NCBI RefSeq assembly: GCF_000168975.1
Contig: NZ_AAUW01000003.1
Span: 186,001-250,000 of the forward strand
Source of the DNA: Roseibium aggregatum IAM 12614
Lineage (GTDB): Bacteria > Pseudomonadota > Alphaproteobacteria > Rhizobiales > Stappiaceae
Reading direction: 5' to 3'
DNA: 64,000 nucleotides
The stretch's first letter is position 1. Every line of letters starts with the position of its first letter. The notes below the pieces were generated by a model that was not told the origin of the DNA, did no database searches, and was given only the letters and a program-made list of their open reading frames with translations. The translations under genes were made by a program, and so were the position numbers. Positions 1 through 64,000 of the stretch are shown here, one piece after another.

Positions 1-1
1 G

Positions 2-1402
2 GCAACGGGTTTGAAGGTCAACACAGCGCTCGACAATCCGAACTCCTATTTCACGGCGCAGTCGCTCAACGACAGGGCAAGCGATCTGTCCAACCTTCTG
101 GACAACATGGGCCAGGCGGTGCAGACGATCCGCGCCGCGGACAAGGGCATTACGTCGATCACCAAATTGGTGGAATCGGCCAAGGCCATCGCGAACCAGG
201 CCTTGCAGACCTCCAGCGAATACGAACGCAAGCTGTTCACCAGCCAGTACAACGATCTGCTGGAGCAGATCGAGGACATGGCGCGGGACTCCAGCTACAA
301 GGGCAAGAACCTTCTTGCCGGCGCCGGCAACGAGCTTGAAGTTATCTTCAACGAGGACAGCACCTCGAACCTCACTGTCAATCCGGTCGACTTTACAGAT
401 ACTTCGCTGGAGGATGGTCTGAATCTGGACGATCTGGATGCCGGCGGCACCGGCACGTCGTCCTTCAACCTCTACAGTGGCACCACCACCATTTCCCTTT
501 CGGGCTTGCAGGCCTCCTCAAACCTGACGGACCTCGCCGACTGGGCAACCGGCAACGTTGTCAGCATCACGGACTCCTCCGGCACCACCAACCTGACGGT
601 TGGAACCGACATCACCACGGTGCAGGATTATGTCGACGCATTGAATGAATTGAGCGGCGTTCACGCCACTTTCGACGAAGCCACGGATTCGATCACGATC
701 ACGTCCGGCCTCGACAACGCGCTCTATGTTTCAAAAGACAATACCGGCGGTGGCGCAGCGACGGACGGTGGCGACACTGGCGGCACCACGACCACGATGA
801 CGGTGTCTCCTCTCAGTTCTACGGCAACACTGATCACCTCCGGCGGTTTCCAGGCTGGTGACACGATCACGATCACCGACGGCAACGGCTTCGAGCCGGC
901 CTCTCTGGAGATTGATGAAGAAACCACGGTCAGCGATCTCGTGACCTTCATCAACAACGTGAAGGGCCTGGATGCGACCTTCTCGGGAGGCAGCATCAGT
1001 CTTATCGGCGAAGTGTCCTTCGACATTTCCAGCAGCAACAGCGATTTCAACAGAACGACACTCGGATCGACGTCGGGAACCGTGTCACTGACGGCCGCGG
1101 CCTCCGAGTTCAAGTCGGATACGGATATCAATCGAACGCTTCAGGCCATCAACGCGGCGCTGGATGAGCTTCGCAATGCGGCCCGATCCATGGGTACAGC
1201 TCTTTCGACAGTGGAAATCCGGACAGATTTCACTCAAAACCTGATCAACACGCTTGAGGTTGGCGCAGGCCACCTGACAATTGCTGACATGAACGAAGAA
1301 GGTGCTAACATGCTTGCGCTGCAAACCCGTCAGCAGCTTTCTTCGACGGCTCTGTCTCTCGCCAACCAGGCAGATCAGAGCGTCTTGAGCCTGTTCGGTT
1401 AA
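2..1402 (+). CDS. Flagellin, 5'-truncated by window edge
   Basis: Structural subunit of the flagellar filament, exported by the flagellar type III apparatus. The reading frame is open to the first bases of the window: positions 2-10 read Ala-Thr-Gly, continuing the conserved flagellin stretch ATGLKVNTALDNP, so the apparent TTG start at 11 is internal and roughly 30 N-terminal residues lie outside. The N-terminal D0/D1 helices (SYFTAQSLNDRASDL, then a Q/A-rich helix) and the C-terminal helix (LQTRQQLSSTALSLANQ, ending SVLSLFG) are typical. The middle (about residues 130-360) is a Thr/Ser/Asp-rich beta insertion with two segments resembling the flagellin/hook IN motif, so this flagellin is larger than the roughly 300-400 residues common in alphaproteobacteria. 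flbT and flaF follow on the same strand. Confidence 0.93.
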   Translation, partial: ATGLKVNTALDNPNSYFTAQSLNDRASDLSNLLDNMGQAVQTIRAADKGITSITKLVESAKAIANQALQTSSEYERKLFTSQYNDLLEQIEDMARDSSYKGKNLLAGAGNELEVIFNEDSTSNLTVNPVDFTDTSLEDGLNLDDLDAGGTGTSSFNLYSGTTTISLSGLQASSNLTDLADWATGNVVSITDSSGTTNLTVGTDITTVQDYVDALNELSGVHATFDEATDSITITSGLDNALYVSKDNTGGGAATDGGDTGGTTTTMTVSPLSSTATLITSGGFQAGDTITITDGNGFEPASLEIDEETTVSDLVTFINNVKGLDATFSGGSISLIGEVSFDISSSNSDFNRTTLGSTSGTVSLTAAASEFKSDTDINRTLQAINAALDELRNAARSMGTALSTVEIRTDFTQNLINTLEVGAGHLTIADMNEEGANMLALQTRQQLSSTALSLANQADQSVLSLFG

Positions 1403-1494
1403 CACCGGAGGCGTTTATCATTAAGGTATCGGGGGCAAATCGTTAACGGTTTCGTTAACGTTTCATGGCGATACTTCTGCGTGGAGGTCACGGA

Positions 1495-1989
1495 ATGGCG
1501 CTCAAGGTCGAGTTGAAACCGGGCGAGCGAATTATCATTGGGGAAAGTGTCATCACCAATGACAATCAACGCACTCGCCTTTTTATCGAAGGCCAGGCTC
1601 CCATTCTGCGAGAAAAGGACATTCTCACGCCGGCCACTGCTGATACACCAGCGAAACGGGTCTACCTGGCCGTCCAGCTGATGTATCTGTCAACTGACTT
1701 GGAGAAGATACAGGAGAGTTACTTCAGCCTCGTCAATGACATAGTGAAGGCCGCGCCGAGTACAATTCCTTTTGTCACCAGGATTAGTAACGCCATACTA
1801 ACCGGCGCCTTCTATAAAGCACTGAAAGAAGCACGTAAGCTCATCGAGTATGAAGGGACGCTGATCAGTCATGTACAAACAGGCAGCGCAGGCTTACCAG
1901 AAAACAAGCCAGGTGGCGATGTCACCGAGGGAGCTGGAAGCGAATCTGCTGATGAAGGCCGCAGCCCGGCTTCAGTTGATCAAGGATGA
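1495..1989 (+). CDS. flbT: Flagellin translation repressor FlbT
   Basis: Small post-transcriptional regulator that in Caulobacter and rhizobia acts on flagellin mRNA together with FlaF. The ATG at 1495 is chosen because GGAGG (1483-1487) lies 7 bases upstream and the protein then begins MALKVELKPGERIIIGE, the family N-terminus; the in-frame ATG at 1465 has no such site. The core ends near LIEYEGTLISHV. The last 40 or so codons overlap flaF in another frame and encode a low-complexity Gly/Glu/Pro-rich tail, which makes this protein (164 residues) longer than the 130-150 usual for FlbT. The family assignment is firm; a function for the tail is doubtful. Confidence 0.9.
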   Translation: MALKVELKPGERIIIGESVITNDNQRTRLFIEGQAPILREKDILTPATADTPAKRVYLAVQLMYLSTDLEKIQESYFSLVNDIVKAAPSTIPFVTRISNAILTGAFYKALKEARKLIEYEGTLISHVQTGSAGLPENKPGGDVTEGAGSESADEGRSPASVDQG

Positions 1990-2236
1990 ATGGGCAAATT
2001 CCTCGCTTGCGGAAAAAGATGACGCCCTGGTGTACAATCGCAAGCTCTGGACAATTCTCGTAACATCCGCGACCAGTGCTGAAAGCGAGCTGCCTCAGGA
2101 CATAAAGAACAACATCGCCACGCTCGGCGTATTCGTGTTCAAACAGACCATGACAGTCATGACGACTGACGATGAAAACAAGCTCGACACCCTTATCAGC
2201 ATCAATCGCTCGATCGCCGAGGGTCTGAGATCCTGA
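1871..2236 (+). CDS. flaF: Flagellar biosynthesis regulator FlaF
   Basis: FlaF (121 residues) is needed for flagellin synthesis in alphaproteobacteria and is thought to act with or against FlbT on flagellin mRNA. The conserved start MYKQAAQAYQK and the segment SPRELEANLLMKAAARLQ support both the family and the ATG at 1871. The gene starts 119 bases before flbT ends, in a different frame, so translation of the two is very probably coupled. A strong rho-independent terminator follows 51 bases after the stop codon. Confidence 0.92.
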   Translation: MYKQAAQAYQKTSQVAMSPRELEANLLMKAAARLQLIKDEWANSSLAEKDDALVYNRKLWTILVTSATSAESELPQDIKNNIATLGVFVFKQTMTVMTTDDENKLDTLISINRSIAEGLRS

Positions 2237-2540
2237 TCCCGGCACGCCCGGTTATAGAACAGTCTCAGAAAACACGATCAAACATCAAGAAAGGCCGCCG
2301 GGGTAACCTCGGCGGCCTTTCTCTTGACTGCAACGTCCATCTGCCCTCCCCCGGTGGAGACGGAGGAAGTCTCTACCGAAGATCAGCGGGTCCTCAAGCT
2401 GCGGGCAGGATTTGCAGCCACGAGACATTCAGCATGTCCGGAAATGCCTGGCTTCAAATGTGCGCAGACAATTCCTTTAGAGCCTACGGGGTAGGCAGCC
2501 CCCTGAACGCGCAACGTCCCGGAAGCTGGCCTGCACAGGA
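2237..2540. other. Intergenic between convergent flaF and GMC genes
   Basis: The 304 bases between two convergent 3' ends hold the flaF terminator at 2288-2322. I see no gene and no other clear structure in the remainder. Confidence 0.6.
2288..2322 (+). terminator. Terminator of the flagellin-flbT-flaF unit
   Basis: A perfect 13-base-pair stem (2288-2300 with 2310-2322) closes a 9-base loop. The GC core GGCCGCCG is flanked by A on the left and T on the right, so it could also stop transcription arriving from the convergent GMC gene. Confidence 0.85.
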
Positions 2541-4112
2541 CTACAGATTGCCTGTACTCATTTCCCGGGCGATGTGATCGGCCTGACGGATGGCCAGCGC
2601 CACGATTGTCAGGGTCGGGTTTTCGGCAGCCCCCGTGGTGAACTGGGACCCGTCCGACACGAACAGATTGGCAATATCGTGGGTCTGCCCCCAGCGATTG
2701 ACCACGCCGTCGCGAGGGTTTTCCGACATCCGGTTGGTGCCCAGGTTATGGGTCGACGGATATGGCGGCGTCGGGAAGGTCCGGGTCGCCCCGACGGCCT
2801 CATAGATGGCTATTCCCTGCTTATAGGCGTGATTGCGCATGGCGACGTCATTGGGATGATCGTCGAAGTGAACATTCGCCACTGGCAGGCCGAATTTGTC
2901 CTTCACATCATGATTGAGCGTGACGCGGTTCGTTTCCTGAGGCATGTCCTCGCCCACGATCCACATCCCGGCCATGTTTTCATAGCCGTCGAGCGCACTG
3001 GTGAACTCCCGGCCCCATCCGCCCGGGTCGAGAAACGCTGCCATGAACGGCAGTCCGAGCGACAGGGTTTCAAGCTCATAGCCCCCGACGAAGCCACGCG
3101 ACGGATCATGACGGGCTTCATCCTGGATGATCCCGGCCATGGTGGTTCCCCGCCACATCTTCACCGGCTTGTCGAAAATGGCGTAGACCGACCCGGTGGT
3201 GTGGCGCATGTAGTTGCGTCCCACCTGGCCGGAGCTGTTGGCAAGACCATCCGGAAACATCGAAGATGCGGAATTCAGCAAGAGCCTCGGGCTCTCGAAC
3301 GAGTTGCCGGCAACGCACACGACACGGGCTTTCTGAAGCTGCAGATTGCCGTCCTTGTCGAAATACTCGACCCCGGTCACCTTGCCTGTATCGTCATGAA
3401 GAATGCGCGCGACATGGGCGTGATCGCGAACCTCCAGATTTCCGGTCGCCTCACCGCGCGGAATGTCCGTGTAGGCGGCCGACCACTTTGCCCCCCATTT
3501 GCAGCCCTGAAAACAAAAGCCGGTCTGCTGACAGGAAATGCGCTCGTCATAATCATCCGAATTGATGGCCATCCGGCCCGTGTGGACTTCCTTGTAACCG
3601 AGCGCCTTGGCACCTTTCTCGAAAACCAGATAGTTGTTGTTGCCCGGCAGGCCTGCCCGCCCCCCTGTGCGCGTCACGCCCAGCTTTGTTTCCGCAAGCG
3701 TGTACCAGGGATCCATTTCCTCCGCATCCAGCGGCCAATCTAGCAGATTGGCTCCCTGGACGTTGCCGTAGGACGTTTTTGCCTTCCACTCATGTGGCTG
3801 GAAGCGGATCGACGCCCCCGCCCAGTGAACGGTGGTCCCGCCAACGGCCTTGACGATCCAGGCCGGCAGGCCGGAAAAGTCCTTTGCAACCCGCCAGTCG
3901 CCCGACGTGGTTCTGGGATCGACCCAGGCAAGCTGCCCGAAGCTTTCCCACTCGTCGTTGACATAATCATCCGGAAGATAGCGTCCGCCCGCCTCCAGAG
4001 CCACGACACTCACGCCTTTCTGCGCCAGTTCGTTGGCAAGCACACCGCCGCCGGCGCCTGTTCCGATCACGACGACAACCGTGTCGTCATTCAGGTCAAA
4101 AGGTGCAGCCAT
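2541..4112 (-). CDS. GMC-family FAD dehydrogenase (gluconate 2-dehydrogenase-like large subunit)
   Basis: Flavoprotein oxidising a sugar, sugar acid or alcohol; the true substrate cannot be read from sequence. The ATG at 4112 is preferred over the TTG at 4133 because AGGGAGG (4118-4124) precedes it by 5 bases. The N-terminal Rossmann dinucleotide site is VVVIGTGAGGG, and the C-terminal GMC_oxred_C region carries the His of STHNLGTNRM and the Asn of ENPTLTIVALAIR, the usual active-site pair. It lies directly downstream of the small Tat-exported subunit 3-like protein, the standard arrangement of three-component membrane dehydrogenases. The cytochrome c subunit that normally completes the complex is not next to it. 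Confidence 0.88.
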   Translation of the reverse strand: MAAPFDLNDDTVVVVIGTGAGGGVLANELAQKGVSVVALEAGGRYLPDDYVNDEWESFGQLAWVDPRTTSGDWRVAKDFSGLPAWIVKAVGGTTVHWAGASIRFQPHEWKAKTSYGNVQGANLLDWPLDAEEMDPWYTLAETKLGVTRTGGRAGLPGNNNYLVFEKGAKALGYKEVHTGRMAINSDDYDERISCQQTGFCFQGCKWGAKWSAAYTDIPRGEATGNLEVRDHAHVARILHDDTGKVTGVEYFDKDGNLQLQKARVVCVAGNSFESPRLLLNSASSMFPDGLANSSGQVGRNYMRHTTGSVYAIFDKPVKMWRGTTMAGIIQDEARHDPSRGFVGGYELETLSLGLPFMAAFLDPGGWGREFTSALDGYENMAGMWIVGEDMPQETNRVTLNHDVKDKFGLPVANVHFDDHPNDVAMRNHAYKQGIAIYEAVGATRTFPTPPYPSTHNLGTNRMSENPRDGVVNRWGQTHDIANLFVSDGSQFTTGAAENPTLTIVALAIRQADHIAREMSTGNL

Positions 4113-4129
4113 GATTTCCTCCCTCAGGC

Positions 4130-4654
4130 TCAAAGCCAGTTTATGTCGTTGAAGCCCCGGTCGATGTAGCCACCCAACTCGTAGGAAGCTCCCTCGTAAC
4201 CAAACAACGGCCAGACCGCTTTCTGATTGTAGAAACCGGTCACGAGACCGCCCCTGATCCGTTGAAAGAACGGGCTGTCCTCCATCGACCGCAGCAGATC
4301 GGCTCTGTCGCGCTCCCAGCCGATTGCGAGATAGGAAGCATGCCCTCTCCCCTGGGCCGCTCCATTCAGGGCCTCGATACCGGCTTCGATATCCTCGGCT
4401 AGGTCGGGCGTGTCGTATCCCTTGACGGCGATGACGTAATATTCGTCGCCGACGTGGTCATGCGGATAGATGTCCCGTGCCATCTGCACCAGTGTGGCAA
4501 AGCTGTCCGGCTTGAGGGCGCTCAACTCCGTCGCCCAGGCTCCATCCCTGGCCGCCAGAAACCCCGATCCGGTGACGAAGGCGGCTCCCGCCGCCGTCGC
4601 CCGGGCCAGAAGCTGCCGTCTTGTCAAACCTCGCGGACTGTTTTCCGTTTTCAT
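4130..4654 (-). CDS. Gluconate 2-dehydrogenase subunit 3-like protein, Tat signal
   Basis: Small periplasmic subunit (174 residues) of a GMC-type dehydrogenase. The N-terminus carries the twin-arginine pattern TRRQLLARA followed by an Ala/Gly-rich hydrophobic stretch. The rest, from about residue 48 (SFATLVQMARDIYPHD) to the C-terminus ending DINWL, fits the gluconate_2-dh3 family. In known complexes the folded flavoprotein is carried through the Tat system by this signal-bearing subunit, which would explain why the GMC partner lacks its own. A GGGAGGAG site precedes the ATG, and the gap to the GMC ATG is only 17 bases. Confidence 0.87.
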   Translation of the reverse strand: MKTENSPRGLTRRQLLARATAAGAAFVTGSGFLAARDGAWATELSALKPDSFATLVQMARDIYPHDHVGDEYYVIAVKGYDTPDLAEDIEAGIEALNGAAQGRGHASYLAIGWERDRADLLRSMEDSPFFQRIRGGLVTGFYNQKAVWPLFGYEGASYELGGYIDRGFNDINWL

Positions 4655-4672
4655 GCTCTCCTCCCATTCAAG

Positions 4673-5068
4673 TCACTCGTATCGACCGCCGCGCTGAAGC
4701 ACCTCGATCTGATAGCCATCGGGATCCGCAACGAAGAAGAAGCGCGCAATGACGTCTCCTCCGGGAGCGAAATCGACCAGTTTTCGTGGATTGAGACCTG
4801 CGGCTTCGAACCGTGCGTGCTCGCTGTCGAGATCATCGACGCTGAACGCCAGATGGCCATAGCCGTCGCCAAGGTCATAGGGCTCCGTCCGGCCCTTGTT
4901 GACCGTCAGTTCCAGCTCGAAGCCGGTTTCGCTGTTGCTCAGGTAGATCAGGGTAAAATCGGGGAAATCCAGACGATCCGCTACGGTCAATCCGAATGCT
5001 TTTTCATAAAAGGAAAGAGACCTGTGTTCGTCCAGAACACGGATCATGGAATGGATTGCTTTCGCCAC
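4673..5068 (-). CDS. VOC-family protein, glyoxalase I-like
   Basis: A 131-residue single-unit vicinal-oxygen-chelate protein. Two beta-alpha-beta modules are visible (residues 3-60 and 68-125), and the expected metal ligands are all present: His6, Glu53, His72 and Glu122. This is the same tetrad as glyoxalase I (methylglyoxal-glutathione to S-lactoylglutathione), but short VOC proteins have many substrates, so gloA is not claimed. It precedes the GMC dehydrogenase genes by 18 bases and probably shares their transcript; removal of a reactive aldehyde made by the dehydrogenase is a reasonable inference. Confidence 0.85.
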   Translation of the reverse strand: MAKAIHSMIRVLDEHRSLSFYEKAFGLTVADRLDFPDFTLIYLSNSETGFELELTVNKGRTEPYDLGDGYGHLAFSVDDLDSEHARFEAAGLNPRKLVDFAPGGDVIARFFFVADPDGYQIEVLQRGGRYE

Positions 5069-5181
5069 GCGTTACTCCGCTTTGCTTGAATTGGTATGAG
5101 AGAAGCGTAGCGCGTGGCAACTATCGCCCGGGTAGTATGCTTATACTGCGAGCGGTAAAACTTGCGTTGCAGCGCAAAATA

Positions 5182-5475
5182 TCATTCCGCGGCAATCGAA
5201 GCCGCATGCTGGTTCGACGAAATCTCAAGAAACTTCAGACAGGCGCAGCGCAGCAGCGAGGTGAAGTTCTTCGGTTCACCCCGCAATTCGATCACTTCGG
5301 AATGAAGCGTCGAGATGAAATGGGGCGTCGTCACCCCTTCCGAAGCGGCGATCTGATCCAGAATCGCCCAGAAGGAGTTTTCCAGACGAATGCTCGTGCT
5401 TTGTCCATTGAGCCGCAACCGCCGTGTCTGGCTGGCATAGCGTTCCGGATCCTGGCCGGCGAATACATGACACAT
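5182..5475 (-). CDS. Ribbon-helix-helix domain protein
   Basis: Ninety-seven residues with a single RHH_4-like domain: a beta strand (QSTSIRLENSFWAIL) followed by two helices (DQIAASEG and FISTLHSEVIELRGE). Small proteins of this kind are widespread in alphaproteobacteria and presumed DNA-binding, though few have known targets. It lies 113 bases upstream of the VOC gene on the same strand and could head that operon or regulate it. Start site and family are reasonably clear; the regulon is unknown. Confidence 0.78.
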   Translation of the reverse strand: MCHVFAGQDPERYASQTRRLRLNGQSTSIRLENSFWAILDQIAASEGVTTPHFISTLHSEVIELRGEPKNFTSLLRCACLKFLEISSNQHAASIAAE

Positions 5476-5694
5476 TGGCTCTCCCTCCCATGGTGTCGAT
5501 CTTTACGCGGTACGCCGCGGTGTTTTCTTGGAAAAGGAATAAAAAAGTGGTCGTCGCCAAAACCGTCCTGCCCGGGTCAGGCTGGCTGTGGACGCCATTT
5601 AGAGATCGGCCGGGACAAAAGCGACAGAAAGAGTGTTTCCCCAAAGACGGGATATTTCAAGACTTTTCCCAGGCCGAACCAAAGGCATGCGCAT

Positions 5695-5717
5695 CCGCAG
5701 GCTTAAAACGCCTGCGG
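5695..5717 (-). terminator. Hairpin downstream of flgL
   Basis: Perfect 8-base-pair stem (CCGCAGGC at 5695-5702 with GCCTGCGG at 5710-5717) and a 7-base loop, about 25 bases beyond the flgL stop. There is no long T run, so it is a weak terminator candidate or an mRNA-stabilising end. Confidence 0.45.
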
Positions 5718-5741
5718 AGGGTTATCTGAGATTGGGAGATC

Positions 5742-7277
5742 TTACAGGTAATCGGACAGGGTCAGATTGAACACGATCGACGAAGCCCGGTAGGAAACCT
5801 CGATGTTCGTCTGCAATTGCAGGATCTCGGCCGCAACCTGATCCTGGTCGATGCCTTCGATGTCCGCGATCGTGCCCTGATAGCTGCTTTTCATCTGCAC
5901 ATGCCGTTCGTCGGTCAACGAAACCGTACGGTGCGTGATGGCGATGTCCGTGGCAATGTCGGTGATCCCCGACTGATCGACACCGGGGGGCTGCAAGGTG
6001 GTGCGCAGATTTGTCGAGAGCGTGTTGTAGTATTCTTCGTCAGTGGTCGTGCCGCCGGAAAAATCCGCGGCAATGAATGCCGCCAGAGACTGGACCAGTT
6101 CCTGCAAAGGCTTTTCGTTGGCCCGAATGCCGTATTGCACCGTCAGGTTACTGTCGATCACCGCGTTCTTGTCCGTTCGCGGATCGTCCGTTGGTGTGTT
6201 GCGGCCGGTGTACCACGCGACAGTCGTCGATCCGCCCCCGGTCAGTGCGGTTGCACTGTCGAATGGCGGCCCGTCGACCCGCTGCGGTTCCTCGCCGCCA
6301 AAGGTCTTGAAGAACTCTTCCGCCGCCCATTCGTCGGATACGGCGCGAAGGGTTGTCTGAGCCTGATGCTCGATCTCAGCCGCCAGGGCATCGCGCAGGT
6401 TCTGCGCGGTTTCCTCAAGATCGCTTCCGATCGCAAACGTGCCCTCTTCAGCGGTGCTGTTGGCAGCCGTAAGCTCAATGGAAATCGTCTCGCTGTGGTC
6501 GGGTGGCAGGGAAAGCTCTACCGTGATGGTCTCGCCCAGTTCCGGTTGTCCGGTAAACTGCACATCGAAACTGTCCGGGTCGGTCGCCGAAGGTCCGGTG
6601 ATGGTGACATTGGTCAGGGTCGAGGCGACCGAAGCGATATCGAAACCGAAATCATGCGCACCATCCTCGGCAATGGTGAAGGTGGAATCGGTTGGCACAG
6701 TGCCCGCGTAATTGGTGGTCAGCGCCGAGGTGGTCGTGCGGCCGTTGTTGCCGACCCCAAGGTTCGCCTCGGAATACTCGCTCATGACGGTTCTCAGCCC
6801 GTCACGACCGTTCGCTCCGTCCAGAATGGCGTCGATCCTGGCAACGGGGTCCTGAACGGCATCCGTGCCGCCGAAGACGTAAAATCCGGCGACTTCCGTG
6901 TTCAGGATGTTCAGCGCTTCGTTCAGCAGCAGCTTGGCACGAGACTGGGTCTGGGTCTGTCCGTCGTCCTGAAGCACGAAGTCGTTGGTGTCGAGAGCGG
7001 ATTTCGCATCCTGACGGATGTCCTCCAGGCGTTCCAGAGACATGGTAGAGGTTTGCAGGTGCAGGTTCGCGATGGTGATCGTGTCCTGATAGCTCTCGAT
7101 CATGCTGACCTTCTGGGTCAGCTGGATATCCAGAAGCCGTCGGTCGCCCACCTCGCCGTAGGTCGTGCCCACCTTGCCTCTGGCAAGCTGCGTGGTCTTG
7201 CTTGCCAGCATATCGTTGAGCTCGCCAAGCTGGCGGGTCAGATAAGTCCGGGAGGTGGTGATATTCGAAACTGCCAT
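5742..7277 (-). CDS. flgL: Flagellar hook-associated protein 3 (FlgL)
   Basis: Junction protein between hook and filament. The N-terminal flagellin-like helix (SRTYLTRQLGELNDMLASKTTQLARGKV) and the segment VAGFYVFGGTDA are typical of FlgL, as is a C-terminal flagellin-type helix. At 511 residues it is much longer than the 300-350 usual, because of a beta-rich insertion (about residues 195-320, containing GETITVELSLPPDHS and ETAQNLRDALAAEI). It is the last gene of flgE-flgK-flgL and starts 13 bases after flgK ends. FlgL against a second flagellin: the FGG motif and position next to flgK decide for FlgL. Confidence 0.9.
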   Translation of the reverse strand: MAVSNITTSRTYLTRQLGELNDMLASKTTQLARGKVGTTYGEVGDRRLLDIQLTQKVSMIESYQDTITIANLHLQTSTMSLERLEDIRQDAKSALDTNDFVLQDDGQTQTQSRAKLLLNEALNILNTEVAGFYVFGGTDAVQDPVARIDAILDGANGRDGLRTVMSEYSEANLGVGNNGRTTTSALTTNYAGTVPTDSTFTIAEDGAHDFGFDIASVASTLTNVTITGPSATDPDSFDVQFTGQPELGETITVELSLPPDHSETISIELTAANSTAEEGTFAIGSDLEETAQNLRDALAAEIEHQAQTTLRAVSDEWAAEEFFKTFGGEEPQRVDGPPFDSATALTGGGSTTVAWYTGRNTPTDDPRTDKNAVIDSNLTVQYGIRANEKPLQELVQSLAAFIAADFSGGTTTDEEYYNTLSTNLRTTLQPPGVDQSGITDIATDIAITHRTVSLTDERHVQMKSSYQGTIADIEGIDQDQVAAEILQLQTNIEVSYRASSIVFNLTLSDYL

Positions 7278-7290
7278 AACGCACCCAACC

Positions 7291-9144
7291 TTAAACGATG
7301 TTCAGGAGCTCTTCGAAGAGATCCTTGATGGTCTGCATGACGCGGGCATTGGCCGCATAGGCGTTTTCAAGCTGAACCATGAAGGCCAGCTCGGCGTCGA
7401 GATCGACCGAGTAGCTCTGCTCATAACGAATGGCGAGATTCATGGTCAGCGCCTCCTTGGAATCCGCATATGTGGCTGCGTCTTCCGCCTGGTTGCCCTG
7501 AAACGCGACTGTCTGGTTGACGTAGTCCACCAGCGTTCCCTGGAACGGGGTCGACGCGCTGCCGATCCCCGAACCCGGATCATAATGCTTGGTGCCGACA
7601 CTGAGCGCATCCGACAGGTACTTGGCCCGTGCGGGATCATTGGATGTGTTTGGTGTTGGCGTGGTCTGGTAGTTCACCAGAAGCGCACTGTCGGCCAGAA
7701 GATCAGGATTAACGCTGATCCCGGACGCATAGCCGAGCCGCTGGCCGCCGCCTTCAAGCGCATCGGTGAAGAGGTCTGTTCCGACGCGCTGGTCGACGAA
7801 GATCGCAAGCCCCAATCCCTGATCGGAATTGGCTGTCACGGTGACATTCGCGCTCAGGCTCTCGACGCTGGTCGGCGCGGTGTTGTCGCCGAGAACGCGC
7901 AGGTTGTCCGATCCGTCGTTGCTGACCAGAAGGCCGGTCCCGGACAGTGCCGCGGTGATGTTGGTGATGTAGGTTGCCGGGACGCCGCTGGAAATATCGA
8001 TACCGAAGACGGTATCGCCCGGATTGGCAGTCGCGGAATCGTCCAGCGGCAGCAAGGTGGGATCGTCCACGGCCACCAGCGTGACGGTCTGCGGGTTGCC
8101 GCTGCTGTCGGTATAGTCCAGCGTGATCGTGTTGCCCGGCTGAAGCGCGGACACATCGAGATCGAAGCCGCTGTCCAGTCCGACCGTCGCAGCCGTGCTT
8201 TCAACATTCACATTGGAAAAGGCAAGTGAGAGCTCGGCGGCGATCGTGTCGAGCTGGGTCTGGGCCTCGACCAGAATATCGTCGCGAAGTTCAGCAGTTG
8301 CCAGCATTGAACCGGATTTCGACGACGCGATGAGATCATACTGGGTGCCACCCGGTGTTCTCACCATCACGGAGTTGCCGGCTTGTCCCGGTTGCAGCAG
8401 ATGCGTGGCATTGAAAGTCAGCGTCGAGGCCTTGCCGTCTGCGTAGAGCTGGTTGCCGCCTGCGGTCCGGATCGCAATAGAATTGTTGTCGTTCTTGGAA
8501 ACGTCGATATCGAGATAACCGGACAACTGCTCGATCAGCCGGTCACGCTCGTCTTCCATGTCCGCAGTCGAAACGCCGGACTGGGTCGCGCTCTGGATGG
8601 CTTCGTCGATGTCTTCGATGCTTGCGAGCAGGCCATTCACGCTGTCTGTCTGCGAGGCCAGTGCGTTGTCCGCTTCCTGGCGCAGATCCGCGATCTGCTC
8701 ATAGGAAGCGTTGATTTCCCGGGCGAAAGCTTCCGCGGCCGAGACCACATCCTTTTGAATGGCATAATTGCCCGGATCGTTCACCAGGCTGGAAAGAGCG
8801 GAGGACAGGTTGCCGGCGAGCGTCGACAAGGAGCTCTTGTCATCGATGGTGCCGAAAATATCGTCCAGCCGGTCGGTAAAATCCGCGATCTGGCGGGAAT
8901 AGCTGGTGTCGGCGAGAGAGTTGAAATAGTCGGACTGGATCTGCTCGTTGACGATCCGGCGCACTTCAGTTGCGTTCAGCCCGGCAACATTGCCGTTTCC
9001 GTCGAAATAGACATTCGCCGAAATTGTCTTTTTGGAATAGCCGGCCGTATCCGCGTTCGCGATGTTGGACGCGGTAACGTCCAGCTGACGCTGATTATAG
9101 GTGATTCCGAAAACCGCGGTATTGAGGGCGCTTGTAAGACCCAT
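7291..9144 (-). CDS. flgK: Flagellar hook-associated protein 1 (FlgK)
   Basis: First hook-filament junction protein (617 residues). The N-terminus has the rod/hook motif (ALNTAVFGITYNQRQLDVTASNIANADTAGYSKK), followed by the long coiled region of FlgK and a C-terminal hook-type helix (VQLENAYAANARVMQTIKDLFEELLNIV). A central insertion of roughly 150 residues (about 320-470) is beta-rich and resembles in pattern those of FlgL and the flagellin. AAGGAG lies 8 bases before the ATG. It is co-directional with flgE, 74 bases downstream of it. Confidence 0.93.
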   Translation of the reverse strand: MGLTSALNTAVFGITYNQRQLDVTASNIANADTAGYSKKTISANVYFDGNGNVAGLNATEVRRIVNEQIQSDYFNSLADTSYSRQIADFTDRLDDIFGTIDDKSSLSTLAGNLSSALSSLVNDPGNYAIQKDVVSAAEAFAREINASYEQIADLRQEADNALASQTDSVNGLLASIEDIDEAIQSATQSGVSTADMEDERDRLIEQLSGYLDIDVSKNDNNSIAIRTAGGNQLYADGKASTLTFNATHLLQPGQAGNSVMVRTPGGTQYDLIASSKSGSMLATAELRDDILVEAQTQLDTIAAELSLAFSNVNVESTAATVGLDSGFDLDVSALQPGNTITLDYTDSSGNPQTVTLVAVDDPTLLPLDDSATANPGDTVFGIDISSGVPATYITNITAALSGTGLLVSNDGSDNLRVLGDNTAPTSVESLSANVTVTANSDQGLGLAIFVDQRVGTDLFTDALEGGGQRLGYASGISVNPDLLADSALLVNYQTTPTPNTSNDPARAKYLSDALSVGTKHYDPGSGIGSASTPFQGTLVDYVNQTVAFQGNQAEDAATYADSKEALTMNLAIRYEQSYSVDLDAELAFMVQLENAYAANARVMQTIKDLFEELLNIV

Positions 9145-9182
9145 GGCGGCTTCTCCTTCGTACTACGCGACAAGGCCAGGCC

Positions 9183-9209
9183 GGCCGGCGGGTAAAGACC
9201 CCGCCGGCC
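9183..9209 (-). terminator. GC hairpin between flgE and flgK
   Basis: A perfect 10-base-pair stem (9183-9192 with 9200-9209) and a 7-base loop, all G/C in the stem and without a following T run. It falls 10 bases after the flgE stop codon. It may attenuate read-through into flgK or protect the 3' end of the more strongly expressed flgE message. Confidence 0.5.
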
Positions 9210-9218
9210 AGGGCGGGA

Positions 9219-10610
9219 TTACCGGACCATATTCAAGGCATCATCGAGCATCTCGTCCGCGGACGTAACGATCCTCGAGTTTGCGGAATAGGCCTGCTGG
9301 GTGATGATCAGCTTGGAAAACTCGTCAGCAATATCGGCGTTGGAGAGTTCCACCTTCTTGGCAAGGATCTGTCCGCCACCGGAAAGATCCGCGTCGCCCG
9401 ATCCGGCGGTTGCCGCAAACGCGGCACCGTCAACGCGCTGCAGGTCCTGTTCGGCCTGGAAGGTAGCGAGCGGGATCTGGTAAACGGGGCGCTGCTGGTT
9501 GTTGGAATAGCTGGCAATCACGCGGCCGGAAGCATCCACGGCGACGCCGGTCAGTTCACCTGCCGGGAAACCATCCTGATCCAGCGACACGGAGCTGGCC
9601 CTGCCGTCCTTGTCGGAATACTGGGTCAGGGACCCGTCGGCGAAGGAAAATTCAACGTTCGCCGCCGTGGTGCCGCCAATGGTGAGCGAGGAAATGGTAA
9701 AACCGTCACCTGAGCCGTTCACAGCCGAACCGGCCATGGCACCGGCAGTCAGGGTGGTCATCTCGCCGGTATCGTCAAACTGGATCGTACCCACATCGTA
9801 CCAGGCATCGGTCGCATCGCCACCGGTGCCGATATACATCGTCCAGGCGTCTTCCACGACGGGGGGACCGGCGTCATAGTTCGCGGTCTTGGCATAACGA
9901 ACTTCGACGGGCATCGCCGTGCCGTTCTGGTTGTAGATCGTGATCGACCCACCGGAAATGGAGCTGTTCAGGAAGTCCGCTTCGTTCGCAACAGCAACGT
10001 TGCCGGCACCGACGGTGGCGTTCAGCAGAGCCGTGGATTCATCCGTACCATCGTAGTCGTTGGTGGCCGGAACACGCGGCAGGTTGGCCTGGTAATCAAC
10101 TGCCGTGGTGGCAGAGGCCGCCAAAGGCTGGTTCTCAATCTGGATCACTGTCGGATTGTCGCCGATCGCATTACCGGTATTGGGATCCAGCGGGAAGCCC
10201 TGCAGGTAGTAGCCGGAGCTGTTGATCAGATAACCTTCCTTGTCGCGCTCGAAGTCGCCGGCGCGGGTGTAGTAGGTTTCGTCAGCAAAGGTGGTCGAGC
10301 CGTCGACAACATCGGACGCCTTGGTCACGACAAAATAGCCCGGGCCATTGATGGCCATGTAGGTATCAACGTCGACCGACGTGATATCGCCTTGCACGGT
10401 GTTGGTGGCGCGAGATGTGGCGAAGGTGGTTCCGGACACCTGCTGAGCCTGCTTGGACCCGCCACCGGACACCAGATCGGAGAATGTGGTGTCGAGCCGT
10501 TTGTAACCGGTCGTCTGCGAGTTTGCGACGTTACCGGAAATATTTTCGAGAGCCTTAGCCTGCGCAGCCAGTCCTGAGACAGCCGAGTTGATAGCCCCAT
10601 AAATACCCAT
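9219..10610 (-). CDS. flgE: Flagellar hook protein FlgE
   Basis: Subunit of the hook (463 residues). It opens with MGIYGAINSAVSGLAAQAKALENISGNVANSQTTGYKR-type rod/hook sequence, carries the FlgE D2-like region in the middle (FYNQNG/TMYIGTGG-type strands at about 220-330), and ends with the hook C-terminal helix (NADIADEFSKLIITQQAYSANSRIVTSADEML). AGAGGA lies 8 bases upstream of the ATG. It is the promoter-proximal gene of flgE-flgK-flgL and has a near-ideal sigma-54 promoter about 65 bases upstream. Confidence 0.95.
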   Translation of the reverse strand: MGIYGAINSAVSGLAAQAKALENISGNVANSQTTGYKRLDTTFSDLVSGGGSKQAQQVSGTTFATSRATNTVQGDITSVDVDTYMAINGPGYFVVTKASDVVDGSTTFADETYYTRAGDFERDKEGYLINSSGYYLQGFPLDPNTGNAIGDNPTVIQIENQPLAASATTAVDYQANLPRVPATNDYDGTDESTALLNATVGAGNVAVANEADFLNSSISGGSITIYNQNGTAMPVEVRYAKTANYDAGPPVVEDAWTMYIGTGGDATDAWYDVGTIQFDDTGEMTTLTAGAMAGSAVNGSGDGFTISSLTIGGTTAANVEFSFADGSLTQYSDKDGRASSVSLDQDGFPAGELTGVAVDASGRVIASYSNNQQRPVYQIPLATFQAEQDLQRVDGAAFAATAGSGDADLSGGGQILAKKVELSNADIADEFSKLIITQQAYSANSRIVTSADEMLDDALNMVR

Positions 10611-10920
10611 TTTCGGTCCTCTTTATAGATCGGGCACTGCGACGCGGGCTTGCGCCCATGATCGGCCTTCCTCCGCAAAGGCCGTGCCAGTTTGGACAAA
10701 CCAGACATTTCCATTTTATTTCAGTACTTTAGACAGATTTCTTTTGTCGATAGCGGAAAAACCAACCCGGCAGGTCATGACCCAACAGGCAAAAACTACC
10801 GTGCGACCCGGTAAGAGAGGTTCAAAATTGCCGCGCCCCGGCACTCCTGCCTTTTACAGGCTTGCACAGCCGCGCGCGGCCTGCCACCTTGCGCCCGATT
10901 GAGGAAAAACGGACGGCCAA
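10611..10920. other. Divergent promoter region flgE / moxR-like gene
   Basis: The 310 bases between the divergent starts hold the sigma-54 promoter of flgE (10675-10690). No gene is seen here. The side facing the MoxR gene has no promoter I can assign with confidence. Confidence 0.6.
10675..10690 (-). promoter_or_regulatory. Sigma-54 (RpoN) promoter of flgE-flgK-flgL
   Basis: Read on the minus strand the bases are CTGGCACGGCCTTTGC, matching the sigma-54 consensus TGGCACG-N4-TTGC at every conserved position, with exactly 10 bases between the -24 GG and the -12 GC. The expected transcription start is near 10663, about 50 bases before the flgE ATG. The activator site was not identified. Confidence 0.88.
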
Positions 10921-11766
10921 ATGCGCTTCGAAGGAACTGAAAGCTATATCGCCACGGAAGATCTGCGGGTCGCGGTCAATGCCGCGGTTGCCCTGGAGCG
11001 GCCGTTGCTGATCAAGGGGGAACCCGGCACCGGCAAGACCGTGCTTGCCGAACAGGTTGCGGCAGCCCTGAAAGCCCCGCTGATCGAATGGCATGTCAAA
11101 TCCACGACAAAGGCTCAGCAGGGCCTTTATGAATACGATGCGGTGTCACGCCTGCGCGACAGCCAGCTCGGCGACGAGCGCGTGAAGGACATCAACAACT
11201 ACATCCGCAAGGGCAAGCTCTGGGAAGCATTCGATTCTGCGCAGAGGCCGGTTCTGCTGATCGATGAGGTCGACAAGGCCGATATCGAGTTTCCGAACGA
11301 TCTTCTCCTGGAACTCGACCGCATGGAGTTCCACGTCTATGAAACCGGCGAAACCGTGCGCGCAAGGCAGCGCCCGATCGTCATCATCACGTCCAACAAC
11401 GAGAAGGACCTGCCCGACGCCTTTCTGCGCCGGTGTTTCTTCCATTTCATCAAGTTCCCCGACGCCGAAACCATGACGGAAATCGTCGAGGTGCACTTCC
11501 CGGGCATCAAGCAAAGGCTGCTGTCGGAAGCCCTGCGCCTGTTCTATGATGTGCGCGACGTTCCGGGGCTGAAAAAGAAGCCATCCACCTCTGAGCTGAT
11601 CGACTGGATCAAGCTGCTTTTGAACGAAGACATCGACCCCGAAACCCTTCGTCAACAAGATAGCTCCAAACTGATACCGCCGCTGCACGGTGCGCTGTTG
11701 AAGAACGAGCAGGACGTGCATCTGTTCGAACGCCTGGCGTTCATGGCACGCCGGGAACGGTCCTGA
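10921..11766 (+). CDS. MoxR-type AAA+ ATPase
   Basis: AAA+ ATPase of the MoxR branch (281 residues). Walker A is GEPGTGKT at residues 35-42, Walker B is VLLIDEVDKA, sensor 1 lies in IVIITSNNEKDLPDAF, and the arginine-finger region is LRRCFF. MoxR proteins act as chaperone-like ATPases that insert cofactors or mature protein complexes, nearly always with a von Willebrand factor A partner. The obvious partner here is the CoxE-type gene at 20611, some 8.8 kb downstream on the same strand rather than adjacent. Which complex the pair matures is not shown by the window. Confidence 0.9.
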   Translation: MRFEGTESYIATEDLRVAVNAAVALERPLLIKGEPGTGKTVLAEQVAAALKAPLIEWHVKSTTKAQQGLYEYDAVSRLRDSQLGDERVKDINNYIRKGKLWEAFDSAQRPVLLIDEVDKADIEFPNDLLLELDRMEFHVYETGETVRARQRPIVIITSNNEKDLPDAFLRRCFFHFIKFPDAETMTEIVEVHFPGIKQRLLSEALRLFYDVRDVPGLKKKPSTSELIDWIKLLLNEDIDPETLRQQDSSKLIPPLHGALLKNEQDVHLFERLAFMARRERS

Positions 11767-11823
11767 AGTCCGGGCCTGCGCGGGACAACTGATCGACCGG
11801 GATCGGGCGAGGAGGAGACTGAC

Positions 11824-12363
11824 TTGGCGAAACAGGCCGCCGCCCTTCTAGTGCTGGCGATGCTCGCGCTGCCGACAGCCGCGGGGATGCCTGCTTACGC
11901 GCAGGTGCCGCCCGAAAAGGACGCGGGCTGGCAAAGCGACGTCGGCGGATTGCGTCATTTCACCGGCCTGCGCTGCCCCGACATGATTGGCGATTTCTAC
12001 CGCATCAAGGTGATGGAGGGCGACACCGTCAGCCAGGCGGGATGCATCTACACGGGCCGTGACGGCATAACCGCAGTGCTGCGCAAGCATCTGCAGGGAA
12101 CCGGCCGCCGCGAAGCGCTGACCTTTTCCCGCAATTACAAGGCGGCCGGCTTCGAGCCGATCAAGCTGACCGGGGCCGCAGCCTCCGGCATATCGTTCCG
12201 GACACGCAGCTGGACACCGACAAGCCTGTGCGAAACCTTGTGGTACTTTTCCGGTGCCACATCGGACTATACATTATGGCTGTCCTACACACTGCCGACT
12301 CAAGAGGTGGAGATCGGCCCGGCTGTCACCGCCTTCACCATGGCGCTTGCCAACCAGAACTGA
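11824..12363 (+). CDS. Secreted hypothetical protein
   Basis: A 179-residue protein with a clear Sec signal peptide (AALLVLAMLALPTAAGMPAYA, then QVPPEK). The mature part is about 150 residues with four cysteines, including FTGLRCPDMIGDF and VSQAGCIYTG, which could form disulphides. I do not recognise a family. The best start is TTG at 11824, preceded by GAGGAGGAGA about 8-9 bases upstream; the next in-frame ATG would remove most of the signal peptide. It sits between moxR and the SixA-type gene. Confidence 0.7.
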   Translation: MAKQAAALLVLAMLALPTAAGMPAYAQVPPEKDAGWQSDVGGLRHFTGLRCPDMIGDFYRIKVMEGDTVSQAGCIYTGRDGITAVLRKHLQGTGRREALTFSRNYKAAGFEPIKLTGAAASGISFRTRSWTPTSLCETLWYFSGATSDYTLWLSYTLPTQEVEIGPAVTAFTMALANQN

Positions 12364-12423
12364 CCGGCAGTCCGGCCCTTGTGCGCCGGCACGTCTCCAA
12401 CATCCAGGGAACCAGGAAAGACG

Positions 12424-12948
12424 ATGCGGCTCCTTTTGTTCAGACACGCGAAATCAGACTGGGGCGATCCGAACATGGCCGATATCGACCGGCCTTTGAA
12501 CAGCCGTGGCAAGACCGCATCCGTCAAGATGGCCCGCTATATGAAGGAACAGGGCCTGCAGCCGAACCAGATCCTGTGTTCCACCGCGCAGCGTACGCGG
12601 GAGACCCTCGCCCGCCTTCTGCCCACCCTCACCCAGGAAACCCAGATCCACCTGGTGTCCGATCTCTACCAGCAAAGCGAAGACGACTATGTCGGGCTGA
12701 TCCGCCGCTACGGCGGCCGTGCGCAGAACCTCATGGTCATCGGTCACAATCCCGCCACCGAGGACACGGCGCTGAGCCTGAGCGGCACGACGTCGTCCGG
12801 CGCGCTTGCCGACATCCAGGAAAAGTTTCCGACCGGCGCTCTGGCGGTGATCGATTTCGACATTGCCGACTGGTCGGAGCTGCAGCCCAAGACCGGACAT
12901 CTGGAGCGTTTCGTCAAACCGCGAGACCTGAAGGACGAGACCGCCTAG
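12424..12948 (+). CDS. SixA-type histidine phosphatase
   Basis: Short histidine-phosphatase-superfamily member (174 residues). The catalytic signature LLLFRHAKSDW is at the N-terminus, the second conserved Arg is in STAQRTRETL, and the second catalytic His is in LMVIGHNPATE. SixA in E. coli removes phosphate from histidine-phosphotransfer (Hpt) domains and phospho-carriers, and an Hpt protein is encoded at about 25.5 kb. The ATG at 12424 follows AGGAAAG, whereas the GTG at 12379 would add unrelated residues. Confidence 0.85.
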   Translation: MRLLLFRHAKSDWGDPNMADIDRPLNSRGKTASVKMARYMKEQGLQPNQILCSTAQRTRETLARLLPTLTQETQIHLVSDLYQQSEDDYVGLIRRYGGRAQNLMVIGHNPATEDTALSLSGTTSSGALADIQEKFPTGALAVIDFDIADWSELQPKTGHLERFVKPRDLKDETA

Positions 12949-13016
12949 GGCTTCCGGGCGTAATCCGGATTGCACTTGGCCGCGCCCGCGCCTACATGAA
13001 CGCGCTGGAGGCCTTT

Positions 13017-14510
13017 GTGAACCCATTGACGACACTTGCAGAAGAAACCCGGCTGACATTGGCCAACCTTGCCGACGCGGCAACCGATCTGGCAGTGCCA
13101 AGCGTCCGGCTGGGCGTCACCGGGCTTGCGCGGGCGGGCAAGACCGTTTTCCTCACCGCGCTTGTGCACAATCTCGTTCACGGCGGTCGCCTGCCGCTGT
13201 TCAGTGCAGCGTCCGGCCACCGGATGACCGGCGCAAGGCTTCAACCGCAACCGGACGATGCCGTGCCTCGCTTTGATTACGAGGCGCATGTGCGCGCCCT
13301 TGTCGGCGAGCGGATCTGGCCGGAGTCGACCCGTCAGGTTTCAGAACTGCGCCTGACGATCGATTATGAAAGCGCCTCCTACTTCTACCGCAAGCTGGGT
13401 CCCGGCCGCCTGCATCTGGACCTGATCGACTATCCCGGCGAATGGCTGCTGGACCTGCCCCTGCTCGGCAAGGATTACGCCACTTTCTCCGCCGAAGCGA
13501 TGCAGCGCGCCCGGGCAGACAATCGGGCGGAGATTGCCGAACCGTTTCTGAAGATCCTCGCGGTGACGGACGCCAACGCGCAGGAAAGCGAACCGGCGGC
13601 GCAGGAACTGTCGGCGAGCTTCAAGACCTATCTGGCCGCCTGCCGCGCGGATGCCCACGCCCTGTCCATGCTGCCTCCCGGCCGCTTCCTGATGCCGGGC
13701 GATCTGGACGGCTCTCCGGCCCTGACCTTTGCCCCGCTGGACATTCCCGCTGACGCCGCCCCCGCCAGGGCTGGCACATTGCGTGCGATGATGGAGCGGC
13801 GGTACGAGGCCTACAAGACCCATGTGGTGCGGCCGTTCTTCCGTAATCACTTCGCGCGCCTCGACCGTCAGATCGTGCTGGTCGATGTGCTGCACGCCTT
13901 GAACGCGGGCCCGCATGCAATCGCGGATCTGGAAACAGCGCTCACGGAAGTTCTGGGGGCGTTCCGTCCCGGCAAACGAAGCTGGCTGTCTTCGATCCTG
14001 TCACGCCGGATCGACCGCATCCTGTTCGCGGCGACCAAGGCAGACCACCTGCACAGATCGGACCATGACCGGCTGGAACTGATCCTGAAGAGGCTGGTTG
14101 CCCGGGCCGAGGATCGCGCGACCTTCAAGGGGGCCGAGGTCGAGGTTCTCGCCATGGCCGCTGTCCGGGCAACGCGCGAGGCGACGGTCAAACATCGCGG
14201 CGAAGCCCTTCCCGCCATCCTCGGAACGCCATTGCCTGGCGAACGGTTGAACGGCGACACCTACGATGGCAAGACCGAAATCGCCATGTTTCCCGGGGAC
14301 TTGCCGGACGATCCTGAATCACTTTTTGGACAAGCTGAATCAGTTTCTGAAGCGCTTCGAGCAAGTTTTCAAACCGCCCAGGCTGATCTTCAGTTCCTGA
14401 GATTCCGGCCCCCGGAGCTCGACAAGACCGCCGAAGGCCTGACATTGTCTCTGCCGCATATCCGGCTTGACCGCGCCCTTGAATTCCTGATCGGAGATCG
14501 CCTGGCATGA
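13017..14510 (+). CDS. YcjX-family P-loop protein
   Basis: YcjX/DUF463 nucleotide-binding protein (497 residues from the GTG). The P-loop is LGVTGLARAGKTVFLTAL near the N-terminus; other conserved stretches are LDLIDYPGEWLLDLPLL and ILFAATKADHLHRSDHDRL, the latter an NKxD-like guanine-specificity motif (TKAD). The GTG at 13017 has GGAGG 5 bases upstream; the ATG at 12996 (7 residues longer) has none, so either is possible. YcjX is usually encoded with YcjF, as here (4-base overlap). In enterobacteria the pair belongs to the Psp envelope-stress regulon; no psp genes are near. The function in alphaproteobacteria is not established. Confidence 0.87.
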   Translation: MNPLTTLAEETRLTLANLADAATDLAVPSVRLGVTGLARAGKTVFLTALVHNLVHGGRLPLFSAASGHRMTGARLQPQPDDAVPRFDYEAHVRALVGERIWPESTRQVSELRLTIDYESASYFYRKLGPGRLHLDLIDYPGEWLLDLPLLGKDYATFSAEAMQRARADNRAEIAEPFLKILAVTDANAQESEPAAQELSASFKTYLAACRADAHALSMLPPGRFLMPGDLDGSPALTFAPLDIPADAAPARAGTLRAMMERRYEAYKTHVVRPFFRNHFARLDRQIVLVDVLHALNAGPHAIADLETALTEVLGAFRPGKRSWLSSILSRRIDRILFAATKADHLHRSDHDRLELILKRLVARAEDRATFKGAEVEVLAMAAVRATREATVKHRGEALPAILGTPLPGERLNGDTYDGKTEIAMFPGDLPDDPESLFGQAESVSEALRASFQTAQADLQFLRFRPPELDKTAEGLTLSLPHIRLDRALEFLIGDRLA

Positions 14511-15553
14511 CCGGTTCCCAGCCCCCGTCCAATCGCAAACCGGCCGCCTTTCGTCTCGACGATGCCAAGGTGCGGATGACAGATGACGACACGCGGATCC
14601 CCGGCTCCGGCGAAGCCCTGATCACCCAGGCCTTTGTCGACGAGGAAGAGCCGCGCCTTCCCCGCGCCGCCAGCACGCCCCGTTCCGGCTTTCGCTTCGG
14701 CAGGTGGATGATGATCGGCCTGTCGGGCCTCGTCTCGCTGGCCGTCGGCCTGGCGGTCGACAGCCTGATACGGGATCTCTTCGCCCGGACCGACTGGCTA
14801 GGCTGGCTGGGCGTTGCGCTGGCAGCGCTGGCGGCGCTCGGCCTGCTCGGGCTGGTCGTTCGCGAGATCGCGGGCCTCATGCGCCTTGGCCGTATCGACC
14901 ATCTGCGCGACGGACTGCAGAGCGCCGCCGATGCGGACGATGCAAAGGCGGCATCTGCCGGCCTGAAGGAACTGCTCACACTCTACAAGGACCGTCCTGA
15001 AACCGCCCAGGGCCGCAAGGCCCTTGCCGGGCACATGCGTGAAGTGATCGACGGCCGCGACCTGGTCAAACTGGCCGAACGCGACCTGCTCGGCCCGCTC
15101 GACCTGGAAGCCCGGCGCATCGTGATGAACAGCGCAAAGCGCGTCTCCATCGTCACGGCCGTCAGCCCGAGAGCTCTTGTCGACCTGCTGGCGGTCCTGT
15201 TTGAAAACCTCCGGACGATCCGGCGTCTGTCCGCCCTCTATGGCGGGCGGCCCGGCACGCTTGGCTTCCTGCGTCTTGCCAAGCAGGTCATTGCGCATCT
15301 GGCCGTCACAGGTGGCATGGCCGCCGGTGACAGCCTTGCCTCGCAAGTGCTGGGTCACGGACTGGCGGCACGGCTATCCGCCCGCCTGGGCGAAGGTGTG
15401 GTCAACGGACTGCTGACAGCCCGCATTGGCATTGCGGCAATTGCCGTATGCAGACCCGCACCATTTGTGGCCGGCACTGGCCCTACCATTTCCGATTTCA
15501 TGGGCGAACTGGTCTCCTTTGCCAAAAAAGAAGACCCGTCCGGCAAGTCTTAA
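14507..15553 (+). CDS. YcjF-family (TIGR01620) inner-membrane protein
   Basis: A 348-residue DUF697-type protein. An acidic/basic cytoplasmic N-terminus of about 65 residues is followed by two close transmembrane segments (residues 67-84 and 93-118, MMIGLSGLVSLAVGLAV and LGWLGVALAALAALGLLGLV) and a C-terminal domain with small hydrophobic helices (GLLTARIGIAAIAVCRPAPF). It starts inside the ycjX stop (ATGA), so the two are translationally coupled and probably form one membrane-anchored complex. Confidence 0.87.
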   Translation: MTGSQPPSNRKPAAFRLDDAKVRMTDDDTRIPGSGEALITQAFVDEEEPRLPRAASTPRSGFRFGRWMMIGLSGLVSLAVGLAVDSLIRDLFARTDWLGWLGVALAALAALGLLGLVVREIAGLMRLGRIDHLRDGLQSAADADDAKAASAGLKELLTLYKDRPETAQGRKALAGHMREVIDGRDLVKLAERDLLGPLDLEARRIVMNSAKRVSIVTAVSPRALVDLLAVLFENLRTIRRLSALYGGRPGTLGFLRLAKQVIAHLAVTGGMAAGDSLASQVLGHGLAARLSARLGEGVVNGLLTARIGIAAIAVCRPAPFVAGTGPTISDFMGELVSFAKKEDPSGKS

Positions 15554-15719
15554 AGTTTAGACTTCAAATAGTACACGGCAAAGCTCTGCGCACAGCGCGA
15601 TCAAACCAATTGCTATTTCTACCGATGACACATACACGTCTTGAGCATTAATATTTCTTCGGAAGCCGCCGTAGCGTTTTTAACGAAATAAAACAGAAAT
15701 AATCAGGTGAGACGTTAAC

Positions 15720-17918
15720 TTGTGCAGCGATAGGCCGGTGTCGGCCCCGCAGAAATCCGCGTTTTCGTTTTGCCGCCCACTCAAGGGATTTCTGCTCTGC
15801 AGTGGCGCAGTGGCCCAGCTCGGTTCCGGCGAGGTATTAGCCAGTGACATTACCGTGGCCTCGGGCTCCACAGTTACCACAAAACAGACACTGACGGATG
15901 TCGGTGACACCGGAACGGTCGAAAGCGGTGGCACGATCGACGTGACCAATCAGGACGGCCTCGTCCTCGACAATGACGATCAGACGGCAACCAACAACGG
16001 CACTATCACCGTTACCAAGACGACCACCGGCACGCCGAACCTTGCCGGTATCGGCTCGAACGAAGATGACGCCACGGTTCACAACAACGGGTCCATTACC
16101 ACCACAGGCAGCCGCGCCTTCGGTATTGCAGGCGACGGGAACGACTTCACGGTCACCAACTCGGGCATAATCACCACGACGGGCAAGGAATCCGATGCCA
16201 TTTTCTCCCTTGGTACAGATTCCGAGATCACCAACTCCGGCACGATCTCAACCACCGGCGAAGCTGCTTACGGCATAAACGCCGAGGGAGACCGTCCGAC
16301 AGTTTTGAACTCGGGCGCAATCACCACGACTGGCGACGACGCCTATGCCATCGACACAGACGAAGACGACGCGAAGATAACCAACACCGGAACGATCACG
16401 ACGTCCGGTGAGGACGCAGACGGCTTCGATAGCGACGGCGACGATGTCACCCTGATCAATACCGGCGTCATGACCATGTCCGGCAGGCTGGCAGACGGCA
16501 TCGACAACGACGGTGACCGCGCAGCGATCACCAACTCGGGCACGATCACTGTTTCGGGGGAAGACGCCAACCCGATCGAATCCAACGGCGATGATGTCTC
16601 CATTTCCAACAGTGGCACGCTGCGCAACACCGGTACCATTTCCGGCACTGATGACGATGTCGGACACGGCATCGCTGTTGACGGCGACAATGTCACGATC
16701 ACCAATTCCGGCAGGATCTACAGCACAAACGGCTCCTCGATCTATGTCGACGGATCTGATGCAACAATCTCTCTGAACGAGGGCACAATCCTGCAGGGTG
16801 CGTTGACGTTCACCGATCCGACAACCGCGACCCTGAACTACGCCGCAGGGCGAACCGCGATCCTGACCTTCAACGGTCTCCCGGCAACGCTGACGACGGC
16901 GGGCCTCGCCTCTTCGACCAATGGCAACACGGTCACCATCCTCAATCCGGAGGATTTCCGGCTGGACACGGTCGGCCAGACGTTCAACGCGATGACACGC
17001 GCCGTCACCGGCAGCATCGAACAGCAGATGGACCTCAATCGACTGAGCGGAACGTCCTTCGTCGCAACCAACGGCCCGGCTCCTGACCAGGAAAATTCCA
17101 CGTCGATATGGGTCACGCCGCTCGGCGGTGTTCTTTCTCGCCAGGGAAGCGATAGCTTTGATCACGCTTTCGGCGGACTCAGCGCCGGGGCTGAAAAGAC
17201 TTTCACCGAAGGGCTCACAGCCGGTATTGCCGGTGGTTTCACACTCGGCAGAACGACCAGCGACGGCGACATTCACTCGGCCTCCAGTTACAGCATCCAC
17301 GCCGGCGGCTATCTCAGCCGTTCCTGGCAGGCGACCTTTGCCCAATTTGGCCTGCTGGGCGGCTATCTGAAGAGCGATGAAGAAGTCACCGTCCTCAACA
17401 ACATGGTTGTCGGTGGCCTTCAGGACCTGTCCATCGACTACGACTATGTCTACGTGACGCCTTCTGCCCGTCTCGGCCATGCCTTCGCCCTGAGTGAGGG
17501 AACGCTGACGCCCAGCGCTCGGGTGCGCTACTCGGGTCTCTGGCAAACCGGCAGTGCCACGGAAGACGTCACAGGCCTATCGGTTTCGAGCCGCTCACTG
17601 CACGTTCTGGAACTGCGCGCTCAGGCCACCTATGATCATGCTCCCATCATCCAGAACGGTGGAACGCTTTATCTGGGTGCAAAAGCAGGTATCGATGGCA
17701 TCTTCACGCTGAACGACAGCGTGGACGGCACCCTGCAAGGCGCTGCCTTGAACCTGTCCGTTGACAGTGACGATGCAGTGCTCCGGGGTTTTGCGGCTGC
17801 CGATGCCGTTTGGCAGGTGAACGACGGCACCAGGTTCCTCGCCGGCATAGAAGGCGGCTACGACAGCGCCGATACGCTGTCGGCATCGGTTCGCCTTGCC
17901 GCCAGGATCAGCTTCTGA
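15720..17918 (+). CDS. Autotransporter with 25-residue repeat passenger
   Basis: Type V secreted protein (732 residues). A signal peptide (RPLKGFLLCSGAVAQLGSGEVLAS) is followed by a passenger of tandem 25-residue units of the form TNSGTITTSGEDADGIDSDG, predicted to wind into a right-handed beta helix. Residues from about 455 form the C-terminal beta barrel (Autotransporter domain), ending in the outer-membrane signature Arg-Ile-Ser-Phe. The Asp-Gly-Asp pattern in each unit suggests calcium binding. TTG at 15720 is the only start keeping the whole signal; AGGTGA lies about 10 bases upstream. Passenger function (adhesin or other) is not evident. It is a monomeric type Va design with no lipase or protease motif. 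Confidence 0.86.
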   Translation: MCSDRPVSAPQKSAFSFCRPLKGFLLCSGAVAQLGSGEVLASDITVASGSTVTTKQTLTDVGDTGTVESGGTIDVTNQDGLVLDNDDQTATNNGTITVTKTTTGTPNLAGIGSNEDDATVHNNGSITTTGSRAFGIAGDGNDFTVTNSGIITTTGKESDAIFSLGTDSEITNSGTISTTGEAAYGINAEGDRPTVLNSGAITTTGDDAYAIDTDEDDAKITNTGTITTSGEDADGFDSDGDDVTLINTGVMTMSGRLADGIDNDGDRAAITNSGTITVSGEDANPIESNGDDVSISNSGTLRNTGTISGTDDDVGHGIAVDGDNVTITNSGRIYSTNGSSIYVDGSDATISLNEGTILQGALTFTDPTTATLNYAAGRTAILTFNGLPATLTTAGLASSTNGNTVTILNPEDFRLDTVGQTFNAMTRAVTGSIEQQMDLNRLSGTSFVATNGPAPDQENSTSIWVTPLGGVLSRQGSDSFDHAFGGLSAGAEKTFTEGLTAGIAGGFTLGRTTSDGDIHSASSYSIHAGGYLSRSWQATFAQFGLLGGYLKSDEEVTVLNNMVVGGLQDLSIDYDYVYVTPSARLGHAFALSEGTLTPSARVRYSGLWQTGSATEDVTGLSVSSRSLHVLELRAQATYDHAPIIQNGGTLYLGAKAGIDGIFTLNDSVDGTLQGAALNLSVDSDDAVLRGFAAADAVWQVNDGTRFLAGIEGGYDSADTLSASVRLAARISF
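16080..16604 (+). repeat. Seven tandem 75-bp units in the autotransporter passenger
   Basis: Seven in-phase units of 25 codons run without gaps from 16080 to 16604. Shared positions are Asn-Ser/Thr-Gly-x-Ile/Met-Thr near the start of a unit and Asp/Glu-Asp/Gly pairs near the end. A 32-codon unit (16605-16700) and a degenerate unit follow. The units have diverged at the DNA level, so they look old. Confidence 0.88.
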
Positions 17919-18112
17919 GGCTTTCAGACGAAGCTACCCGGTTCTTCTGCGTCCGGTGCTCGTGGCAGCACCCTTAGGCACCGAAAAGGCCTTCACGCGC
18001 AATTTCGCGCCCCCGATCTCCACATCCCGGAGAAACCTGTTAGTCTGGCGCAGGGTCTGGATGGGGCTCGAACTAAGCGAAAGTGAAACGGCTGCTGGGG
18101 TCAGACAATTCG

Positions 18113-18649
18113 ATGGAAACCCGGGAAACGTCAATTGAGGGCGTGATTGTCCATGACCTGGTTGCCCACATTGATGAGCGTGGCAGTTTCACCGAGATTT
18201 ACCGGGAAACGTGGCTCACCGATTTCAAATCGATCCAGTGGAACATCGTCACCTCGAGAGAGGACACCCTGCGCGGCGTTCATGTACACAAGGATCACTA
18301 CGATTATCTGATGATTCTGGCCGGCAGAATGCTGCTTGGCCTGCATGACATTCGCCGTGACAGCCCTACGTTCGGAACATCGGAAATTCTGGATCTCACT
18401 GATGAACATAGACGTGCCGTTTCCATCCCGCCGGGTGTGTGCCACGGGTTCTATTACCCCGAAGCCTCGACACACCTTTATTCCGTTTCCACCTACTTCG
18501 ACCCGAGAGATGATCTCGGCTGCAAATTCGATTGTCCGGAGCTGAACCTGGCTTGGCCGACGAAAGACCCGGTTCTTTCCGATCGCGACAGAACAGCCGA
18601 CAGCTATGCACAGATGCTTGATAAATTCTATTTGGACGCCAATGCCTGA
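18113..18649 (+). CDS. RmlC-like cupin epimerase (dTDP-4-dehydrorhamnose 3,5-epimerase family)
   Basis: A 178-residue RmlC-fold protein: conserved RGSFTEIYR, then LRGVHVHKDHYDYLMILAG, where the first His corresponds to the catalytic base of RmlC, and VSIPPGVCHGFYY in the second half. Members act on the dTDP/UDP/CDP-4-keto sugars of surface polysaccharides; divergence from the RmlC consensus (HVHKDH in place of HYQ) warns against naming rmlC. The GTG at 18083 is an alternative start; neither has a clear ribosome-binding site. It heads a compact set with an NAD-dependent oxidoreductase and a glycosyltransferase, suggesting synthesis of an unusual surface sugar. Confidence 0.8.
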   Translation: METRETSIEGVIVHDLVAHIDERGSFTEIYRETWLTDFKSIQWNIVTSREDTLRGVHVHKDHYDYLMILAGRMLLGLHDIRRDSPTFGTSEILDLTDEHRRAVSIPPGVCHGFYYPEASTHLYSVSTYFDPRDDLGCKFDCPELNLAWPTKDPVLSDRDRTADSYAQMLDKFYLDANA

Positions 18650-18696
18650 TAACAGGGAGCCCTGCCCTTTCCCGCTATCGATGATCGGGCATTTTC

Positions 18697-19602
18697 ATGA
18701 CTGATGTCGGTTTGGTCGGATTTGGCCGATGGGGGAAACTCATCTTCCGCGATTTGCGAAATCTGGGCGTTCCGGTACACGTGGCCGTGCCCGGTTCAGA
18801 CAGCCGGAAAGCAGCTCTTGAGGCCGGGGCCGCTTCTGTGTGCGAAAGCGTCGCAGACCTTCCCGACTGCACAGGATACGTCGTTGCGCCGCCGACAGTG
18901 CATCACGCTGCCTGCATAGACGCACTTGCATCGCGGAACCGGCCGATCTTCTGCGAAAAACCGCTCACCAACGATGCGCGGGCCGCGCAACAGCTTGCCG
19001 ATACGCTTAAAGAGCGTCTCTTCGTCATGGACAAGTGGCGTTACCACCCCGGTATTCTGAAACTTGCAGAACTGGCAAAGTCCGGCGAGCTTGGTCAGAT
19101 CGAAGCCGTACGCACCTATCGTCTCGGCTGGGGCAATCCGCATAAGGATGTCGACAGTCTCTGGATCCTGATAACGCATGACCTCTCGATTGCCCTGGAA
19201 ATTCTGGGAACGCTGCCGAAGGCTTGTTCGGCCATTTCCCAGATCCCGGGCATGGGTGGCGAGGACATGATCGCCCATCTTCAAAATGATGGCGAACCGC
19301 TCACCGTTACAATGGAGATTTCGTCGCTTCATCCATTCCCCACCCGCTCCGTTGTCGTAATCGGCAGCAAGGCGGTCGCCCAACTGGCCTCATCCTATGA
19401 TGACCGTATTCTCCTCGCCCCGAGAGATAACAGCCGGAAGCCGCAGCAGATCGAGGTCGGCACAAAAATGCCCCTCCTTGCGGAGCTGGAAGCTTTTTTG
19501 GCGCATTTGAATGGTGGACCTGCTCCGAAGTCCTCTGCGGCAGAAGGAGCGCTCATCGTCAAACGCATTGCCGAACTGAGAGCCCTTGCAGGATTGCCGT
19601 GA
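18697..19602 (+). CDS. Gfo/Idh/MocA-family oxidoreductase
   Basis: NAD(P)-dependent sugar oxidoreductase (301 residues). The N-terminal Rossmann site is VGLVGFGRWGK and the family motif FCEKPLT holds the catalytic-region Lys. The C-terminal half matches the GFO_IDH_MocA_C domain in layout (WGNPHKDVDSLWILITHDLSIALEIL with the conserved His-Asp). With its neighbours it probably converts a nucleotide-activated 3- or 4-keto sugar. It ends 4 bases inside the start of the next gene (GTGA overlap), so the glycosyltransferase is co-translated. Confidence 0.85.
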   Translation: MTDVGLVGFGRWGKLIFRDLRNLGVPVHVAVPGSDSRKAALEAGAASVCESVADLPDCTGYVVAPPTVHHAACIDALASRNRPIFCEKPLTNDARAAQQLADTLKERLFVMDKWRYHPGILKLAELAKSGELGQIEAVRTYRLGWGNPHKDVDSLWILITHDLSIALEILGTLPKACSAISQIPGMGGEDMIAHLQNDGEPLTVTMEISSLHPFPTRSVVVIGSKAVAQLASSYDDRILLAPRDNSRKPQQIEVGTKMPLLAELEAFLAHLNGGPAPKSSAAEGALIVKRIAELRALAGLP

Positions 19603-20570
19603 CACAGCCGCGCTTCACTGTCCTACTGCCGGTCAACCGACCGCCCGCTCTGCTGCCATTTGCAGTCGACAGCGTGCTGGGCCAGTCCCTGCGGGACTTC
19701 GAACTTTTCATCGTTTGCGACGGCGCGCCTGAAGAAACCGTTGAGGCAGCGGAGAAGCTGGCATCGGATGACGACAGGATCCGTGTTTTTTCCTTTGCCA
19801 AGGGCGAAAGGCACGGCGAGGCGCACCGGCACACCGCGCTTCTGCAGGCAAACGGCAGGTATGTGGCCCAGATCGGCGATGACGATATCTGGTTTCCCGA
19901 ACATCTGTCGGAACTCGACCACCTGCTGCAGACCTGCGACTTCGGTAATCTGCTTCAGGCCGAAATTATGCCCGATGGCGCGTTCACGGTTTACATCGGA
20001 GACCTTTCGGACGCCGACACACGCCGCAAGATGCTTGAATCAAAATGGAACTTCTTCGGCCCGTCCACGGTCGGTTATTCCCTTGAGGCCTATAGGTCTC
20101 TCGACGTCGGCTGGAGCCCGGCTCCTTCCGATTTGTGGACGGACCTCTTCATGTGGCGGAAGTTCCTGGCGCGCACGGACCTCACCTTTGCGACCAGACC
20201 CACAGTCCAATGTATCAAGCCTTCCGCCGTGCTCCGTCAGGATATGTCGCTGTCAGAAAGACAAAACGAATTGGCAGCGCTGGTGCAAAGGTTTGCCGAT
20301 CCGGCGGAAAGGCAGGCTTTCCAGACCGGGTGCAATGAACACCTGATCAGCCATCTCAGGTCCGAAAGCCGCCGTCATGCGGACAATGCAGCCCGACATG
20401 CGCAAACAGCGACTGCGCAACAGGGAAAGATCAGGCAACAGCAAGCCGAAATCGACCAATTGAAACAGCGCCACAACGCCCTTCTCGCCTCAAGGTCCTG
20501 GAAAATGACAGCTCCCTTTCGGGCTATCGGCAAGGCGCTTCAAAAACTCTTCGCCAGGCGTCCTTTTTGA
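19599..20570 (+). CDS. Family 2 glycosyltransferase
   Basis: Inverting GT-A glycosyltransferase (323 residues). The N-terminus FTVLLPVNRPPALLPFAVDSVLG is a typical GT2 opening, and the metal-binding DxD is in QIGDDDIWFPEHL. The C-terminal region (from about 255) is a Gln-rich coiled coil ending in RSWKMTAPFRAIGKAL, a tail seen on many capsule and O-antigen transferases. The GTG start overlaps the preceding gene. Acceptor and donor sugars cannot be told from sequence. Confidence 0.85.
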   Translation: MTQPRFTVLLPVNRPPALLPFAVDSVLGQSLRDFELFIVCDGAPEETVEAAEKLASDDDRIRVFSFAKGERHGEAHRHTALLQANGRYVAQIGDDDIWFPEHLSELDHLLQTCDFGNLLQAEIMPDGAFTVYIGDLSDADTRRKMLESKWNFFGPSTVGYSLEAYRSLDVGWSPAPSDLWTDLFMWRKFLARTDLTFATRPTVQCIKPSAVLRQDMSLSERQNELAALVQRFADPAERQAFQTGCNEHLISHLRSESRRHADNAARHAQTATAQQGKIRQQQAEIDQLKQRHNALLASRSWKMTAPFRAIGKALQKLFARRPF

Positions 20571-20610
20571 CCCCTCGACAGGCAACTGCCGGGAACTTAC
20601 CTTTCGCATC

Positions 20611-21786
20611 ATGTTCATTACCTTCTTCACCGAACTGAAATCGGCCGGCATTCCCGTCTCCCTCCGCGAATATCTGACGCTCATGGAAGCGCTGGATAAG
20701 GATCTGGCGGAAAAGAGCGTCGAGGATTTCTATTATCTTGCCCGCCTCACCCTGGTGAAGGACGAGAGCAACCTGGACAAGTTCGACCGCGTCTTCGGCC
20801 ATGTCTTCAAGGGGCTCGACCTCATGAGCGAGGTCCCGACCACCGATATACCGGAAGAGTGGCTGCGCCGGTTGGCGGAAAAGCACCTGAGTGAAGAGGA
20901 AAAGGCGCAGATCGAGGCGCTCGGCGGCTTTGAAAAGCTGATGGAAACCCTGCGCGAACGCCTGAAGGAACAGCAGAAACGCCACCAGGGTGGCAACAAA
21001 TGGATCGGCACTGCCGGCACATCCCCTTTTGGTGCCTATGGCTACAATCCGGAAGGTGTGCGCATCGGCCAGCACGAAAGCCGGCACCGGCGCGCGGTCA
21101 AGGTCTGGGACAAGCGCGAGTTCAAGGATCTCGACGACACCCAGTTGCTTGGCACGCGCAACATTCAGGTGGCCCTGAAACGGCTGCGCAACTTCGCGCG
21201 CACGGGCGCTGCTGAAGAACTGGATCTCGACGACACGATCCGCGCCACCGCTCACAAGGGCCTTCTGGACATCAAGATGCGCCCGGAGCGGCACAACGCG
21301 GTCAAGGTGCTGCTGTTCTTCGACATCGGCGGGTCCATGGACGATCACATCCGGGTCTGCGAGGAACTGTTTTCAGCCGCCCGTTCCGAATTCAAGGTGA
21401 TGGAGCATTTCTACTTCCACAACTGCCTTTATGAATATGTCTGGAAGGAAAACCGCCGCCGCCACACCGAGCGCATGCCGACGATGGACGTGCTGCACAA
21501 GTATCCGGCTGACTACAAGATCATCTTTGTCGGCGATGCCTCGATGAGCCCCTACGAGATTGCCTACCCCGGAGGCTCAGTGGAGCATTGGAACGAGGAG
21601 GCCGGGGCCGACTGGATGCAGCGGATTACCGGGCTTTACAAAAGCGCGGTCTGGCTGAACCCGGTCCGGCAGGAACACTGGCACTACACCCATTCCATCC
21701 AGATGCTGCACGAACTGATGGAAGGCCGCATGTTCCCGATGACGGTCGAGGGCCTGACAGAGGCGATGAAGGAACTGGCCAGGTAG
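20611..21786 (+). CDS. VWA-domain protein, CoxE-like
   Basis: A 391-residue member of the CoxE/COG3825 group. The N-terminal helical part (LKSAGIPVSLREYLTLMEALDKDL) is typical, and a von Willebrand A domain starts near residue 228 (VKVLLFFDIGGSMDDHIRVC). The MIDAS loop reads Asp-Ile-Gly-Gly-Ser, so the first Ser of the classical DxSxS is Gly. These proteins pair with MoxR ATPases to mature enzymes such as CO dehydrogenase; the matching MoxR gene is at 10921. No cox structural genes lie in the window, so the client is open. Confidence 0.86.
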   Translation: MFITFFTELKSAGIPVSLREYLTLMEALDKDLAEKSVEDFYYLARLTLVKDESNLDKFDRVFGHVFKGLDLMSEVPTTDIPEEWLRRLAEKHLSEEEKAQIEALGGFEKLMETLRERLKEQQKRHQGGNKWIGTAGTSPFGAYGYNPEGVRIGQHESRHRRAVKVWDKREFKDLDDTQLLGTRNIQVALKRLRNFARTGAAEELDLDDTIRATAHKGLLDIKMRPERHNAVKVLLFFDIGGSMDDHIRVCEELFSAARSEFKVMEHFYFHNCLYEYVWKENRRRHTERMPTMDVLHKYPADYKIIFVGDASMSPYEIAYPGGSVEHWNEEAGADWMQRITGLYKSAVWLNPVRQEHWHYTHSIQMLHELMEGRMFPMTVEGLTEAMKELAR

Positions 21787-21989
21787 AGCCGAGCTACGCG
21801 CAGGGCACCTAATCCAGACAGCTCCCGCCTTTCACAACGCTCACCAAACCCCGGACGCAAAGTTGGCTCGGGGCTGGAAAGCGCTTGCCAGAAAACGCCG
21901 AAGGTTCCGCTTCCCGCCTTTCAAAGCTGAGTGCGCGCGTGCCAGTCGCGGGCAACATTCCGCTCAGCACCCCTTTCAGCCATTATCGC

Positions 21990-22418
21990 TTAACCGGCGC
22001 GCAGCACCATGACCGAGCACGGCGCGTGCCGCACGATGTGAGCGGCGTTCGAGCCGATGAAATAGGTCGAGAGGCCCGGCTTGTGCGATGTCATGAGCAC
22101 CAGGTCGCAGCTTGCCCGTTCCGCTTCCTCGATCACCTCGTGATAGACCGACCCCATGCGCACGGTCAGATCGACAGTGCCTTCGGGAACGTCCAGATCT
22201 CCGGCGATCGTGTCGAGGATTTTCGAGGTTTCCTCGAATTCCCGCTTCTGCCACCCTTCCGGAAGCTGGCTTGCGACGAAGCTCTGAACCTCCGGGCACA
22301 CCGCCATCAGGTGGATCTTGGAGCCGTAGTCGCGGGCAAATTGCGAGGCTTTGGCAAGTGCTTCCGCGGCGAAGCCGGTTTCGGCAGGATCAACGGGTAC
22401 GAGGATTTTCTTGAACAT
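21990..22418 (-). CDS. Universal stress protein (UspA family)
   Basis: Single Usp domain of 142 residues from the ATG at 22418, which is preceded by GGGGAGA; the longer frame from 22490 adds a non-homologous leader. The N-terminal strand KKILVPVDPAE and the C-terminal stretch GLSTYFIGSNAAHIVRHAPCSVMVLR correspond to the Usp nucleotide-binding fold, although the Gly spacing is less strict than in ATP-binding members. Usp proteins accumulate under stress and growth arrest; the precise role here is unknown. It is downstream of the AraC-type gene on the same strand. Confidence 0.86.
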   Translation of the reverse strand: MFKKILVPVDPAETGFAAEALAKASQFARDYGSKIHLMAVCPEVQSFVASQLPEGWQKREFEETSKILDTIAGDLDVPEGTVDLTVRMGSVYHEVIEEAERASCDLVLMTSHKPGLSTYFIGSNAAHIVRHAPCSVMVLRAG

Positions 22419-22486
22419 CTTTTGTCTCCCCAAAAAGCAGGTGATCCTGTTTTGCGCCCGGGAGAACTGGGCCGCCATGACAAGGA

Positions 22487-23275
22487 TCAATCCGCCTCGA
22501 CACCGTCAAAGTATCGGCCGGGGGTGACCCCGAAGGCCTTTTTGAAGGTCGACACAAAAGCGCTCGGCCCCTCGTAGCCGAGTTTATGAGAGACGTCGGA
22601 CACGCTGCGCCCGGAGGCAAGCAGTTCGAGCGCCCGGAACAGCTTCACCTGCCGGCACCAGGTCCGGTAGCTGAGGCCCGTCTCCGCCTTGATCCGCCGC
22701 TCGAACGAGCGCACGGACGTCGCGCAGCGGTCCGCAGCCTCGCTGAGCGAGGGAATATGCGCCGGGCAGCGAACCACCCCTTCGCACAGGTCGCGCAGCC
22801 GGGCATCCTGCGGCATCGGCAGTTGCAGCGGGGCAACCGGCAGCATCTTCAGTTGATCCAGGATAACCGCGGCGATCCGTGCTGCCGGGCCCTTGTCCGT
22901 TTCCGAACGCGGATAGGACATGAACTCCAGGATAAGCGCCCTCAAGAGGGTCGTCACCTGCATCACCTGGGGCGTTTTCGGCAGATCCCGTGTGTAATCA
23001 TACTGCACGTAGATGTAGCGCAGCTCGGTGTCGGTGAGATACCTGGTCTGGTGGCTGACCCGGGGCGGAAGCCAGACTGCCCGCTCCGGCGGTACGAAAT
23101 AGGTGCCCATTTCCGTATCGATGGCAATCGATCCCCGGATCACATGAAAAAGCTGAGCGGCATCATGAGAATGCCAGCCGTTGTTCCGGCCCTGAAGCTG
23201 GGTCCGTGCATAGCCGATGATCGGGGCGGCGACGGCCTCTCTCGGAAACTCGGCAAGTTCGGGATGAATGCTCAT
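22487..23275 (-). CDS. AraC-family transcriptional regulator
   Basis: A 262-residue regulator with an N-terminal cupin sensor (WHSHDAAQLFHVIRGSIAI and WLPPRVSHQTRYL) and a C-terminal pair of helix-turn-helix motifs (IPSLSEAADRCATSVRSFERRIKAETG and VSDVSHKLGYEGPSAFVSTFKKAFGVTPGRYF). It is divergent from the MFS gene at 23543, across 267 bases, and is the likely regulator of that transporter; proteins of this sort often switch efflux genes in response to small aromatic or amphiphilic compounds. Confidence 0.9.
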   Translation of the reverse strand: MSIHPELAEFPREAVAAPIIGYARTQLQGRNNGWHSHDAAQLFHVIRGSIAIDTEMGTYFVPPERAVWLPPRVSHQTRYLTDTELRYIYVQYDYTRDLPKTPQVMQVTTLLRALILEFMSYPRSETDKGPAARIAAVILDQLKMLPVAPLQLPMPQDARLRDLCEGVVRCPAHIPSLSEAADRCATSVRSFERRIKAETGLSYRTWCRQVKLFRALELLASGRSVSDVSHKLGYEGPSAFVSTFKKAFGVTPGRYFDGVEAD

Positions 23276-23542
23276 GATCGGGATCGTATACTTTCACCTC
23301 GAAATTGCACAGTAGGACCTCTCGGGCCAGTCGCCACCGACAAGGCGAGAAGCCGCCCCTGTCTGAGCCCAGACCACATAAAGACAATTTCTTCAACTCG
23401 CCGGGCTGCGGCTGTCTTTCCATCTGGATTTTGGCGTTTCGGAAACATCTCATGACAAAACAGCGCTAACACGCAAGACACAATTGGCGTTAGAAACGGC
23501 TCGTATCACTGCCGAACGTTACCAATTTCCCACGGCTACAGA

Positions 23543-24769
23543 ATGTCTTACTTCACTCAGAATGCTCACCCGAACGAAGCAACCGGCTGGCGATCGCCAG
23601 TGGTTCTCCTGATGATCATGGCAGGTGCCATGCAGCTCTCCTTTGCTGCCTGGTGGAACCTGATGAACAACTTCGCCGTTCAGGAGCTGGATTTCACCGG
23701 CCGGGAGATCGGCATCCAGCAATCGATCCGGGAAATCCCGGGTTTCCTGAGCTTCCTCGCAGTCTATCTTCTGCTGATGATGCGCGAGCAGACGCTGGCC
23801 TATGTCTCGCTGCTGCTCCTGGGGGTCGGTGTCGCCGTCACGGGTTATTTCCCGACCGCCTTCGGTTTTTACGTAACGACGCTGATCATGTCGATCGGCT
23901 TCCACTACTACGAGACGATGGCGCAGTCGCTGTCGCTGCAATGGCTGCCAAAGGCGACAGCCGCCGCCAGCATGGGCAAGATCCTGTCCGTCGGCGCGTT
24001 CGCCCAGTTGATTGCCTATGGCGTCATCTTCGTGGCCTGGAAGATGTTCGAGCTGTCCTTCACGGTGGTTTTTGCCATTGCCGGCGGCCTGACGCTTGCC
24101 GTCCTCGTCTTCCTGATCTTCGCCTACCCGCATTTCCGCGAAGGCGTGCCGCAGCACAAGAAGCTGATCCTCAGAAAGCGCTACTGGCTCTATTATGCCC
24201 TCACCTTCATGGCGGGGGCGCGCCGGCAGATCTTCACGGTTTTCGCCGGCTTCCTGATGGTGGAGCGCTTCGGCTATGACGTGCACGAGGTCGCGGGACT
24301 GTTCCTTCTGAACGGCGCCTTCAACATGGTGCTGGCCCCCAAGATCGGCAGGCTGATCGTCCGCTTTGGCGAGCGCAAGGCGCTGGTTCTGGAATATATC
24401 GGCCTGATTCTGGTGTTCGTCTGCTACGCCTTCGTCACCAACGCGACGCTGGCAGCCAGCCTGTATGTGATCGACCACGCCTTCTTCGCCATCGCAATCG
24501 CCATCAAGACCTACTTCCAGAAGATCGCCGATCCGGCCGACATAGCGCCCACCGCCGGTGTGGCCTTCACCATCAATCACATCGCCGCGGTGTTCATTCC
24601 GGTGGCCTTCGGCTTCATCTGGCTGGTGTCCCCGGCCGCCGTCTTCCTGGCGGGTGCTGCCATGGCGGTGGTCAGCCTTGTGCTGGCAACCCTGATCCCG
24701 AGCAATCCGGAAGAAGGCCGCGAGGTCGACTTCTGGTACCGCAAGCCGTCCGCCCAGCCGGCGGAGTAA
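23543..24769 (+). CDS. MFS transporter
   Basis: A 408-residue major facilitator with about 12 transmembrane helices, for example residues 15-35 (VVLLMIMAGAMQLSFAAWW) and 71-92. The cytoplasmic loop between helices 2 and 3 is not a strong DRxGRR match, so subfamily is uncertain. It is divergent from an AraC regulator and ends at a bidirectional terminator. Substrate unknown; efflux of a compound sensed by the regulator is likely. Confidence 0.85.
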   Translation: MSYFTQNAHPNEATGWRSPVVLLMIMAGAMQLSFAAWWNLMNNFAVQELDFTGREIGIQQSIREIPGFLSFLAVYLLLMMREQTLAYVSLLLLGVGVAVTGYFPTAFGFYVTTLIMSIGFHYYETMAQSLSLQWLPKATAAASMGKILSVGAFAQLIAYGVIFVAWKMFELSFTVVFAIAGGLTLAVLVFLIFAYPHFREGVPQHKKLILRKRYWLYYALTFMAGARRQIFTVFAGFLMVERFGYDVHEVAGLFLLNGAFNMVLAPKIGRLIVRFGERKALVLEYIGLILVFVCYAFVTNATLAASLYVIDHAFFAIAIAIKTYFQKIADPADIAPTAGVAFTINHIAAVFIPVAFGFIWLVSPAAVFLAGAAMAVVSLVLATLIPSNPEEGREVDFWYRKPSAQPAE

Positions 24770-24794
24770 CCGGCAGGCAATTTGCAGTCAAAAC

Positions 24795-24828
24795 AAAACG
24801 CCCGCCGGAACGATCCGGCGGGCGTTTT
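24795..24828. terminator. Bidirectional terminator, MFS gene / ferredoxin gene
   Basis: Perfect 14-base-pair stem (24795-24808 with 24815-24828), 6-base loop, A-rich on one side and T-rich on the other. It lies between two convergent genes and serves both. Confidence 0.9.
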
Positions 24829-24856
24829 CTATGAAATCTACTCTGAATTGAGCCGA

Positions 24857-25228
<372 letters not shown>

Positions 25229-25305
25229 TTACGGCGAAAGGTCAAGGACCGTGCCATTTCCACGCGGCAATCTGCCTCCCCCCGTTTTCAGCGGGAAGGT
25301 GGCTG

Positions 25306-25668
25306 TCAACCTTCCAGAAGGTCCCGGATATAACGGTTTGCCTCATCGACCGCCGCGATCAGGCCTTCGGTGGCCGTATCCGTGCTGGAGCGCATCTTGC
25401 CTTCCAGATTTTCGCAAACAATCGCGACCCGTTCCGCACCGATGGCGCGCGCAGACCCTTTGAGCGTGTGCACCAGGTCGAGGCGAACGGCGTTGTCGGT
25501 TTCCTGCTTCAACCGCTCAAGCGTCGAGATGGACTGCGACTTGAACAGATGCAGGACCTGCACTTCAAGATCCCGGTTGCCGAGCGTGTTTGTCGCCAGT
25601 TGCACCAGATCAATCGGTGCCTCCGGGCCGGTGCGTCCGGCGACGCGGGCCATGGATGAAGGGGCCAT
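25306..25668 (-). CDS. Histidine phosphotransfer (Hpt) domain protein
   Basis: A 120-residue stand-alone Hpt protein. The phospho-accepting His67 is in LVHTLKGSARAIGA, the conserved four-helix-bundle signature. The ATG at 25668 is favoured by GGAG 7 bases upstream; two further in-frame starts lie above it. It is a carrier in a multistep phosphorelay. The kinase and receiver are not in the window; the SixA-type phosphatase at 12.4 kb is a possible antagonist. It is related in size to small Hpt proteins of alphaproteobacteria but is not clearly ChpT. Confidence 0.83.
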   Translation of the reverse strand: MAPSSMARVAGRTGPEAPIDLVQLATNTLGNRDLEVQVLHLFKSQSISTLERLKQETDNAVRLDLVHTLKGSARAIGAERVAIVCENLEGKMRSSTDTATEGLIAAVDEANRYIRDLLEG

Positions 25669-25918
25669 AAGGGTGCTCCACATTACTCTGTACCTGCCTG
25701 ACGGCACCCCGCCGCAAGCTGTAGAGCCCTAACAATGAGCCCGAAGCCCAAACACCCGGTTAAACCGGTCGCTCAAACCCTCCCTTTCGGGCCATGTCCC
25801 CAAAAAATTGATTTCATGGTTAATGCGTTTTAACGCAGGTTACGAAACAGGATTAAAAAAGTCCTTGCGTTTCCGCCGATTTCCTGAATCGCTAAAATTT
25901 TAACGACCTGATTCGGCG

Positions 25919-26233
25919 TTAACTTTTTTTGACTTTTTGACTTGCGGTGAGCGCCTCGATAGCGGCGGGCGTAAGCTTGCAGACCAGCCAGTCGGGCTTG
26001 ATTGGGTTGGAAAACCAAGGCTCTGCCCACCCCGCATCGATGCAGGCGCGAATTGTGCGGGCCGGAATTTCCCGGCCGTTGTCATCGAACAGGGGCAGCT
26101 TGCCGCCGGCCTGTTCGAGCCCCTTTTGCAACCAGCGCTTTTGCGCAGCCGTCAGATTTCCCGCTTTGAGCGTAACTTCCGAGGCTGTTTTTTCCGCATC
26201 TGACGATGCGTCAACCTGCTTTGAATCCGGCAT
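25919..26233 (-). CDS. Conserved hypothetical protein, 104 aa
   Basis: A small protein with a Lys/Asp-rich N-terminus, an amphipathic helix (LTAAQKRWLQKGLEQAGGKL), a compact middle with three Trp (AGWAEPWFSNPIKPDWLVCKLT) and a Lys-rich end. The alternation of helix and basic patches would suit a small nucleic-acid-binding or winged-helix-like domain, but no family is recognised. It has its own intergenic regions and is divergent from the giant coiled-coil gene. Confidence 0.6.
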   Translation of the reverse strand: MPDSKQVDASSDAEKTASEVTLKAGNLTAAQKRWLQKGLEQAGGKLPLFDDNGREIPARTIRACIDAGWAEPWFSNPIKPDWLVCKLTPAAIEALTASQKVKKS

Positions 26234-26515
26234 CCAATCCGCCCCCTAAGTGACTCACGCTATTGCCGTTTCTTGTTCGTTAGGAGAGATTGTGCCATTA
26301 CAGTTACTGATGCGGCAAGGTGGGGAGTGTACCGTCGAACGGAAAGTTCACGGTCGGTCAGCGGCGGCCCTCCCTCACGAACAGGTTTTGCGGCGTTGCC
26401 ACAGTTGAGCAGCGCCCGCAACGAGGACGCATCCGGTAGATAACTGTAAAGAGCTGCGCCAGCAGCTCTGCGCGATTACCGGTGTGTAATGAGTACGGAT
26501 GTGAGGCGACCCTAA

Positions 26516-29500
26516 ATGGCAAATCCGACAAAGGCGAAAGATCCGGCAGAAGCGGCTCTCTCAGCAGTTGAAGAAGCCCTGAAACTCGATTTCGGCGGCC
26601 CGGATACCACAGAAACAACCTCGGCGGCAGAGGCCAGCCCTGCCCAGGCGGAACCGGCACGCCGGTCCCAGGGGGAAACGCGCGGCCAGTCCCAGCGCGA
26701 AGAGCAGCGCCAGTCCAGGCGCCGTGGCCGCGGCGGACGCCCGCCTGCTGCCAACGATGATCGCCGGAACATCGGCAACCTGATCTACTCCTTGCAGCGC
26801 CGTCCCTCGTCCGCGCCGTTCTGGGGCGCCCTCGCCCTCAGCGCCCTGTGGGCCGCGCTCGGCAGCAGCCTCTTCATGACCGCGTTTTCCGACAAGGTGG
26901 GATCGCTGACCGATCCCCAGACCCTGATCGGCTCGCCGGAAATGATCCTGGCCGTCGTCGGCATCGTCGTCCCCATCATCTTCTTCTTCGTCATGGCCAT
27001 GATGATCTGGCGCGCGCAGGAAATGCGCATCGTTGCCCGGGGCATGACGGAAGTCGCCCTGCGTCTGGCCGAGCCGGAAGACATGGCCAAGGAAAGCATC
27101 CTCAGCGTTGGCCAGGCCATCCGCCGCGAAGTCGCTGCCATGGGCGACGGCATCGAACGCGCGATCGCGCGCGCCAGCGAGCTGGAAGTCCTGGTCCATA
27201 ACGAAGTGTCTTCGCTGGAACGCTCCTATAATGACAACGAACTGAAGATCCGCGCCCTGATCGACGAACTGATCAGCCAGCGCGAGTCCATCGTCATGAA
27301 CGCCGAACGCGTGCGCGAGACCATCGCCGGTGCCCACGAGAGCTTCGCCTCACAGCTTTCCAGCACCTCCGGCGAACTCGGCAGCACCGTGGACCACGCG
27401 ACGCAGCGCATGATCGACGCGGTCAACAGCCGTGTCGAGGAACTGACCTCCACCGTCGACAGCCGCATCGAGTCCCTTGGCGCAACGCTGAATGCCTCCG
27501 GCAACGAACTGGTCGACAGCCTCACCGTCCGCGCGGAAGACTATGTTGCCCGCCTCTCCTCCACCGGCAACGACCTGGTCGACAGCCTGGCAGAGACCGG
27601 CGCCACCATGTGGGAAACGCTCACGGCGCGCGGCAACGAGGTCAACGAGCGCTTCGCCAACACGGCGAACACCTTCGTGGAAACCCTGTCCGAACGCAGC
27701 ACGGCGATCAACGAGACCCTGGCATCGTCCAGCAACTCGGTGATCAATACCTTGAGCGAAAAGGCGGACGAGTTCCGGGTCACCCTGGAAACCACCGGCA
27801 CCAACGTCGGCGACGTCATCACGGCGCGCGGCGAAGAGATCAACGCTAACCTGTCGCTCACCTCCGGCCGTCTCATCGACACCATTACCTCGCGCACCGA
27901 GGAACTGGTGGCGACTGTCGACAACCGCGTCACCACGCTGGATGAGTCCCTTGCCGAAACCGGCAACCGCGTGGTCGAGAGCATTTCCGAAAAAGGCCAG
28001 GCAGTCACCGACACCATCTCCATCCGGGGTGCGGAAATTGTCGAAACCCTGTCCAGCCGGTCTACGGAAGTTGCGGAAATCCTGCGCGGCACCGGCGAAA
28101 GCATCGTGGTCGATCTGTCGCTGCGCGGTGGTGAAATCGCCTCCAAACTCGACGAGACCGCAGGCTCCCTCACCCAGACCATCTCCGTTCGCGGTGGTGA
28201 ACTGGCCGAGAAACTCGACAATATCTCCGAGCGGATCTACACCGCCATCTCCATCAACGGCAGCGAACTGGACGAACGTCTGGCAGCCCGCAGCAACGAG
28301 ATGGCCTCCGTCCTGGAACAGCAGACCATCGGCTTCCGGGAAACCCTGGAAAGCGTTTCCGGCGAGTTCTCCGCCAGCCTTGGCGACCAGACCGGCGCGC
28401 TTACCCAGAAACTGGCCGAAACCGGTACCCAGCTTGCCGAACTTATCGGCAGCCGCGGCGACCGCGTTGCCGGAGACATCAACCAGATCAGCGGCAAGAT
28501 TGCCGAAACCCTGGAAGTCCGCGGCCAGGCGCTGCAGGATGGTCTGTCCAGCCGCCTTTCCGAGCTGGAAACCATCGTTACCGATCGCGGTGGCCAGTTG
28601 ATCGACGCTTTCGATACCAAGACGCTGCTCTTGTCCGACGCGCTGGATTCCCGCCTGTCCACGCTGGACACGACCTTCGCGACCCGGATCGACTCCATGG
28701 ACGCCTCCCTGGGCAACCGCATTGCGGCCATGGATGCATCGCTCGACCAGCGCTACTCCGCAATCGATGCAACCCTGAACGACCGCATCGCGGCCATGGA
28801 CGCATCGCTCGAGCACCGCTACACGGCAATCGATACGAGCCTGAGCGAGCGGATCGCGGCCATGGATGCAACGCTCGAGCAGCGTTACACCTCCATCGAC
28901 ACGACTTTGTCCGACCGTATCGCCACCATGGACAGCTCTCTGGAGCACCGTTTCACGACCATGGACGCAACCCTTGGCGAGCGGATCGGCACCATGGATG
29001 CCTCGCTGGAACAGCGCTACTCCCTGATGGACGCGACCCTTACCGATCGCATCAGCACGCTGGACACCTCGCTTGAGCAGCGCCTCTCGTCGATGGACAG
29101 TTCGCTCAGCGAGCGTATCTCCACGATGGACGCCTCTCTCGGCAGCCACATCAATACTCTGGACCTGACGCTGGATCAGCGGACCGCTGCCTTCGAGGCC
29201 ACCCTGGAAGCCCGCACGCAGATCCTGTCCGACGCCATCGAGAACCGCACCACCGGCATCAGCGATGCGCTGGAGGAAAAGACCCGCAACATCACCGATG
29301 TGCTTGCGGATCGCTCCGACGCCATCACGTTGCAGCTTGGTCAGCGGATCGAGGCGGCCGGCAACACGCTTGCCGAACGCGCCGAGGAAATCGGTCAGTC
29401 CCTGTCGCAGCGTGTCGACACCGCGACGTCTGCCATGGCCGACAAGGCCGAACTGATCTCCGCCTCCATGACCAGCGGCACCGACCGGATCGACGAGACC

Positions 29501-32287
29501 CTCGACGCCCGTGCCCGCCAGATCTCCGAAACCCTGATTTCCCGGACCAAGGAAATCGCCAAGGCCTTTGTCGACGGTCAGGACGAGATGACCTCTGCCC
29601 TCGACAACCGCCTGGCGGAAGCCGGCAGCGTTCTGGGCAAGCAGAGCGAGCAACTGACGGAATCCCTGTCCGAGCGCATCGCCGAGATCAACGTCTCCCT
29701 GGGCGCCAAGGTGTTCGAGGTTGCAGAAACCCTCGACAGCCGTGCCACCCAGCTCGAAACGCTGCTCAACGAGCGCCTGGAAAGCATTTCCGGTACGCTC
29801 ACCGGCGAAAGCGAGCGCGCCCGTGACATTCTCACGGCCGTTATCTCCGAAGCCGGGGCAACGCTCTCCACCGAAAGCACGCGCCTGCGCGACGTGGTCC
29901 AGGAAGCGGTTACCGCCGCTGTCCAGACCCTCTCCGACGAGCGCAACCGCACCGTCGAGATCGTCGACAGCGCCCTCACCCAGGCAACGGAAAAGCTTTC
30001 CGGCGAAGGCGACCGCATGCGCCAGATCGTTCTGGGTTCCGTCGGCGAAGCCCGCGGCGTGCTGGTCGGCGAAAGCCAGAAGGCAGCCGACGCTGTCACC
30101 TCGGCTATGAACCAGGCAACCGGCGCAATGTCGGGTGAAAGCGGCAAGATCCGCGAACTGGTGCTCAGTGCGGTCGGCGATGCCGCCCGTGCCATGGCCG
30201 CCGAAAGCGAGAAGGCCCGTACGCTCTATGCCGGCACGCTGGCAGAATTCTCCGGTTCTCTGACCGGCGAAAGCGAAAAGGTCCGCAACGAGCTGTCCGG
30301 CCTGATTGCCGAGATCTCCGGCAACCTGTCCGCCGAAAGCGAGCAGGCCCGCATGACGCTGGCAAAAACGCTGGAGGAAATCCGCGGCCAGATGTCCAGC
30401 GAAGCCGGCATGGTTCGTGCCCGCGTCAACAGCGCCGTTACCGAAGCGGCAGATCTTCTGGTTGGCCGCGGCAACGAGGTCGCCAACGAACTGCTCGACA
30501 AGGCAACCGCCCTCAACGAGGCCTTTGGTGCCCGTTCCGGCGAACTGGCCAAGATCGTCGGCACCGATGGCAACGAACTCATCAGCGCCATCGAGCTGCG
30601 TGCCAACGACCTCACCGGACGCCTGTCCGAGGTCCACACGGCGATCCTGGAAGCCATCACGGTCAAAGGCCGCGATGTCACCGACACCTTCGCCCACACC
30701 GGCCTCGACGCCACCCGCTCGCTGGTGGAAGCTGGCGACCGCATCGTCGCCAGCATCAACGAGCGCAGCGAACAGGCAACCGCCCTGCTCACCGACACCA
30801 AGCGTCGTCTGGAAGCGGATGTCACCGAGATCCTCAACAAGATCGAGACGTCCAACACCAACCTGCAGGGTATCGTGGCGACCGCCGGTGAGAACCTCAA
30901 CGAAGTGGAGGGCAACCTGGCCCGTCGCGCCGGCGAGTTCCGCTCCGCCGTCGACCGTGCTGTCTCGGAAACCAATTCCACCACGGCGCTCATCACCGAG
31001 CAGGTCGCGAACCTGCGCGATGTGACCGATACCACCCTGGCGGATATCAAGAACCTCACCGGCCGCTTCGGCGACCAGTCCGAGGAACTGACCAAGGCAG
31101 CCCGTCACCTGGAAGACACCAACCGCTCCGTCGAGAGCCGTGTCACCGAGCGCCGGACCGCGATCGAGGACGTTGCCGACACGCTTCTGGCCAAGACCGA
31201 AGCCGTCGACACGCTCATGCGCTCCTTCACCTCAACCCTGTCGGAAACGCTGGAATCAGCGGACGACAAGGCACGCGATGCAGCCAACATGCTGTCCGCA
31301 GCGGCTGAAGCTGCATCCAAGCAGGTGTCCGAGCAGTTCGAATCCATGCGCCTGACGGCGGGCATGGAAGGCCAGAAGGCCCGCGACGCGATCCGCTCCG
31401 CACAGGATGACATCATCGCCGAGATGACCCGCACCGTCACCGAAGCATCCGATCGCTTCAACGATGCGGCCGCCCGGATGCGTGATGTTGCCCGCGAAGT
31501 TCACCGCGAGCTGGAAGCAACCCGCAGCGAACTGAAACAGGGCGTCCTGAACCTGCCGGAAGAAGCAGAAGAATCTTCCGCAGCGCTGCGCAAGGTGGTC
31601 AACGAGCAGATCCGCGCTCTGACGGAACTCTCCGAGATTGTTGCCAAGCAGTCCAACGCTCTGGACATCTCCCGCCCGCAGGCACAGGCAGCAGCGGCAA
31701 GCGCCGCCCCTGCCCCGCAGCAGCCGGCACCAACGGTGACCTATGCTCCGGCAACACCAACGCGTCAGCAGAGCGCTCCGGCCAGCGAGCCGCGTCCGGC
31801 ACCGGTCAACACGCGCCGTCAGCAGCCTGCCGCTGCCGAAAGCACGAGTTCCGGTGGCAAGGGCTGGGTCGCCGACCTGCTGCGCCGCGCCTCGCGCGAC
31901 GACGACGCCGGTTCCGACACGGACATGAGCCGCACGCCGCTGCACACGGTTGAAAGCCTGAACTCGCTGTCGGTCGACATTGCCCGCGCCATCGATCACG
32001 AAACCTTCGTCGATCTGTGGAACCGCTACCGCAATGGCGAGCGTCACGTGTTCACCCGCCGTCTCTACACGCTGCAGGGTCAGCAGACCTTCGACGAAAT
32101 CCGTCAGAAGTACGCGCGCGATCCCGAGTTCCGCACCGCTGTGGAACGCTACGTGGCCGACTTCGAGCAGCTTCTGGCCCAGGTATCGCGTAACGACCGC
32201 GACAACATGCTCGGCCAGACCTACCTGACGTCGGACACCGGCAAGGTCTACACCATGCTAGCCCACGCCAGCGGCCGCCTCGACTAA
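26516..32287 (+). CDS. Giant coiled-coil polar growth scaffold, GPR/RgsE-like
   Basis: A 1923-residue membrane-anchored coiled-coil protein. Order: charged disordered N-terminus (1-95); two transmembrane helices (about 101-124 and 143-165); a long cytoplasmic or periplasmic rod (170-1710) of 22-residue repeats; a Pro/Ala/Gln-rich linker (about 1720-1780); and a compact C-terminal domain (1781-1923, containing FVDLWNRYRNGERHVF and TFDEIRQKYARDPEF). The size, apolipoprotein-like repeats and architecture match the Growth Pole Ring protein of Agrobacterium and RgsE of Sinorhizobium, which organise polar cell-wall growth in Hyphomicrobiales. Assignment rests on architecture and remembered family features, not an alignment. 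It stands alone, with its own terminator. Confidence 0.8.
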   Translation: MANPTKAKDPAEAALSAVEEALKLDFGGPDTTETTSAAEASPAQAEPARRSQGETRGQSQREEQRQSRRRGRGGRPPAANDDRRNIGNLIYSLQRRPSSAPFWGALALSALWAALGSSLFMTAFSDKVGSLTDPQTLIGSPEMILAVVGIVVPIIFFFVMAMMIWRAQEMRIVARGMTEVALRLAEPEDMAKESILSVGQAIRREVAAMGDGIERAIARASELEVLVHNEVSSLERSYNDNELKIRALIDELISQRESIVMNAERVRETIAGAHESFASQLSSTSGELGSTVDHATQRMIDAVNSRVEELTSTVDSRIESLGATLNASGNELVDSLTVRAEDYVARLSSTGNDLVDSLAETGATMWETLTARGNEVNERFANTANTFVETLSERSTAINETLASSSNSVINTLSEKADEFRVTLETTGTNVGDVITARGEEINANLSLTSGRLIDTITSRTEELVATVDNRVTTLDESLAETGNRVVESISEKGQAVTDTISIRGAEIVETLSSRSTEVAEILRGTGESIVVDLSLRGGEIASKLDETAGSLTQTISVRGGELAEKLDNISERIYTAISINGSELDERLAARSNEMASVLEQQTIGFRETLESVSGEFSASLGDQTGALTQKLAETGTQLAELIGSRGDRVAGDINQISGKIAETLEVRGQALQDGLSSRLSELETIVTDRGGQLIDAFDTKTLLLSDALDSRLSTLDTTFATRIDSMDASLGNRIAAMDASLDQRYSAIDATLNDRIAAMDASLEHRYTAIDTSLSERIAAMDATLEQRYTSIDTTLSDRIATMDSSLEHRFTTMDATLGERIGTMDASLEQRYSLMDATLTDRISTLDTSLEQRLSSMDSSLSERISTMDASLGSHINTLDLTLDQRTAAFEATLEARTQILSDAIENRTTGISDALEEKTRNITDVLADRSDAITLQLGQRIEAAGNTLAERAEEIGQSLSQRVDTATSAMADKAELISASMTSGTDRIDETLDARARQISETLISRTKEIAKAFVDGQDEMTSALDNRLAEAGSVLGKQSEQLTESLSERIAEINVSLGAKVFEVAETLDSRATQLETLLNERLESISGTLTGESERARDILTAVISEAGATLSTESTRLRDVVQEAVTAAVQTLSDERNRTVEIVDSALTQATEKLSGEGDRMRQIVLGSVGEARGVLVGESQKAADAVTSAMNQATGAMSGESGKIRELVLSAVGDAARAMAAESEKARTLYAGTLAEFSGSLTGESEKVRNELSGLIAEISGNLSAESEQARMTLAKTLEEIRGQMSSEAGMVRARVNSAVTEAADLLVGRGNEVANELLDKATALNEAFGARSGELAKIVGTDGNELISAIELRANDLTGRLSEVHTAILEAITVKGRDVTDTFAHTGLDATRSLVEAGDRIVASINERSEQATALLTDTKRRLEADVTEILNKIETSNTNLQGIVATAGENLNEVEGNLARRAGEFRSAVDRAVSETNSTTALITEQVANLRDVTDTTLADIKNLTGRFGDQSEELTKAARHLEDTNRSVESRVTERRTAIEDVADTLLAKTEAVDTLMRSFTSTLSETLESADDKARDAANMLSAAAEAASKQVSEQFESMRLTAGMEGQKARDAIRSAQDDIIAEMTRTVTEASDRFNDAAARMRDVAREVHRELEATRSELKQGVLNLPEEAEESSAALRKVVNEQIRALTELSEIVAKQSNALDISRPQAQAAAASAAPAPQQPAPTVTYAPATPTRQQSAPASEPRPAPVNTRRQQPAAAESTSSGGKGWVADLLRRASRDDDAGSDTDMSRTPLHTVESLNSLSVDIARAIDHETFVDLWNRYRNGERHVFTRRLYTLQGQQTFDEIRQKYARDPEFRTAVERYVADFEQLLAQVSRNDRDNMLGQTYLTSDTGKVYTMLAHASGRLD
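28652..29212 (+). repeat. Seventeen tandem 33-bp (11-residue) units
   Basis: Seventeen gapless 11-codon units fill residues 713-899 of the giant protein. The consensus is Arg-(Ile/Tyr)-x-x-(Met/Ile)-Asp-(Ala/Thr)-(Ser/Thr)-Leu-x-x; units alternate between an Arg-Ile and an Arg-Tyr form, giving a 22-residue super-repeat. DNA similarity between units is high enough to suggest expansion by unequal exchange. Confidence 0.9.
29804..30397 (+). repeat. Nine tandem 66-bp (22-residue) units
   Basis: Residues 1097-1294 of the giant protein are nine gapless 22-residue units beginning Gly/Ala-Glu-Ser-x-(Lys/Arg)-x-Arg and ending with a small residue-Leu-Ser/Thr; a tenth, weaker unit follows to 30463. 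This block has a different consensus from the 11-residue block but the same length lattice. Confidence 0.87.
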
Positions 32288-32306
32288 GAGCCGGTAAGCA
32301 GACACG

Positions 32307-32334
32307 AAAAAGGCGGCCAGTGGCCGCCTTTTTT
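32307..32334 (+). terminator. Terminator of the giant coiled-coil gene
   Basis: GC stem GGCGGCC/GGCCGCC between A5 and T6 runs, 20 bases after the stop codon. Typical rho-independent form, usable in both directions. Confidence 0.9.
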
Positions 32335-32457
32335 ATTTCGCCACTGGAGGGAGCCTGGACTTCGTCAACGATCATCAACGGCCCTTCCCTCACCCGGTTT
32401 GCTATTCCTGGGAATGTGACCGAATAAAACCGGACGTTTCGAAGATCTTCCAATAAT

Positions 32458-32948
32458 CGCTCTGCAAACGAGTGGGCCCCAGGTCTCGCGGTGCTCGCCC
32501 GGGGTGACGTCAGAGACTGGCGGCCAGTAAATCGTCCCACTGAGAATTGGTTTTCTCGATCAGTTGGATCCTCCAGGCCCTATGCCATTTCTTGAAGCGT
32601 TTTTCCATTGCTATGGCTTCATTTACATCATTGAAAGCTTCGGCAAAGACCAGCCTGTCGACGCCATGTTTGCGGGTGAAACTATCGACCTGTCCGGCAC
32701 GATGTTCAGCGACACGCCGTGCAAGATCGTTGGTCACGCCAACATAGAGCGTACCATTTTTCCGGCTTGCCAGGATGTAAACGTAATAGGCCATGCACCA
32801 TTTCTGAATTGATGCGGATCAGCGTGCACAATTTCTTCCGGGCATCAAATCAAACGGTCTCAGATCAATTGACACAGTTGTCCGCTACGATTTCGGTGTC
32901 ACCCCGGGCGAGCACCGCGAGACCCGGGGCCTACTCGTTCGAAGAGCG
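32458..32948. repeat. 51-bp inverted repeats flanking the GIY-YIG gene
   Basis: The left arm (32458-32508) and right arm (32898-32948) are imperfect reverse complements, with only a few mismatches, and enclose one complete gene. The conserved core reads GTCTCGCGGTGCTCGCCCGG on the left arm. No terminal duplication of host sequence was seen. Confidence 0.8.
32510..32794 (-). CDS. GIY-YIG nuclease-domain protein (UPF0213/YhbQ-like)
   Basis: A 94-residue single-domain GIY-YIG protein. The motif is YYVYILASRKNGTLYVGVT, i.e. YVY-x10-YVG; the catalytic Arg follows in DLARRVAEH, and the conserved Glu is in AIAMEKRFKKWHR. Stand-alone proteins of this group are common in bacteria and have DNA nuclease activity in some cases. 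It lies within a 51-bp inverted repeat, which suggests a mobile or repeat-associated unit rather than a housekeeping gene. The stop codon is almost at the left arm's edge. Confidence 0.88.
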   Translation of the reverse strand: MAYYVYILASRKNGTLYVGVTNDLARRVAEHRAGQVDSFTRKHGVDRLVFAEAFNDVNEAIAMEKRFKKWHRAWRIQLIEKTNSQWDDLLAASL

Positions 32949-33050
32949 CTTGAGAGCGAGCCAAAGCGGCGCCTCGAGTTCAATTTCAAAATCCGACAGC
33001 CGATGCTTTTTCCAGGTTAAAGCATAACAACAAGTGGCCAGTGGCCCCTA

Positions 33051-33590
33051 TCAATCACTCACACCGTCCAGTTCATCCGACAGGTTTTCCCGGATCCGCC
33101 GGGTTACCGCCAGGAACGCTTTTATTTCCTCGGCGGAGAGGCCGCTGAGCATTTTCTGTTCGACGGCTTTCAGCTTGGGGGCCAGGTCCTCGAAGGCAGC
33201 GCGGCCTTCTTCGGAAAGCTGCAAAAGGAAGCTGCGTCCGTCTGCCTCGTTGCTTTCCCGTGTCAGAAAGCCGCGCTCTTCCATGCGTTTCACGGCCCGG
33301 CTGACCACGACCTTGTCCATGCTGGAGCGGGCAACGATCTCGCTTGCCTGCAATCCGCCGGAGGCAGATCCGAGGATGGCCATGGTGCGCCATTCCGCCG
33401 GCATCATGCCGTAATCCCGTTGATAGACCGCCGAAAGGGCCCGTGTGACATCGGAATAAAACACGCGCACCCGGTAGGGGAAAAATGTTTCCAGCTCGAA
33501 GTCCGGCAGCGGGGCCTCTGGCGTTTCGCCTGTAATCCCAATGGCTTCTTTTATATCGGTGTCCGGTTCGGTCAGCTTTGGCATCGGCAC
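33051..33590 (-). CDS. MarR-family transcriptional regulator
   Basis: A 179-residue winged-helix regulator. The DNA-binding region is GLQASEIVARSSMDKVVVSRAVKRMEERG followed by the wing TRESNEADGRSFLLQLSEEG. It is divergent from the TRAP operon starting at 33750, and a pair of near-identical 17-base boxes in the gap is a probable operator. The regulator most likely represses the operon until the TRAP substrate or a derivative binds. The start may be 2 codons downstream (second Met). Confidence 0.88.
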   Translation of the reverse strand: MPMPKLTEPDTDIKEAIGITGETPEAPLPDFELETFFPYRVRVFYSDVTRALSAVYQRDYGMMPAEWRTMAILGSASGGLQASEIVARSSMDKVVVSRAVKRMEERGFLTRESNEADGRSFLLQLSEEGRAAFEDLAPKLKAVEQKMLSGLSAEEIKAFLAVTRRIRENLSDELDGVSD

Positions 33591-33628
33591 TCAACAGGTT
33601 CGGTTAGGTCGTCAGCACGATTTTACGA

Positions 33629-33656
33629 TTGACTTGGTTTCATGTGTAACTATTTT
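33629..33656 (+). promoter_or_regulatory. Probable sigma-70 promoter of the TRAP operon
   Basis: TTGACT (33629-33634) and TATTTT (33651-33656) are separated by 16 bases, a good match to a housekeeping promoter. The first repeated box lies inside it, so a bound repressor would block RNA polymerase. Confidence 0.55.
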
Positions 33657-33673
33657 GTTTCACATGTAACTAT
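33637..33673. promoter_or_regulatory. Paired 17-bp boxes, probable MarR operator
   Basis: Direct copies of GTTTCAYRTGTAACTAT occur at 33637-33653 and 33657-33673. They are exactly 20 bases apart, two helical turns, so two dimers could bind the same face of DNA. They fall between the divergent marR and dctP starts. Confidence 0.65.
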
Positions 33674-33749
33674 GTTTGGTATCTCGTTTCAAGTCCGGGA
33701 TCATACCGGCAAGAACGGCCTTCATGGAAATGAAGGGGAGGAGAAAATC

Positions 33750-34778
33750 GTGAAACAGTTGAAGTGTCTTTCCATATTGGCAGGCGTCGCCGCTTCCACG
33801 CTGACAGGTTTCATCGCCAGTGCATCCGCGGACGAGCTGGTTATGTCGTCCTGGCTGCCACCGAAGCATCCGCTCGTCACCGAAGTGATGGAGCCCTGGG
33901 CTGCGGAAGTTGCCAAGGTTACCGACGGCCGCGTGACCGTGCGCATCCTGCCCAAGCCGGTTGGCTCGCCACCCGAGCATTTCGACCTTGCCGCGGAAGG
34001 CATCGTCGACATCACTTACGGGCTGCATTCCTTTACCCGCGATGACCGCTTCCTGCGCTCGCGCATCGGCCAGTTCTCCTTCATTGCCGACACCGCCGTC
34101 GAAGGCTCCAAAGCCTATTGGGACGTCTATGGCGGCGCGCTGGACGCACAAAGCGAGCACAAGGGCACGAAGCTGCTCGGCCTCTGGGTGCATGGCCCAG
34201 GCATGTTTCACAACAATCAGCGCAAGATCGAAACGCCTGAAGATTTCGCGGGCCTGAAGATCCGCACGCCGGGCGGCTATATCGCGGACCTGTCTCAGGA
34301 TCTCAACATCATCACCCAGTTCATGGGCCCGGGCGAGGTTTATGAAAAGCTGTCGCGCGGCGTCATTGACGGTGTCACCTTCCCGATGGAGGCTCTGCAG
34401 GCGTTCAACCTGACCGACTACACCAAATACTCCCTGCGTCTTCCGGGCGGTTTCTACAACACCTCCTGGTTCATGGTCATGAACGAAGACATCTGGGACG
34501 GCCTGTCGGAAGAAGACCAGGCGGCTATCGAAAAGATCTCCGGTGAGGCCCTTGCCGAAATGGCCGGCAACGTCTGGGATGGCGCGGATACCCGCGCAGC
34601 CTCCTTCATCGCCGACAAGGACATCGAGGTTTACGACACGTCCGCACCGGTTCTGGAGGCCGTGAAGGAACTTGCAGCCAAGCACGAGGCCACCTGGGCT
34701 GCAGCCGTTGCCGAAACCGGCTTCGACGGCACTGCCGCGCTGGCAGAGTTCCGCGACAAAACCGGCATCAAGCACTAG
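33750..34778 (+). CDS. TRAP transporter substrate-binding protein (DctP family)
   Basis: Periplasmic solute receptor (342 residues) of a tripartite ATP-independent transporter. The GTG at 33750 follows GGGGAGGAG by 6 bases and starts a Sec signal (KQLKCLSILAGVAASTLTGFIASASA); the upstream frame to 33642 is not coding. The carboxylate-binding Arg of this class is in AGLKIRTPGGYI, where it fixes an organic acid. Downstream are the two membrane genes, in the order P-Q-M. Substrate class: probably a carboxylate, not further resolved. Confidence 0.9.
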   Translation: MKQLKCLSILAGVAASTLTGFIASASADELVMSSWLPPKHPLVTEVMEPWAAEVAKVTDGRVTVRILPKPVGSPPEHFDLAAEGIVDITYGLHSFTRDDRFLRSRIGQFSFIADTAVEGSKAYWDVYGGALDAQSEHKGTKLLGLWVHGPGMFHNNQRKIETPEDFAGLKIRTPGGYIADLSQDLNIITQFMGPGEVYEKLSRGVIDGVTFPMEALQAFNLTDYTKYSLRLPGGFYNTSWFMVMNEDIWDGLSEEDQAAIEKISGEALAEMAGNVWDGADTRAASFIADKDIEVYDTSAPVLEAVKELAAKHEATWAAAVAETGFDGTAALAEFRDKTGIKH

Positions 34779-34780
34779 AC

Positions 34781-35290
34781 ATGTCTGCCAAACCCAATGG
34801 CCAGACACCTCGCCGGATCGATACGATCCGGCGAGGTGTCGGTTTCCTGCTTGGCCTGGCCTGTTTACTCGTGCTGGCCGGGTTGATCGGGCTCACCTGC
34901 GTCGACGTCGTCGCACGCTATGCCTTCAACAGCCCCGTCAACGGTGCCTATGAGCTGACAGAGATTCTGCTGGCCACTCTGATCTTCCTTGCGCTGCCGC
35001 TGACCACTGCCGCCGGCGAGCACATCGAGGTGGAACTGCTGGACGGGCTCAAGAGCAGCTTCCTCAAGCGGTTCGGTACGCTGGTTGCCGCCGTGTGCAC
35101 CGTCGGCGTTCTGGCACTGATTGCCTTCAAGCTGTTCGAGCATGCCGAAAAGATGGACCGCCGCGGACAAGTGACGGATTCCCTTCAGATCCCGCTCTCG
35201 CTGATCGGCTGGCTGGGCGCTGCCTCCTTCGCGCTTTCCGCCCTCGCCGCCATCGTCTTCGCGGTCAGACGGTTCCGTGAAAAAGCCTGA
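34781..35290 (+). CDS. TRAP transporter small permease (DctQ)
   Basis: A 169-residue membrane protein with four predicted helices (for example VGFLLGLACLLVLAGLIGL and LVAAVCTVGVLALIAFKLF). The family motif is RYAFNSPVNGAYELTEILL. It starts 2 bases after the receptor gene and forms the membrane unit with DctM. Confidence 0.9.
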   Translation: MSAKPNGQTPRRIDTIRRGVGFLLGLACLLVLAGLIGLTCVDVVARYAFNSPVNGAYELTEILLATLIFLALPLTTAAGEHIEVELLDGLKSSFLKRFGTLVAAVCTVGVLALIAFKLFEHAEKMDRRGQVTDSLQIPLSLIGWLGAASFALSALAAIVFAVRRFREKA

Positions 35291-35308
35291 AACCAGTGAG
35301 TATTGATT

Positions 35309-36616
35309 ATGCTTGAAGCTCTGATCGGTTTCATTGCGCTGTTTGCCCTTGTGCTGCTGCGCGTTCCCATTGCCATTGCCATGATCATCGTCGGAACGGC
35401 CGGGTTCGCAGCGCTTCGCAACTGGAACGCGGCGCTCAACCTGCTCGGCAATGCCGCATTCGAGACTGGCCTGTCCTTCACCCTGTCGGTGATCCCGCTG
35501 TTTATCCTGATGGGCAATCTCCTGACCATCTCGGGCGTCAGCCAGTCGCTGTTCTCGACCGCCCACCACATGCTTCACCGCATGCGCGGCGGCCTTGCCA
35601 TGGCGGCAATTGTCGCCTGTGGCGGCTTTTCCGCCGTCTGCGGCTCGTCTCTGGCAACCGCAGCCACCATGTCGAAGGTCGCCATGCCGTCCATGCGCAA
35701 GGCCGGCTATGCCGACAGCCTTGCAACAGGTTCCATCGCCGCAGGCGGCACACTCGGCATCCTGATCCCACCCTCCGTCATCCTGATCATCTACGGGCTG
35801 CTCACAGAGGCCGATATCGGCAAACTGTTCATCGCCGGCATCATCCCGGGCCTTCTCGGCGTCCTGTTCTATCTCGCTGCCATCTATGTCACCGTTCTGC
35901 TGAAGCCTGAACTGGCACCTGAGGCGTCCGAAGACATGAAGCTAGAAAAGCGGGACGTCTGGGGCGTTGCGGCGGTCGTCGGCCTGTTCGCCGTCATCAT
36001 GATCGGGATTTACGGCGGTTTGTTCACCCCGACGGAAGCCGCCGGCATCGGTGCGGCAACGTCCTTCGTGATCGCGCTGGTGTCGGGTGGGTTGACCTTC
36101 GAAAAGCTCTACATGGCTGCAATCAACTGCGCGCGGACCACCGCCATGATCTTCGCGATCATCATCGGTGCGGAAGTCTTTTCCAACTTCATCAGCTATG
36201 CCGGCGTCCCCGACGCGCTTCTGACGTTCGTTCAGTCGCTCGACGTCAACGCCTATGTGGTGATCCTGGTTCTGGTGCTGATCTACGTGGTGCTGGGTGC
36301 GGTGCTGGAGAGCCTGTCGATGATCCTGCTGACAGTGCCGGTATTCTTTCCGCTTGTCAGCTCGCTCGACTTCGGCAGCGGTCTTCTGGCAGATCCGGAG
36401 ATGGTGCTGATCTGGTTCGGCATCATCGTGGTGGTGGTCACCGAAATCAGCCTGATCTCGCCGCCAATCGGCCTCAACGTCTTCGTGCTGCGCTCGGTGC
36501 TGACCGATGTGCCGCTGAGGACCATGTTCGCCGGCATCATGCCATTCTGGCTGGCCGACATCCTGCGTCTGGCGCTCTTGATCGCCGTTCCGCTGCTGTC
36601 GCTCGCCCTCATCTGA
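35309..36616 (+). CDS. TRAP transporter large permease (DctM)
   Basis: A 435-residue sodium-coupled permease with about 12 transmembrane helices. Typical segments are AACGG-type small-residue helices (VACGGFSAVCGSSLATAATMSKVAMPSM), GTLGILIPPSVILIIYGLLTE, and near the C-terminus EISLISPPIGLNVFV. The ATG at 35309 is used; the TTG two codons earlier has no better support. It completes a full TRAP operon under the divergent MarR regulator. Confidence 0.93.
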   Translation: MLEALIGFIALFALVLLRVPIAIAMIIVGTAGFAALRNWNAALNLLGNAAFETGLSFTLSVIPLFILMGNLLTISGVSQSLFSTAHHMLHRMRGGLAMAAIVACGGFSAVCGSSLATAATMSKVAMPSMRKAGYADSLATGSIAAGGTLGILIPPSVILIIYGLLTEADIGKLFIAGIIPGLLGVLFYLAAIYVTVLLKPELAPEASEDMKLEKRDVWGVAAVVGLFAVIMIGIYGGLFTPTEAAGIGAATSFVIALVSGGLTFEKLYMAAINCARTTAMIFAIIIGAEVFSNFISYAGVPDALLTFVQSLDVNAYVVILVLVLIYVVLGAVLESLSMILLTVPVFFPLVSSLDFGSGLLADPEMVLIWFGIIVVVVTEISLISPPIGLNVFVLRSVLTDVPLRTMFAGIMPFWLADILRLALLIAVPLLSLALI

Positions 36617-36702
36617 TGTGCTGCCATTCGGCGCAACATCAGGAAGTCTTCAACCGAAAGGGTCTGCCGGACGACACTCGGATCGCCCGGCGGACCGATT
36701 TT

Positions 36703-37452
36703 TCAAGCGGCAAGCACCTCGGCATCGCTGCCGGCAGGCAGATGAGCGGGACAGGACGGATCGGTGACTGCTCGCCAGACGGCCTTCACCACAACTTCCG
36801 ATCGGGTCAGCTCCCCGGAAGCCTCCGCTATGAAAGCTCCCATGACTTCCTCGACAAAGGGTTTGTAGGCCGCAGGCGCTTCCAGAGCGTCCGCCATCAG
36901 CGCTCGTGCATTCGTGCCAAAGCTGGTCGAAGGTGCGCGGCCCGGCAGGACCAGTTGAACGCGGATCCCAAGCGGCGCAAGTTCAAGGGCCAGGCAGTCG
37001 GTATAGGCGTTCACGGCCGCCTTGCTGGCCGTATAGATCGGCAGCAGCGGCAAGGACTTCAGCGTGACGCTGGATGACACGTTGACGATAACGCCCTCGC
37101 CCTTCTCCCGCATCTGCGGCAGCACCGCGCGGATCACCTCGAAGGTTCCGAAGGTATTGGTGTCGAATATCCTGCGCACCACGTCTTCCGATGTGGCTTC
37201 AAAAGGCGACAACCAGCCGACACCTGCATTGTTGACCAGCGCATCGATTGGCCCGGCAACGGCAACAGCCTCGGCAATGCTGGTACGATCCGTCACGTCC
37301 ATCGGCAGGATGCGAAGCCGCTCGGAGGCAGGCAGCAAAGTGGCGTCCGGCTTGCGCATGGTCGCAACCACCTGCCAGCCTTCACTCAGAAAATGCCGCG
37401 CCGTTTCCAGGCCGAAGCCGGAGGAACATCCGGTGATCATGATGGTCTTCAT
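36703..37452 (-). CDS. Short-chain dehydrogenase/reductase
   Basis: A 249-residue classical SDR. The cofactor site is MITGCSSGFGLET, the NNAG motif is DALVNNAGVGWL, and the catalytic tetrad region is NVSSSVTLKSLPLLPIYTASKAAV (Ser, then Tyr-x3-Lys). The ATG at 37452 follows AGGAGA at 7 bases. It is divergent from an AraC regulator (37548) across 95 bases, in a layout seen for AraC-controlled SDR genes of unknown substrate. Confidence 0.9.
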   Translation of the reverse strand: MKTIMITGCSSGFGLETARHFLSEGWQVVATMRKPDATLLPASERLRILPMDVTDRTSIAEAVAVAGPIDALVNNAGVGWLSPFEATSEDVVRRIFDTNTFGTFEVIRAVLPQMREKGEGVIVNVSSSVTLKSLPLLPIYTASKAAVNAYTDCLALELAPLGIRVQLVLPGRAPSTSFGTNARALMADALEAPAAYKPFVEEVMGAFIAEASGELTRSEVVVKAVWRAVTDPSCPAHLPAGSDAEVLAA

Positions 37453-37502
37453 GACAAAGTCTCCTGTTGTTGGATGCTCCCCATATCGACACAACAGACA
37501 AA

Positions 37503-37542
37503 ACTTTCTATCATGGATAATCTTAGTTTTATTATCGAAAGT
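37503..37542. promoter_or_regulatory. Candidate operator between divergent SDR and AraC genes
   Basis: An interrupted inverted repeat: ACTTTC (37503-37508) mirrors GAAAGT (37537-37542), and inside it GATAAT mirrors ATTATC. The whole is A/T-rich in a GC-rich genome and sits directly before the AraC-type start. Confidence 0.45.
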
Positions 37543-37547
37543 CCGAA

Positions 37548-38462
37548 ATGGCAGATCCACTGTCCGAGGTGATCGCGCTTTTGCGGCCACGAGCCCCTTT
37601 CTCGAAACTCGCGGAGGCCGCCGGCCCCTTCCGGCTACGGCGGGACGACATCAACGAAGCGTTCTATTGCCTGGTGCTGATGGGGCGGCTGAAGCTGGAA
37701 GTGGATGGAAAGGAACCGGTCATCTTGTCGGCGGGAGATTTTGCCCTGCTTCCCGCCGTCGGCGGGCTGACTGTCTCCAGCCTCGATCCGCCACCGCCTC
37801 CGGGCCACTTGAGCCAACCGGTATACGGTGAAGATGGCATTGTGCGCATTGGCATGGCGGCTCCGCATGAAACGCCTCCTGAGGTCCAGCAACTGGTTGG
37901 CCATTGCAGCTTCGGCAGTCCGGACGCCGAACTTCTGGTTTCTCTCCTGCCGGATATGGTGGTGGTGCGCGGAGAAGACCGTCTGGCGTCCCTGGCCACC
38001 CTGGTGCGCGACGAGGCACGTGCCACTCGTCCGGCAAGAGATGTGGTTCTGGAAAACTTGCTACAGGTCCTCTTGATCGAGGCCTTCCGGCCCACCATTC
38101 AGCCTGCTGCCTCCAAGGGCCTTCTCAGTGGCCTGGCGGATGCACGGGTTGCGCCAGCCCTGCGCGCGATGCACAGCGCTCCGCATGAGGCCTGGTCGAT
38201 CCGGACGCTGGCAGGCGAAGCCGGCCTTTCCCGCTCCGCGTTCTTCACCCGCTTCAACCGCATCGTCGGCCTGCCGCCAATGAGTTATCTGCTCAACTGG
38301 CGCATGACACTTGCCAAGCACATGCTGCGATCAGGCCTTCACAGCATCGGCGAGATATCCAGCCGGACCGGCTATGGCTCCACCAGCGCCTTCAGCACAG
38401 CCTTCACCCGCCATGTTGGCTGCCCACCGGCAAGATACGGCAAGGCACTCGCAACGGGCTGA
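37548..38462 (+). CDS. AraC-family transcriptional regulator with N-terminal cupin
   Basis: A 304-residue regulator. The N-terminal half (about 1-190) is a Cupin_6-type sensor (FYCLVLMGRLKLEVDGKEPVIL and DFALLPAVGG). The C-terminal HTH pair is in AWSIRTLAGEAGLSRSAFFTRFNRIVG and GEISSRTGYGSTSAFSTAFTRHVGCPPARY. It most likely controls the divergent SDR gene. Proteins of this architecture often activate detoxification or catabolic dehydrogenases; the effector is not known. Confidence 0.88.
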   Translation: MADPLSEVIALLRPRAPFSKLAEAAGPFRLRRDDINEAFYCLVLMGRLKLEVDGKEPVILSAGDFALLPAVGGLTVSSLDPPPPPGHLSQPVYGEDGIVRIGMAAPHETPPEVQQLVGHCSFGSPDAELLVSLLPDMVVVRGEDRLASLATLVRDEARATRPARDVVLENLLQVLLIEAFRPTIQPAASKGLLSGLADARVAPALRAMHSAPHEAWSIRTLAGEAGLSRSAFFTRFNRIVGLPPMSYLLNWRMTLAKHMLRSGLHSIGEISSRTGYGSTSAFSTAFTRHVGCPPARYGKALATG

Positions 38463-38467
38463 TCCGG

Positions 38468-39991
38468 CTATTGTTCCTGGACCTCGTTCCAGGAAGGCTT
38501 CACCCGGCGCGTGATCGGCAGGAACTCACCGGCTTCGTAGTAAAGGTTCGGCGAGACATAGCGCGCGCTGACCCAGCCGGTTTGCCCTTCAAACTGCCCC
38601 TGGTACCAGATGCCGACCTTGTCTCCACGGATCATGCAACCTGTCAGGGACAGCGTGGCGCCGGCAGGCAACATGCCCAGAACCTGCCCTCCCACATCGG
38701 GACTGGAGCGGAAATTCACGTTGCTTTTCACCCGGCCGGAAGGGCCACCGTTTTCTGACAGCCATCCGCCTGAGGAAACAAGCCGGTTGTCCGAGCACCC
38801 TAGGACGTTCCCCATCAGACCCAGCGTTACAGGCGCTGAAATGACTTTCCTGGACGCACACCAGCCCTGCAGCGCACCGTTGACTTCCTCGTTACCGGGG
38901 CCCTGTTGCAGGCAAAGAGGTTTGCCGCGCCACAGCGCAACCGACAAGGTACCCTCTGGCGTCATCGACAGTTGGCAAGAGAACGCGTCCGTATATAGGG
39001 TTGCCGTTCTGCCCTTCAGAGACTTCAGGTCCGAAAGCGTGAAGTCGGAGTTCATGAACTGGAACAGGTCGGCGACCTCGTAGTAGGCCTTGAAGGATCG
39101 CCCTGCCACATTGACGGTGTTGCAGATTTCGTTGGCGTCATAGTCGACGCCATCCCCCACATGAACGAGATTTGCTTCAGCTTCGTTGGAAACGGGTGAA
39201 AAGCCGAGGTTCCAGGTGTTAATTCCACCGCGCAGATAGAAGAAGCTGTCAGCCGTCGAATGCTTCAGGGCCTCCATCATCAGTTCAGGAGGATTGATAT
39301 TGAATCCGATCAGCTTGCTGTAACGCTCGGTCACCTGGTAGCCAAAGGCGAGGATCTTGTCGATCCGTTCGACCTGCGCCCCCTGATCTCCTGCCAGATA
39401 CGCCATGTGAAAGCCGAGCTCTGCGCCTTTTTCGACATATCTGGCATCGTTGGCAAAGGGAGATACCATGTCCACGGAAAGGGAGAACGCCAGAGCACAG
39501 GCAGACAGACATCTGGTGTTCTTCAGCACGAAGACACCACCGATGTTCGGATCCTGACTTTCAAGATTGTACCGGATGTTATCAGCGATCTTGAACCCTT
39601 CGAGGAAATCGCCTCCAGGGCTGTTGAAAACAAGGTATCGGACGGACGGGCCGTCGATAGCGTCCAGAAAGGCAGATAATTTGCCAGCATCTCCCTTTGC
39701 AATCGGACCTGAAATCTCGATCACATGCGTCCCCACGCCAGGATCGGCTGGATGGAGCACAAACTGATTGATCTGCCCTGCCTCGCTGTCGTCCACGATT
39801 GGAAGCTGCGCCAGGACACTATGCGGTCCTTCCGGGGGATAAATAAGCTTGAGGCTTCTCAGGTGCGGTTCGAGATCAGGCCGCAGCCTGAAGTCGGCTG
39901 CCTTTGCAAGGGGCATGGTAATTGCCCCCAGCAGCAAAATGAAAAGCAGGGCACCAGCCTTGCACCAGACGTCACCGGCAACTCTCGTCAT
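38468..39991 (-). CDS. Periplasmic ClpP/crotonase-fold protein with C-terminal SH3 domain
   Basis: A 507-residue exported protein (COG3904-like N-domain). From ATG 39991 a signal peptide (AGALLFILLLGAITMPLAKA) is followed by a ClpP-like fold: FNSPGGDFLEGFKIADNIR gives the oxyanion-hole Gly-Gly and RCLSACALAFSL the candidate nucleophile Ser. The domain resembles SppA/NfeD-type membrane proteases in layout. The C-terminus (about 420-490) is a bacterial SH3 domain (NVNFRSSPDVGGQVLGMLPAG...GWVSARYV), suggesting binding to peptidoglycan or another envelope ligand. The region between (about 280-420) has no clear family. The gene is solitary. Catalytic activity is inferred, not shown. Confidence 0.75.
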   Translation of the reverse strand: MTRVAGDVWCKAGALLFILLLGAITMPLAKAADFRLRPDLEPHLRSLKLIYPPEGPHSVLAQLPIVDDSEAGQINQFVLHPADPGVGTHVIEISGPIAKGDAGKLSAFLDAIDGPSVRYLVFNSPGGDFLEGFKIADNIRYNLESQDPNIGGVFVLKNTRCLSACALAFSLSVDMVSPFANDARYVEKGAELGFHMAYLAGDQGAQVERIDKILAFGYQVTERYSKLIGFNINPPELMMEALKHSTADSFFYLRGGINTWNLGFSPVSNEAEANLVHVGDGVDYDANEICNTVNVAGRSFKAYYEVADLFQFMNSDFTLSDLKSLKGRTATLYTDAFSCQLSMTPEGTLSVALWRGKPLCLQQGPGNEEVNGALQGWCASRKVISAPVTLGLMGNVLGCSDNRLVSSGGWLSENGGPSGRVKSNVNFRSSPDVGGQVLGMLPAGATLSLTGCMIRGDKVGIWYQGQFEGQTGWVSARYVSPNLYYEAGEFLPITRRVKPSWNEVQEQ

Positions 39992-40216
39992 ATCTCGCCC
40001 CACGTTGACCTTCGGCCACCTGACTAGCAGGCCGCTGTTTTTTTCATTGCCCCCAGATAGGGAAGACGGCAACGAATTTTTTCAAGGCACCGGTTTTTTG
40101 CGCAATACCGGTCAGGCAGATACAAGCTGGAAGATGAGAAATGCTCCCCTTCAGCTTCAAAGCCGGAGGTGCCAGGGGCAAGGCTACGCGCTTGCTCATG
40201 TCAGGGGTTAACGGTG

Positions 40217-40852
40217 TCAGACGTTCTGCAACGTCCAGGCAGCCATTTCGGCAAACACGCGATCAGCCGACGCATTCATGGCCTCGACCGCCTTGTTGAC
40301 AGATGTACTGCCGGCGGAGGTTTCTGCGCGGAAGACCTTGTTGGCGACCGTTTGGCCGTTGCGGTCATTGACGATACGGGCCGAAATTTCGACAACGCCG
40401 CGATTGGCCCCGGCGAGCTGAAGTTCGAAAGCACGGATTTCGGTCTGGAGCTGATAGTCGATCAAGAGCCCGTCCCCCGGCAGTCCGACACCGCGCAAGC
40501 GGTTGGTATTCTGCAGGGTTTCGACCAGTTTCGACTGCACCACATTGGGCAGTGAATCCGCCCAGGCAGAATCCGGGAAGTAGCTGTAGACCGGCCCCTT
40601 GTCGACAACGGCAATGTAACTGGTATCCAGCGCCTTCAATGCCCGGGGGGCGGCCACCAGAACCTGGACGCGGCTGGAGCGGCCCTGCAGGCCACCGACA
40701 TCGGCCGCACCGATGCTGTAATAGGCTGAAGGCGTGGAACTGGCGCATCCGGACACCAGCACGCCGAGACCGAGAGCGGTCAATACGCCCCGGCGGGTCA
40801 TGTCAGTGGTTGCCTTCGTCATACGCCCCTGCCTCTGCACATTCAGTCTCAT
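40217..40852 (-). CDS. Mla/Pqi-type auxiliary lipoprotein (ABC_trans_aux)
   Basis: A 211-residue outer-membrane lipoprotein candidate. The lipobox is LVSGC in TALGLGVLVSGCASS. The ABC_trans_aux-like body includes RVQVLVAAPRALKALDTSY and DRNGQTVANKVFRAE. It starts within the mlaD stop (ATGA overlap), so it belongs to the same MCE operon; PqiC-type lipoproteins complete such systems by joining to the outer membrane. The second Met (40822), nearer to the signal, is an alternative start. Confidence 0.82.
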   Translation of the reverse strand: MRLNVQRQGRMTKATTDMTRRGVLTALGLGVLVSGCASSTPSAYYSIGAADVGGLQGRSSRVQVLVAAPRALKALDTSYIAVVDKGPVYSYFPDSAWADSLPNVVQSKLVETLQNTNRLRGVGLPGDGLLIDYQLQTEIRAFELQLAGANRGVVEISARIVNDRNGQTVANKVFRAETSAGSTSVNKAVEAMNASADRVFAEMAAWTLQNV

Positions 40853-42855
40853 CGGCGCCGCCCGCCGTTATAGGTCGGCACATCCTCACCCCCGAAGATC
40901 ACCCGGTTCGGACTGCGTTCAAAGCTTTCCGCCGCCCGCTGGATCGAGATCAGTGTCCGGTTCACCTGCGCCAGTGCCGCAGCAAAATCCGCTGAGCCCT
41001 GGGTCGCAAACTTGGAAAGCCCACCCGCAATCGCATCCGCCCGGCTTTCAAACGCAACCGCAACCTTGCGGATCGCCTGCGCTGCCAGCGTCGCTTCCTT
41101 GATCAGGCCCTCGCCGTCGCCGTCCACCATGGTGGAAACCTTCTCCACCAGGCTTTCGACACGAACAGAGGTGGAATTCAGCGTCGCGGTCATCTGCTTG
41201 GCATCGGAGATGATCTGGTCGACGTCAGGTGTCCGCTTGGAGAGATCGTCCGTCATCCGCTGAACGTTGTCCGCTGCCTTGCGGGCGCTTTCCAGGATGG
41301 CCGGAATGCCGTCTTCCGGATTTGCCAGACCTGATGTCGCCGTCTCGACGGAACCGACGATATTCGCGACCTTTTCCGGGTCCACGGCCTTCATCAGGTC
41401 GTTCGCGGTCTGAAGCGTCGTCGCGAAGCGTTCGGCTGCCGCCTGAACATCGGTGATCAGCGCCGCGATCCGGTCATCCTGGCCGCGAACCGTCGCCGAT
41501 ACGGCCTCGAAGTTCTGAACGGTGGACTTGGTGGAAGCGATGATCTCGTTGATCTGGCTTTGCTGATTGTTGAAGTTGTCAATGATGCTGGAAACGTTGT
41601 CGACGGCCTTGCTGACCTTTTCCGGATCGACACTCGCCACAAGCTCGTCGACCTTGCCCAGCGATGCGTTGAGGTTGTCGGTGAAGGTGCTGACATTGGC
41701 AACCACTTCTTCAACCTTGAGCGGATCGATGGCAGCGGCGATTTCCACGCCGCGAGTCATGATGGCATCCACCTTGACCACGACCTCACGCCCGCCTTGC
41801 ACGATATCCTTGATCGCGCCTTCCTGGTTCCTGATGTTTTCCACCACCGCATTGACGTTCTGCATGGTTTCGCTGGTGGAACTGATCAGCTTGTCGATAT
41901 CCCCGGTGCGCTTCTGCAGCACCTCGCCCAGAGCCGCGGCGCCCTGGACCACCTTCTGGACATCTTCAGGATTGACAGCGCCAACGATCTTGTGAACGCG
42001 GTCCAGTCCTTCGTTGAGGTTCACCGTGAAGGTCTGCAATTCCTTCGCCGCACTCTGGGCGTCAGCCATCAGGAGATCGATGTCGCTGCTGGCCTTGCCG
42101 AGACTTGCGGAAAACTTCGACAGATCATCGACGATGGTGGTCACCTTGTCGGACGGCACGGCGGCCAAAATGCGCTCGCCTTCCTGTACCAGCGTCTCAA
42201 GACGGGCGGACAGGCTGGAGAATGCCTCTGATGCCTTGCCGATGCTGGCCATGAAATCCTTCACGCCATCGGAATTGGCTGCCAGCGCAGCGGAAAACGT
42301 CTCGGCGTTGTTGACGATCTCGGTGATTGCCGGTCCGTTGTCCTTGAGCAGGTCATCGACCGTCTTCATGGTCGAATCCGCACGCTTCAGCACATCGCGC
42401 GCGCCATCGACGATATCGTCGAAGAAGGACCGTTCGGCATAGATAACCGGAATATTGTCCTCATCCTGATCTTCATTCGAGCTGAGCAGAAGAGGCGATT
42501 CGGACGATCCGCCGCTGAGATCGACATAAGCGACACCCGTCAGGCCGGTGAAATTCAGCGTTGCCTTGGTGTCCTCGCGCAAAGGCGTGGAGGGCTTGAT
42601 GCCGATGGTCGCCACAACCTTGGTCGGATCGCCCGGCGCAAAGTCGAGCGATTTCACATCGCCCACCTTGATGCCGTTGAACAGCACCTGCCCGCCCACG
42701 GGAAGACCCGTTACAGGCCCGGGATAGACAATTTTCAGTTCAACATTCTGCCTGGAGTCCGCGGTAACGGCGAGCCAATACACAAAGCCGAACGCACCGA
42801 TCAGGACTGCCACCATGAAGGCACCGATCAGGATATAGTTCGCGCGGGTTTCCAT
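40849..42855 (-). CDS. mlaD: MlaD-type MCE protein, long coiled-coil form
   Basis: Substrate-binding MCE protein of a phospholipid transport system (668 residues). One transmembrane anchor (YILIGAFMVAVLIGAFGFVYWLA, about 7-29) is followed by a single MCE domain (about 39-122: VTGLPVGGQVLFNGIKVGDVKSL) and then about 520 residues of helical, coiled-coil sequence, far longer than the 180-residue E. coli MlaD. Long forms of this kind can make tubes or needles spanning the periplasm (as in PqiB and LetB, where tandem MCE domains or helices do this). It follows the ATPase gene by 10 bases. Confidence 0.88.
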   Translation of the reverse strand: METRANYILIGAFMVAVLIGAFGFVYWLAVTADSRQNVELKIVYPGPVTGLPVGGQVLFNGIKVGDVKSLDFAPGDPTKVVATIGIKPSTPLREDTKATLNFTGLTGVAYVDLSGGSSESPLLLSSNEDQDEDNIPVIYAERSFFDDIVDGARDVLKRADSTMKTVDDLLKDNGPAITEIVNNAETFSAALAANSDGVKDFMASIGKASEAFSSLSARLETLVQEGERILAAVPSDKVTTIVDDLSKFSASLGKASSDIDLLMADAQSAAKELQTFTVNLNEGLDRVHKIVGAVNPEDVQKVVQGAAALGEVLQKRTGDIDKLISSTSETMQNVNAVVENIRNQEGAIKDIVQGGREVVVKVDAIMTRGVEIAAAIDPLKVEEVVANVSTFTDNLNASLGKVDELVASVDPEKVSKAVDNVSSIIDNFNNQQSQINEIIASTKSTVQNFEAVSATVRGQDDRIAALITDVQAAAERFATTLQTANDLMKAVDPEKVANIVGSVETATSGLANPEDGIPAILESARKAADNVQRMTDDLSKRTPDVDQIISDAKQMTATLNSTSVRVESLVEKVSTMVDGDGEGLIKEATLAAQAIRKVAVAFESRADAIAGGLSKFATQGSADFAAALAQVNRTLISIQRAAESFERSPNRVIFGGEDVPTYNGGRRR

Positions 42856-42865
42856 TCAGTCCAAC

Positions 42866-43675
42866 CTATGCTCGGCGCAGGGCACGTTCACCCCTGAAGT
42901 AAGATTTAATCCAGGGATCATCATTTTTCATCATGTCGTCCATCGTTCCGATGGCCAGAACCCGCTTTTTCCCAAGAACAGCAATCCGATCGCAGATAGA
43001 ATGCAGACTATCAAGATCATGGGTGACCATATAAACGGTCAGTCCGAGGGTCGAACTGAGATTTGCAATAAGCGAATCAAAGGCCGCCGCCCCGATCGGA
43101 TCAAGTCCGGACGTCGGCTCGTCCAGAAACACCAAATCCGGGTCGAGTGCAAGGGCACGGGCCAGGCTGGCTCTTTTGATCATGCCCCCGGAAAGTTCTG
43201 ACGGAAGCTTGTCGGCAGCATCTTGCGGCAAGCCGACAAGTTCCAGCTTCAAGGTTGCAAGCTCGTCCATCAACTGCGGAGAAAGCTTCAGGTGTTCCCG
43301 CATGGGAACCTGAATGTTCTGTTTGACCGACAGCGAGGAAAACAGCGCGCCCTGCTGAAAAAGCACGCCCCAGCGGCGCTCGATGGCCGTGCGCTCCTTC
43401 GCTGTTGCGGTCGACAGGTCGTGCCCGAACACCGAGATCTTTCCGGTTCGCCGCGGCGTCAGGCCCAGGATTGTGCGCATCAACACCGACTTGCCAGTCC
43501 CCGACCCGCCAACGAACCCCAACACCTCACCCCGGCGTACATCCAGGTCGAGATCCTGCAGGATGATCTTGGAACCGAACCCGACCGTGATATCGCGCAC
43601 GGACAGGACGTTGTCCGAATCCTCTCCCGTCGAGGTGGTCTCTCTTTCAGGCGTGGCGCTTTGGCTCTGCGTCAT
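42866..43675 (-). CDS. mlaF: MlaF-type ABC transporter ATPase
   Basis: A 269-residue ABC ATPase. Walker A is GGSGTGKS, the signature is LSGGMIKRASLARALALDPDLVFLDEPTSGLDP with Walker B and the following Glu, and the H-loop is VTHDLDS. The ATG at 43675 (7 bases after the permease stop) is preferred to a start inside the permease gene. It powers phospholipid movement by the MlaE/MlaD complex across the inner membrane. Confidence 0.92.
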   Translation of the reverse strand: MTQSQSATPERETTSTGEDSDNVLSVRDITVGFGSKIILQDLDLDVRRGEVLGFVGGSGTGKSVLMRTILGLTPRRTGKISVFGHDLSTATAKERTAIERRWGVLFQQGALFSSLSVKQNIQVPMREHLKLSPQLMDELATLKLELVGLPQDAADKLPSELSGGMIKRASLARALALDPDLVFLDEPTSGLDPIGAAAFDSLIANLSSTLGLTVYMVTHDLDSLHSICDRIAVLGKKRVLAIGTMDDMMKNDDPWIKSYFRGERALRRA

Positions 43676-43682
43676 CGGTTGG

Positions 43683-44831
43683 TCAAACTCCAATCGCGGC
43701 AAAGAAAATGGCGAAGAAACCATCCACCACGATGACAAGAAAAATGGCTTTCACCACCGACATGGTTGTATGGCGGCCAAGAGATTCGGATGAGCCTTCG
43801 ACCTTCAATCCCTCCACACAGGCAATCAGGCCGACGATCAGCGCCATGAAAGGTGCCTTCACGAGGCCCACAACCAGCGTATTGATGGTGATGGCTGCCT
43901 GCAACTGGGTCAGAAAGGCGGCGGGCGGAATGTCCAGATACGCCCAGGTCACCATCCCCGATCCGAAAAGGGCTGCGAGGTCGGAAATGAAGGTGAGGAT
44001 AGGCAGCGCAATCATCAGCGCCAGAATGCGCGGCAGCACCAGGACTTCGGTCACGCTGAGGCCGATCACGTGCAGCGCATCGACTTCCTCCTGCATCCGC
44101 ATGGCCCCCAGTTCCGCCGTGAAGGCGGACCCCGAGCGGCCTGCCACCATGATGGCGGTCAGAATCACCCCGATTTCCCTGAGCACCAGGATGCCGGCAA
44201 GGTCGACCACGAAGATGTCGGCCCCGAATTGTCTGAGGTAGAAGCCGCCCTGCTGCGAGATGATGGCGCCGATGAGAAAACTCATCAGGGCGACGATCGG
44301 CACAGCGCCGATGCAGCTCCGGTCGAACTGAACCGCGATCGATATGCTGCGCAGCCGTTTGGGCTGCAGCAGAACCGTCGACAAAACCAGGCCGAGGGAG
44401 CCCAGAATATGCAGCATCGCCAGAGCGTCGTGATAAACATCGACCATCTGCCGGCCGGTGGCTTCCAGAAAGCCGGCAATGGAAAACCCGCCCGGATCCG
44501 GTTTCCAGCTTGGCGGATGGTGGTTCTCGATCTCTTCGAACAGGGTCTTTCGGACGGGGGAAACACCGGACAGGCCAACCTTGCGTCCCTCGAATTCCAA
44601 GCGCCCGCGCGTGCGATGGATCAGCCAGGCGCCGCTCGTGTCCAGGTGTTCGATCCTTGAAACATCAATGCAGGTGAGCCGTTTTTTGTCGAGGGTGAGG
44701 CCGTTCAGCTCTCTTTCGGCGTCGGCAATGGTGCTGACGGTCCAGTCACCGGAAAGGGCAAGGTACTGTTCATCAGGCCCATCCGCCTCCAGAGCCGATT
44801 TCGGCGCGATGTTTTTTTCCAAGAATGCCAT
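43683..44831 (-). CDS. mlaE: MlaE-type permease with N-terminal STAS domain
   Basis: A 382-residue permease. Residues of about 25-110 form a STAS/MlaB-like domain (LALSGDWTVSTIADAERE, then CIDVSRIEHLDTSGAWLIHR), so the MlaB role is fused here, as in many alphaproteobacteria. The rest is MlaE: five or six helices with the segments VLREIGVILTAIMVAGRSGSAFTAELG and MRMQEEVDALHVIGLS. The ATG at 44831 is used; a TTG at 44900 would extend it. It heads the operon mlaE-mlaF-mlaD-lipoprotein. Confidence 0.92.
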   Translation of the reverse strand: MAFLEKNIAPKSALEADGPDEQYLALSGDWTVSTIADAERELNGLTLDKKRLTCIDVSRIEHLDTSGAWLIHRTRGRLEFEGRKVGLSGVSPVRKTLFEEIENHHPPSWKPDPGGFSIAGFLEATGRQMVDVYHDALAMLHILGSLGLVLSTVLLQPKRLRSISIAVQFDRSCIGAVPIVALMSFLIGAIISQQGGFYLRQFGADIFVVDLAGILVLREIGVILTAIMVAGRSGSAFTAELGAMRMQEEVDALHVIGLSVTEVLVLPRILALMIALPILTFISDLAALFGSGMVTWAYLDIPPAAFLTQLQAAITINTLVVGLVKAPFMALIVGLIACVEGLKVEGSSESLGRHTTMSVVKAIFLVIVVDGFFAIFFAAIGV

Positions 44832-44957
44832 TCCGGCTGGCTGCCCTCTTGCCGCTGGTTCACCATCCCCCGTATACCTGATGGAGAAGTTCAATACCAA
44901 CCGTCATTCACCATGAAGTTGGTATCCCCCTCCAGCAGCCACTTGAAAGCTCTATCC

Positions 44958-45971
44958 ATGGAAATTGCACGTCCTTACCTGTTGTTTCTCGGTGATGTTC
45001 CCGATGCCCTTGCCGCCAAGACCGCCATTGGCATTGTAGACTGGCGCAAGGACTGGTGCCTGGGCCAGGTCCGCATGCCGGGCTGCGCCGCCGACACCGG
45101 CCTCACCGACATGTCGATTGCACAGGGGGCGGAAGCCGGCGCCAAGACGTTCATCATCGGGGCCGTAAACGCCGGTGGACGTTTGCCGGAACATTGGGTC
45201 GAATCCGTCGTTGAAGCTCTCGACGCAGGTATGGACGTGGCCTCCGGCCTGCACGTGCGCCTTGCCAGTGTGCCGGCGATCAAGGAAGCCGCCGAGCGCA
45301 ACGGCCGCCAGCTTCACGACGTGCGCCACAGCGACATGGCGTTTGCCACCGGCAAAGGCACCAAACGCGCAGGCAAGCGCATTCTGGCCGTCGGCACCGA
45401 TTGCTCCGTCGGCAAGAAATACACCGCCCTTGCCATGGACAAGGCCATGAACGACCGCGGCTACTCCAGCACTTTCTGCGCCACCGGCCAGACCGGCGTG
45501 TTCATTTCCGGCCGCGGCGTCGCGCTCGACGCGGTGATTGCGGACTTCATTTCCGGTGCCGCCGAATGGATCTCGCCCGAGACCGATCCCGATCACTGGC
45601 AGATCATCGAGGGCCAGGGCTCGCTGTTCCACCCGTCCTTTGCCGGGGTCACGCTTGGCCTTCTGCACGGCTCCCAGCCGGACGGCTTCATCGTCTGCCA
45701 CGAACCGACCCGCACCAAGATGCGCGGTGTCGAAACGCCGCTGCCGACGATCCAGCAGGTCATCGACATGACGATCGCCTGCGGCAAGCTGACCAATCCG
45801 GACATCCGCTGTGTCGGCATTGCGGTCAACACAACCGCACTCGATGACGACGAAGCCCTCGCGTATCTGGCCAAGATCGGCGAAAAGCATGGCCTGCCCG
45901 CAACCGATCCGGTGCGCTACGGCATGGAAACCATCGTCGACAAGGTTTCGGCCGAATTCGGTGCGCCATGA
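44958..45971 (+). CDS. dgcN: D-glutamate N-acetyltransferase DgcN (DUF1611)
   Basis: A 337-residue DUF1611 protein. DgcN is reported to acetylate D-glutamate, the first step of a marine bacterial route that ends in L-glutamate. An N-terminal Rossmann-like region (MEIARPYLLFLGDVPDALAAKTA) precedes a P-loop-like segment ILAVGTDCSVGKKYTALAM and a C-terminal domain with DGFIVCHEPTRTKMRG. The ATG at 44958 starts the conserved sequence; the ATG at 44913 adds 15 unconserved residues. It overlaps dgcA by 4 bases, giving the two-gene unit expected for this pathway. Confidence 0.87.
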   Translation: MEIARPYLLFLGDVPDALAAKTAIGIVDWRKDWCLGQVRMPGCAADTGLTDMSIAQGAEAGAKTFIIGAVNAGGRLPEHWVESVVEALDAGMDVASGLHVRLASVPAIKEAAERNGRQLHDVRHSDMAFATGKGTKRAGKRILAVGTDCSVGKKYTALAMDKAMNDRGYSSTFCATGQTGVFISGRGVALDAVIADFISGAAEWISPETDPDHWQIIEGQGSLFHPSFAGVTLGLLHGSQPDGFIVCHEPTRTKMRGVETPLPTIQQVIDMTIACGKLTNPDIRCVGIAVNTTALDDDEALAYLAKIGEKHGLPATDPVRYGMETIVDKVSAEFGAP

Positions 45972-46951
45972 GCCTTGAGGTCAGCATCGAGGCACAACGC
46001 TTCGAAATCGCGGGAGGTTTCAGGATCTCCCGCGAGACCCGCACCCATGCCCAGGTCATCGTCGTTACCCTGAGCGACGGCACCGCGACCGGCCATGGCG
46101 AAAGCGTGCCCTATCCGCGTTACGGCGAATCGCTCGAAACCGTGCAGACTCAGATCGAGGAAATCGCGCCTCTTTTGAAAGACGGCCTCAACCGGGAACA
46201 GCTTCTTGAGGCTATGCCCGCGGGAGCCGCCCGCAACGCCGTCGACTGCGCCCTTTGGGATCTGGAAGCCAAGCGCACCGGAAGATCTGCGACAGACATC
46301 GCCGGTGTCGGACCGTTGAAACCCGTCACCACGGCCTTCACCATCAGTGTCGATACGCCGGACAAGATGGCTGAAAAGACGCGGGCCGCTGCTCATCGCC
46401 CGCTGTTGAAGATCAAGCTTGCGGGCCCCGGTGACGACGAGCGGATTGCCGCCGTGCGCCTTGCCGCCCCCGACAGCACCCTGATCGTCGACGCCAACGA
46501 AGCCTGGGACGAAAGCTGTTTCGAAACCAACATGGCCGCCTGTGAGGCTGCAGGCGTTGCCCTGATCGAGCAGCCGCTGCCATCGAAGAACGACGGTCTT
46601 CTGGCGGGGCTTGAAAGGCGTGTGGTGATCTGCGCCGACGAAAGTCTCCATCCGGGCAAGAGCATCGACGGACTGCGCGCGAAGTATGACGCGGTCAACA
46701 TCAAGCTCGACAAGGCAGGCGGCCTGACGGCTGCACTGAAGCTTTTCGATGATGCGCGCGCCCAGGATCTGAAAGTCATGGTCGGCTGCATGCTTGGCAC
46801 GTCTCTGGCCATGGCACCCGCAGTGCTGATAGCCCAGAAGGCGGATTTCGTCGATCTCGACGGGCCGCTGCTTCTGGCCGAAGACCGCTCGCCGGGCCTG
46901 AAGTTCGAAGGCAGCACCCTTTTCCCGCCTCAGCCGGAGCTGTGGGGGTAA
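45968..46951 (+). CDS. dgcA: N-acetyl-D-glutamate racemase DgcA (enolase superfamily)
   Basis: A 327-residue mandelate-racemase/muconate-lactonizing member of the dipeptide epimerase branch. The catalytic Lys pair is in LLKIKLAGPGD, the metal ligands are in IVDANEAW, ALIEQPLP and VICADESLH, and the opposite-side Lys is in AVNIKLDKAGGL. Dipeptide epimerases look similar; the adjoining dgcN favours N-acetyl-D-glutamate racemase, which gives N-acetyl-L-glutamate. A terminator follows. Confidence 0.83.
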   Translation: MSLEVSIEAQRFEIAGGFRISRETRTHAQVIVVTLSDGTATGHGESVPYPRYGESLETVQTQIEEIAPLLKDGLNREQLLEAMPAGAARNAVDCALWDLEAKRTGRSATDIAGVGPLKPVTTAFTISVDTPDKMAEKTRAAAHRPLLKIKLAGPGDDERIAAVRLAAPDSTLIVDANEAWDESCFETNMAACEAAGVALIEQPLPSKNDGLLAGLERRVVICADESLHPGKSIDGLRAKYDAVNIKLDKAGGLTAALKLFDDARAQDLKVMVGCMLGTSLAMAPAVLIAQKADFVDLDGPLLLAEDRSPGLKFEGSTLFPPQPELWG

Positions 46952-46974
46952 GGTAAAAAGCCTGAATGAAAACG

Positions 46975-47011
46975 AAAAACGCCGGCTCCTGTGATCAGGA
47001 CCGGCGTTTTT
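46975..47011. terminator. Bidirectional terminator, dgcA / MFS gene
   Basis: An outer stem AAAAACGCCGG/CCGGCGTTTTT (46975-46985 with 47001-47011) encloses a second stem TCCTG/CAGGA. It lies between two convergent genes. Confidence 0.88.
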
Positions 47012-47085
47012 AGTGGCCTGCGTATCCCGAGTTTTAGAAGTGGCAACAATCTCGTTTCAGCGCAGATCGTCAGCTTATTTCAGTG

Positions 47086-48270
47086 TTACTCCGCCGCCAT
47101 GCGCTTTCGCAGCATCGGCGTCATGGCCAGCGTCAGCAGGGTGCCTATTGCCGCGACCACCGACATCACGAAGAAGGGCCAGTCCGGATTGATCTCGTAA
47201 ATGGCACCGGAAACGCTGAGACCGATCGCCATCTGGATGCCCACGGACGTTGCCAAAAGCCCCTGCCCCGTTCCCGCCCACCGGCTGGGCACGACCCGCG
47301 CAAGAATTGCCACAGCCCCCAGATGCGCCGCACCGAAAGAAAGGCCATGCAACGTCTGGAGGGCGGCCATGGCAGAAACCGTATCTGCGAAGGGAAACAG
47401 CAGCCACCGCACAGTGGCCGCCGCGCCGGCTGCCAGCAGGAAGAGCGGCGGATCGAACCGTTGCGCCAGCTTTCCGGCGACCGTGAACAGGGCGATTTCA
47501 GCCGCAACGCCTGTTGCCCACAACAGACCGATAGCAAAATCCGGAACGTCCATGGCCTGCCAATAAAGCGTGCCAAAGCCGTAGAAGGCAGAATGGCTCG
47601 CCTGGTAAAGGCCGAGCACCACCAGCAATGGCCAGAACCAGACGCTTTTGAAAGGCGTGTCCATGTCGTCGTCGTCAGATCCAGTTCCGGCTCCTGACGT
47701 GGCGCTCGCGTCACGCCGCTTTTGGCGGGGAAGCGACATGGCAACAGCTCCTGTTGCGAGCGAAGCCAGGCCCACGGCAACGACGATGAGCCAGGATGTG
47801 CCCTCTGCAGCCAGCGAACCTCCGACAATGCTGGCGACCACAAAACCGGCCGAACCCCACAGCCGCATGCGCGCATAATCGGCCCCGGTATTGCGCTGAA
47901 CATCCAGCGCATAGGCATCGCTGAGCGGCACCACGGGTGCATTCATGACCATGTAGCCGATCACCGCGATGGACAGGAACACAAGCCCAAGGGGGAGAAA
48001 ATACAGACCGATGAAGGTTGCCGCCGCCAAGGAGTAGATCAGGATCGACAGACGGCGCTGGCCGGTACGGTCGGAGAGATTCGACAGAAGCGGGCTTGCC
48101 GCGATCCGGGCAATGGTGCCTATCCCCAGAACAAATCCGATTTCGGCAGCCGTCAGCCCGCGAAAGCCGAGTACGACCGGAATAAACGGCAGAAACAGGC
48201 CAACGCCGAAGAAATGGCTGGCGAACAGGGCCGAGACACGGCTGCTGATGCTGGAACGGTCGAGCGACAT
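47086..48270 (-). CDS. MFS transporter, MFS_1_like / sugar-symporter type
   Basis: A 394-residue major facilitator with about 12 helices; the first stretch (LFASHFFGVGLFLPFIPVVLGFRGL) and RIAASPLLSNLSDRTGQRRL (loop 2-3) resemble the phenylpropionate/lactose-permease-like group. Substrate unknown. It is convergent with dgcA, so not part of that operon. Confidence 0.83.
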   Translation of the reverse strand: MSLDRSSISSRVSALFASHFFGVGLFLPFIPVVLGFRGLTAAEIGFVLGIGTIARIAASPLLSNLSDRTGQRRLSILIYSLAAATFIGLYFLPLGLVFLSIAVIGYMVMNAPVVPLSDAYALDVQRNTGADYARMRLWGSAGFVVASIVGGSLAAEGTSWLIVVAVGLASLATGAVAMSLPRQKRRDASATSGAGTGSDDDDMDTPFKSVWFWPLLVVLGLYQASHSAFYGFGTLYWQAMDVPDFAIGLLWATGVAAEIALFTVAGKLAQRFDPPLFLLAAGAAATVRWLLFPFADTVSAMAALQTLHGLSFGAAHLGAVAILARVVPSRWAGTGQGLLATSVGIQMAIGLSVSGAIYEINPDWPFFVMSVVAAIGTLLTLAMTPMLRKRMAAE

Positions 48271-48389
48271 GGGATACCGGGCGTGGAACCGCCCTAAAAG
48301 GATGTTAACGATTTCCGCCTTACCTTAGGGCGAAGTTGTCCGTGTTACGGCAATAAACGACCCTTAGGCAAGTTGAGAATCGCGTCCAC

Positions 48390-49520
48390 ATGAAAGCGGC
48401 AGCAGCACAGGAACAGCCGGAGCTGATCGGCGAAGCCGAATATCAGACTCTCGAACAGACCCTGATGGAGTCCGATCGCGGGCGCAGGTTCCTGAAAGAG
48501 TTCCTCAATCGCAACAAGACACCGGAAACCACCGAGATCCTGACTGCGATTGGTCGGCTTGAAAAAATGATGACCCGGCAACGCAAGGTGCCGGACCTCG
48601 ACAAGATCCGACTCGACATTGCGGACATGCACGAGGCCATAGAGCGCACCAAGGCGGAGATTGCCAACATCAAGGCGGAAGGCGAGGAAAGCAACCGCTT
48701 TGTCGACGCCTCTCATGAACTCGATGCCATCGTCACCCAGACCGAAGGCGCGACCCAATCCATCCTGGAAGCCGCCGAGCAGATTCAGGAAAAGGCATGG
48801 GTCCTGCGCGAGAACGGTGCCGAGGATGCGGTCTGCGACGACATCGATGCCAAGGCGACCGAAATCTTCATGGCCTGCTCCTTCCAGGATCTGACCGGCC
48901 AGCGGACGAACAAGGTGGTCCAGGTGCTGCGCTACCTTGAAAGCCGCATCAACCTGATGATCAACATCTGGGGCATCGAGGAAATGGACGCCGACGCGAC
49001 GGCCGGTCCTGTCGACAATCGCCCGGATGCTCATCTCCTGAACGGTCCGCAGCTTGCTGGCGGCGTTTCCCAGACCAACGTCGATGAGCTGATGTCCGTG
49101 AGCGACGATGTGTTCGACGCCGCGCTGAAGGAAACCGGCGTCGATGAGAGGGCGCCGGAAGCCCCAACCCATGCCAGCGCAGCAGACGTCGATGCCATCA
49201 TGGCGACCGAGTCCGACGTCGATGACATTATGGCCGGCGGCGATGAGCCCATGGATGCGGCCGCCATCGACGACATGTTCGCCTCAGCCCCCGCGGCCGA
49301 GGAAGAAGAAGAAGACGAAACCGAACTCGCCGGTGCAGATCCGGACGCCACCCTGGACGAGGCTGCCATCGAACGCCTGTTCGACAGCGAAGTCGGCGAT
49401 ACCGCCGACGAAGCCGAAGCCGATGCGGAATGGGAACTGACCGAGGAAGTCGCCGAGGAAGATGGCGAAGACCCGCTGAAGCAGCTCTCCGAAGCAGAGC
49501 GTCAGGCCCTTTTCAACTAA
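48390..49520 (+). CDS. CheZ-like protein phosphatase with long acidic tail
   Basis: A 376-residue CheZ-family protein. The N-terminal 200 residues form the long helical hairpin; residues 165-171 read FQDLTGQ, matching the CheZ active-site motif whose second Gln attacks phospho-CheY, and Asp/Glu-rich residues lie nearby. The C-terminal 170 residues are acidic and disordered and hold five short motifs of the form x-(V/I)-(D/E)-x-(I/L/M)-(M/F): NVDELM, DVDAIM, DVDDIM, AIDDMF and AIERLF. E. coli CheZ has one such helix (VDDLL) that binds CheY. It is convergent with the globin-coupled receptor gene. A terminator follows. Confidence 0.78.
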   Translation: MKAAAAQEQPELIGEAEYQTLEQTLMESDRGRRFLKEFLNRNKTPETTEILTAIGRLEKMMTRQRKVPDLDKIRLDIADMHEAIERTKAEIANIKAEGEESNRFVDASHELDAIVTQTEGATQSILEAAEQIQEKAWVLRENGAEDAVCDDIDAKATEIFMACSFQDLTGQRTNKVVQVLRYLESRINLMINIWGIEEMDADATAGPVDNRPDAHLLNGPQLAGGVSQTNVDELMSVSDDVFDAALKETGVDERAPEAPTHASAADVDAIMATESDVDDIMAGGDEPMDAAAIDDMFASAPAAEEEEEDETELAGADPDATLDEAAIERLFDSEVGDTADEAEADAEWELTEEVAEEDGEDPLKQLSEAERQALFN

Positions 49521-49543
49521 GGCCGGATCTGACAGCAAATTCG

Positions 49544-49572
49544 AAAAAGGCGCCCACTGCGGCGCCTTTTTT
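49544..49572 (+). terminator. Terminator of the CheZ-like gene
   Basis: Stem GGCGCC/GGCGCC between A5 and T6 tracts, 24 bases after the stop. Standard rho-independent form. Confidence 0.9.
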
Positions 49573-49915
49573 GTGTCTTCGGCTATCCTTAGGCCCCGGC
49601 ACGACCTTTTAAAGACTCAGGCAGGGAACCGGTGCCGAAGAGAAAAAGGTACGTGACCACAGGGATCACAGCCTCCCCGATCCGGCTCGCGCTGCGCTTG
49701 TCCGGGATGACGATGGAGGGGAAAACCATGGAGGCATCGCAGGTCCAAGTGCCGTCACTGCGCTCGTGTTGCTCCCCTTACGAGGTCATCCCGGACGCAG
49801 CAAAGCGGAGATCCGGGATCGGGGCACCGAGGCGTTTGGATTGAAGCCACCAAGTCCCGGCAAAAGGCCGGGACAAAAATCAGGTGGCGAACCGCAACGG
49901 AGTGCCGGCCAGGTG
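49573..49915. other. Intergenic region with palindromic element A
   Basis: The 343 bases between the convergent CheZ-like and receptor genes hold no gene. Two inverted modules occupy 49675-49711 and 49785-49824. Confidence 0.6.
49675..49824. repeat. Intergenic palindromic element, copy A
   Basis: Left module 49675-49711 (CCCCGATCCGG...TCCGGGATGAC) and right module 49785-49824 (GTCATCCCGGACGCAG...CCGGGATCGGGG) are inverted relative to each other and 73 bases apart. The same paired arrangement recurs at 55988-56148. Confidence 0.82.
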
Positions 49916-51250
49916 TCAGGGCCGGGAGTTTATCTTGGCGAAGAATTGTTCCGCCTGCTGGCCAAGCTGACCGGCCTGATCCCTCAACGCCGCCGACATG
50001 TCCTGAATGGTGACAACGGCCCCTTCGACATTTTCAACCGACCCGCGCACGGCAGTGATCTCGTCGGTAAAGGCCTGGGTGCCCTGCGCGGCGATCTGGA
50101 CGTTGGAGGAAATTTCGGCGGTTGCCGCTGCCTGCTGTTCCACGGCCGATGCAATCCCGGTCGCGATTTCGGACAGTGCACCGATGATCGACGTGATGCC
50201 GTCGATATCCTGTACCGACTGCTTCGTGGCCTGCTGGATGCTGGCCACCTGTTCGGTGATTTCTTCCGTTGCCTTGGTGGTCTGGCTGGCAAGTTCCTTG
50301 ACCTCGGCGGCAACGACCGCAAATCCGCGCCCCATTTCTCCGGCGCGGGCCGCCTCGATGGTGGCGTTCAATGCCAGCAGGTTGGTCTGTGCCGCAATTT
50401 CGGAGATAAGACCGATCACCGAACCGACCTGATCCGCAAAGCCGGCAAGCTTCGTGACGGAATCGTTGGTGCTGCGCGCGCCTGCCACGGCCTTGATAGC
50501 CATTTCGCGCGACTGCTCCGCCTGACGGCCGATCTCGAGGATCGACGCGGACATTTCCTCCGTTGCCGTCGCGCTGGATTGCACACCGCTCGCCGTCTCC
50601 GCGGAGGTATTATCCATCATGACCATTCGTTCGCCAATGGCGCCGGTTTCCCGGCGCAGACTGCCCGAAGATGCCTCAAGCTGTTCGGAGGCCGTGCCGA
50701 GAGTACCGACCGTACCGCCGAGCACATCCTGAAATTCCTGGATGGCTGCCTTCAGTTCGGTCTCGCGCCCGACCGCATCGGTCACCATTTTCTCGTGATA
50801 GGTGGAGATCGCCACATCCATGTCGAGCATGACCAGCTTCGTCATCACCTGCACTGCCTGCAAGCGCTTGCCTGAGGACATGAAGCGCTTCGTCAGGATC
50901 ATCTCTGTGAGCTGTGTCAGGGCGAAGGAATAGCCACCGATGTACCAGCTTGGATCGAGACCGATCCGTTCATGGGTAAGGCCGATCTTCACCGCCCGTT
51001 CCTGATAGGCTTCATCGGGGCCCGTTGCGAAAAGGCCTTCCCAATGGCTCATCTGCGCTTTCACCAGGCGGGCCTGCTGATCGCCGACAAGCGCCGCCAG
51101 ATGCGGAACGGTTTTCACATGCGTATAGAACTCGTCCAGAATCTTCGGCAAGGCATCCTTGATCGCCGGCCAGACGGACTGCGCCAGCGTCCGGTCCTCA
51201 TCGGTGTAACGGAAAAACTTCAACCGATCTTTCAAGGTGTTAGTCTGCAT
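49916..51250 (-). CDS. Globin-coupled methyl-accepting chemotaxis receptor
   Basis: Soluble aerotaxis-type receptor (444 residues). Residues 5-155 form a sensor globin (protoglobin), with proximal His93 in [21 protein letters not shown]; haem binding allows response to oxygen or related gases. From about 180 a long coiled coil leads into the MCP signalling domain with the hairpin tip [31 protein letters not shown]-type sequence. There are no membrane segments and no C-terminal NWETF tether. It is a HemAT-like architecture. A cheZ-like gene is convergent. Confidence 0.92.
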
Positions 51251-51658
51251 GGATGCCCCTTGGAACAGCTCGGAGACGGCCGGGAAGCCGGCCTCATGAG
51301 CTGATCGCTTTACAGTTACCGGACCGCCGGGCCTTGCCAGTGAAAAGGCACGGGATCCCTACCCAATTCAGCGTGTGTCGCCCGGCCTCTTTCAAGCCTC
51401 TGCGGACTTTTAAAAGGCAAAAGACGGCGAACCGCGCCATGTTTGATGCATCGGGAACGCTGGCAATGACCAGATGATGAAAGGAGAAGACGCTGCAGCG
51501 TTGCTGGCAATGCCCACTGCAATTGGATCTTCGGCAATCCCGTTCACATCGTCCCGACGAAAATGCAAACAGACCGCCGCACCGGATGGGCTCTCCCACC
51601 CGGCGTCGGCAAGCCATGCTTGTAGACCCCGCTCTAGCGAATAGGCCCTAAGGGTGCG
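51251..51658. other. Intergenic, 408 bases, no gene seen
   Basis: This region lies between the start of the globin-receptor gene and the stop of the dehydratase gene, both on the minus strand. It should hold the receptor promoter, but I found no clear -35/-10, sigma-54 site, hairpin or RNA gene. Short open frames here lack coding features. Confidence 0.5.
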
Positions 51659-52684
51659 TTAACGGGACAGCGCCGTCATCAGCATTTGTGGATCTATGTT
51701 TCCGCCAGTCAGCACGATGCCTACGGTCTTGCCTCTGAAAGGCAGCTTTCCGGCCAGCAAGGCTGCCAGTGCAACAGCACCTCCCGGCTCCACGACAAGC
51801 TTCAATTCGGTAAAGGCGAAAGCCACCGCCGCCAGGGCTTCCTCATCGGTGACGGTCACGCCCTCGCCTGCGACGCGTTGCAGGATCGAGAAACCGATAT
51901 CGCCCGGCGAATCAGACAGGAGCGCATCGCAGATGGACCCGGTCTTGACCGGGTTCGACAACCGCTCGCCCGCTTCCAGAGACCGCTTGTAATCGTCAAA
52001 CAAGACCGGCTCAGCCGTATGAAAGACCGTCCCGGGCGATTTGCTTTCCAGGGCCAGTGCAATGCCGCTGGACAATCCACCGCCGCCTGTACAGGCCAGC
52101 ACATCGTCCAGGTGAAGGCCCAGCGCTGCTGCTTGAGCAGCCATTTCCAGCCCGACAGTACCCTGCCCTGCGATCACACCGACATCGTTGTAGGGGTGGA
52201 CAAATGTCGCTCCGGACTCGGAACACAGATCTCCAGCGATCGCATCGCGGTCTTCGGTCTCCCGGTCGTAGGTGATGACGGTCGCTCCGTAGCCGCGCGT
52301 CCGCTCCAGCTTGATCCTGGGAGCGTCGGACGGCATGACGATGGTTGCGGGCATACCCAGCAACTGCGCGCTTGCAGCAACGCCTTGAGCGTGATTTCCG
52401 GACGAACAGGCGACCACCCCCTTGGAGCGGTCTGCTTCCGGAATGAGGCTTAGGCGGTTGAAGGCGCCGCGAAACTTGAAAGAGCCGCTGCGTTGCAGAT
52501 TTTCCGGTTTGAGGACAACGGTGGTCCCGGTCATCTCGTCGAGCAAGGGATGGCGCAGCAGCGGTGTTACCAGCGCCTCGGCACTGATCCGCTCCGCCGC
52601 AGCTTCCACATCCTCGATGGAAACCGTGTTACCAGCCATCTTCGAACCTGCTTCAGACACAGGCAGCGATTGCATATTCGTCAT
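51659..52684 (-). CDS. Threonine/serine dehydratase-like PLP enzyme
   Basis: Fold-type II PLP enzyme (341 residues) of the IlvA/TdcB/serine-racemase branch. The Schiff-base Lys is in LQRSGSFKFRGAFNRL, SSGNHAQG contacts the substrate carboxylate, and TGGGGLSSG cradles the PLP phosphate. It lacks the C-terminal ACT-like regulatory domain of biosynthetic IlvA, so it is catabolic or a hydroxy-amino-acid lyase. The first in-frame Met gives a 15-residue leader; a start at MAGNTVSIED is possible. Confidence 0.88.
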   Translation of the reverse strand: MTNMQSLPVSEAGSKMAGNTVSIEDVEAAAERISAEALVTPLLRHPLLDEMTGTTVVLKPENLQRSGSFKFRGAFNRLSLIPEADRSKGVVACSSGNHAQGVAASAQLLGMPATIVMPSDAPRIKLERTRGYGATVITYDRETEDRDAIAGDLCSESGATFVHPYNDVGVIAGQGTVGLEMAAQAAALGLHLDDVLACTGGGGLSSGIALALESKSPGTVFHTAEPVLFDDYKRSLEAGERLSNPVKTGSICDALLSDSPGDIGFSILQRVAGEGVTVTDEEALAAVAFAFTELKLVVEPGGAVALAALLAGKLPFRGKTVGIVLTGGNIDPQMLMTALSR

Positions 52685-52882
52685 CGGAACTCGCTCTAAA
52701 CGTCAAACAATTGCTCGCAGGCCCCGCCACAGCAGGGCACTGGGCAATGCCTCGGCCCATTTCAAGGCCGGGTTTCGATGCAAGTGTTTTCACAGGAAAG
52801 CGGGCAGTTCCAGCGGGAACTTGTCTTGGTGTCAATTTCGTGCACTGGTCCGCGCCGTGCCTTGGAACACCCGGTCAGCGGC

Positions 52883-53932
52883 CTATTCGGCGGCGCTTCC
52901 CTGCACTGAACGGCCGTTGAAAATGTCCTGTGCCTCGATGCAATTGTCCAGGAACTGACGAGCGCTGGCAGCCCAAGTGTAGTTCATGGCAATCGCCCGG
53001 CAATGGTCGCGCGGAATATCCAAGGCCGCTTCCGCTGCTTCGCGCAGGTCCTCGGACAGCACACCCGCTCCCGTATCGCTGATGACGTCGAGCGGGCCCA
53101 TCACCGGGAAGGCGGCAACCGGTACGCCGCAGGCCAGTGCCTCCAGCATCACGTTGCCGAAGGTGTCGGTGAGGGACGGAAAGACGAAGACATCCGCGTC
53201 CGAGTAGTGTCTTGCGAGATCCTCGCCGACCTTCGACCCGGTGAAATGCACCGCCGGATACTCCCGGCGCAGATTGTCGAGCTGGGGGCCGTCCCCGACC
53301 ACCACCTTCGATCCCGGCAGGTCGAGATCCAGAAACGCCTTGATGTTCTTTTCGATCGCAACCCGGCCGACATACATGAACACAGGGCGCGGCAGATCGG
53401 CAGGCAGCACGGAGCCCTCGTAGGGCTTGAACTGCTGTTCATCGACCCCACGCGACCAGCGCATGAGGTTGGTAAAACCTCGGTCGCGCAGATCCTGTTC
53501 CAGCGACCGCGTCGCAACCATGCAGCCGCAGCCGGAATTGTGAAACCGGCGCAGCCAGCTATAGGACCACGTCAGCGGAACCGGCAAACGAGCCGACACA
53601 TATTCCGGAAACCGGGTGTGGTAGCTGGTGGTGAAGGGGCGCCTTGCCTTTTTGGCCACGCTTGCCGCCAGAAGGCCGAGCGGGCCTTCCGTTGCAATGT
53701 GAAGATGCTCGCAGCCGTAATCCTCGATCTTGCGACGCACGATGCCCCGGTGGGTCAGAGACAGGCGGATTTCCGGATAGGTCGGGCATGGCAAGGTGGT
53801 GAATTCCTGAGGGGACAGGAATTCGACCCGCACGCCGATCTTTTCCAGTTCCTCTGCCGTCCGCTCCAAAGAGCGAACCACTCCGTTTATCTGGGGATGC
53901 CAGGCATCCGTCACAATCAAAATGGAACTCAT
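52883..53932 (-). CDS. GT4/GT1-type glycosyltransferase, MgtA-like
   Basis: A 349-residue GT-B glycosyltransferase. The N-domain opens SSILIVTDAWHPQINGVVRSLE, and the C-domain has the EX7E-type region DVFVFPSLTDTFGNVMLEALACGVPVAAFP. Alphaproteobacterial homologues beside UDP-2,3-diacylglucosamine-type hydrolases are often glycolipid glycosyltransferases active on diacylglycerol under phosphate limitation. The ATG at 53932 overlaps the stop of the upstream phosphoesterase (ATGA), so the genes form one operon. Confidence 0.85.
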   Translation of the reverse strand: MSSILIVTDAWHPQINGVVRSLERTAEELEKIGVRVEFLSPQEFTTLPCPTYPEIRLSLTHRGIVRRKIEDYGCEHLHIATEGPLGLLAASVAKKARRPFTTSYHTRFPEYVSARLPVPLTWSYSWLRRFHNSGCGCMVATRSLEQDLRDRGFTNLMRWSRGVDEQQFKPYEGSVLPADLPRPVFMYVGRVAIEKNIKAFLDLDLPGSKVVVGDGPQLDNLRREYPAVHFTGSKVGEDLARHYSDADVFVFPSLTDTFGNVMLEALACGVPVAAFPVMGPLDVISDTGAGVLSEDLREAAEAALDIPRDHCRAIAMNYTWAASARQFLDNCIEAQDIFNGRSVQGSAAE

Positions 53933-54732
53933 GCGGCGACCGGCGCTTCCTTGGCTTTCGCCGGCACGGCCTCCACCTGGGTACGGTCCACCCATCGGAT
54001 CACCTCAAATGTTCCATCGTGGTGCTCGGCAACTGCAGTGCAGCTTTCCACCCAGTCACCCGTATTGATGTAGTGAATGCCATCCAGATCGCGATCCGCA
54101 GCATGGTGAATATGCCCGCAAATGACCCCATCGACACCCTGCCGGCGTGCCTCGTCGGACAGAGCCTCCTCGAAACGGCCGATGAAACTCACCGCATTCT
54201 TGACCTTGAGTTTGGCCCAGGCGGAAAGCGACCAGTAGGTCAGGCCAAGGCGGCGGCGCACCATGTTCACCCAGGTGTTGATACCGAGCGCGGTCACATA
54301 GGCCTTGTCGCCAAAGAACGCCAGCCACTTGGCATGGCGGATCACCACGTCGAACTGGTCGCCGTGAATGACCAGATAGCGTTTGCCGTTGGCTGCCTCG
54401 TGAACGATGCTGTCAGTCACTTCGACACCGCCAAAATGGGTACCGAGGAAACTGCGCAGAAACTCGTCGTGATTTCCCGGAATATAGATGATGCGCGCGC
54501 CCTTGCGCCCCTTGCGCAGGATCTTCTGCACAACGTCGTTGTGAAGCTGCGGCCAGTACCAGGACCGCCGCAAGCGCCAGCCATCAGCGATGTCACCGAC
54601 CAGATAAATGGTCTCGGCTTCATTGTCCTTCAGAAAATCCAGCAGCATATCCGCCTGACAACCGCGCGTGCCGAGATGGACGTCGGAAATAAACAAGGCC
54701 CGGTAATGCCGCGATGCCTCAGCGGTAGACAT
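53929..54732 (-). CDS. UDP-2,3-diacylglucosamine diphosphatase-like metallophosphoesterase
   Basis: A 267-residue calcineurin-like phosphoesterase. Metal-binding motifs are all visible: ISDVHLGTRG, LVGDIADGW, PGNHDEFL, VIHGDQFD and VICGHIHHAAD. It is related to LpxH-type enzymes of lipid A synthesis, but the sequence group that sits with an MgtA-like transferase is usually considered a separate glycolipid-linked hydrolase, so lpxH is not assigned. The ATG at 54732 follows GGAGAAG. Confidence 0.85.
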   Translation of the reverse strand: MSTAEASRHYRALFISDVHLGTRGCQADMLLDFLKDNEAETIYLVGDIADGWRLRRSWYWPQLHNDVVQKILRKGRKGARIIYIPGNHDEFLRSFLGTHFGGVEVTDSIVHEAANGKRYLVIHGDQFDVVIRHAKWLAFFGDKAYVTALGINTWVNMVRRRLGLTYWSLSAWAKLKVKNAVSFIGRFEEALSDEARRQGVDGVICGHIHHAADRDLDGIHYINTGDWVESCTAVAEHHDGTFEVIRWVDRTQVEAVPAKAKEAPVAA

Positions 54733-55015
54733 AGCACTTCTCCAAATTTCCTTTGGAGCGCTATAGACGCGATTCAAGTATCACTATTATGACAAATGGC
54801 AGGACTTCCCCGACGGCGCCTGTTTTCAAGCTTGATGATTAACGCCGGAACTTACCGGGAAAAAGGCAACTCGCAGATCACCAGCCGGTTCGCCAATACT
54901 CTGCCGGGAGCCGGCTGACATTCTGCCTGCCTCCTCCAACGGCCTTATTGCCATTTGACAGCATCCGCTATTGCCAGCCACAAAGCCTATCCAAATTGCA
55001 GCAAGGAGATCGCTC

Positions 55016-55795
55016 ATGGACCTCGGCCTCAAGGGCAAAAAGGCAATCATCTGTGCGTCGAGCCGCGGCCTCGGTAAGGGCTGCGCGCAAGCGCTGGCGG
55101 AAGCGGGCTGCGACATCGTCCTGAACGGTCGCAACGAAACGGTTCTGGAAGAAACCCGCTCGCAGCTTCAGAACCTCTACGGCGTGAGCGTTGCCGCTAT
55201 CGCAGCCGATGTTTCCACCAGAGAAGGCCAGGAGGCGCTTCTGACCGCCTGCCCGAATCCGGACATTCTGGTCAACAACAATGGCGGCCCGCCCCGGCGT
55301 GACTATTCCGAGCTGGACCGTGAGGCGCTTCTGGAAGGTGTGGTGCAGAACTTCGTCACCCCTATCGAGCTCATCCAGGCGGTCGTTCCGGGAATGAAGG
55401 AACGCGGCTTCGGCCGGATCGTCAACATCACCTCGCTTTCGGTGAAAATGCCGATCGAAGGGCTCGATCTGTCCAGCGGAGCACGGGCGGGGCTCACTGC
55501 GTTCCTGGCTGGTGTCTGCCGTCAGCTTGCACCCCATGGTGTGACGGTCAACAACCTTCTGCCGGGCAAGATGGACACCGACCGGCTGAAGGGCGGCTTT
55601 GAGCGCGCCGCGCAGCAGAGCGGAAAAAGCCTCGAGGATGTTCGCGCGGCTCAGGCTGCTGAAATTCCGGCGAGACGTTTCGGCTCGGCCGAGGAATTCG
55701 GCCAGACCTGCGCTTTCCTGTGCTCCCGCCACGCCGGCTACATCACCGGCCAGAACATCCTGATGGATGGCGGGCTCTATCCGGCGGCATTCTAA
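55016..55795 (+). CDS. Short-chain dehydrogenase/reductase
   Basis: A 259-residue SDR with the cofactor site ICASSRGLGKGC and NNNGGPPRRDYSEL in place of the classical NNAG. The catalytic region is NITSLSVKMPIEGLDLSSGARAG: the usual Tyr-x3-Lys is Leu-x-x-x-Ala (LSSGARAG), so the canonical Tyr/Lys pair is not obvious. Such divergent SDRs (3-oxoacyl-ACP-reductase-like) occur in many alphaproteobacteria. The ATG at 55016 has AAGGAG 7 bases upstream. A terminator follows. Confidence 0.85.
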   Translation: MDLGLKGKKAIICASSRGLGKGCAQALAEAGCDIVLNGRNETVLEETRSQLQNLYGVSVAAIAADVSTREGQEALLTACPNPDILVNNNGGPPRRDYSELDREALLEGVVQNFVTPIELIQAVVPGMKERGFGRIVNITSLSVKMPIEGLDLSSGARAGLTAFLAGVCRQLAPHGVTVNNLLPGKMDTDRLKGGFERAAQQSGKSLEDVRAAQAAEIPARRFGSAEEFGQTCAFLCSRHAGYITGQNILMDGGLYPAAF

Positions 55796-55809
55796 GGGGC
55801 TGCCCAAAC

Positions 55810-55843
55810 AAAAAAGGCCGGCGCGATTGCCCCGGCCTTTTTT
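55810..55843 (+). terminator. Terminator of the SDR gene
   Basis: Stem AAAAAAGGCCGG/CCGGCCTTTTTT with a 10-base loop, 14 bases after the stop. Confidence 0.9.
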
Positions 55844-55987
55844 CGTCATATCAGCGGGCCTCCTGACCTTCCCCGAACTCAGCCAGTCATTCGGGACACG
55901 GTGCAACGGAGATCTCAGTATCGCTGTGCCCAGTTCCACGAAAATGGGACGAACGACAGAACTCCTGCATTCGAAAGACCTTTGCCT

Positions 55988-56148
55988 CCCCGATCCCGGC
56001 TCTCGCTACGCTCGGCCGGGATGACTACACTGTGGAACGTCCTTGCTGAATGAACCTGAAACGTTCGTCTTGGCATTGGGACCGTTAGCTCCCCCTACCC
56101 CTCGGCTGGTCATCCCGGACGCAGCGCAGCGGAGATCCGGGATCGGGG
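55988..56148. repeat. Intergenic palindromic element, copy B
   Basis: Left module 55988-56025 (CCCCGATCCCGG...GGGATGAC) and right module 56109-56148 (GTCATCCCGGACGCAG...GGATCGGGG). Each resembles its counterpart in copy A; the two modules are inverted and 83 bases apart. Confidence 0.82.
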
Positions 56149-56270
56149 AGCCGAACGCCTGTGCGAGGAACTTCTCAAAAAGACCTCTGCAATCAAGAAG
56201 GCTTCTGCATCACCTCCCTCACCTCTTGCGCCAGCCAGGCTGAATGAGAATGGAGAGTTTTTCTTCAAGC

Positions 56271-56299
56271 AAAAAGGCCGGAGCATATGCCCCGGCCTT
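56271..56299 (-). terminator. Terminator of fadL
   Basis: Read on the minus strand: stem AAGGCCGG/CCGGCCTT (56274-56281 with 56292-56299) followed by a T run, 27 bases after the fadL stop. Confidence 0.85.
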
Positions 56300-56325
56300 G
56301 TTTCTATTTGTCAGCAAGCTTCCGC

Positions 56326-57657
56326 TCAGTAGGTATACCTGAGCGCAGCCGAGATGATGTTCACCTGGCTGTCGACCTTGCCGGTGTAGGTACCGATATT
56401 GGAATTGTAGTCCTGGTGGTTGCCCGAGATATCGATCTTGGTATCGGCCGGGATCAGGTGCGAGTAGCCGATGTCGAAGGCGAGATTTTCAGACGGAGAC
56501 CAGGTCATACCGGCCGACAACCACAGACGGTCGTTATCCGGCAAACGTGTGGAACGAATGGCCTCGTCGATCGGCGAAAGCTCGTAACCAACACCTGCGC
56601 GCAAGGTAACCTGCTGATTCCAGTTGTATTCGCCGCCTACCGAGAAGAACCAACCGTCGTCATAGTTGAATTCGAGGTTGGGCAAACCGGTCGGGTTGGT
56701 CGTCGCCGTGCCACCATCGCTGCTCGGATGCACGGTCTTCAGGCGGGACCAGTTGGTCCATTCAACCGTACCGGCGATCTTGAAGGTATCGTTGATGCGG
56801 TGACTTGCCGAAAGGGTAACGGTTTCCGGCGTGACGACTGTCGCCTCGATACCCGCACGATTGCCTGAAAAGGATACCGGGGTCATGCCGGCAAAAAAGC
56901 GCCCGCCCGGATTGGTGTAGGAACCGTCGAGATTATTGGCCACTGCGGACCGGTAGCCGAGACCGATCTCGGTCCCCTCCCAAGGCCGCACGGTCAGACC
57001 GGCAGTGACGCCGATGCCATAGCCTTCTCCCTTGAACTCGGTCGTCGCCGCAGAGGTGGAGAACGGATAGGCCGATTTCAGCCGAACTTGCAGATACTGC
57101 GCCTGGACCCCGACACCGACAGCGAACATGTCGTTGATCTGATAGGCGATGGCCGGATTTACGTTGACCGAGAACACTTCGGACGACCGGGAATAATACT
57201 GGCCCGCCCAGTTCTGCTCCGGTTTTGTGCTGAGCCCGAACGGCGCGTTGACGGCAAGGCCGAACACCACTTGATCGTTGAAGCGGTAAGCTGTGTAGGT
57301 GGACGGTACCCAGGCATCCGATGCAATGTCGCCACTGCCTGCGGTGCTGGTCGTCGCACCATTGACGGTTGTCAGCGCTCCGGGTGTAAAGGTTCCGTCA
57401 ATATCGGACTCAGGCATGATGAAAGAACTGTGCGATTCAACCGTGAGCCCTTTGCCCGCACCAATCAGCGTTGCCGGGTTCCAGAACATCGAGGAGATGG
57501 ACTCACCCGTCGTTCCGTTCCCCGCGAAAGACATTCCCTGGTAATAGGCACTCTGTTCTCTCAGTGCGAACCCACCTGCGAACGCTGAACTCGCAACCAT
57601 TGATAGAACTACGGCTGTAGAAGCAAGTAGAACTGATTTCTTGTTTACCCACGGCAT
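56326..57657 (-). CDS. OmpP1/FadL-family outer-membrane transporter
   Basis: A 443-residue outer-membrane barrel with a Sec signal (KKSVLLASTAVVLSMVASSAFA). The mature N-terminus GGFALREQSAYYQGMSFAG is the conserved FadL plug opening, and the protein ends in alternating strands with a final Tyr-Thr-Tyr. FadL-family members take up long-chain fatty acids or aromatic hydrocarbons. GGGAGG lies 9 bases before the ATG at 57657. The 600-base region upstream carries a 41-bp inverted repeat that may bind a regulator. Confidence 0.9.
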   Translation of the reverse strand: MPWVNKKSVLLASTAVVLSMVASSAFAGGFALREQSAYYQGMSFAGNGTTGESISSMFWNPATLIGAGKGLTVESHSSFIMPESDIDGTFTPGALTTVNGATTSTAGSGDIASDAWVPSTYTAYRFNDQVVFGLAVNAPFGLSTKPEQNWAGQYYSRSSEVFSVNVNPAIAYQINDMFAVGVGVQAQYLQVRLKSAYPFSTSAATTEFKGEGYGIGVTAGLTVRPWEGTEIGLGYRSAVANNLDGSYTNPGGRFFAGMTPVSFSGNRAGIEATVVTPETVTLSASHRINDTFKIAGTVEWTNWSRLKTVHPSSDGGTATTNPTGLPNLEFNYDDGWFFSVGGEYNWNQQVTLRAGVGYELSPIDEAIRSTRLPDNDRLWLSAGMTWSPSENLAFDIGYSHLIPADTKIDISGNHQDYNSNIGTYTGKVDSQVNIISAALRYTY

Positions 57658-58263
57658 TAAGTTTCCTCCCATCCCCTAGCCCCCGGATGTTCCATGACTA
57701 CCGGAGACAGGATTTTAGGAGAATGCCGTTCGTTTCAACCGCATATTTACGTCAGTTCGGCGGACGGTTTTTCATGCTGCAATGCGAAATACGCACCAAT
57801 TTTCGAAGGCAATGCTGGCGGAATGTTCAAAACACTTCAAAAAGGACAAGTTCAAAGTGTGTTCGTTATAGAACCGACACACTTTCGAACATTTGCCTAA
57901 AAAACAGGCAGTCAGAATGTCAGTTTCCGATAACGTAATTTAACGTTGAATCGTTGCGGCTTTGCCACAGATCTCGCAACGGAATGTGGATGGTTTGTAG
58001 GACAAATCCTTTGGTATTCCTTGGTAAAAACACCAATCAGCTTCCTAAACGGAAACCGAACTGACCGAATGCAGGCTCGCGATTGCCTGCCTCAAAAAGA
58101 CATTTTGTCAGGAAGTTTTCCTGCGGATGGCACATTCGTTTCGCTTGGAAACAGTCCATTTCCGGTCCGCTGGTTTCAAAACACAAACCGGTCGGTTGCA
58201 ACGGTTCGCAACAAGAGTAGCTGCGGAGTGCCAATATGCAGTCCGCAGCCGTGACACGCAGGT
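57658..58263. other. Long, A/T-richer upstream region of fadL, no gene seen
   Basis: The 606 bases between the 5' end of fadL and the 3' end of the TRAP receptor gene are A/T-richer than the surroundings. Short open frames here show no plausible protein features. The 41-bp inverted repeat at 57850-57890 is the one clear structure. A small RNA cannot be excluded. Confidence 0.55.
57850..57890. promoter_or_regulatory. 41-bp inverted repeat upstream of fadL
   Basis: GTTCAAAGTGTGT (57850-57862) mirrors ACACACTTTCGAAC (57877-57890) with one extra base. It lies about 195 bases before the fadL ATG; an operator or distal activator site is possible. Confidence 0.5.
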
Positions 58264-59370
58264 CTAACCGTCCCGGGCTTCCAGGAAACGGCGCATGGCA
58301 ACGTCGCTCCAGGGAGCCAGACGAGCCCGGGCAGCCATGTGGCTGTCGTAGATGCTCTGGCTGAGCGCGTCCTTGCTCGCGAATTCCGCCAGCACCTCGG
58401 CCGAAGTCACGCGCAATGCGTCCAGAACGTCATCCGGATAGGGACGCACGATGACGCCGTCTTCTTCCTGCAACAGCTGCAGCGCGCCGGCATTCTCCCA
58501 ATCGCTTTCGGCAAGCGAGCGGCCGTTTTCTGCCTTGCAGGCTTCCAAAACGATTGCGCCCAGATCTTCCGGCAGGCCTTCCAGCGCCACCTTGTTGAAC
58601 AGCGCTTCGCCGGTGCCATTGGGCTCATGGAACCCGGGTGTATAATAGGATTTGGCAGCTTTCTGGAATCCCATTGCCCGGTCCGACCATGGCCCCAGGA
58701 ATTCCGTTGCATCCAGCACGCCGCTATCCAGCGCCTGGAACAACTCACCTGGCGGCAGACTGATGGGCGTTGCCCCGAGCCTGCGCATCACCTCGCCGCC
58801 AAGACCCGGCATGCGGATCTTCAGCCCCTTGAGATCGTCCAGAGTGGTGATCTCGCGTTTGAACCAGCCCCCCATCTGGACGCCGGTGTTGCCGGCCATG
58901 ACCGGGCGCAGTCCGAAGGGGGCATAAAGCTCATCCCAAAGCGCCTGACCGCCCCCCTGTTCGATCCAGGTGATGTGTTCATGTGGCAGCAGGCCGAAAG
59001 GGATCGCGGTGAAATAGACCGAGGCCGGGATCTTGCCCTGCCAGAAAAACGAGGCCGTATGCGCCATCTGCGCCGTGCCCGCGGAAACCGCCTCGAACAC
59101 GCCCAGAGCCGGCACCAGTTCACCGGCGGCATAAAGCCAGACGCGCAGCCGGCCGCCGGACATCAGCTCGATCCTGTCCGCAATGCGCTGTGCGGTCATC
59201 CCGGGTCCCGGCAGGTTCTTCGGCCAGGAGGTCACCATTTTCCATTCCAGCGTCGCCTGCTCCTGCGCCAACGCTGGCGCGGCCAAGGCGCTGGCTCCGG
59301 CGGCTGCGGAAGCCCCCAGTAGTCCGCGCCGGCTGATCCGTCCGGCTTCGGTCTTTGGCTGATCGGTCAT
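58264..59370 (-). CDS. Tat-exported TRAP substrate-binding protein (DctP/TakP-like)
   Basis: A 368-residue solute receptor. A twin-arginine signal (ISRRGLLGASAAAGASALAAPALA) precedes a TakP-like body: WKMVTSWPKNLPGPG, then the Arg-containing carboxylate segment DDLKGLKIRMPGLGGEVMRRLG. TakP-type receptors bind 2-keto acids, often with a cation. No small or large TRAP permease gene lies nearby, so it is an orphan in this window. It follows thiD by 1 base, so it may be co-transcribed with thiM-thiD, and a link to a thiamine precursor is possible but unproven. Confidence 0.85.
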   Translation of the reverse strand: MTDQPKTEAGRISRRGLLGASAAAGASALAAPALAQEQATLEWKMVTSWPKNLPGPGMTAQRIADRIELMSGGRLRVWLYAAGELVPALGVFEAVSAGTAQMAHTASFFWQGKIPASVYFTAIPFGLLPHEHITWIEQGGGQALWDELYAPFGLRPVMAGNTGVQMGGWFKREITTLDDLKGLKIRMPGLGGEVMRRLGATPISLPPGELFQALDSGVLDATEFLGPWSDRAMGFQKAAKSYYTPGFHEPNGTGEALFNKVALEGLPEDLGAIVLEACKAENGRSLAESDWENAGALQLLQEEDGVIVRPYPDDVLDALRVTSAEVLAEFASKDALSQSIYDSHMAARARLAPWSDVAMRRFLEARDG

Positions 59371-59371
59371 C

Positions 59372-60178
59372 TCACTTGCTCCAGAACGCGTGGAAATGAT
59401 GGACGGGCCCGTGACCGCTACCTATGTGCAGGGTATCGGCGGCGGCGATTGCGGCCTGAATATAGGATTTGGCGGACCGCACGGCCGCTTCCATGTCCTG
59501 TCCCTTGGCGAGACCCGCGGCAATGGCTGATGACAACGTGCAGCCGGTGCCATGCGTGTTGTCGGTCTTGACCCGGTCGGACCGGAGCCAGATCGTATTG
59601 CCTTCACGGTCCAGCAGGAGGTCAGCACTTTGCTCGCCGGCCCCATGCCCGCCCTTGAGCAGAACCGCATTGGCTCCAAGGCCGAGCAGACGCTCGGCCT
59701 GTTCGTGCATCTGGGTTTCGTCAGCCGCAACATCGCCCTGCAACATGCGCGCGGCTTCATGCAGGTTCGGCGTCACGATGTCGGCCAGCGGCAGCAACAG
59801 GCTGATCAAGGTGTCCACGGCACTGTCCGCCAACAAGGGATCTCCGGACGCTGCCACCATCACCGGGTCGAGCACCAATGCCCCCGTCTCGAGCGTCTGC
59901 AACCCTTCCGCCACCGCCTCGATCGTATCGAAACGAGACAGCATGCCGATCTTGGTTGCCTTGACGGCCAGGTCGGAGAAAACTGCCGTCATCTGGGCTC
60001 GTATGAAGTCCGGCGGCACATCGTGAATGGCGCTGACACCAAGCGTGTTCTGCGCGGTCAGTGCCGCAATGACGCTCGCGCCATAGACACCATTGGCGGA
60101 AAAGGTCTTGAGATCCGCCTGAATACCGGCTCCGCCGCCGGAATCCGATCCTGCAATGGTTACCGCGATTGCGGTCAT
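59372..60178 (-). CDS. thiD: Hydroxymethylpyrimidine/phosphomethylpyrimidine kinase ThiD
   Basis: A 268-residue kinase phosphorylating HMP and HMP-P in thiamine synthesis or salvage. Typical motifs are IAGSDSGGGAGIQADLKTFSANGVYGASVIAALTAQNT, LDPVMVAASGDPLL and DNTHGTGCTLSSAIAAGLAKG with the catalytic Gly-Thr-Gly-Cys. It is downstream of thiM and the TPP riboswitch on the same strand. Confidence 0.95.
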   Translation of the reverse strand: MTAIAVTIAGSDSGGGAGIQADLKTFSANGVYGASVIAALTAQNTLGVSAIHDVPPDFIRAQMTAVFSDLAVKATKIGMLSRFDTIEAVAEGLQTLETGALVLDPVMVAASGDPLLADSAVDTLISLLLPLADIVTPNLHEAARMLQGDVAADETQMHEQAERLLGLGANAVLLKGGHGAGEQSADLLLDREGNTIWLRSDRVKTDNTHGTGCTLSSAIAAGLAKGQDMEAAVRSAKSYIQAAIAAADTLHIGSGHGPVHHFHAFWSK

Positions 60179-60214
60179 GAGAGCCTCCTGGAGAAGATGG
60201 ACGACAAGCGCGCG

Positions 60215-60988
60215 TCAGCCGGTCTTGAGACGGGCTTCAATGTCGCGGTCGGTTAGGGAATAAAGCGCGTCGAGCAATTCCGGCACCAGACTGCCCGGTC
60301 CCGCCGCCCGGCTGGCGGCAATTTCACCGGCTATGTTGAAGACGGACAGTCCGCAGGCAGCTGCCAGCGCCCGGTCGTTTTCGACACTCAGGAAGGCCGC
60401 CAGAACCGCGCCCCCGGCGCAGCCGGTGGCCGTCACGCGGGACATCAGTGGATCGCCGTTGCGCAACAGAAAATCCTCGCCGCGGCTTTCGATCCTGTCT
60501 TCCGGTCCGGTGACGGCAAACACCGTTCCGGCCTCGATCAAGGCATCGACATCCGCCCGTTCCGGCAGAAGGGCGGCAAGTTCTTCCGAATTGAGCCGCA
60601 CCAGATCCGGCTTCGAGCCCAACAGCTCACGCGCATAGGCGCAGCGCACGGGCGACCGGTTGACGAAAACCGGATCGACACAGATCGGCCGGCCAGCCTT
60701 TTTTGCGGCTTCCATCGCAAGCGGAATGGCCGCGCGGCGCTCCTCATCGAGCGTGCCGAGGTTCACCAGCAGCGCATCGGCTCCACCCGCGAAGGCGGCA
60801 ACTTCCTCCCTTGCGATGGTCATGGAGGGGATGGCACCGAGCGCCAGCAGCACATTGGCGGTGAAGCTCTGCGCAACCGCATTGGTGATGGTGTGAACGC
60901 GCGGCGCTTTCTGCCGGACCCGCTCCAGAAGGGAGAAGACCAGATCGGCGCTGAGCGCCTGCGTGGATGCGGCGACGGACAAGCTCAT
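60215..60988 (-). CDS. thiM: Hydroxyethylthiazole kinase ThiM
   Basis: A 257-residue salvage kinase phosphorylating hydroxyethylthiazole. Typical motifs are TITNAVAQSFTANVLLALGAIPSM and RVTATGCAGGAVLAAFLS, with the active-site Gly-Cys-Ala-Gly. The ATG at 60988 has AGGAGA 7 bases upstream. Together with thiD it gives salvage of both halves of thiamine; no thiE is seen. The leader holds a TPP riboswitch. Confidence 0.94.
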   Translation of the reverse strand: MSLSVAASTQALSADLVFSLLERVRQKAPRVHTITNAVAQSFTANVLLALGAIPSMTIAREEVAAFAGGADALLVNLGTLDEERRAAIPLAMEAAKKAGRPICVDPVFVNRSPVRCAYARELLGSKPDLVRLNSEELAALLPERADVDALIEAGTVFAVTGPEDRIESRGEDFLLRNGDPLMSRVTATGCAGGAVLAAFLSVENDRALAAACGLSVFNIAGEIAASRAAGPGSLVPELLDALYSLTDRDIEARLKTG

Positions 60989-61065
60989 GACGGCTCTCCT
61001 GTGAAAGAAAGCCCGTTGCCGGTCTTCCCGGTTGGACATGTTGTGGAAAATGGTGCGTGCATCAT

Positions 61066-61165
61066 GATCTCAAATCCCTCCGCCGGTATCAGCCGGATCA
61101 GGTTCAAGGAGTTGGCAGGCGGCCTCTCAGCCCGGTCCTGGATGGCCGGGCACCCCCATGAGATG
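61066..61165 (-). ncRNA. TPP (THI-element) riboswitch before thiM-thiD
   Basis: On the minus strand the conserved segments appear in order: GGGGGTGCCC, then GGCTGAGAGG, then CTTGAACCTGATCCGG and GGCGGAGGGA, with the outer P1 stem closed by CATCTCAT/GAGATCATG-like ends. This is the pyrimidine-sensing and pyrophosphate-sensing core of the TPP aptamer, about 78 bases upstream of the thiM ATG. High TPP should shut off translation or transcription of thiM, thiD and possibly the TRAP receptor. Confidence 0.93.
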
Positions 61166-61373
61166 TTTGCACTGCTAACAAGGTGGCAGCGCGAATGCAA
61201 GACCCGGCCTGTACGGGGCGGCTACTCGGCAATTGACTGGCGCGGGGAGATGGGCGATGTCCTAGTCTGCTTTTGTGAATCTGTCGCCCGGCCTGTTTGG
61301 AAAACCGAATGGGCCGGTGAACGGTTCAGGTGACACGCTCACCCCCTTCAAACACCAACTGCCGGAGCATCCC

Positions 61374-61610
61374 ATGGTACCGTTTTTCGTGATGATCAAA
61401 TGCCAGTTGGGCAAGACCTATCAGGTTGCCGACGCAATCGCCGATGCGGAAATTGCGTCCGAAGTCTATTCCACCTCCGGCGATTACGATCTTCTGGTGA
61501 AATTCTATGTCGAGGATGGTTCGGACATCGGCCATTTCGTAAACGAGAAGGTCCATCCGATCGACGGCATTCAGGACACCAAAACCATCATAACCTTCAA
61601 AGCTTTCTAA
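61374..61610 (+). CDS. Stand-alone Lrp/AsnC ligand-binding (RAM) domain protein
   Basis: A 78-residue single RAM domain without a helix-turn-helix. The pattern FFVMIKCQLGKTYQVADAIADAEIASEVYSTSGDYDLLVKFYV is typical of the C-terminal Lrp/AsnC dimerisation domain. Stand-alone copies bind amino acids or similar ligands and may modulate other Lrp-type proteins. The ATG at 61374 follows GGAG at 7 bases; the longer frame from 61275 is not conserved. Confidence 0.86.
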   Translation: MVPFFVMIKCQLGKTYQVADAIADAEIASEVYSTSGDYDLLVKFYVEDGSDIGHFVNEKVHPIDGIQDTKTIITFKAF

Positions 61611-61631
61611 GGTCAGATCCGGACAGTTTCC

Positions 61632-62039
61632 ATGCAGCTTTTCAAATCCGCAGCCCTTTGCCTGAGCCTTGCTCTTGCCCCTCTCAGCACCACCGCATCC
61701 GCGCAAGGCATGCCGCCGGAGCAGATCAAGCAGATCCTGGATCTGACCAAGGCCAACTGGGTGTCTTTCCGAGACTGGCAGGGCCAGGAGCTGATCTATT
61801 TCACCCACCTGGAATCCTGGAAGTGCGGCATCGATTATGTCTTCTACGGACTGAACGACGACCCGATTGACCAGGAATGGCAGCTGGATGCCTGCGACCC
61901 CGACAACCCGAATGTCGTGCTCAAAGACAAGCCTTACCTGGAACTTCCCGCCGGTTCGGCCCAGTCGATCAACGTGCAGCTCATCTTCAAGGACGGCACC
62001 AAGAGCGCTGTTGAGCGGTTCGAGTACAAGCCGCAGTAA
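61632..62039 (+). CDS. Secreted hypothetical protein, 135 aa
   Basis: A signal peptide (LFKSAALCLSLALAPLSTTASA) precedes a mature part of about 110 residues with two Cys (ESWKCGIDYV and LDACDPDNP), likely disulphide-bonded. No family is recognised, though it looks like a compact beta protein. It follows the RAM gene by 21 bases on the same strand. Confidence 0.7.
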   Translation: MQLFKSAALCLSLALAPLSTTASAQGMPPEQIKQILDLTKANWVSFRDWQGQELIYFTHLESWKCGIDYVFYGLNDDPIDQEWQLDACDPDNPNVVLKDKPYLELPAGSAQSINVQLIFKDGTKSAVERFEYKPQ

Positions 62040-62066
62040 AGTCTACTGCGCGCGCCCCTCACCTCC

Positions 62067-62231
62067 GTCATTCCGGACAAGTGAGGCAAAGCCGAACGCC
62101 GATCCGGAATCCAGACATATTTCGCGCTTTATGCGCGGCAATATCTCAAAGAAAGAAGCGTTTGCTTCGCTCACACTGAAGTGCTGGATTCCGGATCGGC
62201 ACGCAGCATCGCTGCGCATGTCCGGAATGAC
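62067..62231. repeat. Intergenic inverted-module element, copy C
   Basis: A left arm 62067-62114 (GTCATTCCGGACAAGTG...GATCCGGAATCCAG) and right arm 62184-62231 (CTGGATTCCGGATC...TCCGGAATGAC) are inverted and 69 bases apart. The theme resembles copies A and B, but the sequence differs (ATTCCGGA in place of ATCCCGGA). Confidence 0.78.
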
Positions 62232-62273
62232 TGAGGAAAGGCGGCGTCGCCTGCCTTCTTGTCTCTCCCCCCC

Positions 62274-63275
62274 CTACGAACGCGAAGGCGAAGAGGCCCG
62301 GCGGGCTTTCGTCCGGTCCAGACCGAGCTTGTGTTCGCGATAGATGACGAAGATACCGGCGGCAATCACGATCAGAGCCCCCAGCACGACGGCAGGCAGC
62401 GGTGTTTCGTTGAACACCACCCAGCCGACAATGATCGCCCACAGCATGTTGACGTAGTCGAACGGGGCGATGGTGGAGGCATCCGCAAACCGGTAGCTCT
62501 GCGTGAGCAGGATCTGGCCGACACCGCCTGCCAGACCGATCAGCAGAAGCAGACCGGCCGTGGGCAGGTCCGGCACGATCCAGGCCTGCCCCGGCAGCAG
62601 AAATCCGAGCGGCAGGGTGAGCAGAGACAAAATGGAAGACATGCCTGCGAACCAGGTAACGATGGTCGACGTGCGTTCCGTCTCGCACAATTTGCGCACG
62701 GTAATCATGGCAAGCGCCGCGAAGCCCGCGCCGGTAAGTCCGATCAGGGCACCGATCATCGAATCGTTGTCCAGCCCTGCATCCCCCAGATGCGGCGACA
62801 GCACCACCAGAATGCCGACAAAACCGACACAAACTGCGCTCCAGCGGTAGACCCGAACCTTTTCGCCAAGGAGAAAGAACGCCAGCACCACCACGAAAAG
62901 CGGCGAGGCGAAGCCGATGGCCGTCGCATCCGGCAGGGGCAGCAGGGAAAGTGCGGTGAAGCCGCAGACCATCGCCGTCAGCCCGACGGACGCCCGGGTC
63001 AGATGCCCCAGCGGATTGGCCGTTCTGAAGGCGAGCCCCAGCTCCCGGCGCATGGCCACCATGATCAGCACCGGAAACAGCCCGAAGAAATTGCGCGCGA
63101 ACACAAGTTCACCGATCGGCACCTGTTCGGCAGCGATCTTGAGCGCCGTTGCCATGACGAAAAACACCATGGTGGACGCAACTTTCAGGGTTATTCCGAT
63201 AAGGGGGGCCTGCCGGGTCATCCCGGTGGGCGCCGGAGGTCCGGATAAACGGGACTTCTGGCTCAAGAACGCCAT
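62274..63275 (-). CDS. EamA-family DMT transporter
   Basis: A 333-residue drug/metabolite transporter with two EamA repeats and about 10 helices (for example LLLLIGLAGGVGQILLTQSYR in the second repeat). The ATG at 63275 has GGAAG 6 bases upstream; the 52 extra codons in the longer frame are not conserved. The family exports amino acids, nucleosides and other small metabolites; the substrate is unknown. Confidence 0.87.
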   Translation of the reverse strand: MAFLSQKSRLSGPPAPTGMTRQAPLIGITLKVASTMVFFVMATALKIAAEQVPIGELVFARNFFGLFPVLIMVAMRRELGLAFRTANPLGHLTRASVGLTAMVCGFTALSLLPLPDATAIGFASPLFVVVLAFFLLGEKVRVYRWSAVCVGFVGILVVLSPHLGDAGLDNDSMIGALIGLTGAGFAALAMITVRKLCETERTSTIVTWFAGMSSILSLLTLPLGFLLPGQAWIVPDLPTAGLLLLIGLAGGVGQILLTQSYRFADASTIAPFDYVNMLWAIIVGWVVFNETPLPAVVLGALIVIAAGIFVIYREHKLGLDRTKARRASSPSRS

Positions 63276-63545
63276 GACAACTTCCAGGCCCGGCTTTTCA
63301 AAGATAAATCCCACGGTGTACCGGTCCAAAAACCGTGGGAAGAACCAGTGCGACTGGCCCTTCGAGTGCAGCAGATCAAGAATTGTCCCGCGTACAGGGT
63401 GTGCGTAGGCGGGAAGGAGGTGAAGGGCCAACAGTATTTGAGCAAACGAGGCTTACGGCAAGCCCACTTGCAGGAAAATTGCCGCACGCTCAAAAGACCG
63501 GCGGCAATTCTTCACGTGTGAACGCTCCGTCCGCAGGCCTCAGCC

Positions 63546-64000
63546 TCAAAGCCGGGATTCTTTTTCCGCCACTAACCTTGCAAGTTCTTCCGGCGACATT
63601 CTCTCGTGCTCGGCAATCGAGACCTCAAAACCCTTCAGACGTTTGTAGATGGACAGAAGCTCGATGATCGTCGTCCAGGAATTGACCAAGTACTGGAACG
63701 AATTCGACACCTGGCCGAAGGCGGTCAGGATCTGTTGCAGGATGCCGTAGGTGATCGCGCCGGAGACAATGGTGGGTACAAGAATGAAATAGGTGAACAG
63801 GTTATCCGCCTGAAGATAGATGCCTCTGGCCAGATTGAAGTAGAGGTAGTGGCGGTATAGCCGGAAATAGTTCTTGCGAACGTTGGCAAACAGTTCCGTC
63901 AGCGTGATCGGCTGCGCCCTGTGCTCGTAGTCCTCTCCGTAGACCAGCTCCTTACGATAGGCCGCCTCGACGCGTTGGTTGTGAAACTCAAGCCCTGGCA
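63546..64000 (-). CDS. SbmA/BacA-family transporter, 5' part outside the window
   Basis: An open frame runs from the stop (63546-63548) off the right edge with no start in the window, about 151 codons. The translated C-terminus contains [42 protein letters not shown], then [28 protein letters not shown], characteristic of the SbmA/BacA inner-membrane peptide transporters. In rhizobia BacA is needed for surviving host peptides and affects very-long-chain lipid A. SbmA and BacA cannot be told apart from this fragment. Confidence 0.87.

Follow-up and report, generated by a model that had tools for sequence, protein, structure and literature searches.

The window analysed here, a 64,000-nucleotide stretch of the genome of Roseibium aggregatum IAM 12614, encodes a CheZ paralogue in which the docking element of a CheZ-type phosphatase appears to have been multiplied, with one motif at the expected position followed by an acidic tail that contains three or four more helix-forming motifs. 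We favour, with moderate confidence, the reading that this CheZ carries extra CheY-docking sites that would gather several CheY molecules around two active sites, with binding at motifs 2-5 proposed from their sequence. The docking role of motif 1, the ancestral CheZ docking helix, is well supported by homology. The gene and its catalytic stretch are located as follows:

48390..49520, forward strand: CheZ paralogue, whole gene, 376 aa (open reading frame; PF04344 E=1.7e-12; 1kmi_Z E=7.1e-4)
48882..48902, forward strand: catalytic stretch FQDLTGQ, residues 165-171, with D167 and Q171 aligned to D143 and Q147 of 1kmi_Z

The product had been described as CheZ-like in the initial annotation, and the family comparisons identify it as a CheZ. 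The PF04344 (CheZ) profile scores 48.1 bits against a curated cut-off of 30.7, and residues 152-235 align with residues 128-209 of 1kmi_Z, an interval that covers the linker, FQDLTGQ, and the docking helix. Both FQD and TGQ are without variation across 19 orthologues, and the D-x-x-x-Q pair (D167, Q171) is conserved in all 19 rows; its counterparts, D143 and Q147 of 1kmi_Z, are what we take to be the catalytic pair. This assignment agrees with PMC7750401. The NCBIfam CheZ equivalog model NF008368 gives 40.9 bits against a cut-off of 257, which marks the protein as a relative and not an equivalog; a score so far under the cut-off points to a distant paralogue that has retained its catalytic residues. 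The best reading of these alignments is that the window protein would be a catalytically competent CheZ, that is, a phosphatase of phosphorylated CheY (CheY-P). The genome itself (G000; 6.56 Mb) has three CheZ paralogues, with the window gene on contig C46. A scan of viral contigs with residues 1-244 as the query found no relatives. We rejected a link to the globin-coupled receptor encoded next door: among the 21 loci L074-L094, the receptor gene flanks 6, whereas the MFS gene flanks 20.

The initial annotation had placed five CheY-binding-like motifs at 49077-49382, and all five were recovered, the first of them reading NVDELM from residue 230:

49068..49097, forward strand: motif 1, SQTNVDELMS, ancestral CheZ docking helix by homology, aligned to SQDQVDDLL of 1kmi_Z
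49185..49202, forward strand: motif 2, DVDAIM, residue 266, a lineage-variable tandem copy of motif 3; profile rank 2
49215..49232, forward strand: motif 3, DVDDIM, residue 276; profile rank 4
49263..49280, forward strand: motif 4, AIDDMF, residue 292; profile rank 3
49365..49382, forward strand: motif 5, AIERLF, residue 326; profile rank 5, under threshold

Within motif 1, Q228 and D232 are invariant in 19 rows and in 41 rows, two sets that are partly shared. In motif 5, Glu replaces Asp in the window protein, and forms with Asp, such as IDKLF, occur in some relatives.

The similarity of these motifs to known docking helices was assessed with a 10-column profile trained on other CheZ proteins (90 rows, 73 distinct motif sequences), a set that excluded the Roseibium orthologues of the window gene and included paralogues A and B (some from Roseibium) as well as motif 1 of Stappia and Pannonibacter. 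The selection pattern for the training motifs required Gln and I/V-D, so these columns are fixed by construction. Among all stretches of the window protein, the five motifs occupy profile ranks 1 to 5, with all-column scores of 20.5 for SQTNVDELMS, 9.5 for SAADVDAIMA, 9.2 for DAAAIDDMFA, 7.6 for TESDVDDIMA, and 2.6 for DEAAIERLFD, followed by SEAERQALFN at -2.6. For comparison, scores of 15.8, 14.1, and 21.1 were obtained for the motif of the strain's own FliM, the second motif of CheZ-B, and the 1kmi CheZ motif (last letter assumed), respectively. Motifs 2-5 are thus clearly weaker matches (2.6-9.5 versus 14-21 for known or classical motifs), chiefly because of a missing Gln: all 73 training motifs, having been picked for it, carry Gln three residues ahead of I/V, whereas motifs 2-5 have A, E, A, and E there. 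In addition, motifs 2-4 have Ile or Met at the classical Leu position. When scoring is restricted to the last seven columns, a test in which the Gln column was dropped after its absence in motifs 2-5 had been seen, motifs 2, 3, and 4 reach 12.2, 11.7, and 12.9 against a 5% training threshold of 8.84 and thus clear the score that 95% of training motifs attain; four of the five motifs pass, and motif 5 (IERLF), at 6.3, fails.

Matches to the seven-column profile are rare in the background, with a mean of 0.034 in 5000 shuffled tails and 9 in 43,643 residues of the other window frames of at least 150 codons. The simpler pattern [IV][DE].[LIM][LMF] occurs five times in the tail, whereas 5000 shuffles of that tail average 0.07 occurrences; this pattern is post hoc, having been chosen with the motifs known, and the profile therefore serves as the main evidence. 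On these sequence counts, a chance origin of the five-motif set is excluded.

The tail had also been called a disordered acidic chain, and it is indeed acidic and predicted to be mostly unstructured. An AlphaFold model built from 41 sequences places helices at all five motifs (228-235, 267-270, 274-282, 290-298, and 324-335) and three further tail helices, at 239-248, 339-358, and 368-375, where no motif lies; in a 19-sequence model, motif 2 is without a helix. The pLDDT of the tail in the 41-sequence model is low to middling except at its end, where helix 368-375 has the highest tail value. With pTM values of 0.25 and 0.26, neither model has a confident overall fold, and both were therefore used for secondary structure only. 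A PDB structure search with the first model returned no match at E <= 0.001 and no CheZ among the best 50 of 134 matches.

Two conserved parts of the protein lie outside the motif series:

49485..49517, forward strand: C-terminal conserved helix LSEAERQALFN (mean majority 0.96; helix 368-375)
48417..48602, forward strand: N-terminal helical module (RGRxFL..RN...T), residues 10-71, present in 41 of the order's 61 genomes, with the strain's own among them

LSEAERQALFN, which the initial annotation did not mention, is nearly invariant and surpasses the rest of the tail in conservation, with LS..ER.ALFS as the common form across the order. Its candidacy as a sixth CheY motif was rejected, since SEAERQALFN has R-Q in place of the I/V-D pair (seven-column score 0.1) and a similar C-terminal end occurs in three homologues that lack the catalytic pattern. 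Six homologues (L051, L176, L187, L188, L189, and L191) retain an RGRWFL-type N-terminal module, while no CheZ catalytic motif was found elsewhere in them, as judged by pattern in the 19 loci read from the 41 genomes with a match to the N-terminal module; the similar end is present in L051, L176, and L189 and absent in L187, L188, and L191. SEAERQALFN probably has a role other than CheY docking, perhaps one linked to the N-terminal module. No Pfam family scored over its cut-off in residues 1-100.

These features bear on the alternative that the conserved helices of the tail bind no receiver and serve instead to place CheZ at the cell pole or to let it self-assemble, with a convergent likeness to CheY motifs. 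Conserved helices without a motif are indeed present in the tail, the C-terminal one is kept in the three homologues without the catalytic pattern, and PMC7750401 describes Azorhizobium caulinodans CheZ as polar without CheA, with more than one region sufficient. However, the tail motifs match in specific columns (I/V-D-x-L/I/M-L/M/F), a match that is rare in shuffles and background frames, and we regard the alternative as quite improbable.

Conservation across the genus separates the motifs from their surroundings. A relatives search gave a match in 51 of 61 genomes, own included, and 37 genus orthologues were collected, with the window gene among them. By a relaxed pattern, motifs 1, 4, and 5 are present in all 37 and the motif-3 slot in 30. 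Taken whole, the tails contain three motifs in 7 orthologues, four in 22, five in 7, and six in 1. Across 58 pairs at 80-99% identity, which are non-independent, dN/dS is 0.05 in the core, 0.11, 0.44, 0.06, 0.01, and 0.06 in motifs 1-5, 0.02 in the C-terminal eleven residues, and 0.18 in the linkers, where uncertain alignment of variable stretches may inflate dN. The 40 residues of motifs 1, 3, 4, and 5 are more conserved than 89 linker residues (Mann-Whitney p=1e-9; motif 2 excluded from both sets). Judged from these substitution ratios, motifs 3-5 are under purifying selection near that of the catalytic core, and free synonymous change at the same sites (pS 0.69, 0.70, and 0.52 at motifs 3, 4, and 5) argues against the low dN/dS being due to an overlapping gene. 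For the most part, slot 4 reads ID-x-MF and slot 5 I-D/E-x-LF, so that each has a conserved form of its own. The motif conservation on which the initial annotation had staked its proposal therefore holds for motifs 1, 3, 4, and 5, which are kept as a core set, whereas motif 2 and the number of motifs are variable.

Motif 2, with a dN/dS of 0.44, is the odd one out and is a variable tandem duplicate. In the DNA, the motif-2/3 pair is a 20-nt copy, 90% identical, 30 bp apart, and the copy number of this motif type has changed at least eight times on the core tree (37 rows; 14 of 34 inner branches drawn open). Such a 30-bp tandem duplicate with repeated copy-number changes is what neutral, functionless duplication within a low-complexity acidic tail would produce. 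As an account of the tail as a whole, this process is highly improbable, contradicted for motifs 3-5 by their low dN/dS and by the presence of motifs 1, 4, and 5 in every genus orthologue; it is likely to apply only to motif 2. Of the CheY-binding likeness originally proposed, the docking role of motif 1 is upheld by homology, and motifs 2-5 fit the CheZ profile less well, lie on predicted helices, and, except for motif 2, are under purifying selection.

The other CheZ tails examined show how far this arrangement extends. In the same genome, paralogue A ends with a single motif, TQDDIDALFA, and paralogue B (CheZ-B) has two terminal motifs, SQDDIDALLGGAQADIDKLFD, the second starting 11 residues past the first. 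In a set of 67 tails from outside Roseibium, 24 carry one or more extra motifs and 43 carry none. The extra matches total 26, against 1.99 expected from shuffles, and include the doubtful DVDALD, DDDDMM, and DVDDPF. The 67 tails include apparent duplicate organisms (e.g., L042/L105, L045/L126, and L047/L147) and two contigs of one genome (L111/L112), and they exclude L048, L097, and L141, which are cut by contig ends, and nine loci without an LNGP-type landmark (L046, L051, L131, L138, L145, L148, L149, L152, and L153). Clear extra motifs are EIDALF and DIDALF in Stappia and DVDALF in Cohaesibacter, and a second DIDALF stands at the extreme C-terminus in a Parvibaculaceae MAG, a Rhodobiaceae MAG, and others. 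In a sample of the phylum, 41 of 150 genomes have a CheZ match, and none of the 27 CheZ proteins with the catalytic pattern among the best-scoring 29 loci (L215 and L216, without that pattern, were dropped) has two motifs; since 24 of these 27 come from outside the class, this control says little on other Alphaproteobacteria. Extra motifs are thus recurrent in the alphaproteobacterial CheZ proteins of the order and, among those read, most numerous in the orthologue group of the window gene.

A motif of this kind also occurs outside CheZ. A 170-aa protein without a Pfam match (G000:C44:47447-47956, reverse strand; L171/L224) ends in AQAEIDALFA, a classical FliM/CheZ-like motif, and has homologues in 24 of 31 genomes searched; the end reads AQAEIDA[LM]FA in 19 of 19 genus members and is more divergent in five homologues from outside the genus. 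It is a possible candidate for a CheY-docking protein.

Likely ligands are present in the genome. Directly upstream of CheZ-B lies a CheY of 127 aa with a best E of 2e-42 against solved CheY chains. In E. coli numbering, it retains Y106, K109, and K119, and other residues of the interface differ (e.g., A90S, K92T, and A99K). At this locus (G000:C39:95758-96943; L157), cheY is followed at once by cheZ paralogue B, and the che cluster is on a different contig, C47. A second CheY (C47:166827) is encoded inside a cheA-W-Y-B-R cluster, the gene names being assigned by reading. The strain's own FliM (L154, G000:C46:167420, reverse strand) has one motif, NQEEIDNLLG, starting at residue 82; together with a close CheY in the genome, this suggests that CheZ and FliM present one motif class to the same likely ligand. 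Ahead of the CheY motif, this FliM has three acidic N-terminal repeats with the cores WGAALAEQ, WGAALEEQ, and WAAMIDD. A second FliM-like protein (L155, G000:C42:145960, forward strand) is encoded elsewhere, and near its start a recognisable CheY motif is absent by eye.

The range of receivers in the genome, with 65 receiver-domain matches including two CheY-type proteins, underlies the main rival, according to which motif 1 alone would serve the CheY that is dephosphorylated, and motifs 3-5 would serve other receivers (the che-operon CheY or other single-domain receivers) or other partners, making the tail a hub and not an avidity device. The absence of Gln, which sets motifs 2-5 apart from motif 1 as a class, and the separate conserved forms of slots 4 and 5 are compatible with such a division of labour. 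Nevertheless, apart from motif 1, no other stretch of the protein fits the CheZ profile as well as the extra motifs do, and the training list shows that motif 1, too, differs between members of the order at the same hydrophobic positions, so that we consider the hub fairly unlikely.

Under the preferred reading of extra CheY-docking sites, the additional motifs would each be expected to make weak contact with the face of CheY that FliM and CheZ use. A CheZ dimer, a state assumed by analogy with E. coli, could thus keep several CheY molecules at hand, so that CheY would be locally enriched around the two active sites. Dephosphorylation of CheY-P may then be faster or steeper, and the tail may compete with FliM for CheY.

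Comparison with characterized systems places this architecture in context. In E. coli CheZ, a single C-terminal helix on a flexible linker catches CheY-P and brings it to the active site of a four-helix bundle, and the usual picture of CheZ is one docking site per active site. The window protein shares with E. coli CheZ (PDB 1kmi, solved with CheY) a phosphatase core with D-x-x-x-Q, a linker, and a docking helix of the form SQ..VDxL. Unlike the 214-residue E. coli chain, which stops just past its single docking helix, the window protein continues for about 140 residues more, with three or four extra motifs and another conserved C-terminal helix. The N-terminal CheY-binding motif of FliM belongs to the same class, FliM being a switch protein with one such motif in this strain. 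Bacillus subtilis FliY, which has a phosphatase role and one motif, is of an unrelated fold. Its resemblance to the window protein lies in a terminal CheY-binding motif, in this case on a protein that has a CheC/FliM-like domain (PMC8809382). A. caulinodans CheZ is likewise alphaproteobacterial, with a conserved catalytic pair, and has a single C-terminal helix at residues 225-236 according to PMC7750401; the short motif ACNFQ, the sole basis of the assignment, equates it with paralogue A (one motif), whereas the window gene has ACSFQ. In open-licence literature, searched by titles and the openings of abstracts, no CheZ with several CheY-binding motifs was found, which is no proof of absence.

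A model from 2006 proposed that CheY-P bridges CheZ dimers into oligomers with one docking helix per subunit (PMC1447658), whereas the window CheZ has up to five docking motifs per subunit. By extension, the tail might be a multivalent, CheY-P-dependent assembler, in which each CheY-P would touch the docking helix and the active site of different dimers and cross-link phosphatases, each dimer with 8-10 docking helices, into a dense cluster. Dephosphorylation would then set in steeply with CheY-P, and species would tune the threshold by gain or loss of motif copies; we judge this extension unlikely.

A CheZ with a variable count of selected motifs, together with sister paralogues that have one and two, constitutes a natural series in which to test how docking valency governs the decay of the signal, the capacity of the sink, and competition with the motor. 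Furthermore, the earlier proposal that CheZ forms active oligomers through cross-linking by CheY-P could be put to the test with this protein, which seems made for the purpose.
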